Shown piece after piece: positions 1 to 53,493 of a stretch of DNA of 53,493 nucleotides (positions within the stretch are counted from its first letter, which is position 1; the number at the start of each line of letters is the position of its first letter). Location of the stretch: positions 1 through 53,493 of the forward strand of contig LSSG01000075.1 in the NCBI GenBank assembly GCA_001595915.1, read 5' to 3'. The translations under genes and the position numbers were made by a program. Origin of the DNA: Thermoplasmatales archaeon SG8-52-3 (GTDB lineage: Archaea; Thermoplasmatota; E2; DHVEG-1). Under the pieces are notes generated by a model. The model saw only the letters and a program-made list of their open reading frames with translations, made no database searches and was not told the DNA's origin.

Positions 1-370
1 TACACAACAACCTATCAATACTTTTTTTTAAATCCATGAATTCAAAAGGTTTTGTAATATAATCTTCTACAACAATTCCACCAAATGTTTTACTGAAAGG
101 ATCAGATTTTGCAGTTAGAAAAATTACTGGGATATTTTTCCATTTAGGATTTTTCTTAAGTTCGGCTGCAACATCCCATCCACTGATTCCAGGCATCATT
201 ACATCAAGTAGTATTATATCTGGCAATTTTTTATTTTTTAATAACTTAAGACATTTCTCCCCATTTTCAACACTTAAAATCTTGTAATTTGAATCCAAAA
301 CCTCAAATCTTTTTTTAACAGTATAAATTATATCAGGATCATCATCTACAACCAAAATTGTTTTTTTCAT
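1..370 (-). CDS. Response regulator receiver (CheY-like) protein, truncated by window edge
   Basis: Reverse-strand translation MKKTILVVDDDPDIIYTVKKRF...PDIILLDVMMPGISGWDVA...IPVIFLTAK...DYITKPFEF: REC domain DD, phospho-Asp, T and K motifs; not in the ORF list because it is open at the edge. Confidence 0.9.
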   Translation of the reverse strand, partial: MKKTILVVDDDPDIIYTVKKRFEVLDSNYKILSVENGEKCLKLLKNKKLPDIILLDVMMPGISGWDVAAELKKNPKWKNIPVIFLTAKSDPFSKTFGGIVVEDYITKPFEFMDLKKSIDRLLC

Positions 371-562
371 TCATCCCTTTCCTATGATATATCTACTAAC
401 TTTTTTTTATTTAAAAATATTTCTAATAATAAAAATTAATTATTTTTTGAAATTAAAATATTCAATAAATGAGATTTTAAATATATTTAAATTAATGATT
501 TATTTTTGATTATGATTACTAAAAGTTTATTTATACTTTTAAAATATCCTCTAAGACAATAG

Positions 563-1321
563 ATGGGATTAAAAAATATTTATAAAAAAATCTTCTTCCT
601 TTCGATATTATTTATAATTTATTCAATAATTATCCAACCAATAACACAAGCAGAAAACTACTATGCAGATGTTACAATAGAAGTGGATTCTTCTGGTTTT
701 GTAACAATTGATGGTATAACAAATCATCCAGATTTATTGATAGAAAATTCAGATATTTATACTTCCAAAAAACAAAGTTATTGGTTGTTAAATATAACAA
801 AAGAAGATGTTTTTTCTGATTTTATTTATGATTTAAGTTTACCAAGTGGTTCATCTATAAACTACATAAAATCTTCAGGATTTATTAGTATAGAAGAAAA
901 TGAAGGTAATTTATTTATTAAGGGTTTTGGAGATAATGAATCTTTTTCAATATTAGTGCAATACCAAATAGAAAAATTAATAGAAAATCAAAAACTAGAA
1001 TTAGATTTTATATTTATTTTTTTAATTTTCCTGATAGTTATTGTAACTATATTTTTAATTATTTTTTTAATAAAAGATAAAAGAATTGTTAATCAACCAA
1101 AAACTAATGAAAATAATTTCAGGGGTTTGAATCAACGTCAAAAAGAAATTATGAATTTTTTAATTAATAAGGATACAGCTGTAACACAAACAGAAATTCA
1201 AAGGGAATTAAATATCCCAAAGGCAGCTGTTTCAAGAAATATTCGTGGATTAGAACTTAAAGGATTAATAGAAAAAGAACAAATTGGTATGTCTAATTTA
1301 ATTAGAATTAAGAAACAATAA
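563..1321 (+). CDS. Secreted/membrane protein with C-terminal MarR-like winged helix
   Basis: Signal peptide, extracellular beta-rich region, TM (FIFIFLIFLIVIVTIFLIIFLI), then RGLNQRQKEIMNFLIN...TQTEIQRELNIPKAAVSRNIRGLELKGLIEKE wHTH. Confidence 0.8.
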   Translation: MGLKNIYKKIFFLSILFIIYSIIIQPITQAENYYADVTIEVDSSGFVTIDGITNHPDLLIENSDIYTSKKQSYWLLNITKEDVFSDFIYDLSLPSGSSINYIKSSGFISIEENEGNLFIKGFGDNESFSILVQYQIEKLIENQKLELDFIFIFLIFLIVIVTIFLIIFLIKDKRIVNQPKTNENNFRGLNQRQKEIMNFLINKDTAVTQTEIQRELNIPKAAVSRNIRGLELKGLIEKEQIGMSNLIRIKKQ

Positions 1322-1428
1322 TTTTTACTGTATGTTCCGGTTTGTTCCGCTATTTTTCGGTTAAAATTTATAAGCTGTTTCAAACAAATTACAATTAAAG
1401 ATTTGAAAATTGAAAAGGTGTTGAAAAA

Positions 1429-2319
1429 ATGAAAAAAATATCAACTCTATTGATTATGCTGATGATATTAATCTCAATTTCATCATTAGCAATAGCAGAT
1501 GAAGGCGAAGAAAAACCTGGTGAAGAAGAGGAATATGAAGAAGAATCTGATGGTGAAAATGAAACAGAAGATATAGATATTGAAAATGAGACTGAAGATT
1601 TAGACTTAGATAATGAGACTGAAGATTTGGATCCTGAAAATGAAACAGTAAAACAAATAGAAATAATGAATAATTCGTTAGGTTGTGAAATAAGATTATT
1701 GCAACTTGAAAAAGCAATAATAAAGAACCTATTAAAAGGTGAAATGGCTGTTGAGGTTTTAAAGGGTCTTGATTATAACACTACAACTTTAGAAGAAATA
1801 CTTTCTGAAATGAAGTCGTTACTAGAAGAAGTTAGAGCAGTAAATACAAGCTCCAATGGATCTGTAGTTTTATTTGTTGAATTAAAAAGTCAAGCAATAA
1901 ATCTTACAAAACAATTTAGAGAAGCAATTAAAGATTTATTAGATGGTGAAAAACTAAAAGAGATTAGAGAAAGAATCAGGGAAATGATGAGTGATGAATT
2001 AGAAAACTGCAGTAAGATGATAAGAAACAAAATAAAGCAATTCAACAAAAATCAATTACACAAGTTATATGGTATAATAGGTGATGTAAACAACTCTTTT
2101 ATTGAAGAATATTTAAATGGAAATGTTTCACTTGCAGAATTAAAAATACAGATTAGTAAAACAATAAATCAGATGAATAGAGAAAGAAAATATGAAATAT
2201 TTTCCGAAATAAAAGAGGGAAATATTAAGAAAAAGATACATGCACAAGCATCTATTGATGATATGAAAAACAAGGGTCATGGAAAAGATAATGGAAAAGG
2301 CAATGGCAAAGGTAAATAA
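1429..2319 (+). CDS. Secreted acidic/coiled-coil protein with NET-sequon repeats and GKGNGKGK C-terminus
   Basis: Signal peptide, tandem ENETEDxDx repeats, helical middle, basic Gly/Lys/Asn tail. Confidence 0.7.
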   Translation: MKKISTLLIMLMILISISSLAIADEGEEKPGEEEEYEEESDGENETEDIDIENETEDLDLDNETEDLDPENETVKQIEIMNNSLGCEIRLLQLEKAIIKNLLKGEMAVEVLKGLDYNTTTLEEILSEMKSLLEEVRAVNTSSNGSVVLFVELKSQAINLTKQFREAIKDLLDGEKLKEIRERIREMMSDELENCSKMIRNKIKQFNKNQLHKLYGIIGDVNNSFIEEYLNGNVSLAELKIQISKTINQMNRERKYEIFSEIKEGNIKKKIHAQASIDDMKNKGHGKDNGKGNGKGK

Positions 2320-2340
2320 TCTAGGAGATAGTGATAACTT

Positions 2341-2547
2341 ATGAATAAAAAAATTATCTCAATTGTCTTTCTTTTAATTATCCTTGTTTCATTAGTAGTT
2401 GTTTATAGTTTTTACAATAAATCTTCAACAGATGAAGATCATTACGATAACTCTTATGGAACTATTGATGATAATGTTGTTTCAGAGGAAATAGATGATA
2501 TTTTCATTGATGACGATGATGAGATAGAAATTGGAGAAATGGTTTAG
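2341..2547 (+). CDS. Small single-TM protein with acidic tail
   Basis: 68 aa, N-terminal TM then Asp/Glu-rich tail; GGAG-type SD (ctaggagatagtg) upstream; close behind 1429-2319. Confidence 0.55.
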   Translation: MNKKIISIVFLLIILVSLVVVYSFYNKSSTDEDHYDNSYGTIDDNVVSEEIDDIFIDDDDEIEIGEMV

Positions 2548-2611
2548 ATTCCCATCCCTTCTCTCTCTTTTTTTTTATTTTTTTAAAAAAATGTTTGATT
2601 AACTCTCATAG

Positions 2612-4201
2612 TTATTTTTTACAATAATCTGGATCACAAGTTTTTTCAGTTTTAGAAGGAACCGGTATTCCAGCAAGTCGCATCATAGGAATTGTTGCTT
2701 TTTTTCCATGTTTCCATCGAGCATAAAGCCAATGGGTTAAGAAAAACATTGGCCCATAAATCCATTTCAGGTCAGGAGTCCAGAAATCTATATTGTTCTT
2801 CCAGCATTTTGATAAAATCTCCCATTGTAACTGAGTTAGATTGTTTAGATTTGTTCTATGATGATTACCAAGCACTGCCTCTTTTAATGGGATGAAAAGA
2901 ACAGGTGTATAGAACATTTTTGCATTATGGTTTCTTAAATCATCAATTAAATCAAGTGTTGCTCTTACGTCATCATCTGTTTCTTCTGGTTGACCTGTCA
3001 TAATTGTACATAAAGGCCACCAATCATGATCATTCATAAGTCCAACTCCTTCTATCACTAGCTCAGGCCATTTATCAACACTATAAGGAAGTGCTTTTCC
3101 TTTCATGTATTTTTTCATAAGACGAACACTTCCTGTTTCTATCCCTACTTCAACAGATATGAAGGGTTGCTTGTATGTTTTGCTTGTACTTGGACGCCAT
3201 TTTGTCTTTTCAATCAAAATTGGTGTTAATTCCTCAAGTATTTTTTTATCATAAATTATTGGTGCAAAAGAAGCATGAGATAAAAGAATATTTTCAACCC
3301 CAGGATAGTTTGCAATTGTTTTATACAGTTTTACAATTTCTTTTCTATTTGGTTTAAATCCTTGTTTTGATTTATATAGAAATAAATCTTCAGTAACAGT
3401 AAAAATTGATTTTGATCCTTCTTTAATATTGATTTCTACTTCTTTCATAATATGATCAAGTGAAAATGAATATTTCGTCCGCATTGTAGGACTACAGAAT
3501 TGGCAGCCTCTACCGCATCCCCTAGTTATTTCAACCATTCCATATGATGCAGAATGTCTAATTATTGGAATTTCCTCTTTTTTAGGCTTTTTTGCAGTAT
3601 AATATGAAGGAACCTTCTTTCCATCTAAAATATTTTTAAAAATATCAATAAGATTATGCTCTGCTTCACCTTGGAAAATTAAATCAATGCCAAGCTCTTC
3701 TTGTGCATTAATTTCGCTAATTTGCCAGGAACCTTGTCCACCAACAACAACTTTTGGTTTATATTTTTGAATGGATGGGTGAGTTACTAGTTTTTTAAAT
3801 TCTGAAGAATTTAATGCCTCTCCTCCGAATCCTATTAATGAATTATATGTTGTAGAAACATAGGCAAGGCCTAATGGATCCATAGTTGATATTCCAACAA
3901 TTTTTGTCTTTTTACCGATAAAATTACTAAGATTATCATAATGTGAAACTACAACATTTTCCTCGCCAAATTGATTTACAAGAATTGCTTCTATTTTCCT
4001 AAGCCCATAAATTGTTTGTTTAGCTGATCCATCTTTATTACTTTCTAGATTATTTAGATGCTCCTTTAACATACGACTGGATATTTTTTTTGGAAATGTA
4101 CAAATAAATGCCATAAATGGATTATTATCATAATGATTAGCTTCGGCTCGAGATGCTGTAAGAACTATTGGATATCCATTTTCTTCATTATTTTGTGGCA
4201 T
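2612..4201 (-). CDS. B12-binding-type radical SAM protein
   Basis: Cobalamin-binding-like N-terminus and EITRGCGRGCQFC (CX3CX2C) radical SAM motif. Confidence 0.85.
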   Translation of the reverse strand: MPQNNEENGYPIVLTASRAEANHYDNNPFMAFICTFPKKISSRMLKEHLNNLESNKDGSAKQTIYGLRKIEAILVNQFGEENVVVSHYDNLSNFIGKKTKIVGISTMDPLGLAYVSTTYNSLIGFGGEALNSSEFKKLVTHPSIQKYKPKVVVGGQGSWQISEINAQEELGIDLIFQGEAEHNLIDIFKNILDGKKVPSYYTAKKPKKEEIPIIRHSASYGMVEITRGCGRGCQFCSPTMRTKYSFSLDHIMKEVEINIKEGSKSIFTVTEDLFLYKSKQGFKPNRKEIVKLYKTIANYPGVENILLSHASFAPIIYDKKILEELTPILIEKTKWRPSTSKTYKQPFISVEVGIETGSVRLMKKYMKGKALPYSVDKWPELVIEGVGLMNDHDWWPLCTIMTGQPEETDDDVRATLDLIDDLRNHNAKMFYTPVLFIPLKEAVLGNHHRTNLNNLTQLQWEILSKCWKNNIDFWTPDLKWIYGPMFFLTHWLYARWKHGKKATIPMMRLAGIPVPSKTEKTCDPDYCKK

Positions 4202-4382
4202 ATTTATCAGATTTTCTTATTAATAATTACAATTTAAAACGGGAAATATAAGAATTATTTATTAATGTTGAGTTTTTTATTTTTAATCTTTAAATATTTA
4301 ATAAAAAGATAATTTTGATAATTAATATATAATAAAACTTATATACATATTAAATTAATATAAGTAGAATATTGGTGTTGTT

Positions 4383-5360
4383 ATGAAGAAAAAATACATA
4401 TTTCTTGCAATAATTGGAACATATTTATTTTTTATATTATCTTCACCTATTGGTCTAGCAATTTCTTCAGAAATTGCTTTTGATATAAAGGAAAAAGAGA
4501 TAATTGAACCAATTCAACCATCTGAATCAAAAGAAATCACTTTCAAGGTTAAATATAGATTAGAATTGGGCACCTTAGGTAAGATGTTTTATTTAAATCG
4601 AAGGATAGGAAGGGTTCTTGCCTTTGGTTTTTTACAATTTTACTTTTTTAAAATTATTAAAAAAATACCACCGGCAACATTAAATCTAACTATTCAAAAA
4701 CCAGATTGGTGTGAAGCAGAATTAAATAAATATGAAGTTGAATTAAGCTATAATAATGAATATGAGGAAGCAGACGTCAAATTATCATTTTCATTAAATG
4801 AAGATGCACCAGCATTTGAAAAAGAAGATATTATCATAAAAGCAGATTTTCTTGGAATTGGTAGTATTGGTGCTTCATTTAACTCTACTAATATCACTTT
4901 TATGTCAGCGTATATATCAAATATATCAGTTGAAGCAGTAGATAATTTTACAATTACTCCATTAAAAGAAATAGAAATTCCAATAAATGTAACAAACAAT
5001 GGAAATGGACAAACAAAAGTAAATATATTAGATTTGGAAAAAGATAATTGGAATATCAGTTCCGAACAGGATAACATAATTGATGTAGGTGAAACAAAGG
5101 AAATAATTATAAATATTAAGGCTCCAAAGAAGTTTGAAAATGAAACAATAACTTTTACATTAGAATCTATCTCAACAGTTGAAACGGTAAATGAGACATA
5201 TAGAAAGGGAGATAATGTTGAGTTTAGTATTACATTTTATAACGATAAAAGTCTTGAAGACGATGATAATGGTATTGATATAACAATTATAATCATCATC
5301 GCTTTTGTTATAATAATAATTCTTGTAATTTTTTTCCTTCTACTTAGAAAAAAAGAATAA
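4383..5360 (+). CDS. Membrane-anchored extracellular beta-domain (CARDB/NEW3-like) protein
   Basis: Signal peptide, NVTNNGNGQTKVNI...IKAPKKFENETITFTL Ig-like repeat, C-terminal TM. Confidence 0.65.
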   Translation: MKKKYIFLAIIGTYLFFILSSPIGLAISSEIAFDIKEKEIIEPIQPSESKEITFKVKYRLELGTLGKMFYLNRRIGRVLAFGFLQFYFFKIIKKIPPATLNLTIQKPDWCEAELNKYEVELSYNNEYEEADVKLSFSLNEDAPAFEKEDIIIKADFLGIGSIGASFNSTNITFMSAYISNISVEAVDNFTITPLKEIEIPINVTNNGNGQTKVNILDLEKDNWNISSEQDNIIDVGETKEIIINIKAPKKFENETITFTLESISTVETVNETYRKGDNVEFSITFYNDKSLEDDDNGIDITIIIIIAFVIIIILVIFFLLLRKKE

Positions 5361-5426
5361 ATTTTTGTTTATTCTTTTTTCTATAAAATTTTATAATGAA
5401 TTATTTTATACATTTTTTTCCTGATT

Positions 5427-6098
5427 ATGAATAATGAAAATATATATTTTGATGAAATCTTTGTATTACTTAAAAAAGTTATAATAAAATATTCCGCTCC
5501 TGTTTTATCAAAAAAGAAATTAGAAGATGTAGTTCACACACCATTTACTACACTAATTTCTTGTTTACTAAGTTTGAGAACAAAAGACGAGGTAACTGAA
5601 CTGGCTTCAAAAAGACTTTTAAAAAAATATAATACTCCGCAAAAAATTGTAAAACTACCAATTACTGAAATCCAAAAATTGATTTTTCCAGTTGGTTTTT
5701 ACAAAACAAAAGCAAAACGAATAAAAGAAATTTCAAAGATACTAATTGAAGAATTTAATGGCGAGGTTCCAGAAAAATTTGATGAATTATTAAAACTAAA
5801 AGGTGTTGGAAGAAAAACTGCAAATATTGTAATGGTTTATGGACATAAAAAGAAGGGTTTTTTACCAATAGATACACATTGTCATAGAATTCCAAATAGA
5901 CTTGGATGGATAAAAACAAAAACACCAGAACAAACCGAAATAGAATTAAGAAAAATTCTTCCTTACAAATATTGGGATGACTTTAATCATCTGTTTGTAA
6001 AATTTGGTCAAATAATATGTGTACCTATTTCACCATTTTGTAGTAAATGTCCAATAAATAAATATTGTAAAAAAATATCTGTTAATAAAAGCCGGTAA
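5427..6098 (+). CDS. nth: Endonuclease III
   Basis: Hh[16 protein letters not shown]...[15 protein letters not shown] and C-X6-C-X2-C-X5-C Fe-S cluster. Confidence 0.93.
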
Positions 6099-6201
6099 CT
6101 CTTTGGAATTTATTTTATTTATTTTAAATCTGTCCTTAAAAATAATCGATTAATTTATTAACGAAATTAATATTCTTTTTTCTGTTAATAGAGCGGATGG
6201 G

Positions 6202-6534
6202 ATGCAGAGTGATAATCTTAAAACTTTTTCAAGAGAAAACATAAGACCTTTGGTTATTAGATCTCTAAGAAGAAGTAATATAAGGAAAAAAATTGCTGAT
6301 TATCTTTTCGAGATTTGTCCTAATGGTAGTTATACTTCAGAGATAGCATACAATATTAAAACGACTCCAACAAATGTAATCGGTGCAATTAGAGGAATGG
6401 GTTCAAGATATAAAGCAGAAGAATCACTAATTTCATTGGAAGTTGTAGAGCAAGTAAAAAATAATTCAAATATTAAACTATATAAAATAACTGATTTTGG
6501 AAAGGAAATTGTTGAATCTCTAAAAATCAAGTAA
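6202..6534 (+). CDS. Winged-helix DNA-binding protein
   Basis: RKKIADYLFEICPNGSYTSEIAYNIKTTPTNVIGAIRGMG...LYKITDFGKEIV. Confidence 0.75.
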   Translation: MQSDNLKTFSRENIRPLVIRSLRRSNIRKKIADYLFEICPNGSYTSEIAYNIKTTPTNVIGAIRGMGSRYKAEESLISLEVVEQVKNNSNIKLYKITDFGKEIVESLKIK

Positions 6535-6539
6535 TCTTA

Positions 6540-6755
6540 TTATATTTCCCTACCTCTTCTATTTTTTTCAAACATAGTTGTTACCCAGCTTTCTTCAACT
6601 TGATCCATATTACCATCTTCATATTGAACAGTAAGCCATCTACTTGGAGCTGGATATGTATTTACTACTCTTGCTTTTTTTTCTGGGATATCTGGATCTA
6701 TTGGATTTTTAACAAAAACTTCAATCCCTCTTCTAATTCCTCTATCTTTTAGCAA
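6540..6755 (-). CDS. Small conserved-looking hypothetical protein
   Basis: 71 aa intact ORF, gene-like composition, SD-like ggggaa upstream. Confidence 0.5.
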   Translation of the reverse strand: MLKDRGIRRGIEVFVKNPIDPDIPEKKARVVNTYPAPSRWLTVQYEDGNMDQVEESWVTTMFEKNRRGREI

Positions 6756-6845
6756 TTATTTCCCCTCCATTTTTCATTCATTATATAATGTTACTATCAT
6801 ATATAAATATTTAAATAAGAAATATGACGAAATTTAAATATTGAT

Positions 6846-7412
6846 ATGTTATTTCAAAAAATTGAGGTGGGTAATATTAAATTAAAATTTTGTACTTTAA
6901 TATTTTATGTAATAATATTATCATTTATTTTTTCTTGTTTTTTATTTGAATATTGTAAAGCAAAAGAAAATTCCTATGACATTTCAATAATAGGTGAACC
7001 TACATATAAACTCTCAAACACCTTTGAAAAAAATGGAAGGATACTTGGTAAAACTTTTCAAATAGATATTAAAATGAGTAATACTGGAGCAATTAAATCT
7101 GATGAAATTGAAATAAACCTTACAGATCAAGAAGGATTTATGCTTTCTCAGAAAACATTTTTTGAAGCAGGACAAACTAAAACAGTTTCATTTAATTGGT
7201 CAACAATGAAGATTATTAATCAAGAATTAATTGTTTATTATTATCCATCAGATATTGGTACTCTATGGAATAAATATAACAGTGGTCAAAGAACTTTTAC
7301 AATAAAAGTTTCAGATAATAGTGTACCGTCAACAAGTACTCCAGGTTTTGAAATATTTCTATTATTTACTGCAATTATTTGTATAATTTTTATATTGAAT
7401 AAAAAGAATTAA
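6846..7412 (+). CDS. Membrane-anchored CARDB-like protein
   Basis: Signal peptide, IKMSNTGAIKSDEIEINLTD beta-domain, C-terminal TM. Confidence 0.6.
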   Translation: MLFQKIEVGNIKLKFCTLIFYVIILSFIFSCFLFEYCKAKENSYDISIIGEPTYKLSNTFEKNGRILGKTFQIDIKMSNTGAIKSDEIEINLTDQEGFMLSQKTFFEAGQTKTVSFNWSTMKIINQELIVYYYPSDIGTLWNKYNSGQRTFTIKVSDNSVPSTSTPGFEIFLLFTAIICIIFILNKKN

Positions 7413-7831
7413 CTTTTTTCTTCAACAACAATTTTCACAAAATCTACTTGTGATGATTTTTCACCTGAATATCTTATTATATTTGCAGGAGATACACCTT
7501 GTTCTGTCCAACCTTTTGGAATATATATTTCCTTTGGACCTTCTCTAGTTAATAAAATACCTTCTTTATCATAGAATTCTGCATATACATAGATATCAAT
7601 ATTTCTGTTTAAAATATTACGAAATCTATACTCAACTTCGATACTGAGTATAATACCCGCATCATCTTTATTGAAATTTATTTTTGAATATACAAGTTCA
7701 GCTATATCAGATTCAAATAATATGTTTTTATCAAGATTGTTCTTAGAAGATGTACCTTGTTGTTGACATCCACTTAAAAAAATGGATATAAAAATAACTG
7801 ATATACCTAAAAAATAAATAATTTTTTTCAT
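7409..7831 (-). CDS. Putative lipoprotein
   Basis: Signal peptide with lipobox FLSGC at N-terminus. Confidence 0.65.
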   Translation of the reverse strand: MKKIIYFLGISVIFISIFLSGCQQQGTSSKNNLDKNILFESDIAELVYSKINFNKDDAGIILSIEVEYRFRNILNRNIDIYVYAEFYDKEGILLTREGPKEIYIPKGWTEQGVSPANIIRYSGEKSSQVDFVKIVVEEKS

Positions 7832-7964
7832 AATTTATCCCATCCTTTTTATTCTTCACCTTTAATCCGTATTTATTTTTATAATTATAATGTTTACCAT
7901 GGTTGTTATATTTATTAACCAAAATTTCATACTGGACATAAATTAATTTTATTGAGGAATTATA

Positions 7965-8390
7965 ATGGTTGATTTTAATAATTCGGAAGTTGTTAGACAT
8001 ATTCTACAAACATTAATTAACTTATCAGGTAGAAAAACCACAAAAAAACAAGCCATTTCAACAATGTATGAATTAATAAAAAATCTAGAAGATAAATACG
8101 ATTTCTTAAAACATATTGAAATTAAGGATACTAGATTTTTGGAAACAGAGGAACCTGTCTCTGTTATGTCTGATATAAATAGTGTTAAATTAAATGATGT
8201 TGGAAAGGCTTTATATGATATAATTAAAAAAATGAATTCAAATTTAGGTAGACAAGCTGGATATTTTTTTATTAAAGAGTTAAAAAATAACATAGGGGAA
8301 AATTATTTTTCTGTTATGGAAGAAATGGGATTAAACTTTGGTCTTATGCAATTGGAATTTGAAGTAAATGTAATGTCAAAAAAATTATAA
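7965..8390 (+). CDS. Hypothetical protein preceding archaellin genes
   Basis: 141 aa, same strand as flaB array, no motif recognised. Confidence 0.55.
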   Translation: MVDFNNSEVVRHILQTLINLSGRKTTKKQAISTMYELIKNLEDKYDFLKHIEIKDTRFLETEEPVSVMSDINSVKLNDVGKALYDIIKKMNSNLGRQAGYFFIKELKNNIGENYFSVMEEMGLNFGLMQLEFEVNVMSKKL

Positions 8391-8501
8391 ATGAATTTTT
8401 TACTCCAACTATTTTTAAAGTATTTTTATTATTAGATAATAATATTATGAATTTATAATTGTATAAATATCTGCGTATATACCTGCATATGTATCTGATA
8501 A

Positions 8502-8601
8502 TACACTTGCTCATAAAGTATAAAAGTGTACCAGTAATTAAAGAGAATCAGCACTCTAAAAGTTGTTTGAAATTACAACTAATAGGAGGGATGTGAAGTA
8601 G
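8502..8601 (+). promoter_or_regulatory. Archaellin operon promoter/leader with two inverted repeats
   Basis: TACACTT (8502-8508)/AAGTGTA (8524-8530) flanking TATA-like gtataaaa; AGTTGT (8561-8566)/ACAACT (8575-8580) just before SD aggaggg (8584-8590). Confidence 0.5.
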
Positions 8602-9255
8602 ATGGGAAATAAAATACGTAGAATATTAAAGGAAAATAAAGGAAGCATTGGAATAGGCGCGATGATAGTCTTTATCGCAATGGTTCTTGTCGCTGGTATT
8701 GCTGCATCTGTTTTGATTCAAACTAGTACTACGCTTGAATCACGTGCATTAGCAACAGGGCGAGAAACCACTGTAGAGGTTTCAACTGGTGTACATGTTG
8801 TTGGAATATCTGGTAATAATAGTTCAGGTGTAATACAGCATCTAGCTATTATGATTAGAACTAGAGCAGGATCTGAAGAAATTGACCTGGCTCAAACCGT
8901 TATAGAAATATCAAATTCTTCAACGAAAAACTTCTTGACTTACGATGATTCCACTTGTATATTAGCAGATTGGATAAATGGTACAATATTTAATGATTCT
9001 AATTATCCAGCAGATGCAACGCACTTTACAGTAATAGTTTTAGAGGATGCTGATGGTTCGTGTAGTTCACCAAATAGTGCTGTAATCAATTCTGGGGATT
9101 ATGTAATACTTGGTGTAAATACACAACAGTGTTTCAATGGTCTGACTCCAAGACAAGACATCTGGGGATTAGTGATTCCAGAGGACGGTTCACCTGGTGT
9201 GATTCATTTTAGATGTCCATCATCGTTTACGGAGGATGTAATAGAATTACAATAA
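8602..9255 (+). CDS. flaB1: Archaellin 1
   Basis: Class III signal peptide [42 protein letters not shown]; archaellin C-terminal motif. Confidence 0.95.
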
Positions 9256-9270
9256 GGAGGGTGAAAAAAC

Positions 9271-9936
9271 ATGAGAAATTTATTTAAAACTCTTAAGAGA
9301 AAGGATGTTGGATCTATTGGTATCGGTGCAATGATTGTGTTTATTGCTATGGTTCTTGTTGCTGGTATTGCTGCATCAGTTTTGATTCAAACAAGTACCA
9401 CTCTTGAATCTCAAGCAATGGCCACAGGTCGAGAAACAACTGACGAAGTTGCTGGAGGTATTGCAGTCTTTGATATTGAAGGACATGTCTCAACAGATAT
9501 CGATGCACTAGCAATAACTGTTCGTGCAAGAGCAGGTTCTCCTGATATTGATCTCAATGAGACAATTATTCTACTTACTGATGGAACTTCAAAGACCTTG
9601 TTGATGTATGATTTTGCAACTGCAACCCATTTCAATAGCACTGTTGATACAGGCGATGGAGACGTATTTGGATTTGATTATGGGACTTTGACAAATGAAC
9701 AATTCGGAATAATGGTTCTTGAAGATGCAGATTTATCAGTAAAAAGATATACTCCTGTAATTAACACCGGAGATAAAGTAATGTTATTTGTTAATGGTAT
9801 AGCTTGCTTTGGAGGAACTGGACTTACTGAAAGAAAAGACATTCAAGGATGGATCTATCCTGAACATGGATCTCCTGGAGTAATTGCATTTAGAACACCA
9901 GCATCGTATAGTGATATCGTATACGATCTACAATAA
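9271..9936 (+). CDS. flaB2: Archaellin 2
   Basis: [28 protein letters not shown] archaellin N-terminus. Confidence 0.95.
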   Translation: MRNLFKTLKRKDVGSIGIGAMIVFIAMVLVAGIAASVLIQTSTTLESQAMATGRETTDEVAGGIAVFDIEGHVSTDIDALAITVRARAGSPDIDLNETIILLTDGTSKTLLMYDFATATHFNSTVDTGDGDVFGFDYGTLTNEQFGIMVLEDADLSVKRYTPVINTGDKVMLFVNGIACFGGTGLTERKDIQGWIYPEHGSPGVIAFRTPASYSDIVYDLQ

Positions 9937-9951
9937 GGAGGATGATAAAAA

Positions 9952-10623
9952 ATGAGAAATTTATTTAAAACTCTTAAGAGAAAGGATGTTGGATCTATTG
10001 GTATCGGTGCAATGATTGTGTTTATTGCTATGGTTCTTGTTGCCGGTATTGCTGCATCAGTTTTGATTCAAACAAGTACGAGATTAGAGTCACAAGCAAT
10101 GTCAACAGGTCGTGAAACAACTGATGAGGTTTCTAGTGGTATTGCAATTTATGACATAGAAGGATATGCAGATACATCAGTTGATGGAGATCTATCAAAA
10201 TTAGCAATAATGGTAAGACCTAGAGCAGGAACACAAGGTATCGATCTTGAACAGACATATATAGAGTTAGCCGATGAAAATAAAAAGGTTATATTAAACT
10301 ATTCAACCACTTATTACGCTGAACCAGACGGACAAGCAGATATCTTTAGTGCTGCAGTATTTCCTGATACACCTGGTGGAACTCCTGCATCTCAGTATGG
10401 AATACTTGTAATTGAAGATGCAGATAACTCACTAGAACAAGCTACACCCGTAATAAATAGAGGAGACAAGGTATTTCTGTGTATTAATATAACTGGTACA
10501 CATGGTGATATAACTGAGAGAACAAAGGTTTGGGGTTATGTTGTCCCTGAATTGGGATCACCCGGAGTAATAACATTTAGGACTCCTGCCTCATACTCAG
10601 ATGACGTGTTTGATCTACAATAA
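9952..10623 (+). CDS. flaB3: Archaellin 3
   Basis: Archaellin N-terminus nearly identical to flaB2; archaellin C-terminus. Confidence 0.95.
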
Positions 10624-10643
10624 AATAAATAATAAATATAGTT

Positions 10644-10671
10644 CGTGTGGTCATTTACCACACGTTTTTTT
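10644..10671 (+). terminator. Perfect stem-loop plus T-tract downstream of flaB3
   Basis: CGTGTGGT-cattt-ACCACACG followed by ttttttt. Confidence 0.75.
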
Positions 10672-10735
10672 AATTTTTTTTTTTAATATCATTTTTAAAA
10701 CCATAAATTTTTATTCTAATATTTGATACTTTTTT

Positions 10736-11449
10736 TTGGATGGGCTCTCTTTTTGGGTGCCTGGGACCCTAATTTACTGGGAGGTGAGCAGAGTTAAAAT
10801 TGCTTTAACTCTAAAGGTTATTCGTTTCGAAAAAAATGCTGCAATAGGAATAGGTTCATTGATAATTTTTATTGCAATGATTCTTGTCGCAGGTATCGCA
10901 GCATCTGTTTTTATTCAAACTATGAATAGCTTGGAACAGCAAGCATTACAATCAGGTCAAGAAGCAATAAAAGACGTATCAAATGGCTTGAGAGTAACGC
11001 AAGTTAGTGGATATAATAATGGTTCAACAATATCTCAAATTGCAATATTTTTAAGGACAACAGCTGGTTCTGATTATATTGATTTAACATATACATATAT
11101 TTCTTTATCAGACACTTCAAAAAATGTAATACTTGATTTAAATACAAGTATTTATAATAGCTCTGTATCTGGCGGTTTATTTGGTACATTGGATGATACT
11201 GCTCTTACTTCAACTACATATGGACTTATGGTAATTCGTGATGTTGATAATTCATGTTTATCTACAAGCCCTATTATTAATAGTGATGATTTAGTAGTTT
11301 TATTAGTAAATACTTCAACATGTTTTTCAGGATTAGATACTAGAACCGAAGTAACAGGAAATATTGTTCCGGAATATGGTATAAGTGGTGTAATTAGTTT
11401 TACAACTCCAAGTAGTTATATAAATACGATAATTGAATTACAAAAATAA
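10736..11449 (+). CDS. flaB4: Archaellin 4 (true start uncertain; ATT at 10799 fits best)
   Basis: [32 protein letters not shown]; the ORF-track start is a TTG at 10736. Confidence 0.9.
   Translation: MDGLSFWVPGTLIYWEVSRVKIALTLKVIRFEKNAAIGIGSLIIFIAMILVAGIAASVFIQTMNSLEQQALQSGQEAIKDVSNGLRVTQVSGYNNGSTISQIAIFLRTTAGSDYIDLTYTYISLSDTSKNVILDLNTSIYNSSVSGGLFGTLDDTALTSTTYGLMVIRDVDNSCLSTSPIINSDDLVVLLVNTSTCFSGLDTRTEVTGNIVPEYGISGVISFTTPSSYINTIIELQK
10744..10789 (+). promoter_or_regulatory. Potentially structured 5' leader of fourth archaellin
   Basis: GC-rich island in AT-rich DNA; GCTC (10744-10747)/GAGC (10786-10789) enclosing GGGT (10755-10758)/ACCC (10766-10769); SD GGAGGTGA 10780-10787. Confidence 0.4.
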
Positions 11450-11475
11450 AATATTTTTTTTTTTATTTTTTTTTA

Positions 11476-12570
11476 TTATCCAAAAAATAGCCTTGCTATT
11501 TCATAAAGCTCCATATCAACAGTTTTTGATTTTGAGGTTGCCTCCTCAAGTGGTACTGGTACAATTTTATCACCCTGTAAAGCTACCATAATACCAAAAT
11601 TTTGATTTTTAATTGACTCAACAGCAGCAACTCCAAATCTTGTTGCAAGAACCCTATCATGAGCTGTTGGTGTTCCACCTCTTTGGACATGACCTAGAAT
11701 TGTGACCCTTGTTTCAACACCCATACGTTTCTCAATTTCTTGGGCTAATGCATGTCCTATTCCACCAAGTCTTACATGGCCAAATTCATCTTTTTCTTTT
11801 GTTTGAATAACAAGCCCTGTTTCCCCAACATTTTGATTTGTAGAATCTGAATTATTTGAATTAGAAGAATTTTCAATTTTTGGATGAGCACCTTCTGCTA
11901 TAGCAATTATGCTAAATTTTTTACCTCTATCATATCTATCTTTTAGATGCTTACAAACTTCATTTATATCAAATGGAACTTCTGGTATCAGTATTTCATC
12001 AGCTCCTCCAGCAATACCTGCCATAGTGGCAATCCATCCAGCATGTCTTCCCATTACCTCAACAACAATTACTCTATGATGAGATTCAGCTGTTGTATGA
12101 AGACGATCTATAGCTTCTGTTACAATTGATACAGCTGTGTCAAAACCAAATGTATAATCTGTACCAGATAAATCATTATCTATTGTTTTAGGAATTCCTA
12201 CAATTGAAATACCCATATGATGTAATTTATTTGCCACACTTAATGTATCATCTCCCCCTATTGCAACGATAGCATCAATACCAAATTTTTTTATATTTTC
12301 ATTTAACTTTTGAACATCTTCCTGTTTATTAAATGGATTCGTTCGAGATGTTCCAATAATTGTTCCACCTTTTGGAAGGATACCTGAAACAGAATAATCA
12401 GTAAGAAGTTCTATTTCTCCGTTAATAAGCCCCTTCCATCCATTTTTTATTCCAATTATATCCCAATTATACTGTATTGATTTTCTCACTACAGCTCTAA
12501 TTACAGCATTTAATCCAGGGCAATCTCCACCACCTGTTAAAACACCTATTTTTTTCATAAAATCAAACAT
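11476..12570 (-). CDS. PfkA-family 6-phosphofructokinase, probably PPi-dependent
   Basis: GVLTGGGDCPGLNAVIR, GGDDT, GIPKTIDNDL, VILGHVQRGGTPTAHDR motifs; start may be internal MKKIGVLTGGG. Confidence 0.92.
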   Translation of the reverse strand: MFDFMKKIGVLTGGGDCPGLNAVIRAVVRKSIQYNWDIIGIKNGWKGLINGEIELLTDYSVSGILPKGGTIIGTSRTNPFNKQEDVQKLNENIKKFGIDAIVAIGGDDTLSVANKLHHMGISIVGIPKTIDNDLSGTDYTFGFDTAVSIVTEAIDRLHTTAESHHRVIVVEVMGRHAGWIATMAGIAGGADEILIPEVPFDINEVCKHLKDRYDRGKKFSIIAIAEGAHPKIENSSNSNNSDSTNQNVGETGLVIQTKEKDEFGHVRLGGIGHALAQEIEKRMGVETRVTILGHVQRGGTPTAHDRVLATRFGVAAVESIKNQNFGIMVALQGDKIVPVPLEEATSKSKTVDMELYEIARLFFG

Positions 12571-12626
12571 CCCATTGTAATTTTATCCTCTGAAATCCTT
12601 TATACTTTATAATTATTTAATGTTTT

Positions 12627-14414
12627 TCAAGTTGAAAGCATTCCTCCAAATCCTACATCAACAATAAAACTTGTTATTGCTACAATCCAAACAAATGGAA
12701 CAAAATAAAGCAAAGTAACATAAATGTGACTACCTCTCAAGACTCGCAATGTTAAACCCATCATAAAGCAATGAATAACTAGAACAATGAAAATAATTAT
12801 GAAATTTTGATTATAAAGCGCTGGATCAATGAAATTTAATAATGCAGGAATATTAATTCTCTCGACATTTTCAAAGGGATTGCCGGTTTCCATCATTATA
12901 GTATTCAAATGTCTGCCAATAATAAGTGATACATAAATTGCAAAGGCAATACCAAATGTAATACCTGCAAATAATGCAATTGATGTATTTACAATGGTGA
13001 GTTTTTTTACTCGAAGATCTCTAATTTTTCTCATATTTTCCGATATCATTCGAGAAACAATACGCGGATTAGCAGCAGCATATGTAGCCTCGCGAAACAT
13101 TTCACTTGACCTTTGAACATAATTACTACCTGTATCAACACCAAACCAATCCCATGCAGCATTATCATCAATTCTTGTTCTTAATCTTCTGTATAAATTT
13201 CTAATATGTCTAGTTAAAACTCCATAATCTTTTTCGCTTAGATAGTAAACAGATTCATTTATTTTTCCTCCTCTCATTGCTGAAATTGAACCAAGAGCAG
13301 GTAAAAAACTGAGGAAGTTTTTTTCCTTTCTAGAGATTTCTGTTTCTGCTGTAAAAACCTTAATTCCAGTAATTAACAAAGGAGTTATAGATAATGCAAT
13401 AATTATTTCAAATGAAAGAATATCAAAAAAAGGAAGTGAAAGAAAATATTTTCCAAAAAATAATACCGCTCCTATTAATATTACTAAAACTACTGAGGTT
13501 CTAAATATACTAGTTATTTTTTCTTCTAGTTCTCCTTTTTCACCTGTTACATGCCATATTTCATCCTGTGGAATCATTGCCTTTAAAAGATACATCAATA
13601 AACCTTCAGAAACAATAAGTAAGAAAGATGATAGATAAATGAACATGTTCATGTCTTCAGTACCAATTATTATAGGTAGAACAATACCTAAGGACATAAC
13701 AAAAATTATGGCAATTAACATTGCAACATAAACTTCATTTAAAATAATGACATTTTCATTGCTAGACTCATACATTGTTTTATACTCTTGAATTACTGCT
13801 TCCTGTTCGGTTTCGATAAATTCTCTATGTTCAACACCACTGTCAAGGCTCTGGGAAAATCTGTCTAAGAAATCCTTAAGTATTTTACTTGGTGTTCTTT
13901 CTGATATAAAGCGAAATGTTTTAGATAACGGCATTCGCCATTGAGTTGATAATACACCAATTTTTTTTAGTTCAAAACCCAATGCACCATATGCCTTTTT
14001 CCCGCCTAGAATATTTATTATATCTCTTAGTGATAAATCAGAAATTGCCAAAACCCTCAAATGTGTTATAAAAAAATGCATCTTTGCATTAATATCATTT
14101 TCTTTATTCTTCCATGTAATATAAGGGTAAAAAACACCAAGAATTATTGGAACTATTCCACCTACAATAAAAGATATGGGATTAAGATTCAAAGGAAATG
14201 GAACAATTATCATTAAAATAAAAGGCATTATGAAAACAATTATTCCCATTACTATTAATGGGAGAAGAATTGTAGTATAGAACTTCTTTGGATTTTCAAG
14301 ACCACGATAAGCAATTTTTAATTCTTTTATAAAGTCCTTTTTATTTTCAATGTCTGAATCTTTTTTTTCCTTTTTCCTTTTTTTTGTTTTCTTTTTATCT
14401 GTCATTTTTTTCAC
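12627..14414 (-). CDS. flaJ: Archaellum assembly membrane protein FlaJ/ArlJ
   Basis: T2SF/TadC-type polytopic membrane protein, 4-nt overlap with upstream FlaI. Confidence 0.92.
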   Translation of the reverse strand: MKKMTDKKKTKKRKKEKKDSDIENKKDFIKELKIAYRGLENPKKFYTTILLPLIVMGIIVFIMPFILMIIVPFPLNLNPISFIVGGIVPIILGVFYPYITWKNKENDINAKMHFFITHLRVLAISDLSLRDIINILGGKKAYGALGFELKKIGVLSTQWRMPLSKTFRFISERTPSKILKDFLDRFSQSLDSGVEHREFIETEQEAVIQEYKTMYESSNENVIILNEVYVAMLIAIIFVMSLGIVLPIIIGTEDMNMFIYLSSFLLIVSEGLLMYLLKAMIPQDEIWHVTGEKGELEEKITSIFRTSVVLVILIGAVLFFGKYFLSLPFFDILSFEIIIALSITPLLITGIKVFTAETEISRKEKNFLSFLPALGSISAMRGGKINESVYYLSEKDYGVLTRHIRNLYRRLRTRIDDNAAWDWFGVDTGSNYVQRSSEMFREATYAAANPRIVSRMISENMRKIRDLRVKKLTIVNTSIALFAGITFGIAFAIYVSLIIGRHLNTIMMETGNPFENVERINIPALLNFIDPALYNQNFIIIFIVLVIHCFMMGLTLRVLRGSHIYVTLLYFVPFVWIVAITSFIVDVGFGGMLST

Positions 14415-16069
14415 TTAAGATTTATTGGAAGTCCTTTATCGCCCTCTCTATAATAACTCCATATAAATTGAGTTACCTCATAATAATCCATAATATCTTC
14501 TTCTACCATTTTATCAAGAATCATTTTTCTTTTGTTATACTCAACATAGATTTCAGTCGGATCTGCATATCCTGCATTTTTTGCAATTTTCTCTTCAAGA
14601 ACAAAGCTATTTCTATTGGCTCTAAAACGGTGAATATCTTCAACAGGATCCCATTCGAATGCATTTCTTGACATTATCCCATCGACTTCTCTATTGTAAC
14701 CCTCAATTTCATCAATTGAGGTACATCTCCTTATTAATTTACCATTACGATCAATTGCTAGTTGAATTATTACAAAATCCAGGTTATCCATGAACGTTTT
14801 TGGTACATTTATAGGATCACCTGTAAATCTCTGAATAACCTTTGTTACTGTTCCGGCATGAAATGTAGTCATACAGGGATGACCCGTTTGCATAGCCTGA
14901 AATACAATGCTACCTTCTGCACCCCTTACCTCTCCTGGAATGATATAATCTGGTCTTGATCTTAATGCTGCCTTTAAAAGATCAAATAAATCAACTCTTC
15001 CCTCCTCAGGTCCTGTTGTCTTAGTAAGAAGTTGTTGCCATACTGTATGAGGAACCTGCATTTCAGGGGTTGATTCAGCGGTATATATCTTTTTTTCTGG
15101 TGGAATAAAAGGTATTATTGCATTCATTGTCGTTGTTTTTCCACATGCAGTTCCACCACAGATAAAAAAACTTCGTCCATACTGCAGACAAAGCCAAAGA
15201 TATGCCCCAATATTAGAACTAAGAGTTTTCCATTTTATAAGCTGAGTGATACTTATAGGAGATTCTGTAAACCTTCTTATTGTCATACTTGGTCCCTTAA
15301 TACTAATTGCATTGCTATAGATGATGTTACCTCTACTTCCATCTGGTAAAACACCATCAACAATAGGTTGTCCTTCACTTACGGGAGTGCCCATTTTTTC
15401 ACTTAATTTTCTTGCAAAAACAGGACCATCATCTTTACTGATTTCAACATTTGTTTTAATCATTCCAAATACTTTATGTATAAGATGGATTTTATGTCCA
15501 GTAATCATATGAATATCTTCTAAATAAGGATCTCTCATAAAACATTCAAGAGGTCCCCCACCAACAATATTTTTTATTAAAAAATATTCAATATTACTTT
15601 TCTGTAAAGAAGTTGCTTTTATCTTATCACGTTTAGTAGATTTGTTAAATTTGCTTTTTTTTGAAGTAACTGCTTTTATTGCTTTATCATCAACTTGTAT
15701 AATTTCATCTATCATTTCTTTAAGTACATCTTTTAGTTCTTCATCTGAGATAACACTCTTTTTTTTAGGAGCAAATTTAATAATTAATTTTTGAAGTTCA
15801 TCATGTTTTATTTGTTCATTATTATCAAGGGTAGGTTCAATCGTATGATATTCAAGTTCATCCATATCTCTTGTTTTAAAAACATGATAAAAAATTGAAC
15901 CCTTTCCAGGATAAATCAAATTAGGATATTTTTCTTCTCTAACTTCATATGGTAAAGTTGAGTAAAATACAGGTTCTTTCATTTTTCTCTTAATATTATC
16001 TATATATTTTTTTAAATGTGGATTTGTTTGAAGCATTTGTTCTTTTGCTTTATCATTCATATCTGTCAT
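14411..16069 (-). CDS. Second FlaI-type secretion ATPase (divergent paralogue)
   Basis: GspE/FlaI fold; variant Walker A GGTACGKTTT; DYIIPGEVRGAEG; tandem to canonical FlaI. Confidence 0.93.
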   Translation of the reverse strand: MTDMNDKAKEQMLQTNPHLKKYIDNIKRKMKEPVFYSTLPYEVREEKYPNLIYPGKGSIFYHVFKTRDMDELEYHTIEPTLDNNEQIKHDELQKLIIKFAPKKKSVISDEELKDVLKEMIDEIIQVDDKAIKAVTSKKSKFNKSTKRDKIKATSLQKSNIEYFLIKNIVGGGPLECFMRDPYLEDIHMITGHKIHLIHKVFGMIKTNVEISKDDGPVFARKLSEKMGTPVSEGQPIVDGVLPDGSRGNIIYSNAISIKGPSMTIRRFTESPISITQLIKWKTLSSNIGAYLWLCLQYGRSFFICGGTACGKTTTMNAIIPFIPPEKKIYTAESTPEMQVPHTVWQQLLTKTTGPEEGRVDLFDLLKAALRSRPDYIIPGEVRGAEGSIVFQAMQTGHPCMTTFHAGTVTKVIQRFTGDPINVPKTFMDNLDFVIIQLAIDRNGKLIRRCTSIDEIEGYNREVDGIMSRNAFEWDPVEDIHRFRANRNSFVLEEKIAKNAGYADPTEIYVEYNKRKMILDKMVEEDIMDYYEVTQFIWSYYREGDKGLPINLK

Positions 16070-16136
16070 TTTATCTTTTTTTTTTATTACATATATTATT
16101 GTGAGTGCACCCTTAAATTAAATTTATTTATGTATT

Positions 16137-17777
16137 TTAAATTGTTATTGGTAATGATTGGACCCCTTCTCTATAGAATGTCCAAATGAATTGAACGACT
16201 TCATAATAATCAAATATTTTTTCTTCTACCATCCTCTCCAATATATGCTTCCTAAGATCATACTCATCATATATTTGCATAGGATCTTCATATCCTGCCA
16301 TAGGAGCAATACGTTGTTCTAAAATGTAGCTGTTTCTATTTGCTTTGAACATATGAGCATCATCCACAGCATTCCATTCAAATGCCTTTCTTGACATAAT
16401 GCCATCTACTTCTTTGTTATATCCTTCTATTTCATCAACTGATAGAACTCGTCTTATTCTTTTTCCTTTACGTTCAACAGCCATCTGTATCAAAACAACG
16501 TCTAAATTGTCCATGAATGTTTTTGGAATATTTATTGGATGGCCAGTAAATCGCTGAATTACTTTTGTTACAGAACCTGCATGAAATGTTGTCACAACTG
16601 GATGACCTGTCTGCATAGCTTGAAATACAACTCGACCTTCAGCCCCTCTAGTTTCTCCTGGAATAATATAGTCAGGTCGGGACCTTAGACCTGCTCTTAA
16701 AAGATCTCCTTCATCAATATGTCCTTCTTTTGGACCTGTTGATCTGGTAAGTAATTGTTGCCATACAGCATGAGGAACTTTTACTTCAGGTGTATTTTCA
16801 ACAGAATAAATTTTTTTATCAGGTGGAATAAAAGGAAACATTGCATTAGACGTTGTGGTTTTTCCAGATGCGGTTTCACCACAAACAAATATACTGCGTC
16901 CATATTGTAGACAAAGCCAAAGATAAGCTCCAACTCCTGAATCAAATGTACCCCAATTTATTAATTGTGTAATGCTAATTGGCGTTTCACTAAATTTTCT
17001 AACTGTCATACTTGGTCCTTTAAGACTGACATCTTTACTATGAATTATATTAACCCTACTTCCATCAGGGAGAGTACCATCTGCAATTGGTTGTCCTTCA
17101 CTAACTGGACTTCCGATTTTTTCTGCAAATTCTTGTGAAAATCTATTTGCCCAAGATTCATCAATGAAAATGTTTGTCTTAACCATATCAAAGACTTTAT
17201 GGATGAGATGAACATTTTGACCTGTGATAATATGAATATCTTCGATATATGGATCTCTCATAAAAGGTTCAAGAGGTCCACCGCCAACAATATCTTTTAT
17301 TATATGATATTCTATTGTCATCTTCTCAAATGTTGTAACTTTAATTTTTCCACCTTTAGATTTACTTAATTTTCCACCAGACTTTTCATCTATTGTAGTA
17401 ATTTTCTGAAGATATTCTCTTATAGCTTTTCTCAAATCATCTTGAGATTTAATATCTGTTTTAAGATGAGCTTTCTCATATATCAATTCAATAACTTGTT
17501 CAAGTTTTTCATTTGTTTTATCATCTAAAATTGGTGTTATTGCAAAATATTCTTTATCTTCCATATCCTTTGTTTTAAAAATATGAATAAAAACTACACC
17601 TTTTGTAGCATATATTATGTTAGGATATTCTTCCTCCTTAACATCCCTTGGAACTTTGCTATAAAAGGTAGGTTTTCCCATCTTTTTTTCAATTTCTGAA
17701 ACATACTTCTTAAGATGGGGATAATCCCTTAGCAATTTATCCACTTCAGGTTTTTCTATTTCTGTCATTTCTCCCAC
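16137..17777 (-). CDS. flaI: Archaellum motor ATPase FlaI/ArlI
   Basis: Walker A GETASGKTTT, DYIIPGETRGAEG, TTFHAGSVTKVIQR. Confidence 0.95.
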   Translation of the reverse strand: MGEMTEIEKPEVDKLLRDYPHLKKYVSEIEKKMGKPTFYSKVPRDVKEEEYPNIIYATKGVVFIHIFKTKDMEDKEYFAITPILDDKTNEKLEQVIELIYEKAHLKTDIKSQDDLRKAIREYLQKITTIDEKSGGKLSKSKGGKIKVTTFEKMTIEYHIIKDIVGGGPLEPFMRDPYIEDIHIITGQNVHLIHKVFDMVKTNIFIDESWANRFSQEFAEKIGSPVSEGQPIADGTLPDGSRVNIIHSKDVSLKGPSMTVRKFSETPISITQLINWGTFDSGVGAYLWLCLQYGRSIFVCGETASGKTTTSNAMFPFIPPDKKIYSVENTPEVKVPHAVWQQLLTRSTGPKEGHIDEGDLLRAGLRSRPDYIIPGETRGAEGRVVFQAMQTGHPVVTTFHAGSVTKVIQRFTGHPINIPKTFMDNLDVVLIQMAVERKGKRIRRVLSVDEIEGYNKEVDGIMSRKAFEWNAVDDAHMFKANRNSYILEQRIAPMAGYEDPMQIYDEYDLRKHILERMVEEKIFDYYEVVQFIWTFYREGVQSLPITI

Positions 17778-17780
17778 TTT

Positions 17781-18491
17781 TTAGAAAGCAACTCCACTTG
17801 TTTCAATAGTTAATCCAACACCAGGTCTGACAGAAAATGTGGTCAATGGTTCATATTTATGTCTAGCTCCATTAAACTTTTCAAGATAAATATTATGGAC
17901 AATTCCAACTCCTGGCATTGATTCGCGAGTAATTTTATAATGAATATCACAAATCATCTGAAATGCGCTATGAATTCTACTTGACCATTCATTAGGGTTT
18001 CCAGTAACCCATATCATTTTACCAGAGCCTTTTAATCTATTAAAAAAATTAGTTAAATCTACTAAATTATCTTCATTTAAACTTTCATTCAGAAGTGTTG
18101 ATAGAGAGTCAATGAAGATTATATCAGGATCAAAAAGTTTTTTACAGGTAGTTAATCCTTCCATAAATGTACTTTTTGGTTTTGTTTCAGCTAACATTAC
18201 TTCAGTTGATATAAAAAATAATTTCCCTCTGATTAGATAATTTCTCATATCATAACCAACTGAAGCAACTTGTCTTAAAAAACTCTTAATTGTATATTGT
18301 GTTGAAACATATGAACAAGTTGAACCATTCTTGAGTAAGCTATAACAAAATCTCTGACAAAAAATACTTTTTCCAGTACCCTCCTTTCCCTCTATAAAAA
18401 TTAATGTTCCATCAGGAATTTCTTTACCAAATCTTTGTGCAAAGCCATCCTTTTCTCCTTTTCTTTCTAAAATTATTGATTTACTTGTCAT
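17781..18491 (-). CDS. flaH: Archaellum accessory ATPase FlaH/ArlH
   Basis: RecA-like, Walker A GKEGTGKS, DIIFIDSLSTLL Walker B; directly upstream of flaI. Confidence 0.93.
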   Translation of the reverse strand: MTSKSIILERKGEKDGFAQRFGKEIPDGTLIFIEGKEGTGKSIFCQRFCYSLLKNGSTCSYVSTQYTIKSFLRQVASVGYDMRNYLIRGKLFFISTEVMLAETKPKSTFMEGLTTCKKLFDPDIIFIDSLSTLLNESLNEDNLVDLTNFFNRLKGSGKMIWVTGNPNEWSSRIHSAFQMICDIHYKITRESMPGVGIVHNIYLEKFNGARHKYEPLTTFSVRPGVGLTIETSGVAF

Positions 18492-18512
18492 TTTTACTTA
18501 TCCCATCAATTA

Positions 18513-18956
18513 CTAAATTGTAAATATAAATTCATCAACTATATCTTGAGGTCCCACCAATCTTAAAGAATGATCACCTGATGATATTTCACTATTATCT
18601 ATAAACATCGTGGCAACTTCATCCGGTTGTATGGAACTAGCTGAAAAATTAAAATTTGCTGTAATAACAATTTCTCCATCTATAAATAAATTAAATGTTT
18701 CATTTGTTGTTGCAAGTTTTCTACTACCAATATTTTTGACATAGAATATATAGAAACTTCCGGATATTGGAATATTATCTGGATCATTTATTATTATAAA
18801 GTTGGATTCCAGATTTTCCTCAATTATTTTTCCTCTTTCTGAAAAACTTGTCATTACACCATCAATTACTGTTATAAAAACTCCTGAAACTGCACTAGCA
18901 ATAATTACAGAGGCTATGAAAAATACTACATGTGTTCCAGTTAAACTAAATCCCAT
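18513..18956 (-). CDS. flaG: Archaellar stator protein FlaG/ArlG
   Basis: MGFSLTGTHVVFFIASVIIASAVSGVF N-terminus, archaellin-like beta-domain, position in operon. Confidence 0.85.
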   Translation of the reverse strand: MGFSLTGTHVVFFIASVIIASAVSGVFITVIDGVMTSFSERGKIIEENLESNFIIINDPDNIPISGSFYIFYVKNIGSRKLATTNETFNLFIDGEIVITANFNFSASSIQPDEVATMFIDNSEISSGDHSLRLVGPQDIVDEFIFTI

Positions 18957-18975
18957 TTTTTATCACTTTTTTTTT

Positions 18976-19404
18976 TTAAGTTAATGTAAATTCATAATAA
19001 TCTGATATTCCATTATTTGTTACAACCTTTACTTTCATAAACCCTGATCCTGAGAAATTATATACATTAAAATAAACATTATTTTCTGGATGAATATATG
19101 ATTTTGAACAAGAGAAATTGTTGATAGTCCCATTGATTAATATATTAAATAATGATGTTTTTAAAGTAATACTACCAATATTATCAACAGTTATGTTTAT
19201 ATCATAATTTGATCCATTAACTGTATTTATCACATTTGTAATGTTTATATCAGTTTGAACCTGATCGATAATTCTATCTCTCATTTCATCAAATGCATCA
19301 TCTACATTTGTAATAGTTGGTACTGTTGTACTCATAATTATTTCTAAACACATCAATACTGATACACCAATAATTGCAGCAGCACCTACTAATGAGAATC
19401 CCAT
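18976..19404 (-). CDS. flaF: Archaellar stator protein FlaF/ArlF
   Basis: MGFSLVGAAAIIGVSVLMCLEIIMS, beta-domain, position in operon. Confidence 0.82.
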   Translation of the reverse strand: MGFSLVGAAAIIGVSVLMCLEIIMSTTVPTITNVDDAFDEMRDRIIDQVQTDINITNVINTVNGSNYDINITVDNIGSITLKTSLFNILINGTINNFSCSKSYIHPENNVYFNVYNFSGSGFMKVKVVTNNGISDYYEFTLT

Positions 19405-19505
19405 TTCGCACCCTCCTGTTGATGAGTGTTATTGTTAAAGTCCCCTCTAATATTTAATTTAATAATTAATAACTAAAGACAAGTAAATAAATATTTTTAT
19501 TTGAA

Positions 19506-20294
19506 TTAGCAATTATCGATTTTTTTTGTTATCCTTGCAAGTTCACTTTCTATTCTATCTATAAAATGTTTGTCAAGTTGCAATCCTTTTAGTTTTTGTA
19601 TATATACAAGAGATTGGATATGATCTTTTGACGGTAAATCTGTAATATGTTTTTTTGTAGTCTCATCTTTCTTTGTTTGATCAGTAATACCCTGAGAATA
19701 ATCAATCAGTCCCATCTTTGCATCTTGTGTAATCCAACCAATATCTACATAATAGTCAAGAATATTTGACAGATTAGGTCGTCCACATTTATCGATTAAA
19801 TATTGTAACCATTTCATTAAAACAATAACACTTTCTGGATTATTGGGAATTTCAGTAAGTGGTTCTACATTCCATTTAGGAGCATCTCCAATAACTCCCT
19901 CTGGGACCTTAATATCATCTGTTGTTACAAACCTTGGTTTGCTTGCTGTTCCCTTTTCTAAATAAATTATTTTTTCTTTAAGCTCCTCTATTGTTTCGAT
20001 AATTTTTTGCATATCTCCATTTTTTTGAATTGTAACTGATTTTTCTTTACTTTCGGATTTTTCTTGAGGTCTTGCTGTATTTGCATATGTTTTCATAATT
20101 TCCTGTATTTTGCCAATAAGTTGCTGAAATTGTTTTTGATTAATTTTTATATTTTTTTCTTTAAGTTTATTTTCTAATTTTTCTGCTAGTTTTTTGGGTA
20201 TTACATTTTTAGATACCAAGGTAGATAGTTCAGTACTTAGATCAAATTCTTCTGTAGTTTTGCTCTCTTCCTCACCTTCTACCATAATTAACAC
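19506..20294 (-). CDS. FlaD/FlaE-domain protein
   Basis: PESVIVLMKWLQYLIDKCGRPNLSNILDYYVDIGWITQDAKMGLIDYSQGI (FlaD/E domain). Confidence 0.85.
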   Translation of the reverse strand: MLIMVEGEEESKTTEEFDLSTELSTLVSKNVIPKKLAEKLENKLKEKNIKINQKQFQQLIGKIQEIMKTYANTARPQEKSESKEKSVTIQKNGDMQKIIETIEELKEKIIYLEKGTASKPRFVTTDDIKVPEGVIGDAPKWNVEPLTEIPNNPESVIVLMKWLQYLIDKCGRPNLSNILDYYVDIGWITQDAKMGLIDYSQGITDQTKKDETTKKHITDLPSKDHIQSLVYIQKLKGLQLDKHFIDRIESELARITKKIDNC

Positions 20295-20305
20295 CTAATA
20301 GTTTT

Positions 20306-21034
20306 TCAATCCTTTAAATTTTCTATAAATTCATTGATTAAATTATCAATTACCAAATCTATGTTTATATCATGAAATGTTTTTTCAATTATAACATCTA
20401 GATCATTATTTGAAAATTCTTCTGTTATATTTACAGATGTATTTGAATTTTTTTCAGAAGGTTTGGCTACTGTAGCAGTATTTTGTACGGCCTTAATTTC
20501 TGCAAAATCTGCACCGGCATTTTCAGCAAATGATTCTATTTCTCCTACTCTTTCTTTTAATTCATCGATTTCCTTTGTGAAATTTTCAAGGGCATCTATT
20601 CTTTTTTTTGTAACTTTTGAAAGTCCTACAAATGGATTCATTTGTTCTGATACTATTTCATATAGACTAACTAGGTCATCAAGATCTTTTGAAACTGACT
20701 CTAACTTTTTATGAATTGAAGTTATTTCTTCAGAATTTTTTTTAATTTGAAAATCAAAATCTTTTATGCTTTGTAATATTGCACGTTTTTGTTCAAGTGA
20801 ATCTCTAGTAGTCGGCTCTTCATCATCAGATAATTTTTCTTCATTTTTCGGTTCTTTCTCTTTTTCTGAGTTATTCTCTTGATCAACTTTTATTACTTTT
20901 CTAAGGTTCTCTATATTCTGTTTTGATTCTGAAGAATCATCTGGTTTTTCTTCAACTTCTTGAGAAGGCTCTTCTTTAGGACTTGATTCTTCATCTGAGG
21001 TTTTATCCACAGAGTCATCTTCACCTTTTCCCAT
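20306..21034 (-). CDS. FlaC-like coiled-coil archaellum protein
   Basis: Acidic linker then coiled coil with MNPFVGLSKVTKKRIDALENF; immediately upstream of flaD/E. Confidence 0.7.
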   Translation of the reverse strand: MGKGEDDSVDKTSDEESSPKEEPSQEVEEKPDDSSESKQNIENLRKVIKVDQENNSEKEKEPKNEEKLSDDEEPTTRDSLEQKRAILQSIKDFDFQIKKNSEEITSIHKKLESVSKDLDDLVSLYEIVSEQMNPFVGLSKVTKKRIDALENFTKEIDELKERVGEIESFAENAGADFAEIKAVQNTATVAKPSEKNSNTSVNITEEFSNNDLDVIIEKTFHDINIDLVIDNLINEFIENLKD

Positions 21035-21244
21035 CTTTAACTTAATCTATACCCCTCCTAATTTTGAATGTGAGTTAAGTTTTATGTTTTATTAACAGAA
21101 ATATTTATCTTAAGCAATTTGGAATAAATTTTGTATTATTTATAATCTTTTAAAAAAAGCTTATTTTTAATTTTAAAAATTTAAATAATTTTCTAAAACA
21201 AAAAATTTTAAAATAACAAACAAATAGTGATAAATGATTAATGA

Positions 21245-22582
21245 ATGATTTTTAGCATAAGGGTAGTAGTTTCTAAGGAGAAAAAAGGAAAAACAAAAAA
21301 AGAAATTAAAAAAGCAATTATAAAAAGTTCCAGTAAATCAACTACAAATATTGTATTAAGTATAGGAAAAGATAGGCACATTACAAAATATAATATAGAA
21401 TGTGAACGTATATTTGGTTATAATAAGAAAGAAGCAATAAATCAACCAATATTTAATTTTCTAATTCCTACTAAATTTAAAAATGAATGGAAAGAAAAGT
21501 TCGACTCTTTAGAAAATAATAAGAAAATTGATGATTTTAATCTTCCATTATTAGATAAACAAGGACAAGAAGTTCTGATTTCTTGGAGTGTTTTTCCTGT
21601 TAAAAATGTTCATGGTACTCTTATTGATATTAATCTTGTTGGTAATCTAATTTCTTCATTATATGAAGAAAAAGAGCCCTTGATTGAATTTCCAAAAATA
21701 GAAACTAAGGAAAAACCAGATAAAACCTTAATTAAAGAAAACACAATTGAAAAAAAATCTGAGAATTACAATGAACTTAAAAAAATGATTAAAATTCTAA
21801 AAAGAAAGAATTCAGAACTTGATAAAAAAAATAAAGATTTAGAAAAAAATCTCGATTTTTTTAAAAATCGTGTTGAAATTCTTAAGAAAAAGAAGAGTAA
21901 GAAAAAATCTAAAAAAGATGCTCATGAAGATTATCAATCATTCTCTGATTTGGTTGAAAATAAATTAGATAATCAAGATTATGAAAATATAATGAATGAA
22001 CTTGATGACCGTGAAAAACTATTAAAAAATCTTGAAAATGACCTCATGAAGGATAAATCTAATATTAACGAACAAGCAAATGAATTTAAAAAATGGCGGA
22101 AGAAACTTGAAAATTTAGAAATAGATATCAATAATAGAGAAAAGGAACTTCTTACCAAAGAGAGATTATTGACAGATAAAATTGTTACTTCAGAAGATAT
22201 AACATCTGATTTTAATAAGGGGGGAAAAGTTGTAAAATACCACGATCTTCTTGATAAAATTCCTGATTCGGCAGTTGTTATTCACAGAGGTATTTTAAAA
22301 CAGGTAAATGATTCATTTGCAAATTTGATTGGATATAAAATTGATGAAATTTTAAATAAAAGTTTGTTTGATTTTATTATAGCTGAAGAACTTTCAGATG
22401 TTAAGGATTTTTATATCAACAGGTTAATGGGAGTTGATGTTTCTAATTTTGAGACTACTTTGCTTACTAAAAATAATGATGAAATTTTGGTAGAGGTAAA
22501 TACTAAACCAACTGATTTCAATGGTAAAAAAGCAGAGATTGCTATAATAAAAACAATTAAAACTAAAAAAGAAGAAAAATAA
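21245..22582 (+). CDS. PAS - coiled coil - PAS protein without recognisable output domain
   Basis: N-terminal PAS (ITKYNIECERIFGYNKKEAINQPIFNFL), long Lys/Glu coiled coil, C-terminal PAS (LLDKIPDSAVVIHRGILKQVNDSFANLIGYKIDEILNKSLFDFI). Confidence 0.82.
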   Translation: MIFSIRVVVSKEKKGKTKKEIKKAIIKSSSKSTTNIVLSIGKDRHITKYNIECERIFGYNKKEAINQPIFNFLIPTKFKNEWKEKFDSLENNKKIDDFNLPLLDKQGQEVLISWSVFPVKNVHGTLIDINLVGNLISSLYEEKEPLIEFPKIETKEKPDKTLIKENTIEKKSENYNELKKMIKILKRKNSELDKKNKDLEKNLDFFKNRVEILKKKKSKKKSKKDAHEDYQSFSDLVENKLDNQDYENIMNELDDREKLLKNLENDLMKDKSNINEQANEFKKWRKKLENLEIDINNREKELLTKERLLTDKIVTSEDITSDFNKGGKVVKYHDLLDKIPDSAVVIHRGILKQVNDSFANLIGYKIDEILNKSLFDFIIAEELSDVKDFYINRLMGVDVSNFETTLLTKNNDEILVEVNTKPTDFNGKKAEIAIIKTIKTKKEEK

Positions 22583-22609
22583 AAAATTAAAAAATAAGAA
22601 GGATTTTTT

Positions 22610-23500
22610 TTAATCAAGTTTTACAATTCTCATTGTAAAAACTGATGGAGCTGTAACATCATATTCTGCTTTGATACCTATTTCTGGTGCAAGTGTTCCT
22701 GATATCTCTTTTCTTGGTTCAAGCCCACCTGTATCAAGCACTGCGGAAAGATTGATAATTATTAATGCTCTATCTCCACTATTCATACCATGTGTTGTTG
22801 TGATAGATCCATCTGGATCATGTACTGCAATTACACCGAAATATAATTGTGAAGTATTACCTACTATTGTATATGGTGACCCTGATGTAATTGGAGTATG
22901 AAATACACTTTTATTATCTAGATTGACATTTTGTACAAGTGATTCATTTAATTTTAATATCGATAGGTTATTGTGTAGAACTGATAATGTACATAGGCTT
23001 AGATCGATATCTTTTGATCCTGCTCTTGGTCTAACTTGTATTGCTAGATATTCAATTAATGATTTTTGAGCATTTGTATAACCTGTTACTTGTTCAATTG
23101 CAATTCCTGCTGATACTTCTCTTATTGTTGCTGTACCAACTGTTTTTGCTCTTGACTGTAAGGTTTCACTAGTATTTATCAAAACACTTGCAGCTACAGC
23201 AGCAATTAAGACCATGGCAATAAACACAATTAGAGTACCAATTCCAACCATGGCCTTGTTATCTTCAGTAATTAATTTTCTTTCATTATGTTTTTTATGT
23301 TTCTGTGCAGGTTTTATTGCTATAATTGTACTTATTCTAAGACATCCTAAACCTTGTTCTGAATCAATTAAAATAAAACCATCTTTGTAATCTACATCTT
23401 CAAGAGTACCAATAACGACACTTGCTCTATCGTCACCAGGCTCTTTTGTTACAATTTTACAGTATCTTCCAACCAGCCTTTCCATATATTTCTTTTCCAT
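22610..23500 (-). CDS. Archaellin with extra N-terminal Sm-like domain
   Basis: [55 protein letters not shown] followed by [37 protein letters not shown] archaellin; SD aggtggtga before ATG at 23500. Confidence 0.88.
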
Positions 23501-23524
23501 TATTCACCACCTTTCTTTCGTTTC

Positions 23525-23543
23525 CGTGTTAAATCATAACACG
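23525..23543. repeat. Inverted repeat CGTGTTA-aatca-TAACACG
   Basis: Perfect 7-bp arms, 5-nt spacer, read directly. Confidence 0.9.
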
Positions 23544-23645
23544 TCAATAGTTTTCATGTATAGTGTTCTCAAGTGACAATATTTAAAGCTTATCTGTTGG
23601 AATGACAAAAAGAAAAAAAGACAGTTATTCAAAAATAACAATTTG

Positions 23646-23692
23646 ACATTTTTACAATAACTATGATTTACTATAAAAAATCATAAATGTCT
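23646..23692. repeat. Nested inverted repeats around TATA-like actataaa
   Basis: TATGATTT (23663-23670)/AAATCATA (23679-23686); outer GACATTT (23646-23652)/AAATGTC (23686-23692). Confidence 0.85.
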
Positions 23693-23768
23693 CCTTAATA
23701 GACAATAATTGTATAATAAGATTTATATATTATTCAACCTAAAATTTACCCTATAAAACGGAGAAAAA

Positions 23769-24395
23769 ATGGGTAAATTATTAACAACAGGCTTGACAAG
23801 TTCCATACTTATAGTATCTTTATTATTGATAGGAATAACAGTTGCATCAGTATTAACAAGTGAGACAACAGATACTATTTCAGAGCAAGATATTGAACAA
23901 ATGACAGAAGAAACTATAGATGAGATATCAACATATATATTGATAAAGGATCAAATAGGAAAATATAGCAATATTAATGGCGAACAAAGAATTGAAAAAA
24001 TTGCATTATGGATTACTCCTCTTGTAACACAAGAAATTGACATATCAAAACTTACAATAAAACTAAACAATGGTGATAATGTAATATTTCTAAAATATTC
24101 AAATAACTCATTAACTCTAGGATCATACTCATTATTTGAACATAAAATTTGGGAAAATATTAATGGAAGTAATTTTGGATTTATCTCAATTATTGACATG
24201 GATGAATCATTGGTAAATTTTGATATATTAAATGATTGTTCGGATAATGCATATATAGTTTTAAAATTACCAGAATATATGACTTTAAGCAAACATGAAA
24301 AAATGATTGTTACCTTATTTCCTTCAACAGGTATTACTCGAACAATAGAATTGAAAGCACCATTACCTATAAAATCTATTGTCTCGTTTGATTAA
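23769..24395 (+). CDS. Divergent archaellin-like protein
   Basis: MGKLLTTGLTSSILIVSLLLIGITVASVL N-terminus; KIALWITPLVTQEIDISKLTIKL matches archaellin [23 protein letters not shown]; VTLFPSTGITRTIEL matches PExGSPGVIxFRTP end. Confidence 0.75.
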   Translation: MGKLLTTGLTSSILIVSLLLIGITVASVLTSETTDTISEQDIEQMTEETIDEISTYILIKDQIGKYSNINGEQRIEKIALWITPLVTQEIDISKLTIKLNNGDNVIFLKYSNNSLTLGSYSLFEHKIWENINGSNFGFISIIDMDESLVNFDILNDCSDNAYIVLKLPEYMTLSKHEKMIVTLFPSTGITRTIELKAPLPIKSIVSFD

Positions 24396-25753
24396 TCCTC
24401 ATTGATATCTGTTTCAAAATCTAATTTTTTTGTTTTAAGAGAATCATTTGTAACTCCAATAAATTCATCAATTTCCTCATTAGTTTGGATTTTATCTTTT
24501 AAAGGATTGATTTGTGTTTCCTGAGTTGGTATAAAACTTCCTAGTTGAGCTTTTCTTCTTGCAAGCTCATTTTCAACCATCTCAAGAGCAGTTTTATTTT
24601 CTGAAATTTTTGTTTTTATATCATCAAGCTCAGTTAAAAGAAATTTTTTTTCTAACAATTTATCTTGGTTTTCTATCATTTGTTTTTTAATTTCGTTAAT
24701 GATTTTATTTCTTAGTTCAATATCTGTTTTCATTGTTTCAAGTTCATTTTGTCTGCTTTCAAGTTCTGTTTTGAGATCGAATATATTTTCCTTTTTATTA
24801 TCAGTTTCTTGTTTTACTGTTTCAAGATCAAAAATTAAATGAGTAATTTCATCTTGTTGTCTACTAATTAGATTATTTCTATATTCAATATTTTTCTCTT
24901 TTTCTTCTAATTCTTTCTTTAACTGCAGTATGTTTTCATTATTAATTTTTTGATCAGTTTCAAGTTCATATAAAAGTTGTTTATTTTCTGTAAATTTATG
25001 CTGACTTTCTATCATTTGTTTTTTGATTTCGTTAATGATTTTATTTCTAACTTCAAGATCAGTTTTCATAGATTCAAGATCGTTTTGTCTTTCTTCTAGT
25101 TCTTTTTGCAAATGTTGAATTCTTTCTTCTTTTGTATAGAGAGTCATTAGATTATTTTCTAACTCAACTCTGATGTTATCTGAGTCATAATGTGTTTCAA
25201 CCAAATTCATTTGCTTATCAATTAATTGTTGAGTAACATCTTGGATTATACTGTTTCTTGATTGCATGTCGCTGTATAATGATTCAAGTTCTTGCTCTTT
25301 TTTTTCAAATTCTTTCTGTAATTGATTTATTTGTTGTTGTTTCTGTATATTTTCCATTTTATTTTGTTGTAGTTCTTCATTGAGTTTCATCGGTCGGGAG
25401 TTTATATATTCTGGATTGTTTTTCTTATCTTCAAGTTCTTCTCTTAATTTTATTATATCGTCTTCTTTTGCTTTTAGAACTGTTTTTGTTTCATCAAATT
25501 CCTTTTCTAAATTATTAGCAAAATCAGTTTTTTCTATTAGTTGAATTAAATTATCTTGTAATTGTTTATGAATATCTTCAATGATTTTCCCTCTAATTTC
25601 TAATTCCTCTTGTTTATTTTCCAGTTCTTTTTGTAAAAATTGTAATTCGTCCTTTGAACTTTCTTCAAAAATATTTTTTTCAGTTTTTTTATTTGAAGAT
25701 TGTACATTATTGAATTTATTCTGGTTTCTTTTAAATTTACTAAAAAGCGACAT
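24392..25753 (-). CDS. Long coiled-coil protein with internal repeats
   Basis: Repeating LQKELExxQxELExxxxDxExRNKIINEIKKQMIExQ units. Confidence 0.8.
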   Translation of the reverse strand: MSLFSKFKRNQNKFNNVQSSNKKTEKNIFEESSKDELQFLQKELENKQEELEIRGKIIEDIHKQLQDNLIQLIEKTDFANNLEKEFDETKTVLKAKEDDIIKLREELEDKKNNPEYINSRPMKLNEELQQNKMENIQKQQQINQLQKEFEKKEQELESLYSDMQSRNSIIQDVTQQLIDKQMNLVETHYDSDNIRVELENNLMTLYTKEERIQHLQKELEERQNDLESMKTDLEVRNKIINEIKKQMIESQHKFTENKQLLYELETDQKINNENILQLKKELEEKEKNIEYRNNLISRQQDEITHLIFDLETVKQETDNKKENIFDLKTELESRQNELETMKTDIELRNKIINEIKKQMIENQDKLLEKKFLLTELDDIKTKISENKTALEMVENELARRKAQLGSFIPTQETQINPLKDKIQTNEEIDEFIGVTNDSLKTKKLDFETDINED

Positions 25754-25867
25754 CCTTAGATTCTACTCCCAGCCTAATATAGATCACGGCTTCCCTCCAA
25801 AGAAAGTAATGTGGTTTGCTATTCTTTAAGATTTCGCATAAAAAATTAATCTGAAAAGTTATTAGAA

Positions 25868-27325
25868 TTATTTAAAGATTTTATTAATATTTGGAGGTGT
25901 AGTAAGTAAACTAATAATTATTACAAAAAATAAAGATATAAAAAAAGCAGGTATCATTCCAGGAATAATCAATTCAGACGATAAGGAATTTGAAAACATA
26001 TTAGCAACTCCTAATTTATCCCATAATATTACAGTAACGGTTCCGGATATCATTCCTACTATTGCACCCCACTTAGTAGTACGTTTCCACCAAAGAGATA
26101 AAATGATAAGTGGACCAAAGGATGCAGCAAGTCCACCCCATGCAAAAGCTACAAGAAAATATATTACTCCTCCTTGAAGAGCTAAAATAAAGGCAATTAT
26201 TGATAAAGAAAGAACTGAAACTCTACTGTAAAATAATAATTTATTCTGACTAATCTTTGGATTAACTAATTTATGATAAACATCTTCGACAATTGATGAG
26301 GATGCAACAAGAAGTTGAGAATCTGCTGTTGACATAATTGCCGCAGTAATTGCTGCAATTACAATACCTGCAGCCCATTCAGGTAATAGATTCATAGCAA
26401 GAAGAGGCATTACCTTCTCAGGATCAGGCAATCCTTTAAATAAAGCCAAACCAATAATTCCAATAAATACAGCTCCCCAAAGACTGATAATAACCCAAGT
26501 CATTCCGATTAATGTGCTGTTCCAAATTTTTTTCTCTTCTTTTATAGCCATGTATCTAGTTAGAATATGGGGTTGACCTGGATAACCAAAAAACCATGAC
26601 ATACTCACAAAAGCAAATAGTAAAAATAAAAAACCACCATATCCAAAACTTGGAGATAGTGCATTAACATTTATACTACTTATTTCTGAAAAAATTTTAC
26701 CTAATCCTCCCAATCTAATAATACCAATTATTGGAAGAATTAAAAGAATTCCAACTATAAGCAAACCTTGAAATACATCTGTCCAAGCAACTGCAAAAAA
26801 TCCACCTAGAAGAGTATATAATGTGATAATAAAAAATCCTAAAATTAATGCAGAATGATAATCCCATCCAAAAGTCTCACTTAATATCTTTCCACTTGCA
26901 ACAAGCTGAACTGAAACATAGGCTACCATAAAAATAGTAATAATACTTGTTGAAATCCCTCTTATAATATGTGTTTTATCATTAAATCTATCCTCAAGAA
27001 AATCAGGAATTGTAATTGAACGTAATTTTGCAGTATAATTTCGTAGACGTTTTGCAATAACACTCCAATTAAATAGTGTACCAAATGCAGCACCAATAGA
27101 AGTCCATAAAGCTCCAATACCATAAACAAAGCCTCTGCCTGGCAGTCCCAACACCAACCAACCACTCATATCAGATGCTTCAGCACTAATTGCTACTGGC
27201 CATGTACCTAATTTTCTACCTGCAATTAAAAAATCATCAAGTGTTTTATTAAATCTTGATGACCAAATTCCAATTATAACAAGAATTATTAAATAAATAA
27301 GGAAAGCGAGAATTAAAATACTCAT
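25868..27325 (-). CDS. Sodium:solute symporter (SSS/PutP-like)
   Basis: SSS motifs SAEASDMSGWLVLGLPG, WGGLAASFGPLIILSLWWKRTTKWGA. Confidence 0.93.
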   Translation of the reverse strand: MSILILAFLIYLIILVIIGIWSSRFNKTLDDFLIAGRKLGTWPVAISAEASDMSGWLVLGLPGRGFVYGIGALWTSIGAAFGTLFNWSVIAKRLRNYTAKLRSITIPDFLEDRFNDKTHIIRGISTSIITIFMVAYVSVQLVASGKILSETFGWDYHSALILGFFIITLYTLLGGFFAVAWTDVFQGLLIVGILLILPIIGIIRLGGLGKIFSEISSINVNALSPSFGYGGFLFLLFAFVSMSWFFGYPGQPHILTRYMAIKEEKKIWNSTLIGMTWVIISLWGAVFIGIIGLALFKGLPDPEKVMPLLAMNLLPEWAAGIVIAAITAAIMSTADSQLLVASSSIVEDVYHKLVNPKISQNKLLFYSRVSVLSLSIIAFILALQGGVIYFLVAFAWGGLAASFGPLIILSLWWKRTTKWGAIVGMISGTVTVILWDKLGVANMFSNSLSSELIIPGMIPAFFISLFFVIIISLLTTPPNINKIFK

Positions 27326-30048
27326 TTAAACCGCTTCTTACTAAAATATAGATAAAGAATGGTTACAAATATTATAGCAAATAATGAGAAAATAATAAAT
27401 ATCAATGTTTCAAAACTAAGCATAATATCATTTTCATCGTTATTTAAATTAATTTGCTCAAATGTTTTTGCATTCAATGCATATATAATTCCTTTTACCC
27501 CAATATAAGCAGTACCATTATGGACAATTGGATTTGAAATAACAGGTGTTGTAATATAGTTTAATAAATCATTATCAATTGTGAAATTTGCAGCAAAAAA
27601 CCATTCACTCTCACCAGTAGTTTTGTTTACTGCATAAAGTCTACCGTCGTCACTTCCAAAAAACACAAAGTCACCATAGATGACCGGAGCTGAATGAATT
27701 CCTGCTTTAGTTGAAAAAATCCATTTGGAAGTTCCGTCTAAGACATTCAATGCATATAGATTATTATCATTACATCCAATGTATAGAGTATCATCTGATA
27801 AGATAGGTGAGGTATCAAATCCCCAACCAGCTTCATATTTCCATATTTGATTTCCATTTTTTGCATTTAAGGCATATACTTTATTGTCCCATGAGGCAAA
27901 AAAAACTTTTCCATTTTTAAAAACAGGAGATGAAGTAATCATACCACTTGAATTAAATTGCCATATGATTTTTTGATCTTTTAAACAAATAGAATAGCAA
28001 TTATTTCCAGACGCTAAATAAATATTTTCATCATAACCTGAAGCAATGTATATTTCATCAGAAAATTCAATTGACCATTTTTCTTTTTTCTCATTAATTG
28101 AGTAAGAATAAACATTTCCAACATTATCTCCAAAAATTATCATATTCTCTGCAATTATTGGACTTGAGATTATCTCATTTTTTGTTGATATTCTTTTAAT
28201 CGTTCCTTGTGTATCGATAATTGATATTCCTTCAGAATGACCTACAAATATCTCATCTTCATTCGAAATAGGTTTTGTGGGTTTTTCTCCTATTGGTTTT
28301 TTCCACTTAAGTTCTCCAGTATTTGTATCAAATGCATATATTATTCCATTTGATGTGGTAGTATACAATATTGTATCTATTATTACACCTGATGAAGAAA
28401 ATTCGTTTTTATTAAATTCTGTATCAAATTTCCATAGGATTTCTGTTTCTGATCCTATATAACTATCTTTATTTATTAGAGAAAAATCTCTTTTTGCAGG
28501 TATACCAAAAATTCTTACCCAGCCAAGAGGAGGTAAACTTTCAGTTTTATGATTAGTGGTATCTATATTTGAATAATCCAAGGTTCTACCAGTATTTCCA
28601 AAAAATGCCCATAAACCGTTTTGTTCAAGTAATTTTGAATCTGTAAGTTTTACATCAGTAATTGCCTTACTAATTAATGGATCAGACATTATTTCTTTTA
28701 AAATATCTGTATCAATCTCACCATAATATTTATTACCAAGCTCTTCAAATTTATTATCTCTTTTTGTTGGAATATATCTAACTGCCCAATACCCAAATCC
28801 TGGATCTTTAAATAATATCCATAATAAGAAGTTTAGAATATATGTTCTATCGATTTTAAATTTCTCTAATCTAACCCTAGTATCCATTGGATTATTAGCA
28901 CTCCAATAAAAACCATCAAATGTTCTATAGATTGCATTTGCAGTATAACCTAATTCAAACCTTGCAATCTCACCGGTTTTCGTGTCACCAATAAGCCAGA
29001 CAGCATTCATAACCCCATCATTTCTATTTTTAAGATAATAAACCACTTCGTCAATGCTATTTCCATATTGCATTGCCATCCTAGCTCTTACTGAAAGTGG
29101 AAGACCTTTATTATCAAACAATCCTTGTGGAACAGTTGTTTCCAGAAGTACAATACCATTATCATTCTGATAGTAGTCCTCGTCACTCCAAATAATACCT
29201 GGTGAAGAAGACATTATAACTCTATTGCCACTATTTGGTTGGACATCAAGTATTACATTCCAACGAAGCGAAATATAATAATTCCACCACCAAGTTGAAG
29301 TTCCACAAATTGTCGAATGAGAAAAAACAATTTGACCTTCTGTAGTAGCGTCTCCTGTTGCAATAAAACCATTACAATGGTGGGGAGGACTCCCACCAAA
29401 AAAACCTGCAATAAATTCATTTAATCCTATATTTTCAGTTGCTGGTTCAATTTTTTGAATTTGATGTAATAATGTTCTTATCGGGTGAATTCCCATTCTC
29501 AATGTATCAAGTTTGGACATAAACTCATACATCTCATTCATTGCAAGAATATCCTTATAATCGATTTCTCTTTCAAAAAATTTTATTCCTTTAGCATTTA
29601 CTCCATCAACAATACCTATTATTTCTTGCTTATATTCAATTGGAAATTTATCCCAATATAATTTATCACACTGATTTCTACAGAAATCCCACCATTTTTC
29701 TGCAATTTTATTATATCTTAGTTCTGATACTCGTTTACTAATTTTTGATATTGTCTTTTGGAAATGAATTGTGTGACTCCAACGATTTAACATATCAACA
29801 ATTTCATTGGCAAGTAAATACCCATGCTGATATCCACGTTCATGAGGATCTCCCTCTATATGAAGATAGATCCAACCTTGAATGTTATATCTATAACCTT
29901 TTTCAAAATTTTCTGCACTAGATATGCTTATATCTTTTCCTTCAGCATGGATACAAGTAAAATAATTAACAGAAATTAGAAAAAAAATTGTAATGATACA
30001 AATTGCTCTAATTTGTAGCCTCCGTCCCATACTACAAATTATATCCAT
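27322..30048 (-). CDS. Exported Ntn-hydrolase (C45/phospholipase B-like) fused to PQQ-type beta-propeller, C-terminal TM
   Basis: EGDPHERGYQHGYLLANEI, HHCNGFIATGDATTEGQIVFSHS; repeated VYALNxxxGxxxWxF blades; C-terminal FETLIFIIFSLFAIIFVTILYLYF. Confidence 0.85.
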   Translation of the reverse strand: MDIICSMGRRLQIRAICIITIFFLISVNYFTCIHAEGKDISISSAENFEKGYRYNIQGWIYLHIEGDPHERGYQHGYLLANEIVDMLNRWSHTIHFQKTISKISKRVSELRYNKIAEKWWDFCRNQCDKLYWDKFPIEYKQEIIGIVDGVNAKGIKFFEREIDYKDILAMNEMYEFMSKLDTLRMGIHPIRTLLHQIQKIEPATENIGLNEFIAGFFGGSPPHHCNGFIATGDATTEGQIVFSHSTICGTSTWWWNYYISLRWNVILDVQPNSGNRVIMSSSPGIIWSDEDYYQNDNGIVLLETTVPQGLFDNKGLPLSVRARMAMQYGNSIDEVVYYLKNRNDGVMNAVWLIGDTKTGEIARFELGYTANAIYRTFDGFYWSANNPMDTRVRLEKFKIDRTYILNFLLWILFKDPGFGYWAVRYIPTKRDNKFEELGNKYYGEIDTDILKEIMSDPLISKAITDVKLTDSKLLEQNGLWAFFGNTGRTLDYSNIDTTNHKTESLPPLGWVRIFGIPAKRDFSLINKDSYIGSETEILWKFDTEFNKNEFSSSGVIIDTILYTTTSNGIIYAFDTNTGELKWKKPIGEKPTKPISNEDEIFVGHSEGISIIDTQGTIKRISTKNEIISSPIIAENMIIFGDNVGNVYSYSINEKKEKWSIEFSDEIYIASGYDENIYLASGNNCYSICLKDQKIIWQFNSSGMITSSPVFKNGKVFFASWDNKVYALNAKNGNQIWKYEAGWGFDTSPILSDDTLYIGCNDNNLYALNVLDGTSKWIFSTKAGIHSAPVIYGDFVFFGSDDGRLYAVNKTTGESEWFFAANFTIDNDLLNYITTPVISNPIVHNGTAYIGVKGIIYALNAKTFEQINLNNDENDIMLSFETLIFIIFSLFAIIFVTILYLYFSKKRFK

Positions 30049-30108
30049 CCTTTATATAAATATTTATCTTTTTATTTATTAATAACCATTTTTTATAATA
30101 GTTAAATA

Positions 30109-30501
30109 TCACTTTTTTAAATGAAAAACATACCTTGTTGGAATTCTTTTTTTCTTACCTGTCCAATAATTGCATTTCTTACATCTAAATTCTATAGTGA
30201 CTTCTCCGCCCCATATTGTTAGATTTTTTACTCGGTTTAAAATGTTTCCACAAACTGGACATTTTGTCAATAATTTTTTTGGGTCACCCTCACGTGTATG
30301 AATTTCAAGTTTAACAAAATCACTATTTATTGCAATATTGCGAAGCCTTGAGCCACTAACATTATAATTCTTCTTTTTAGCTGTGAGTTTTTTTGAAACT
30401 AATGTTTTTAATTTATTTTGAGAACTTACCGTTCGAAATTTCTCTAACACTTTCTTCAAACCATTTAAAACTTGTTCATCAGATGGTATGTGATAATGCA
30501 T
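30109..30501 (-). CDS. Zinc-ribbon protein
   Basis: CPVCGNIL...FRCKKCNYW. Confidence 0.7.
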   Translation of the reverse strand: MHYHIPSDEQVLNGLKKVLEKFRTVSSQNKLKTLVSKKLTAKKKNYNVSGSRLRNIAINSDFVKLEIHTREGDPKKLLTKCPVCGNILNRVKNLTIWGGEVTIEFRCKKCNYWTGKKKRIPTRYVFHLKK

Positions 30502-30538
30502 TGCAAAAAAGAATCATAAATGGATTACTTAAAGTCTT

Positions 30539-31318
30539 TTAACGGGAAATAGTATTAAGTAAATCAGTTCTGCTAACAATACCTATTAATTTACCATATT
30601 CAATTATTGGTAACGCACCTATATTATTTTTAAGCATTAATTTTGCTACTTCTTCTGCAGTTATATTTGGCTCGGTCCAAAAAGCTGGTGTTTTCATTAC
30701 GTCTCTAATTAGAAGTTCATCAAGTTGATGTTTCTGTCTACCTATTGGAACTGATCTTTTTATATCAGCTAATGCAAAAACAATTTCATTATCAGTAATT
30801 ATCCCAACAAGATTACCATTATCTACAACTGGAAGTCTTGCGATATTTTCATTTATCATTATTCTTCGAGCATGAATAACTCTGTCATCTGGTGAAACTA
30901 TGTGGAGTTTTTTATTCATTATCTCTCTAACAGGTTTGGTACTTTTAACAAGCGGTAATAAATCTGCTTTTGTGATAATTCCTAATAATTTATCATTATC
31001 TACAACACATAGCATGGTTGGTCCAGGTTCACCTACTTTCTTTAAAATTATCTTTATTTCGGTTTCTGGGGATATTTTCTCAATATTTTTTTCAGTAACT
31101 GAAGAAGCATGCAATCTAGAAGGTGGTACTCCTTTTTTTCTAATAGATCCCAATTTATGGGCTATAATATTATCAGTTACTATACCAATTAATTTTTTAT
31201 CTTCAAGAACTGGTATTTTTGTAATTTCGTATTTTTTCATGAGATTTAAAACATGTTTTAAATCTACATCTTTATCAACAGAGATTATATCCTTTGTCAT
31301 AACTTCTTTTACTTTCAT
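30539..31318 (-). CDS. Four-CBS-domain protein
   Basis: Four CBS repeats (VKEVMTKDIISVD..., REIMNKKLHIVSPD..., IRDVMKTPAFWTEP...). Confidence 0.92.
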   Translation of the reverse strand: MKVKEVMTKDIISVDKDVDLKHVLNLMKKYEITKIPVLEDKKLIGIVTDNIIAHKLGSIRKKGVPPSRLHASSVTEKNIEKISPETEIKIILKKVGEPGPTMLCVVDNDKLLGIITKADLLPLVKSTKPVREIMNKKLHIVSPDDRVIHARRIMINENIARLPVVDNGNLVGIITDNEIVFALADIKRSVPIGRQKHQLDELLIRDVMKTPAFWTEPNITAEEVAKLMLKNNIGALPIIEYGKLIGIVSRTDLLNTISR

Positions 31319-31365
31319 TTTTATCCATTCCTTAGTGTAATTAAATTATCTATATAAAATTAATA

Positions 31366-31923
31366 TTATTCTTCATATTTCAAGGCATCAATACAATCTT
31401 CACAAAGAAGGCGCCCCTCAACATTTTTTAGATTTGCAGATAATATTCCACAATCTTCACATTTCCCTGAAAATATTTGCTTTTTTAGATGTGATTCGTC
31501 TCTTACTGTTATATCATACCATTCTCGTGATATTTCGTGTAATACTGGAGATATTAATGAAATGTCTTTTTGAGTAATTATACCTATTAGCTCATCCTTT
31601 TCAATAACCGGTAATCTTCTAACATTGCATTTACCCATAGTTTTCATGGCCTCTTCAAGAGTTATATAAGGATCTACTACAATTATTGGAGTGCTCATCA
31701 CATCTTTGACTATTATTTCTTTGGCATTTTTTCCTTCTGCCACAACTTTTTTTAATATGTCGCTCTCAGTTAAAATGCCAATTGGTTGTTTTTTTTCAAC
31801 AACTAATACGTTTCCTATTTTTCTTTTTTTCATTAGTTTAGCTGCTTCTAATACAGATACATCTGGTTTGACTATTGCTAGGTTTGTTTTCATAGCTTCT
31901 TTTACTATTACTTCACCACTCAT
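31366..31923 (-). CDS. CBS-pair protein with C-terminal zinc ribbon
   Basis: Two CBS domains and CEDCGILSANLKNVEGRLLCEDC. Confidence 0.9.
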   Translation of the reverse strand: MSGEVIVKEAMKTNLAIVKPDVSVLEAAKLMKKRKIGNVLVVEKKQPIGILTESDILKKVVAEGKNAKEIIVKDVMSTPIIVVDPYITLEEAMKTMGKCNVRRLPVIEKDELIGIITQKDISLISPVLHEISREWYDITVRDESHLKKQIFSGKCEDCGILSANLKNVEGRLLCEDCIDALKYEE

Positions 31924-32008
31924 ATTATTGCCACCAATGCATTTATTATTAATTTCAACTAACTCTGCCCAAACATTAAAACCTTTCGCTGTATTTTACT
32001 TTTGTTAT

Positions 32009-32521
32009 ATGAGTGCAAGTCAATATGAACGAGAGCTTAAGAATATCCTTGAAGGAGAGTTTAAAACAATTTCAAAAATAACAAAAACATGTTCAATTAT
32101 TGAAAAAATGAATTATAATAAGATTTCAGAAAAACCTTTTGCTGTCATTAGGGCTGCTGGTTCATTTGGTGTAGATCTTGTTGCAACACGAGGAGATATT
32201 TCGTTTTTAACAGAAGTAAAAAGTAGTATTGAAGATACTATTCATTTTAGTAATATAAGTGGAAAATTGCAACAACAGGCTGAAACAATGAAAAATATTT
32301 GTGAAAAAACAAAAACATTACCAATATATGCATTTAGAACTAAAGGTAAACGTGGTGATTCTTGGAGAATTTTTACATTAGATATAGAAAATCTTGAAGG
32401 TAGATCAAGTATTTTACATAATAGACTCCCAAAACTTAAAAAAAGTAAGAAAGGTTTTTTTGTAATGAGGTGGAGTGATGGTATGCCCCTATCCGATTTT
32501 ATTTCATATCTATGTAAATGA
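32009..32521 (+). CDS. hjc: Hjc-like Holliday junction resolvase (start corrected from ORF track)
   Basis: YERELKNIL, FAVIRAAGSFGVDLVA, FLTEVKSS PD-(D/E)XK motifs; the upstream part of the 31691 ORF is antisense to the CBS gene. Confidence 0.82.
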   Translation: MSASQYERELKNILEGEFKTISKITKTCSIIEKMNYNKISEKPFAVIRAAGSFGVDLVATRGDISFLTEVKSSIEDTIHFSNISGKLQQQAETMKNICEKTKTLPIYAFRTKGKRGDSWRIFTLDIENLEGRSSILHNRLPKLKKSKKGFFVMRWSDGMPLSDFISYLCK

Positions 32522-32569
32522 TACGAAACGTTTATAGAACTGTTTCTTATTTTCGCCTTGCTGATTAAT

Positions 32570-33010
32570 ATGAAAAAGATGCTTGTTGCCTATGATGGAT
32601 CTGAAGCCTCAAAAAAAGCAATAGAAGTAGTTATTAAATGTGCTGATAAGGAAGATGAAATTACACTTTTGACAGTTGTTCCTGCAGAACTTTCAGAGTC
32701 TTCTTTTACAAGAATGTTACTTCCAACAATAGATCTTAGTAATGTTGTAAAATCTGGAAGTTTTAAACAAAAAGCAAAAGATTCGTTGTCAAAGTTAATA
32801 AAAGAGATTGAACCTAATGTAAGTAAGGTTAATATTGCCGTAGAATCAGGTGATCCCGCTGATGAAATTCTTTTAAGTGCAAAGAAACATGATTCTGATA
32901 TAATTGTTGTGGGTTACAAAGGATATGGAAAAGAGGGGAGGTTTTTACTAGGCAGTGTAACAGATAAGGTTGTAAGACATGCAAGCAAATCTGTTTTAGT
33001 TGTTAGATAA
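32570..33010 (+). CDS. UspA-family universal stress protein
   Basis: MKKMLVAYDGSEASKKA ... DIIVVGYKGYGKEGRFLLGSVTDKVVRHASKSVLVV. Confidence 0.93.
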   Translation: MKKMLVAYDGSEASKKAIEVVIKCADKEDEITLLTVVPAELSESSFTRMLLPTIDLSNVVKSGSFKQKAKDSLSKLIKEIEPNVSKVNIAVESGDPADEILLSAKKHDSDIIVVGYKGYGKEGRFLLGSVTDKVVRHASKSVLVVR

Positions 33011-33021
33011 AAATATTTTTT

Positions 33022-34227
33022 GTGGTCTTGATGCATCCTGCAGATGAGATACGGGGAGTTAAAAGTAAAAAACTTTCTAGAAAAAGGATAGTTATCGGTG
33101 TTACAGGAAGTATTGCTGCAGTTGAAACTATTAAACTTACACGGGAGCTTATAAGATATGGTGCAGATGTAATTCCAATAATGACACCTTCTTCAACAAA
33201 AATAATTCATCCCGATTCTCTTTGGTTTGCAACAGGTAATAAACCAATAACTGAGCTTACTGGTAAAACAGAACATGTATATTTTTGTGGAAAGGTAAAA
33301 AATCAAGTAGATCTTTTACTAATATGCCCTTGTACTGCAAATACGTTATCAAAGATTGCACATGGAATTGATGATACTGTTGTTACAACTTTTACTACAA
33401 CTGCAATTGGTTCAAAAGTTCCAATAATAATTGTACCTGCGATGCATCTTTCAATGTACGATCATAAAATCGTTCAAAAAAACATCGAAGAATGTAAGAA
33501 ATTAGGAATTAAATTTATTGAACCAAAAATTGATAAATATAAAGCGAAACTTGCTGAATCAGATGAGATTATAGCATATGTTTTAAGGGAAACAGGTAAA
33601 AATGATTTATTAGATAAAAATATTTTGATAATCGGGGGACCAACAGTTGAGCCAATAGATAATATAAGAATATTTACTAACAAAAGCTCTGGTAAAACAG
33701 CAATTGAACTTTCAAAAAATGCTTTTTATAGAGGAGCAAATGTTGAGCTTTGGTATGGCTCTGGTAAAGAAGTAATTCCAGATTTTATAAATTTTAATAG
33801 ATTTGAATCAATAAATGATTTAATGGAATTGTTGGAAAATAGAGACTTGAAAAAATATAATATTATCATTCTTTGTGCTGCAATATCTGATTATTTACCA
33901 AAAAGGCACAAAGGAAAGATTTCTTCTGGAAAAGAAAAATTAATAATAGAAATGTATCCAGCTCCTAAGTTTATTTCAAAACTTAGAAAAAATGCACCAA
34001 ATTCAAAAATTATTGGTTTTAAAGTAGAAGAAAAAAAAGAAAATCTATTTGAAAGGGCTTTAAATCTTTTAAAGATAAACAATTTAGATTTTGTAGTTGC
34101 AAATAAAACCTCTGCTTTCAGCAAAGATGAAAGTGAGATATGGATAATAAATAAACAAGAAAAAAGTATACATAAAAAAGGAAATAAATCACTATTAGCT
34201 GATTATATCTTAGATAATATAGGATGA
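33022..34227 (+). CDS. coaBC: Phosphopantothenoylcysteine decarboxylase/phosphopantothenate-cysteine ligase
   Basis: IGVTGSIAAVETIKL, IVPAMHLSMY, IIGGPTVEPIDNIRIFTNKSSGKTAIEL. Confidence 0.93.
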   Translation: MVLMHPADEIRGVKSKKLSRKRIVIGVTGSIAAVETIKLTRELIRYGADVIPIMTPSSTKIIHPDSLWFATGNKPITELTGKTEHVYFCGKVKNQVDLLLICPCTANTLSKIAHGIDDTVVTTFTTTAIGSKVPIIIVPAMHLSMYDHKIVQKNIEECKKLGIKFIEPKIDKYKAKLAESDEIIAYVLRETGKNDLLDKNILIIGGPTVEPIDNIRIFTNKSSGKTAIELSKNAFYRGANVELWYGSGKEVIPDFINFNRFESINDLMELLENRDLKKYNIIILCAAISDYLPKRHKGKISSGKEKLIIEMYPAPKFISKLRKNAPNSKIIGFKVEEKKENLFERALNLLKINNLDFVVANKTSAFSKDESEIWIINKQEKSIHKKGNKSLLADYILDNIG

Positions 34228-34233
34228 TACTAT

Positions 34234-35100
34234 ATGATAGCAAAAGCATTTGCTCCTGGTCATATTTCTGGTTTTTTTGAACCGGTATACAATCAAGATT
34301 TATCCCGGACAGGTTCTCGTGGAGCAGGAATAAACATTACATTTGGATCAGTTTCTGAAGTTAGTGCTGAAAATTCAACTACACAAGAAATTGATATTTA
34401 CGTCAATAATAGAAAGTCAAATGCCCCTGTTATAAGATTAGCTATAAAATATCTTATTGGAGATAGTCCAGTTAAGGTTGTTATAAAAACTAAATATGAA
34501 ATTCCTGTAGGACAAGGTTTTGGAATGAGTGCAGGAGGTGCACTAAGTGCGACATATGCACTAGCTAAAATATTTGGTATTTCATCAAATGATGCAATTA
34601 GAGCATCTCATTTTGCTGAAGTTCAGCTTAAAACGGGTTTAGGAGATGTAATAGCTAGTTCTTTTGGAGGTATAGAAATACGTAAAAGTGCAGGTCTTCC
34701 TCCATGGGGAGTAATAGAACATATCCCTGGAAAGGGGGATTTGGTGATATGTGTTGTTGGAAAAAAACTTAATACAAAGAAAATATTAGAAGACACAAAT
34801 AAAATTGCAAAGATAATCGATTATGGAAAATTTTGCACAAAAAAGATACTTCAGAAACCATCGTTTGAAAATCTTTTTACTCTTTCTCAAGCCTTTACAA
34901 AAAACACAAATCTTGCTGATGAAAAGGTACTTAGCGCAATAAATACTGCAAGTAAGTTTGGGCTTGCAAGTATGTGTATGCTTGGTAACTCTATTTTTGC
35001 TATGGGTAAAACTAATGAATTATGTAATGCTTTGTCATCATTTGGAAAAATTTTTGTTTGTAGTGTTGATGAATTTGGAGCAAGAGTTATAGATGATTGA
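34234..35100 (+). CDS. Pantoate kinase (GHMP family)
   Basis: AKAFAPGHISGFFEPV...SRGAGINITFG...PVGQGFGMSAGGALSATYAL; adjacent to coaBC. Confidence 0.88.
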   Translation: MIAKAFAPGHISGFFEPVYNQDLSRTGSRGAGINITFGSVSEVSAENSTTQEIDIYVNNRKSNAPVIRLAIKYLIGDSPVKVVIKTKYEIPVGQGFGMSAGGALSATYALAKIFGISSNDAIRASHFAEVQLKTGLGDVIASSFGGIEIRKSAGLPPWGVIEHIPGKGDLVICVVGKKLNTKKILEDTNKIAKIIDYGKFCTKKILQKPSFENLFTLSQAFTKNTNLADEKVLSAINTASKFGLASMCMLGNSIFAMGKTNELCNALSSFGKIFVCSVDEFGARVIDD

Positions 35101-36315
35101 TTATTTAAAAATATGAATATCTGTGTATCCTCTGATTTCAACATAAACTGCTGGATTTAACCCTTTGATTGTACATCTAGCAGTAACTGATACCATCAAC
35201 CATTCAAAAGAGGGATTTATTGTTAATATCTTTGAAAATGGAATTGTTATATTACATAATGCTAAACTCTCTTGTCCTGTGTCTATTATTATTTCTTCAT
35301 CTATTGAGTTTTCTCCAAGAAGATTTAGCTCTCCATTGTCAACCACATATAATCTACAGATTATATCTCTTAGTGCAAGACCAACATTAAATGTATTGTT
35401 TACTTCAAGATTAATCTCAGTAACAAGACCCTTAAGTGTTAATTTGTTATTCGCTTTTATCGATAAAAGGACAGGTTTGTCCTTAGAAAAGAATATATCT
35501 TCAAGATCAGGAACTATCAAATTTGTTTCTGAATTAAATGTTATATTTTTTTCAAAACCTGCAATTTTTGCTCCAGCCACTCCATAAATATCAATCATTA
35601 TCTTTTCAGCATTGAATGCATCAAGAAGAACCCATCCAGTGGTAGTGATTTCTTTTGATTCCTTTGGTAGTAGAGTTTCTCCAATTACATTTAGTTCTCC
35701 TACTTTCTTACCTGTATCAGTAACAATATCTCCAGTTATATTTTCTATATACATTTCAAAAGAGTTTGGATTATAAACTTCTATTATTGTTGAAATTTTT
35801 ATTTCTTCAGTAGTTACATCAACAAAATCAATTGTGGTTGTGATAATTGGAGCAGCAAAATCATTTATTACTTTCTCAAGGGAAGTAATCATTCCCATAT
35901 TTAATGGAATTGTTTTTTCTATAAACAAAATGTTCATACCAACTTCACCAGTAATTTTACTTGTTAGAATTTCTGGACTGTGACCAGCAAATGCTATTTT
36001 AACGTCTTTCGTTAAAGTCTTTTTCTCATTAGAAGGAATTTTTCCTCCTTCAATATTTACATGAGATGCTTCATATCCATCTGGAGTAGTTGTTATTAAC
36101 TCAAGATTTTTTACTGAAACATCAAAGGAATTTGGATTGTCAATATTTATCTCTGTATGTATTACTGCTTCTAAAGAATTAATCTCAGTGACTTCTATTT
36201 CTATTATAATTTCTGGAGCTTCCAACACCTGTATATTTATAAAAAGTAGTCCTCCTATTATAACATAAATAATTGTAATTACGATAAATAAGAATTTAAC
36301 AATTTTTTTATTCAT
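35101..36315 (-). CDS. LEA14/WHy-domain-like exported protein
   Basis: Repeated VTEINSLEAVIHTEINIDNPNSFDVSVKNLEL / EEIKISTIIEVYNPNSFEMYIENITG. Confidence 0.75.
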   Translation of the reverse strand: MNKKIVKFLFIVITIIYVIIGGLLFINIQVLEAPEIIIEIEVTEINSLEAVIHTEINIDNPNSFDVSVKNLELITTTPDGYEASHVNIEGGKIPSNEKKTLTKDVKIAFAGHSPEILTSKITGEVGMNILFIEKTIPLNMGMITSLEKVINDFAAPIITTTIDFVDVTTEEIKISTIIEVYNPNSFEMYIENITGDIVTDTGKKVGELNVIGETLLPKESKEITTTGWVLLDAFNAEKIMIDIYGVAGAKIAGFEKNITFNSETNLIVPDLEDIFFSKDKPVLLSIKANNKLTLKGLVTEINLEVNNTFNVGLALRDIICRLYVVDNGELNLLGENSIDEEIIIDTGQESLALCNITIPFSKILTINPSFEWLMVSVTARCTIKGLNPAVYVEIRGYTDIHIFK

Positions 36316-36424
36316 ATATGTCCCATTAATTTATTTAAGTATTTATAAATTATTCCATTGATTATATATTATTTTCCCTTAAATATTAAAAATCTTCAAA
36401 AGCAAGCTCATTTGTTTAAAATAT

Positions 36425-37006
36425 CTATATTTCGCTTGTTTTGCCTGATGCAAGATTTATTAGATGTTTTTCTGCATCTTCAGGTCCTTTGGCAAAAAGA
36501 ATATCACCTGAATCAATTTTTGTATTTTTTGTAGGACCATAAAGCCATTTATCACCATGTCTCATTGCAATAACTACCATACCGGTTTCACTAGCAAGCT
36601 TTAATTCACCCAGAGTTTTATTTGATAAAATAGAATTTTCATTAACCTGTACCCTGCTAAATACCACATCAGATTCACGAATACTCATCTTTAAAATTGG
36701 GTGTAATTCTACATCCCTTAATTCAACATCTGCAATTTCCTGAGCAGCATCTGCTATTTGTTCACCTGCTTCAGCAAGTCTTAAAACAGTTAATGCATCA
36801 TTTATACTCAATTTTTTATTTTCAACATTTTCAAGGGTCTGTCTTTGTAGATTTTTATATAGACTATCAATAAAGTCTTCTAAATCATAGACTTCTTTGG
36901 CAATTGTTTTGTTATCATATAAAAGAGATGAATATGCAAGATCAACCATAAGTTCAGATTTATCCTTTATTTCAAGAACTATATCTTCAACAGTCTTTTT
37001 ATTCAT
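36425..37006 (-). CDS. PhoU-like + TrkA_C regulatory subunit
   Basis: Helical PhoU-like N-terminus, TrkA_C-like C-terminus (VNENSILSNKTLGELKLASETGMVVIAMR). Confidence 0.85.
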   Translation of the reverse strand: MNKKTVEDIVLEIKDKSELMVDLAYSSLLYDNKTIAKEVYDLEDFIDSLYKNLQRQTLENVENKKLSINDALTVLRLAEAGEQIADAAQEIADVELRDVELHPILKMSIRESDVVFSRVQVNENSILSNKTLGELKLASETGMVVIAMRHGDKWLYGPTKNTKIDSGDILFAKGPEDAEKHLINLASGKTSEI

Positions 37007-37665
37007 TCTAACGCCCTCAATTTACCTTGTAAGAATTTACTTAATTCATCATAACCTTCATTAGTCCCTCTGACTATCAACCAATCTTCAGCCTTAATTG
37101 TGGTATCAGATTGTGGATTGTATATCCAGCAATCCTCTCTTCTAATAGCAATAATTCTCATACCAGTTTCAGATTCAACTCTGAGATTTTCAATTTTTTT
37201 ATCACAAGCCTCTGATGCTGATGCAACTTTAATTCTGAATAGTTCTTCATCGGCTTGTTTTAATATCTTTGGTAGAATAGGAACAGATTTATCCTTTGAA
37301 AGAAGGTTAACAATGTCTCCTGCGGCATTGGAAATACTTTCTGCAGCTTCAGCAACCTGTAAAATTCCAGCGAGTTCCTCAGCATCTTCCTTAGTTCTTG
37401 CAGCCATCATTGCCATCATTCTTATATCGTAATTCAATTTATCCATTCGTACATCAAGATATCTTACCTCTTCACCAATTTCTTCGTTGTTAAAAAGAAT
37501 AGCAGAATATGCTAGATCAATTATTAATTCTGAGATATCTTTCATTTCTGTTAATAATTCTTTAACAGAGGTGGGTTCATATTCAAGTTCGCTAAATTCT
37601 TCCTTTTTCCATTTTGGTGTTCTTTGTAACCTTCCAAATATTTTTCTTCTTTTTTGGTCTGTCAT
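37003..37665 (-). CDS. PhoU-like + TrkA_C regulatory subunit
   Basis: Same architecture as its neighbour; 4-nt gene overlaps. Confidence 0.85.
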   Translation of the reverse strand: MTDQKRRKIFGRLQRTPKWKKEEFSELEYEPTSVKELLTEMKDISELIIDLAYSAILFNNEEIGEEVRYLDVRMDKLNYDIRMMAMMAARTKEDAEELAGILQVAEAAESISNAAGDIVNLLSKDKSVPILPKILKQADEELFRIKVASASEACDKKIENLRVESETGMRIIAIRREDCWIYNPQSDTTIKAEDWLIVRGTNEGYDELSKFLQGKLRALE

Positions 37666-38225
37666 AATCCAACTCCAATAAGTCCAATTACAGAAAATAA
37701 AAAGATTATACCCATTACATCTCCAACGGTTGTCACAACTGGTGCAACCATATCATCAGGGTCCAATCCTCTTTTAAATGATATAAATGCAGTTAAAACG
37801 CTAATAAATGAAACCATACATATCAGAAGGAACCCTGTAAAAACAATTATAGCAACAAACTCTATCAAGGTTATTTCCTCAATTAAATTCCCAAATAACG
37901 CTAAGAAATAAATAACTATCGCAAGGATAAGATAAGTGATAAGACCAATAAGAATCGAAATTAATAAATTATCATGCATTTCCTTATTTTTTAAACTCAA
38001 AGTTATATATCCAACATGCAAACCAGAAGCAAGACGAGCTCCTAAAACACTTCCAATATTACCACTTATACTATTTATCACTGGAATTGATATAAGAAAA
38101 ACGGGAAAAAGAAGTAAAGATTCTTGTTTACCTTGAAGAATTTGACCAGCAAATATCTCAATTAAAATTGTAACTGATAAGAGTGGTAAACTATGTTTTA
38201 CAATCTTTTTCCAACTATATATCAT
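37662..38225 (-). CDS. MgtE-like half transporter
   Basis: SGNIGSVLGARLAS...RGLDPDDMVAPVVTTVGDVMG. Confidence 0.88.
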   Translation of the reverse strand: MIYSWKKIVKHSLPLLSVTILIEIFAGQILQGKQESLLLFPVFLISIPVINSISGNIGSVLGARLASGLHVGYITLSLKNKEMHDNLLISILIGLITYLILAIVIYFLALFGNLIEEITLIEFVAIIVFTGFLLICMVSFISVLTAFISFKRGLDPDDMVAPVVTTVGDVMGIIFLFSVIGLIGVGL

Positions 38226-38776
38226 AAAACTACCTCCACAAGAAAAGCGCTACCAAAAAGACAAACCATTGTAACGATATCTCCAAAAGTGGCAAGAGCT
38301 GGTCCAGTTATATTATCTGGGTCATATCCGCGTTTAAAAACAAGATAAATTATTACAATTGTCATCAAATTTAGAATAACTGCTGAAATCACTCCAGCAA
38401 TAAGTACAATTGATATTAATTTGATAGGATCAGGATATACTCCTAAAACAAAAGAGGTTAAATAGGCAAGCAGTCCAATGATTATTGAAACAAATAAGCT
38501 AAGAATTAAAGAACCCATTATATTTTGTTTAAGCTCCTCATTCCATAAATTTTCGGAATTGATAATTCCAAGATGATAAGCAGAACCCAAACGTGAACCA
38601 AAAGCTGTACTAATATTTCCTCTGAGAGCAATAATTGCTGGAACAACAACAATAAGACCAGGAATCTCCTTAAGAAGATCTATCATTACACCAAGAGTAC
38701 TACCTGCAACTATAGCACCTAATCCACAAAAAATGATTAGGGGGAGGCTCTGCTTCACCATTTCCTTTGCATACAT
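38222..38776 (-). CDS. MgtE-like half transporter
   Basis: RGNISTAFGSRLGSAYHLG...RGYDPDNITGPALATFGDIVTM. Confidence 0.88.
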   Translation of the reverse strand: MYAKEMVKQSLPLIIFCGLGAIVAGSTLGVMIDLLKEIPGLIVVVPAIIALRGNISTAFGSRLGSAYHLGIINSENLWNEELKQNIMGSLILSLFVSIIIGLLAYLTSFVLGVYPDPIKLISIVLIAGVISAVILNLMTIVIIYLVFKRGYDPDNITGPALATFGDIVTMVCLFGSAFLVEVVL

Positions 38777-38812
38777 TTAAAGCAACCTCCATACTATAAT
38801 CACACTCCAAGT

Positions 38813-39718
38813 TTATAGATAGCATTTTCTATATCTTTCCCATTTTTGATCTATATGATTTTCAATTGCTTTTATTTTTTCAACATCTTTTTTTGGTATA
38901 AAAAGATGTCTAAACCGACCCTGATACTTAATCCAATCTTCGATTGGTTTACGCTTAATTTTCCCCTCTAAAATAAGTTTACTTTTACCATTAAATGTTA
39001 CTACTTCGTTTTCATATTCATATAAAGCCCAGGCACCAGTTTCAACAGCCATTGTACCCATTTCAACGGTTCTCTCCATACCAAAACGCCAACCTGGTGG
39101 ACAAGGTGCCATAATTTCAATATATTTTGAACCCTTGATACTTTTTGCTTTCTTAACCTTATTATAAAGATCCTCAGGATAACTCACACAAGTTTGAGCT
39201 GCATACGGAATATGATGAGACATAATTATTTCTCCCATTTCCTTTCTAAACTCAGTTTTACCACCAACTGTTGTAGTTGTCCAGGCAGCATAGGGTGTTG
39301 CTCCACTCCGCTGTATACCAGTATTTGAATAAATTTCATTATTGTAACATATATAGATAAAATTAGTTTGCCTTTCAAGTGCACCAGAAAGTGCTTGGAT
39401 ACCTATATCATAGGTTCCTCCATCACCCGCCCATGCAACAACTGTAGTATCTGTTTTACCCTGCTTACGAAGCCCCGCCTCAACACCACTAGCTCCAGCA
39501 GCAGCTGCTTCAAATGCAATGTTCATTGTAGGAATATCAAATGAAGTATTGGGATGAAGGCTTTCAATTACTGCTGTACAGCATGCTGGAACAATCATTA
39601 CCATATTTTTTCCTATTGCTTTAAAAACAGTACGCATCGCCATTGTTGCTGGACAACCAGGACACGCTGCACTTCCAGGAATATAGCATTCCTCACGAGG
39701 TAAATCCTTTATTGCCAA
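38813..39718 (-). CDS. porB: Pyruvate:ferredoxin oxidoreductase beta subunit
   Basis: SAACPGCPATMAMR, TPP site VVAWAGDGGTYDIGIQALSGALER. Confidence 0.92.
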   Translation of the reverse strand: MAIKDLPREECYIPGSAACPGCPATMAMRTVFKAIGKNMVMIVPACCTAVIESLHPNTSFDIPTMNIAFEAAAAGASGVEAGLRKQGKTDTTVVAWAGDGGTYDIGIQALSGALERQTNFIYICYNNEIYSNTGIQRSGATPYAAWTTTTVGGKTEFRKEMGEIIMSHHIPYAAQTCVSYPEDLYNKVKKAKSIKGSKYIEIMAPCPPGWRFGMERTVEMGTMAVETGAWALYEYENEVVTFNGKSKLILEGKIKRKPIEDWIKYQGRFRHLFIPKKDVEKIKAIENHIDQKWERYRKCYL

Positions 39719-39721
39719 ATA

Positions 39722-40885
39722 CTACACCTCCTCAAGTCCATACCAAATTTGATGGTCCTTTGCTTTTCCTTTGATTGCCTTCTTACACATTATTTCAATA
39801 TCGCCAAATGTAACGTCCTTTCCACCAAGACCTGCAATAAATCCATAAACTTTAGCATCAGACATCCCAAAAAGTGCTCCTTTGATTTCATTAAACAAAA
39901 CACCTTCATTACCAACAGAGATATTCCTATCAATAACTATTAAATCAGCCTTTTTGCTTAATTTAATAATTTCTTCTGTAGGAAATGGTCGAATTACCCT
40001 AACCCTAGCAAGACCAACCTTATACCCATTTTTCTGAAGATTATCAATTGCAACCTTACTTTCAGCACCAATTGCTCCCATTGAAAGAAGTACATACTCT
40101 GCATCATCACACTTGTAATATTCTAATAAACCACCATGGAATCTATTAAATCTCTTTTTCCAATCCTTTGCTATTGTAGGTATAAGTTCCTTTGCATTAT
40201 TTTGAGCATCTTGCATCTCTTTTCTTACTTTTTCATATTCATTAGGAAGAATAATATTTCCAAATGTAATTGGATTTTCAACTTCAAGTTTCCATTTAGC
40301 TTTTCGCTTAGGGAGAAAATCATCTACCTCTTTTTGTTCTGGTACAAAAACAGGCATAGAGGTATGAGACAAGATAAAGGCATTATAGCTAATCATAACA
40401 GGTAATGAAACTTGCTCGTGCTCACCTAATTTAAAAGCTTGTATTACAGTATCAAAAATTTCCTGATTGCTGCTACAATAAAATTGAATCCATCCAGTAT
40501 CACGTTGAGAAATTGAATCGTTTTCATCGGCCCAAATATTCCAACCTGGGCCAACCACACGATTAATGTTACACATTATAACAGGAAGTCTAGCAAGAGC
40601 TGCCCAATGAAGCATTTCATGCATTAGTAACAAACCATGTGAGGATGTTCCAGTAAACGTTCTAATTCCAGTTGCACTAGCACCAATACAAGCTGCCATT
40701 GCAGAATGTTCACTTTCAACACAAATGTATTCACCTTTGAATTCACCAGTATGAAGATATTTAGCAATACCTTCAACAAGTGTTGTTTGAGGAGTGATTG
40801 GATATGCTGCAACTACATCAGGACATGCCATAACAGCAGCTTTAGCCGCTATATAATTACCGGTATCAATCATAACTGAAGTCAT
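39722..40885 (-). CDS. porA: Pyruvate:ferredoxin oxidoreductase alpha subunit
   Basis: VVAAYPITPQTTLVEGIA, gene order gamma-delta-alpha-beta. Confidence 0.92.
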   Translation of the reverse strand: MTSVMIDTGNYIAAKAAVMACPDVVAAYPITPQTTLVEGIAKYLHTGEFKGEYICVESEHSAMAACIGASATGIRTFTGTSSHGLLLMHEMLHWAALARLPVIMCNINRVVGPGWNIWADENDSISQRDTGWIQFYCSSNQEIFDTVIQAFKLGEHEQVSLPVMISYNAFILSHTSMPVFVPEQKEVDDFLPKRKAKWKLEVENPITFGNIILPNEYEKVRKEMQDAQNNAKELIPTIAKDWKKRFNRFHGGLLEYYKCDDAEYVLLSMGAIGAESKVAIDNLQKNGYKVGLARVRVIRPFPTEEIIKLSKKADLIVIDRNISVGNEGVLFNEIKGALFGMSDAKVYGFIAGLGGKDVTFGDIEIMCKKAIKGKAKDHQIWYGLEEV

Positions 40886-41154
40886 TTCTTCTTACCCTCC
40901 CTTTCCATAATAATTGCTTTTACCTTACAAACATTTGCACAAATTCCACAGCCTTTACAATATTCAAAATCGATATCAACAGTATCATCATTATTTCTAA
41001 TTATTGTTGCTTCAGGGCAATATATCCAGCATCTTAAACACTTAACACATTTTTCTTTGTCTAAAATTGGTTTAAAAACTCTCCAATTACCAGTTCTACC
41101 CATAGCACCTTTTACAGGATAAGAAATAGTTGTTGAAATCTTATATTTCTTCAA
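40882..41154 (-). CDS. porD: POR delta (ferredoxin) subunit
   Basis: CVKCLRCWIYCPEA...CKGCGICANVCKVKAI. Confidence 0.92.
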   Translation of the reverse strand: MKKYKISTTISYPVKGAMGRTGNWRVFKPILDKEKCVKCLRCWIYCPEATIIRNNDDTVDIDFEYCKGCGICANVCKVKAIIMEREGKKK

Positions 41155-41795
41155 ATATTCACCTCTACTTGATCATATGCATCCTGAGTTGCTTTCACAT
41201 TTTTCTGAGATAAATCTCCTTTCCATTTCTCTTTAACAGTTTTTTGGATTGATTTAAGCGTAACCCTATCAAGTAATCTAGGAATAGAACCTAAAATAGG
41301 AGTATTAACCACTGGAATTCCACCAACTAAAATCTCATGTTTCAATGCAATACCTGTAGCATCAACAGTCGAGACATCAAATTTATTTGAAAAATCAAAA
41401 TCCTTTGGCTTTTTTCTTGTATTTATTAATATTTTACCATTTTTTTTCAATCCCTTTAATACATCAACAATATCCATGATACTTTCATCAAGTACTATTA
41501 CAATATCTGGTTCGTAAATCTCACTTCTAAGATGAATTTCTTCTTCAGAAATTCGTGCAAATGCTCTGACAGGGGCACCTCTTCGCTCAGCTCCAAAAAA
41601 AGGAAATGCTTGAACACCTTTGTTACCATCACTTAATGCAGCTGCAACTAGAAGATTGGCAGCAGTTACAGCACCCTGACCACCACGTCCATGAAAAACG
41701 ATTTCAACAAGTTTTCTTGATGTCACAACGATACACTCCCGATTCTGGGAATGAAAATGTTGCATATAACTGTTTTGAATAAAAAGTAGAATCAT
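41151..41795 (-). CDS. porC: POR gamma subunit
   Basis: VFHGRGGQGAVTAANLLVAAA; true start probably inside the ORF. Confidence 0.9.
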   Translation of the reverse strand: MILLFIQNSYMQHFHSQNRECIVVTSRKLVEIVFHGRGGQGAVTAANLLVAAALSDGNKGVQAFPFFGAERRGAPVRAFARISEEEIHLRSEIYEPDIVIVLDESIMDIVDVLKGLKKNGKILINTRKKPKDFDFSNKFDVSTVDATGIALKHEILVGGIPVVNTPILGSIPRLLDRVTLKSIQKTVKEKWKGDLSQKNVKATQDAYDQVEVNI

Positions 41796-42079
41796 TGAAC
41801 ACTTTTTGTTTTATTTCCGATTTTTACTTCTTTATCTTTTCTATCATCGATTTTCAATTCAGTAATAACTCTTTTTGCACCATTCATTATAATTGCATTA
41901 TGAGCTTCATTAACAACCCTAAATAATGTTTCTAGATTTTCAGTTTCAATGATTGTTGCCATGTCATTTGTTACGAATTTTATATTATTCTTTTTAAGAA
42001 TATTTATTACAATTTTTACAAATTCACTAAGGCTTGTACCTTCTCCAACTGGTGCTATACTAAGCTGTGAAATAATCAT
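41792..42079 (-). CDS. MTH1187/YkoF-type thiamine-binding protein
   Basis: MIISQLSIAPVGEGTSLSEFVKIVINILKKNNIKFVTNDMATIIE; SD gaggaga upstream of ATG at 42079. Confidence 0.85.
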   Translation of the reverse strand: MIISQLSIAPVGEGTSLSEFVKIVINILKKNNIKFVTNDMATIIETENLETLFRVVNEAHNAIIMNGAKRVITELKIDDRKDKEVKIGNKTKSVQ

Positions 42080-42113
42080 ATATTTATCTCCTCTATTTTT
42101 ACTTTTTAAAACC

Positions 42114-42132
42114 AAACATTATTAAAATGTTT
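42114..42132. repeat. Inverted repeat AAACATT-attaa-AATGTTT between divergent operons
   Basis: Perfect 7-bp arms read directly. Confidence 0.85.
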
Positions 42133-43461
42133 AACCATTTTGCTGTTCACCAATTAAGTAGTAAGCACATGGGAGAGGAATTGTGTATGACAATTGATAT
42201 ACGAGGTAAATTTATAATAGATGATATTAGACTTAAAGAAATAAATGATTTTCTAACTGACCCAAAAAATCAACTTATTAATGATCTTTTAACAGTTATA
42301 GAAAAATATGGTGGACCTGAAGAAATCAATAGAAAAGCATTAGACGCAGGAAAAATTGAAAATCTTATGAATAGATTAAGAAAAAAGAATTCTTCCTATG
42401 TTAGGGATTTAGAATGGTTAATTGAACAAAGAGACAAAGGTGCTTTTATAAAAGTTGATGAGTATAGAAATAAGATTTTAGGTAATAAAGCAAAAAATAT
42501 GAATTTTAATGAGGATTATGCAGTAACATTAGAAATTAGTGCATGTCAATATTTTGATGCTTTTATGACTCAAACTAGACATGCTTTAGAAAAAAAGGAA
42601 TTGATGCCTGGTCGTTTTATAAGAGTTAGATGTATGAAAGAACAAGAGGAGGATGACGATTTACTTGCAATGACTGCTGCTATGCAGATTTTAGGTGCAA
42701 GTTGGTGTGAAACACTTGATACAAAAGGAACTGATGGTTCTAATATTCATCTTGGAGGACCTGACACAATAACTGGTTATTTTGGGGGAGTAGGTCAACC
42801 TAACAATTATCCAATAAAATGGGTAGATGAATTTCTATACTATTATACCAATTATGGTGTTAAACAAGTTTTAAATATTAATCCTGGTACGATTTTTTTA
42901 GGTTACCTCCTTCATAAGATTGGAATTAATATAGAATTCAAAATTTCTGTTTATATGGGAAATGATAATCCTTATGCAGTTTTTTGGACACTGATGGCTG
43001 CAAGACTTTTTTCAAGAAAGGATGGTTCTACTTCTTTAATTGGTTTTAATTTTTCAAATTCTGTAAACAATTGGACTATTGAACTTAGTGATGAAATTAG
43101 AAGATCTCTAGGTCTTGAAAAATTTGTAAGATTTGAGCATCATATTCTTGAAACTTGGAAAAGTATTGTGATTCAACCATATAATCGAAGAGATGAACTT
43201 TTAGAAATTGCGCCAAAAATTAAAAACATTAGTGCAAAACATGAGGGCGGTGAACCTGAAATTGATTCAAAAAGAGAGCATCCTTCAGATATCCTTGATT
43301 ACTTCAGACCAAAAAATGATATTGTTGATAAAGGAGAGATGCAGTTTATTATACAAAATTATCTAGATAAACATGAAGCTATTAACAATACCGCTCGAGC
43401 TCTTACTGAAAAAGGACTATCATTTATTGCTGCACCAAATCTTCATCATAGAGGGAATTAA
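42127..43461 (+). CDS. Uncharacterised ~430-aa protein, first gene of a tight operon (start probably 42169 or 42187)
   Basis: Long intact ORF 3 nt before hom; no family recognised. Confidence 0.8.
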   Translation: MFNHFAVHQLSSKHMGEELCMTIDIRGKFIIDDIRLKEINDFLTDPKNQLINDLLTVIEKYGGPEEINRKALDAGKIENLMNRLRKKNSSYVRDLEWLIEQRDKGAFIKVDEYRNKILGNKAKNMNFNEDYAVTLEISACQYFDAFMTQTRHALEKKELMPGRFIRVRCMKEQEEDDDLLAMTAAMQILGASWCETLDTKGTDGSNIHLGGPDTITGYFGGVGQPNNYPIKWVDEFLYYYTNYGVKQVLNINPGTIFLGYLLHKIGINIEFKISVYMGNDNPYAVFWTLMAARLFSRKDGSTSLIGFNFSNSVNNWTIELSDEIRRSLGLEKFVRFEHHILETWKSIVIQPYNRRDELLEIAPKIKNISAKHEGGEPEIDSKREHPSDILDYFRPKNDIVDKGEMQFIIQNYLDKHEAINNTARALTEKGLSFIAAPNLHHRGN

Positions 43462-43464
43462 ATT

Positions 43465-44496
43465 ATGAATTTTAAATTAGCGTTTATTGGATTTGGAACG
43501 GTAGGTCAAGGTCTTGCTGAAATACTATTAGAAAAAAAGGAAATGCTTTCTGAAAAATTTGATTTTAATTGGAGTGTTGTCGCAATTTCTGATGTAATTA
43601 AAGGATCAATTTATAATGGAAATGGCCTTGATATGCAAAAAATCCTTGAACTTGTTAAATCCGGTAAAAAGTTGGATGAGTATCCAACTGGTTTTAAGGG
43701 AATGAATAGTATTGAAACTATTACAAAAACAAATGCTGATATAATTATTGAGGTAACATTTACAGATATTAAAACTGGTGAACCCGCATTAACTCATATA
43801 AAAACCGCTTTAAATGTTGAAAAAAATGTTGTTTCCACAAATAAAGGTCCTGTAGTTAGGATGGCTTCTGATCTTTTGAAGCTAGCAAAAATAAAAAAAG
43901 TATTTTATGGTTTTGAAGGTGTTGTTTTATCTGGTACACCTGCAATTAATCTAGCAAAATTCACACTTGCTGGAAATATTATCACAGGTTTTAAAGGAAT
44001 TTTAAACGGAACAACAAATTATATTCTGACACGAATGGAAGAAGGAATGTCTTATGAAAAAGCGTTAAAGAAAGCTCAAGATCTTGGATATGCTGAGGCA
44101 GATCCTACTGGTGATGTTGAAGGTCTTGATGCTTTAGGAAAAGTTGTAATTCTCACAAATGTGGTTTTAGGTAAAAAAATAACATGGCAAGATGTTGAGA
44201 GAAAAGGAATTACTGAGATTACAAAAGAGGATATTAACAAAGCAAAGTCTGAAGGTAAAAGGTGGAAACTTATTGGAAGTGCTGAAATTCAAAAAGGAGG
44301 AGTTGTTAAGGCTAAGGTTTGGCCTGAAAAACTTCCTTTGAGTGATCCATTGGCAGGAGTTTCTGAAGCAACAAATGCATTAACATATTTTACCGATGAA
44401 CTAGGTCCTGTTACAATAGTTGGTCCTGGTGCTGGTCGTCGTGAAACTGGTTTTGCACTTCTTATAGATTTATTGGAATTAAATAGGATATCATAA
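43465..44496 (+). CDS. hom: Homoserine dehydrogenase
   Basis: IGFGTVGQGLAEIL, NKGPVV, GILNGTTNYILTRMEEG, GYAEADPTGDVEGLDALGKVVIL. Confidence 0.93.
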   Translation: MNFKLAFIGFGTVGQGLAEILLEKKEMLSEKFDFNWSVVAISDVIKGSIYNGNGLDMQKILELVKSGKKLDEYPTGFKGMNSIETITKTNADIIIEVTFTDIKTGEPALTHIKTALNVEKNVVSTNKGPVVRMASDLLKLAKIKKVFYGFEGVVLSGTPAINLAKFTLAGNIITGFKGILNGTTNYILTRMEEGMSYEKALKKAQDLGYAEADPTGDVEGLDALGKVVILTNVVLGKKITWQDVERKGITEITKEDINKAKSEGKRWKLIGSAEIQKGGVVKAKVWPEKLPLSDPLAGVSEATNALTYFTDELGPVTIVGPGAGRRETGFALLIDLLELNRIS

Positions 44497-44511
44497 TTTG
44501 AAGTTGATGTT

Positions 44512-46335
44512 ATGAGTAGCGGCTATACTGGAAGGATTCTTAATATTGATTTAAAGAATAAATCTACTAATTATGAAAAAACAAATCTTAAAGACACTAA
44601 AAATTTCATTGGTGCAAAAGGACTTGGAGCTAAGATTCTATTTGATAGACTAAAAAAAGGAACAAATCCTCTGTCGCCTGAAAACATATTAATGTTTACG
44701 ACAGGACCTCTTACAGGAACTATTGCTCAGACTTCTGGTAGAGGAACTGTTGTTACAAAATCTCCTCAAACAGGTCTTTTTGTTGATTCTCATTTTGGTG
44801 GTATTTTTGCAGCTGAAATGAAACGAGCAGGTTTAGATATTATAATTATTAACAACCGTGCTGAAAAACCTGTTTATATTGTGATTAAAGATGATATTAT
44901 TGAATTTAAAGATGCCTTAGATATATGGGGTAGGAAATGCCTAGAATCACATGAAATACTTCAGAAAAAAGAGGGAAAAACAAAAACCGTAGTTATTGGT
45001 CCTGCTGGTGAAAACCTAGTTAGATTTTCATCTATAACAGTTGATGGTCATAGACATGCAGGAAGGGGTGGATCTGGGGCAGTGATGGGGTCAAAAAACC
45101 TCAAAGCAATTACATTATCTGGTAGTAAAAAGGTTTCCTTACATAATGAGGAAGGATTCAAAAACAAGGCAAAGGAAGTACTAAAACAGATTCAAGAAAA
45201 TGATTTCGTTCCAAAGAGAAGAAAATATGGGACACCATATTGGGTAAAGGTGATAAACTCTGAAGGTTTCATTCCAACTAAAAATTATCAAGAAGGAAAT
45301 TTTGAGTATGCTGATGAAATAAATGCTGAAAGTATGCAAAATAGAATTGTTGATGGTGGGGGAGCTTGTTTCAACTGTGTAATTGCTTGTTGGAACAAAT
45401 CATCAATTAAATCAGGTCCTTTTAAGGGTATTAAATTGGTAGGACCTGAATATGAAACTATTGCTTTAATGGGCTCTAATCTAGGCATGAAGTCAATTGA
45501 GGATGTTGCTTATATATGTCATATTTGTAATGAATTTGGCATGGACACTATTTCTCTTGGTGGAGTACTAGGTTTTGCAATTGAGGCATATGATAAAGGA
45601 ATTATTACAGCAAAAGACCTAAACAATAATAAAATTGAATGGGGAAAGCCAGAGGAGATTTCAAAATTAATAAAAGATATTGCTTACCGCAAAGGAAAAG
45701 TAGCAGATATTTTAGCTGAAGGAACGAAGATTGCTGCTGAAAAACTTGGAAAAGCAAGTAAAGATTTTGCTGTTCATGTTAATGGTTTGGAGATTCCTGG
45801 ATATGACCCAAGAGGTACATTTGGGATGGGTCTTGCCTATGCAACTTCAGATAGGGGTGCGTGTCACCAAAGGGCTTGGACTGTTAAAGCTGAGCTTTAT
45901 TCGCCTGACCTAGAAAGATTTAGTTTTAAAGATAAAGCACAGATTGTTAAGGATGTTCAAGATGAGCGAGCTGCTTTTTTCTCACTAGTATTATGTGATT
46001 TTGCACCAATTTCAATTGAAAACTGTGTTGATATGTGGAATTTATCAACAGGTTTTGACCATTCCGTTGAAAGTTATTTGAAATGTGGTGAGAGAATTTG
46101 GAACCTTGTTAAACTTTTTAATCTTAGGGAGGGTCATAATCCTTCTGATGATAATCTACCCACAAGGATGTTTAATGATTCGTTTACAAATGGTTCAGCA
46201 AAGGGAATTAAAATTGATAAAAATGAGTTCAAAAAAAGTCTTGAGGAATATTACTCTATTCGTGGGTGGAATAATAAAGGTATTCCAACAAAAGAGAAAC
46301 TAAAAGAACTTGGTCTTGAAAAAATGGTGATTTAA
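44512..46335 (+). CDS. aor: Tungsten aldehyde:ferredoxin oxidoreductase family
   Basis: GYTGRILNIDL, AGRGGSGAVMGSKNLKAI, CFNCVIAC. Confidence 0.93.
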   Translation: MSSGYTGRILNIDLKNKSTNYEKTNLKDTKNFIGAKGLGAKILFDRLKKGTNPLSPENILMFTTGPLTGTIAQTSGRGTVVTKSPQTGLFVDSHFGGIFAAEMKRAGLDIIIINNRAEKPVYIVIKDDIIEFKDALDIWGRKCLESHEILQKKEGKTKTVVIGPAGENLVRFSSITVDGHRHAGRGGSGAVMGSKNLKAITLSGSKKVSLHNEEGFKNKAKEVLKQIQENDFVPKRRKYGTPYWVKVINSEGFIPTKNYQEGNFEYADEINAESMQNRIVDGGGACFNCVIACWNKSSIKSGPFKGIKLVGPEYETIALMGSNLGMKSIEDVAYICHICNEFGMDTISLGGVLGFAIEAYDKGIITAKDLNNNKIEWGKPEEISKLIKDIAYRKGKVADILAEGTKIAAEKLGKASKDFAVHVNGLEIPGYDPRGTFGMGLAYATSDRGACHQRAWTVKAELYSPDLERFSFKDKAQIVKDVQDERAAFFSLVLCDFAPISIENCVDMWNLSTGFDHSVESYLKCGERIWNLVKLFNLREGHNPSDDNLPTRMFNDSFTNGSAKGIKIDKNEFKKSLEEYYSIRGWNNKGIPTKEKLKELGLEKMVI

Positions 46336-46336
46336 G

Positions 46337-47494
46337 ATGCCAGAACTTAGTAGTGCATCAAAGAAAATCTATGGTGAGGCAGCTTTTGAAGTACTTGGAA
46401 AGGCTCAAGAGCTAGAGCGTAAAGGTAAAGAAATAATTCATTTTGAAATCGGCGAACCAGATATGGAAACCCCTGAAAATATTGTTAAGGCTGGAATTCT
46501 AGCAATTAAAAACAAAAAAACACATTATACTCCGTCAATTGGTATTTTAGAACTTAGAAAAGCTGTTCAATATGAGGTAGAAAAAACTAGAGGTTACAGA
46601 CCTGCAATTGAACAAGTAGTAATAACTCCCGGTTTAAAACCAGGCATATTTTTTTCAATGCTTGCTATAGTTAATCCTGGTGATGAGGTAATTTATCAGG
46701 ACCCTGGTTATCCAACCTATGGATCAGTCTCATCATATTTAGGAGCAAAAAGGATACTTGTTCCTCTCCTAGAGGAAAACGAGTTTCGTATGAATCCCGA
46801 TGACATCAAATCAAGAATTACTGAAAAAACAAAATTAATAATAGTAAACTCTCCACAAAATCCAACAGGATCAGTAATTACAAAATCTGAACTTGAGGAA
46901 ATCTCAGAACTTGCAGAAGAAAATGATATCTTCATAGTATCAGATGAGATTTATTCAAAGATGACCTATGAAACAGATCATTTTACTCCAACAAAAAGAG
47001 ATGAAGCAAAGAAAAGAACAATTCTTCTTGATGGTTTTTCAAAATATTTTGCAATGACTGGCTGGAGGCTTGGTTATATGGTTGCACCAGTAAAAATGGC
47101 TGAAAGACTTCAGGATTTTCTTGTAAGTGCTGTATCGTGTACTGCAGATTTTACTCAATGGGCTGGTGTTGAAGCACTTAAAGGTAATCAAAGTTTTATT
47201 TCTGAAATGATGAGAAGATTTAAGCAGAAAAGAGATAAAATTGTAAAAGGTCTTAATACAATTCCTGGATTTAGCTGTCTATCTCCTAAAGGAGCATTTT
47301 ATGCTTTCCCGAATATAAAAAAAACAGGTCTTACATCTAACGAATGTGCTGAGCATATTTTATACAAGGCAGGAGTTGCATGCTTGCCTGGTACTGCTTT
47401 TGGTCCATATGGTGAAGGATACCTTCGTTTTTCTTATGCAAATACACTTGAAAACATTGATTTAGCAATCGAAAGAATTAAAAATTCTTTTTAA
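46337..47494 (+). CDS. Class I/II aminotransferase
   Basis: FEIGEPDMETPENI, NSPQNPTGSVI, SDEIYSKMTY, DGFSKYFAMTGWRLGYMV (PLP Lys). Confidence 0.94.
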   Translation: MPELSSASKKIYGEAAFEVLGKAQELERKGKEIIHFEIGEPDMETPENIVKAGILAIKNKKTHYTPSIGILELRKAVQYEVEKTRGYRPAIEQVVITPGLKPGIFFSMLAIVNPGDEVIYQDPGYPTYGSVSSYLGAKRILVPLLEENEFRMNPDDIKSRITEKTKLIIVNSPQNPTGSVITKSELEEISELAEENDIFIVSDEIYSKMTYETDHFTPTKRDEAKKRTILLDGFSKYFAMTGWRLGYMVAPVKMAERLQDFLVSAVSCTADFTQWAGVEALKGNQSFISEMMRRFKQKRDKIVKGLNTIPGFSCLSPKGAFYAFPNIKKTGLTSNECAEHILYKAGVACLPGTAFGPYGEGYLRFSYANTLENIDLAIERIKNSF

Positions 47495-47503
47495 ACCAAA
47501 TTT

Positions 47504-49537
47504 TTATTTATTAAAAATCTCCCTTAATGGGATATAAAATATAAGAAGAGCGATAAACAACCATAAAATAAGACCTGGAAAAATAGGTGGAAATTCAAAC
47601 ATTACAATATTTAATCCTGCAATTATAATGAATGCAACAATTACTCCAGTTAGGGCCTCTCCTGCAATAAGACCTGCAGTAAACAAAAGACCTGTTCGAA
47701 TAATTCTATCTTTTGGTTTTACCTCTGTTTGTTTAATTGCAAGTTCCCACTCACTTGCTTGTTCATCTTTGTCAGATCCAAATTCTTTTAAAACAATTTT
47801 ATTGGTAATATATCTAATAACCCCGCCACAAAAAATTGGAGTTCCAAGAGTAAAAGGAAGGTAGATCCCTATAGCAACAGGTAGCACTGGTACATTGATT
47901 AATATTAGAATAAATGCAAGTACCATTCCAGCAAGGACAAACGGCCATACCATCTCCCCACCAAGAACACCGCGAACAACACCACTCATTAGAAATGCTT
48001 GAGGAGCAGGAAGATTAGTACTCCCAATAGTATATGCTTTGTGAAGGGCAGATACAACAATTGCAAGAACAGGTGCTGCTGCAATTATTCCAACTAGTTC
48101 TGCTAATTGCTGTTTATAGGGTGTTGCCCCTATCATTTGACCTGCTGTCATTGACTGAAGTACATCTCCAGAAATTGCAGCACAACAAGCAATTACTGCA
48201 GCAATAAGTAAAGCAATTCCATATGCACCAACATTTCCTGACATTCCAAATCCAAGTAGAATCAAACTTGTCAAAAGTAAAACAGAAACTGTCACCCCAG
48301 ATGTTGGATTATTTGATGAACCAACAAGACCTGCCATATAACCTGCTATTGCACTTGCAATGAATGCAAATAAAATTGCAAATACTGCCATTATACCAGA
48401 TACAACAAAATTATCTGATATCCAAACATAGACAAGAAAAACAGGTATTGTTAATACACCAATTGTTAAAAACACATATTTGAAATTTAAATCTTGATCA
48501 GTTCTTTTTTTTGCTTGAGATTGACCGTTCTTGATACCAGTAATAGCTTCTCTTATTCCATCAGCAAGATTATGTCGAAGTTTAAAAATTGTCCATAACC
48601 CACCAACAACCATTGCACCTACACCAATATATCGAATATAGTCTTCCCAGATTTTATAAAAGCCCCAAATAAGCTTGCCAGAATCAAAATTCCCACCTGT
48701 AAAACCCATAGCATCAGATATTTGTTCAGGTGTAATAGGTATTGGAATCCCCACTGCAAGAGCAATTAAGGGTGCAATTATAACCCATCCAAGAAGTCCT
48801 CCTACAAAAACATATGAAGCAATTCTTGGACCTATTATCCAACCTACTCCAAGGAGAGCAGGTGAAGTTGCAATCCCACCATAAAATAAACCTGTATTTT
48901 CCCCTCCACCAATATTGAATTTTCCAAAATTGAATATGCCATGAATTTTACCTTGAATTGCATGAAGACCGACTTGTGCAAATTTTAAAGATGCCCCAAT
49001 AATACTACCCAAAAGAAGCCATATGCCACTTGAACTTGCATCTTTATTCTTATTTGAAGTTTCATCACCAACAGTTGTTGTAAGAACAGCTGCGACAGCA
49101 ACACCTTCAGGAAAAGGGAGATCTGTTTTTATAATCAAAGCACGTCTAAGTGAAACCATCCATAAAACACCAAGTATACCACCTAAAGCAGCAACAATTG
49201 TTGTTTCAAGATAGTGAATATCTTTCCATGCTTCAAGTAGTAACATTGCTGGAATTGTGAAAATTACTCCAGCAGCAAGGGCAGTTCCCGCTGCAGCTCC
49301 CATCATTCCAATGTTTACCTCTAGAATTGTTCCTTTCAGGGGTTTTAGTAAGGCAAAAGCCATCACAGCACCAGGTATTGCAGCTGATATAGTCATTCCT
49401 GCATATAGGCCAAAATAAGCATTGGCCGATCCTAACACAATTGCAAGAAGTGCACCAATTAATACTGCTTTTATTGTTAGCTCTGGGATTATTGTTTTTG
49501 CTGGAATAAAGGAATTAAAGTTTTCTCTTGATGACAT
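47504..49537 (-). CDS. OPT-family oligopeptide transporter
   Basis: Polytopic; GSANAYFGLYAGMTISAAIPGAVMAFALLK, LPFPEGVAVAAVL. Confidence 0.92.
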   Translation of the reverse strand: MSSRENFNSFIPAKTIIPELTIKAVLIGALLAIVLGSANAYFGLYAGMTISAAIPGAVMAFALLKPLKGTILEVNIGMMGAAAGTALAAGVIFTIPAMLLLEAWKDIHYLETTIVAALGGILGVLWMVSLRRALIIKTDLPFPEGVAVAAVLTTTVGDETSNKNKDASSSGIWLLLGSIIGASLKFAQVGLHAIQGKIHGIFNFGKFNIGGGENTGLFYGGIATSPALLGVGWIIGPRIASYVFVGGLLGWVIIAPLIALAVGIPIPITPEQISDAMGFTGGNFDSGKLIWGFYKIWEDYIRYIGVGAMVVGGLWTIFKLRHNLADGIREAITGIKNGQSQAKKRTDQDLNFKYVFLTIGVLTIPVFLVYVWISDNFVVSGIMAVFAILFAFIASAIAGYMAGLVGSSNNPTSGVTVSVLLLTSLILLGFGMSGNVGAYGIALLIAAVIACCAAISGDVLQSMTAGQMIGATPYKQQLAELVGIIAAAPVLAIVVSALHKAYTIGSTNLPAPQAFLMSGVVRGVLGGEMVWPFVLAGMVLAFILILINVPVLPVAIGIYLPFTLGTPIFCGGVIRYITNKIVLKEFGSDKDEQASEWELAIKQTEVKPKDRIIRTGLLFTAGLIAGEALTGVIVAFIIIAGLNIVMFEFPPIFPGLILWLFIALLIFYIPLREIFNK

Positions 49538-49651
49538 TGTATTCGCATAATTAATTATTATTTTCAGCTATTTAAAATAATCGTATTTATATATATTTCA
49601 AATCTAATATTAAGAAAATAATAAATAATAAAGAGATTGAATTTTATTAAA

Positions 49652-50509
49652 TCATTCAATCAGATCAGCAATATCAGTTGGAAATTTAGCTACCTTTACA
49701 CCTGCTTTTTCAAAGGCTTTTATCTTTGATTCAGCAGTTCCCTTACCTCGTGCAATAATTGCTCCTGCATGGCCCATTCTTTTACCAGGTGGAGCAGTTC
49801 TACCTGCAATAAATGCATAAACAGGTTTTGAAATATGTTCCTTGATATGTTCTGCGGCCTCCTCTTCAGCAGTACCACCAATCTCGCCAACTAAAACAAT
49901 TGACTTTGTCTCAGAATCTTTTTCAAATGCATTAAGTGAATCAATAAATGTAGTACCAATAATTGGATCTCCACCAAGCCCAACACAGGTGCTCTGTCCA
50001 ATTCCTTTTTCAGTAAGTGAATTTACTATCTCATAAGTTAATGTTCCACTTCTACTTGCTACACCAACATAACCCTCCTTGAATATCTGGCCTGGTAGAA
50101 TACCAATTTTTGTTTTACCAGGACTTGCAATGCCTGGGCAATTCGGTCCAATTAATACTGCACCCTTATATTTGCTATAATGAACAAATTCCATTGCATC
50201 ATGAAATGGGATATTTTCAGTAATCACTACAATTGTCTTAATTCCTGCATCAAGTGACTCAAAAACTGCATCTTTTGCAAAGCGGGCTGGTACCAAAATT
50301 AGAGACGTATTTGCTCCTGTTTCAGATACACCGTCAAAAACATCGTTAAATATTGGAACCCCTTCAACTTCTTGACCACCTTTTCCAGGAGTTACACCAG
50401 CAACAACATTTGTTCCAAACTCTTTCATAGCACCGATATGAAATACTCCCTGGTGACCAGTTGCGCCTTGAACTAAAACCTTACTACTTTTATCTGCAAA
50501 AATCGCCAT
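49652..50509 (-). CDS. sucD: Succinyl-CoA synthetase alpha subunit
   Basis: [41 protein letters not shown] (catalytic His). Confidence 0.95.
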
Positions 50510-50516
50510 ATTTTAT

Positions 50517-51617
50517 TCACCTCGCTAAATCAGAAGATTTCTGAGCTGCATCCTGAAGCGTTGTTCCAGTAATAAGTCCAGCATCCTTTAAAATATCCTT
50601 TGCTTGATCTTCATTACAACCTTTTATACGAGTAATAACGGGGCAATCAATTCCTTCCTTGGTAATTACTTCTTTAACACCTTTAGCAACAGTATCACAT
50701 CTAGTTATTCCACCAAATAAATTTAGAAAAATAACTTTTGGTTTTGCCTTTTTCATAAGGCTAAATGCTTGTTTTACTTTTTCAGGATCATCAGTTCCGC
50801 CAAGATCCAAAAAGACACCACCTTTACCATTATAGTTTGTCAGTGCATCAAGAGTGGCCATTGTAAGACCTGCACCATTTGCTATAACACCAATGTTTCC
50901 ATCAAGTTGAATAAAAGCAATTCCTTTTTCCTTTGCATCCTTTTCAAGAGGAGTTAATTCCACAATCTCAGGTTCTATATCCGTATGTCTATACATAGCA
51001 TCATCATTTATATTTACCTTTGAATCTAGTGCCATTACTCCGCCGTCTTTTTTAATAATTAGAGGATTTATCTCAACAAGTTCACAATCATATTCCCTAA
51101 ATAATTTGTAAATTTTTGAAATAACCTTGGCAACCTCTTTTCCATCTTCTTTTTCTAACTTGAGTTTAGAAACAATTCCACGAACATGAAATGGTTGGAT
51201 ACCAATCAAGGGATTTACCCATTCCTTGAAAATTTTTTCATCAGGAACACTTTCAATATCCATTCCACCCTCTACACTTGCCATAATAAGAGGCATTCTT
51301 TTAGAGCGGTCAAGAGTAATGCTTAGATATAACTCCTTTTTTATATCGACTTTTTCTTCAGCAAGGACCTTTCTTACAGTATAACCCTTAATATCCATTC
51401 CCATAATTTTTGAAAATTTTTCTTTTGCATCCTTTAGATTTTCCGCTGATTTAATACCTCCTGCCTTACCACGGCCTCCTATTGGTACTTGTGCCTTAAG
51501 AACAAAAGGAAAATTCAAACCAGAAAAATCATTTATATCTTTTACTAGCCTGCCATTTGGAACTGCTATTCCATATTTATCAAACAGTTCCTTCCCCCTA
51601 TACTCAAAAAGTTTCAT
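50517..51617 (-). CDS. sucC: Succinyl-CoA synthetase beta subunit
   Basis: ATP-grasp PFVLKAQVPIGGRGKAGGIK, LEINPL-type VEINPLII, NLFGGITRCD. Confidence 0.95.
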   Translation of the reverse strand: MKLFEYRGKELFDKYGIAVPNGRLVKDINDFSGLNFPFVLKAQVPIGGRGKAGGIKSAENLKDAKEKFSKIMGMDIKGYTVRKVLAEEKVDIKKELYLSITLDRSKRMPLIMASVEGGMDIESVPDEKIFKEWVNPLIGIQPFHVRGIVSKLKLEKEDGKEVAKVISKIYKLFREYDCELVEINPLIIKKDGGVMALDSKVNINDDAMYRHTDIEPEIVELTPLEKDAKEKGIAFIQLDGNIGVIANGAGLTMATLDALTNYNGKGGVFLDLGGTDDPEKVKQAFSLMKKAKPKVIFLNLFGGITRCDTVAKGVKEVITKEGIDCPVITRIKGCNEDQAKDILKDAGLITGTTLQDAAQKSSDLAR

Positions 51618-51635
51618 GGAAACCTGAATGCAAAT

Positions 51636-52724
51636 TCATATATTTAATAGCTTTTTAACCCAGAAATCACAACCAACAATCTTACCTGCAAAAGGGGCAA
51701 ACTTGAAATCTTTAATAATTGCTAAAGTACTTAGGCTATATGTTCTAATAATGGGATCTTCTGCAATCCATTGATTTTCTTTTAAAATTTGAAATATCTG
51801 CATTTGATCTGTTTTATAATGGTCATAATCTTTGTATATTGAAATCATAACAGCTTCAAATCTTCTACTAGCAAAAAAAACAGTAGAATTACTCATTAAA
51901 GATGCTGCCTCATCGTCATCTAAGTTTGGTGGATTGCGCGGGTCAAATCTTATATGATAAAATCCTAAAATTTCAAAACCTAGTTTTATAAAATTTGGAA
52001 TAATTAATTTGCTCATAAGATTTGTATCCTCAAATTTCCTTCTTAAACGAGAAATAGTATGTCTAGAAACTCCTAAATCTCTACCAATTTCACTATCAGC
52101 TAGGTCAGGATAGCTAATTAACATACAATATGCATTTTTTTCTGTATCCGAAAATATACTTGTTTCTTTGTTACCAAAATTAATATTCTCAATTTGTTGT
52201 TCTTCTTTAAATTCTAAACCGAAATAATAATTAAGTAACGGACCAAAATCAAAAAAGCGATATATTTTACTAATTTCAAAAGGAAAAACTACCATATTTG
52301 GGTATTCCTCTTCTAAAAGTCCACGTCCCCCAAATGTTTGTGTCCTTATATCATTAATTCTCCCAATTGTTGCATAATCTTTTGATAGACTTAAAGAAAA
52401 ACCCTTATCTTGTTCACCCACTGAAAAAAATATTTCATCAAAAACTTCAATTGCTTCCTCAGTGATCACAACTCTTTCTGGTAGTGGAATTAACAAACTA
52501 AATTGGGAATAAATCACCACAAGCATTTCACAGCCCATACTTTGAAGTTTGGGAATTATCAATTTTTTAACATATTCATTATTTTTTAAACGTAATCTTA
52601 TCGATGTTACTGTTGAGTGTTTCAAATCAAGTTTCTTGGATAGTTCTTTATCTGTCATACTTGGAAATTTTACTAGTCCATATAGTACCAATTTTTCCCG
52701 TTTTGTTAATTCAAATTGATACAT
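51636..52724 (-). CDS. Transcription regulator with duplicated HTH halves (start corrected)
   Basis: LTKREKLVLYGLVKFPSMTDKELSKKLDLKHSTVTSIRLRL and SDTEKNAYCMLISYPDLADSEIGRDLGVSRHTISRLRRKF; TATA-like gtataaata about 26 nt upstream of ATG at 52724. Confidence 0.82.
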   Translation of the reverse strand: MYQFELTKREKLVLYGLVKFPSMTDKELSKKLDLKHSTVTSIRLRLKNNEYVKKLIIPKLQSMGCEMLVVIYSQFSLLIPLPERVVITEEAIEVFDEIFFSVGEQDKGFSLSLSKDYATIGRINDIRTQTFGGRGLLEEEYPNMVVFPFEISKIYRFFDFGPLLNYYFGLEFKEEQQIENINFGNKETSIFSDTEKNAYCMLISYPDLADSEIGRDLGVSRHTISRLRRKFEDTNLMSKLIIPNFIKLGFEILGFYHIRFDPRNPPNLDDDEAASLMSNSTVFFASRRFEAVMISIYKDYDHYKTDQMQIFQILKENQWIAEDPIIRTYSLSTLAIIKDFKFAPFAGKIVGCDFWVKKLLNI

Positions 52725-52812
52725 GTTATTAATAATGTGCATTATGTATAAATACTTTGTTCTCAATTTAACGAAAATTAAACAAAAAAACGATAATAAG
52801 AGCAAAAAAACA

Positions 52813-52827
52813 TTGATAAGTTATCAA
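52813..52827. repeat. Perfect palindrome TTGATAA-g-TTATCAA in divergent promoter
   Basis: Read directly. Confidence 0.88.
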
Positions 52828-52910
52828 AATATTGAAATTACATCAATAAAATGTTATTATGATATTTTACCAAAAACTATATAAAATATTAGTTACATAT
52901 ATTTTTTGTA

Positions 52911-53039
52911 ATGGGAGGAGCCATCTTGGCAAGAATCCATATGGATTATAAGATACCTGGAGGTATTATAATCATAAAAAATCTTAATAGATTTTTTCCT
53001 AGCATTTTTAAAAATATTTCAAAATTTTATGGAGATTAA
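52911..53039 (+). CDS. Candidate small ORF upstream of SdhB-like gene (ATG 52911 or SD-linked TTG 52926)
   Basis: MGGAILARIHMDYKIPGGIIIIKNLNRFFPSIFKNISKFYGD*, gggaggag before TTG, ends 3 nt before next ATG. Confidence 0.4.
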   Translation: MGGAILARIHMDYKIPGGIIIIKNLNRFFPSIFKNISKFYGD

Positions 53040-53042
53040 ACC

Positions 53043-53493
53043 ATGATTAAAGAAGGGCAAGTCCTCATGGAAAAGTCAAAAACATCAAAAGCAAAGGATA
53101 TTAAAGAAAAAGAAGGAACGGTTGAAGTTTTTATAATGGGAAAAAGCTACAAGGTTCCTGCAGGCCTTACAATAATGAAAGCTTTAGAATATGCAGGATA
53201 TCGATATATCAGAGGATGTGGATGTAGAGCTGGTTTTTGTGGTGCATGCTCAACTATTTATAGGAAAGAGGATGAACAAAAATTAGGTTTTGATCTTGCA
53301 TGTCAAAAAGTTGTAGAAGATAAAATGTATCTTGTTCAACTTCCATTTGTTCCTGCATCAAAAGCAGAATATGATATAGATAAGATTGTACCAAAAGAGA
53401 GTACAATAATGGAAATATACCCTGAAATTGCTCGCTGTGTGTCTTGTAATACTTGTACTAAATCCTGCCCTCAAGATATTGAGGTAATGAAAT
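53043..53493 (+). CDS. SdhB/FrdB-like (2Fe-2S + 4Fe-4S) iron-sulfur protein, truncated at window end
   Basis: RGCGCRAGFCGACSTIY 2Fe-2S motif and CVSCNTCTKSCPQDI 4Fe-4S motif, preceded by ggag. Confidence 0.85.
   Translation, partial: MIKEGQVLMEKSKTSKAKDIKEKEGTVEVFIMGKSYKVPAGLTIMKALEYAGYRYIRGCGCRAGFCGACSTIYRKEDEQKLGFDLACQKVVEDKMYLVQLPFVPASKAEYDIDKIVPKESTIMEIYPEIARCVSCNTCTKSCPQDIEVMK

Follow-up and report, generated by a model that had tools for sequence, protein, structure and literature searches.

A fourth archaellin gene of uncultured Thermoplasmata predicted to start at a conserved non-canonical codon

AUU is an established start codon of infC. For pcnB, such a start is cited in PMC13009471. 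In S. aureus, cvfC1 and ccpN start at AUU and AUA, respectively, behind extended Shine-Dalgarno (SD) sequences and give about 10% of the AUG yield in poor medium (PMC13009471). For Archaea, a review names AUG, GUG and UUG as start codons in all mRNA types (PMC7531240), and aIF1 is reported to destabilise or reject non-AUG complexes (PMC6237735). Among 61,358 starts of related prokaryote genomes that were ancestrally AUG, a single switch to AUU was counted (PMC5622118). Measured against these three reports, a non-AUG start that spans an order, drifts in its third base and has companions in other genes is unusual. For one archaeal gene, the Asgard tubulin AtubA, an ATT start was inferred from N-terminal homology together with a ribosome site at a plausible distance (PMC13394414).

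Here we analyse flaB4, an archaellin gene of a Thermoplasmatales archaeon. Like infC, pcnB and the two S. aureus genes, it combines a putative near-cognate start with a strong, extended SD, and this arrangement is conserved between relatives. Unlike them, it encodes an archaeal structural surface protein, its candidate codon drifts between AUU, AUC and AUA from genus to genus, several other genes of the lineage appear alike, and discrimination would be exerted by aIF1. AtubA resembles flaB4 as an archaeal gene with an inferred ATT start, but it is a single gene, whereas the state of flaB4 spans many genera and in-frame stops bar upstream starts. Minor archaellins such as M. voltae FlaA and the hook archaellin FlaB3 share with flaB4 the PF01917 domain and a position beside major archaellin genes, and FlaA has its own transcript, as we propose for flaB4; in contrast to flaB4, no non-AUG start is described for them in the relevant part of PMC4187195. 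With AUU starts already known from infC and pcnB, flaB4 offers no new mechanism; what is new is the depth and breadth of the state.

The flaB4 locus and its leader

The window, that is, the whole 53,493-nucleotide stretch analysed, is contig 75 of a 1.9-Mb genome (G000) with a completeness of 79%. Its nearest named relative is 'Thermoplasmatales archaeon bin50' (CP070712.1; G001, the sister chromosome), and the host group is probably placed close to Marine Benthic Group D / Thermoprofundales. All genomes compared are metagenome-assembled and partly masked, and the genus labels used below (g7, g12, g26) denote anonymous groups. Three archaellin genes, flaB1 to flaB3 (8602-9255, 9271-9936 and 9952-10623), start with ATG, each behind a GGAGG-type SD. 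Directly 3' of them lies flaB4 (10799..11449, forward strand), whose product matches PF01917 with 99.1 bits (cut-off 29.5; E 4.4e-28) and thus belongs to the archaellin (ArlB/FlaB) family. FlaI/J/H-like ORFs at 12627-18491 were identified by eye, without a profile.

Several elements separate flaB4 from its neighbours. A stem search against shuffled sequences revealed an intrinsic-terminator-like hairpin between flaB3 and flaB4 (10644..10672, forward strand), with an 8-bp stem (CGTGTGG-TCATTTA-CCACACG) followed by TTTTTTT; two terminator-type sites, which are both strands of this one site, were found versus 0.2 expected. It is followed by a conserved promoter-like box, CCATAAATTTTTATTC (10701..10716, forward strand), whose TATA/BRE position is predicted and whose core CCATAnnTTTTTAT(T/G)C is found 5' of most flaB4 orthologues. 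From this box, transcription would start near 10733-10740. Downstream follows a conserved 5' leader element restricted to flaB4, GGATGGGCTCTC...GGGTGCCT...ACCC (10738..10769, forward strand). In six genomes of three genera, conservation at the nucleotide level extends over TTGGATGGGCTCTC...GGGTGCCT...ACCC...GGAGGTGAG..GAGTTAAA..TTTAACTC, and four of five relatives have a disrupted archaellin frame across this leader. On the sister chromosome, the promoter box has a single occurrence, as has the leader element, both at flaB4; the remaining matches to GGATGGGCTCTC in the family genomes are unrelated. An Rfam scan of the window gave no match at the gathering threshold, which argues against a known riboswitch or 5'-leader RNA. 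These features show flaB4 to possess a predicted promoter and leader of its own, bounded by the terminator-like hairpin, and it is probably transcribed separately.

The leader also holds a short putative upstream ORF of 10 codons (MGSLFGCLGP; 10740..10772, forward strand, stop TAA at 10770-10772). Its ATG is the sole ATG nearby, is out of the flaB4 frame and lies close to the predicted transcript start; since in about eight genera this ATG is found only 23-28 nt 3' of the promoter box, the upstream ORF may be near-leaderless. In L012, L013, L014, L019 and L023, its stop is a TGA inside the flaB4 SD. Frameshifting between the upstream ORF and flaB4 was ruled out: the ORF of the window ends well 5' of the SD, and the shifted frame runs into TGA in L010 and L023. 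In the g12 loci L044, L046 and L020, the flaB4 frame runs uninterrupted from close to the promoter across a degenerated SD to an ATG. Unlike these, L042 and L043 have a reading frame from near the promoter that stops at the SD.

A conserved start region lacking canonical codons

The SD of flaB4, GGAGGTGA (10780..10787, forward strand), matches in 8/8 positions and is invariant in the six closest relatives. As the original prediction had stated, neither an ATG nor a well-placed GTG or TTG lies near it: GTG 10784 sits within the SD, TTG 10736 has no SD, and 3' of the SD the flaB4 frame of the window contains no ATG, GTG or TTG until well into the mature protein. The in-frame ATT (10799..10801, forward strand), the most likely start codon, begins exactly 11 nt after the SD. 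Reading from this codon yields, as predicted before, a leader of 14 residues, the same length as that of flaB1: the class III leader IALTLKVIRFEKNA (10799..10840), with predicted cleavage before AIGIGS in a conserved context. The putative cleavage site, EKNA|AIGIGSLIIFIAM, lies before the hydrophobic stretch, as expected of a class III leader.

Searches of relatives, the family and the order yielded 31 flaB4 orthologues, whose products form a clade apart from 41 other archaellins; 10 of 11 near-complete genomes in the family and order searches carry the gene. Twenty-two of the 31 orthologues, counted without the copy L047 and without the genera g12 and g26, all of which have ATG, lack ATG, GTG and TTG at every codon 0-14 nt after the SD (22/22). 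The other archaellins of the same genomes and order almost all start with ATG, 4-8 nt after the SD 8-mer. In the sister chromosome (L010), the SD reads on as GGAGGTGA GG TGA GTT AAA ATT, with the same bases in the record CP070712.1; because this TGA is in frame, neither the GTG nor the TTG upstream of it can serve as the start. In-frame stops likewise bar every upstream start in L016/L035/L040, L022, L023 and L027, where no canonical codon occurs from the in-frame stop down to the cleavage site. No canonical start thus appears usable for flaB4, which the reading frames show for these relatives. The mature protein evolves under strong purifying selection (G000 versus G001: dN 0.067, dS 0.77, dN/dS about 0.09).

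Because the state is shared, upstream starts are closed by stops and the protein is under purifying selection, we take flaB4 to be a maintained gene with a non-canonical start, neither an error nor a young loss. Judged from these sequences, it has lacked a normal start codon over a very long period in this uncultured sediment group. A sequencing error or recent mutation was ruled out by independent assemblies (G001/CP070712.1, G002, G021, G047), and the earlier suggestion of a recent start-loss mutation is refuted, as many genera under purifying selection have the state in common. At the codon aligned with 10799, where an ATG in sister genomes would have pointed to an error, the sisters have ATT, ATT, ATC and ATC.

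Two atypical copies were observed. In L014 (G005:C21), a major-type archaellin body is preceded by a second set of promoter, leader and N-terminus of flaB4; this fusion, in which an ATG has arisen two nt behind the SD, is apparently a gene conversion. G002 carries a second FlaB4 (C7:61771-62409, L035) nearly identical to that of genus g7, which could reflect horizontal transfer or assembly contamination.

Candidate start codons and rival readings

A non-AUG start of flaB4 is strongly supported by these comparisons. Of the individual codons, AUU 10799 is the best candidate; we regard it as rather probable, not as proven. Fourteen of the 22 orthologues have ATT, ATC or ATA (ATH) at a distance of 9-11 nt from the SD (background 8.4%), and in genus g12 the SD-like sequence is followed by ATG at exactly 11 nt. 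In L013, the aligned codon is AAT. As ATG at 11 nt is rare in G001 (5 cases versus 47 at 5 nt, the mode), AUU 10799 would be weak twice over. The codon also opens the 5-nt loop of a hairpin, AGAGTTAAA-ATTGC-TTTAACTCT (10790..10812, forward strand; -7.9 kcal/mol, z -3.1), with a perfect 9-bp stem that is kept in L009-L013 and partly in L039, with little covariation. The codons TTA ACT in its 3' arm are identical in 6/6 genomes of three genera, whereas of the 97 columns in which the residue is invariant only 16 also keep one codon throughout. The fold of the whole leader is no better than that of shuffles (z -0.9), and covariation is almost nil, too scarce to prove a fold; the hairpin at the AUU is therefore the sole structural feature we retain.

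That AUU is the exact codon was the less secure part of the original prediction, which had missed the better-spaced GTT (10793..10795, forward strand). This codon is in frame, 5 nt after the SD, a spacing that is optimal, the commonest among ATG genes and also found in the P. abyssi aEF1A mRNA GGAGGUGAUUUAAAUG (PMC6237735); if it were the start (GUN in relatives), AUU would encode leader residue 3. GTT, GTA or GTC (GTH) is found at 3-5 nt in 12 of 22 orthologues (background 4.1%; ATH there: 3/22), slightly above ATH at 9-11 nt when genera are counted, and in L039 both changes ahead of ATC, GTT to GTA and AAA to AAG, are synonymous, as if these codons were translated. Yet GUU has two mismatches to AUG, while the other proposed near-cognate starts of the lineage have one, as AUU does. 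In addition, L045, L041, L048 and L027 carry AUH instead of GUN near the optimum, and genus g12 has AGT near that place ahead of its ATG, with AGAGTT between SD and start persisting despite a different frame, as if untranslated. We consider initiation at GUU unlikely, if still a serious contender. Improbable, in our view, is a start even further downstream, in which the hairpin, looping out 21 nt, would bring the SD beside the codon 8 residues before the cleavage site. That position holds ATG in L010 and L012, at a looped-out spacing of 8 nt, and TTG in L011; the 8-residue leader would fall within the 6-12 residues given as typical of archaellins (PMC4187195), and the hairpin is kept in L009-L013 and partly in L039. 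However, most other orthologues have neither the hairpin nor a leader ATG, the codon is GGA in L039 and ACA in L013, and in the window the candidates are GTT 10817 or ATT 10820, so that with GTT at this codon the looped-out start would still be non-canonical.

A canonical upstream start, at GTG 10784 within the SD or at TTG 10736 on a leaderless mRNA, would agree with the predicted transcript start, and both frames are open in the window. Against it, the TGA of L010 follows both codons, TTG is also closed by in-frame stops in L011, L013 and L039 (with L010, four of the five closest sisters), the loci listed above offer no usable canonical codon, and GTG 10784 has no SD before it. For the sisters this possibility is already refuted as far as reading frames can tell, and for the gene as a whole it is very improbable; the leaderless TTG, named beforehand as the case that could overturn an AUU start, is not upheld. 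We find it hardly credible that flaB4 is a decaying gene or an untranslated, silent cassette. It does lack a canonical start, and archaellin cassettes do recombine, as the chimeric copy in G005 illustrates, but the low dN/dS, the conserved promoter and SD and the presence of the gene in nearly all near-complete genomes of the family and order searches speak against decay.

As a whole, we think it fairly probable that flaB4 is a functional, separately transcribed archaellin gene with an SD-directed near-cognate start, likely AUU 10799, and a low yield. The full-length SD would direct initiation at the near-cognate codon, which would be read by the ordinary initiator Met-tRNA. With weak P-site pairing, initiation would reach only a fraction of the level at flaB1-3, which start with ATG, and we propose that FlaB4 is for this reason made in small amounts, as would fit a minor filament subunit or a base (hook-like) subunit. 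Most likely, then, the weak but conserved start keeps FlaB4 scarce, with a putative role in dosage; low yield and minor-subunit status are what we infer from the start region. The original suggestion that the start throttles a minor archaellin is thus still plausible.

Near-cognate starts in other genes of the lineage

We scanned G001 for strong-SD genes in which no canonical start lies between the upstream stop and a point 24 nt 3' of the SD, and obtained a short list, mostly of codons one base from AUG. At 3-7 nt after the SD, ATT, ATC, ATA, ACG or CTG was present in 13 of 29 cases versus 2.9 expected (p 1.5e-6), and in 400 kb scanned of G003 in 6 of 11 versus 1.1 expected (p 3e-4), where both p values treat codons as independent and use one background frequency. 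Few sites were obtained with control motifs, which therefore bound the near-cognate rate only loosely. The clearest case is iscU: the window's genus has GAGGTGATAAA ATT CC in each of its three species (G000, G001, G002; loci L157, L158 and L160, with L158 at G000:C19:10296 in the window's own genome), whereas G003 and G005 show ATG in this position, with the same protein downstream. For a TadC-like gene, ATT in G001 and G002 stands opposite ATG in relatives; here a GTG inside the SD is in frame as well. In one gene of G003, GGAGGTGA AAAT ATT aligns with an ATG of G001 in an ORF-versus-ORF alignment, a weak test because local alignments end before non-AUG starts.

Relatives thus seem to start several other genes, including iscU, at similarly weak codons, and AUU initiation in this lineage is credible on this comparative basis. 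The original statement that AUU starts are rare needs a caveat, since near-cognate starts appear in several other genes here. Tentatively, and with some doubt, we suggest relaxed start selection in this Marine Benthic Group D-like family of Thermoplasmata. A strong SD with AUU, AUC, AUA, ACG or CUG would then be a regular minority start of conserved genes (iscU, the TadC-like pilus protein, secreted proteins), and flaB4 would be the deepest-conserved case, kept weak by selection and equipped with a structured leader and a near-leaderless upstream ORF. A non-AUG start of aIF1 itself was not found; aIF1 starts with ATG here. ARAGORN found only some tRNAs on the sister chromosome, which holds stretches of N.

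These mRNAs, flaB4 and iscU among them, would be natural substrates for probing what spacing, aIF1 and a strong SD each contribute to the fidelity of archaeal start selection. Gene callers restricted to ATG, GTG and TTG truncate or miss such genes; for flaB4 they would assign the archaellin a wrong leader, and in some relatives no leader whatsoever.

Further candidates were noted in passing. For an ORF beside the archaellum cluster (listed at 6846-7412), the true start may be ATT 6876-6878, 5 nt after TGAGGTGG; its homologue in G001 (462713) likewise has ATT in this position and lacks a canonical start. Secreted-protein genes of G001 (among loci L053-L144) carry ACG in start position behind GGAGGTGTTTTT or a similar SD, for example at 252115, 830105 and 1012849 of the reverse strand and at 588075. 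Further genes of G001 have ATC, ATA or CTG in start position.
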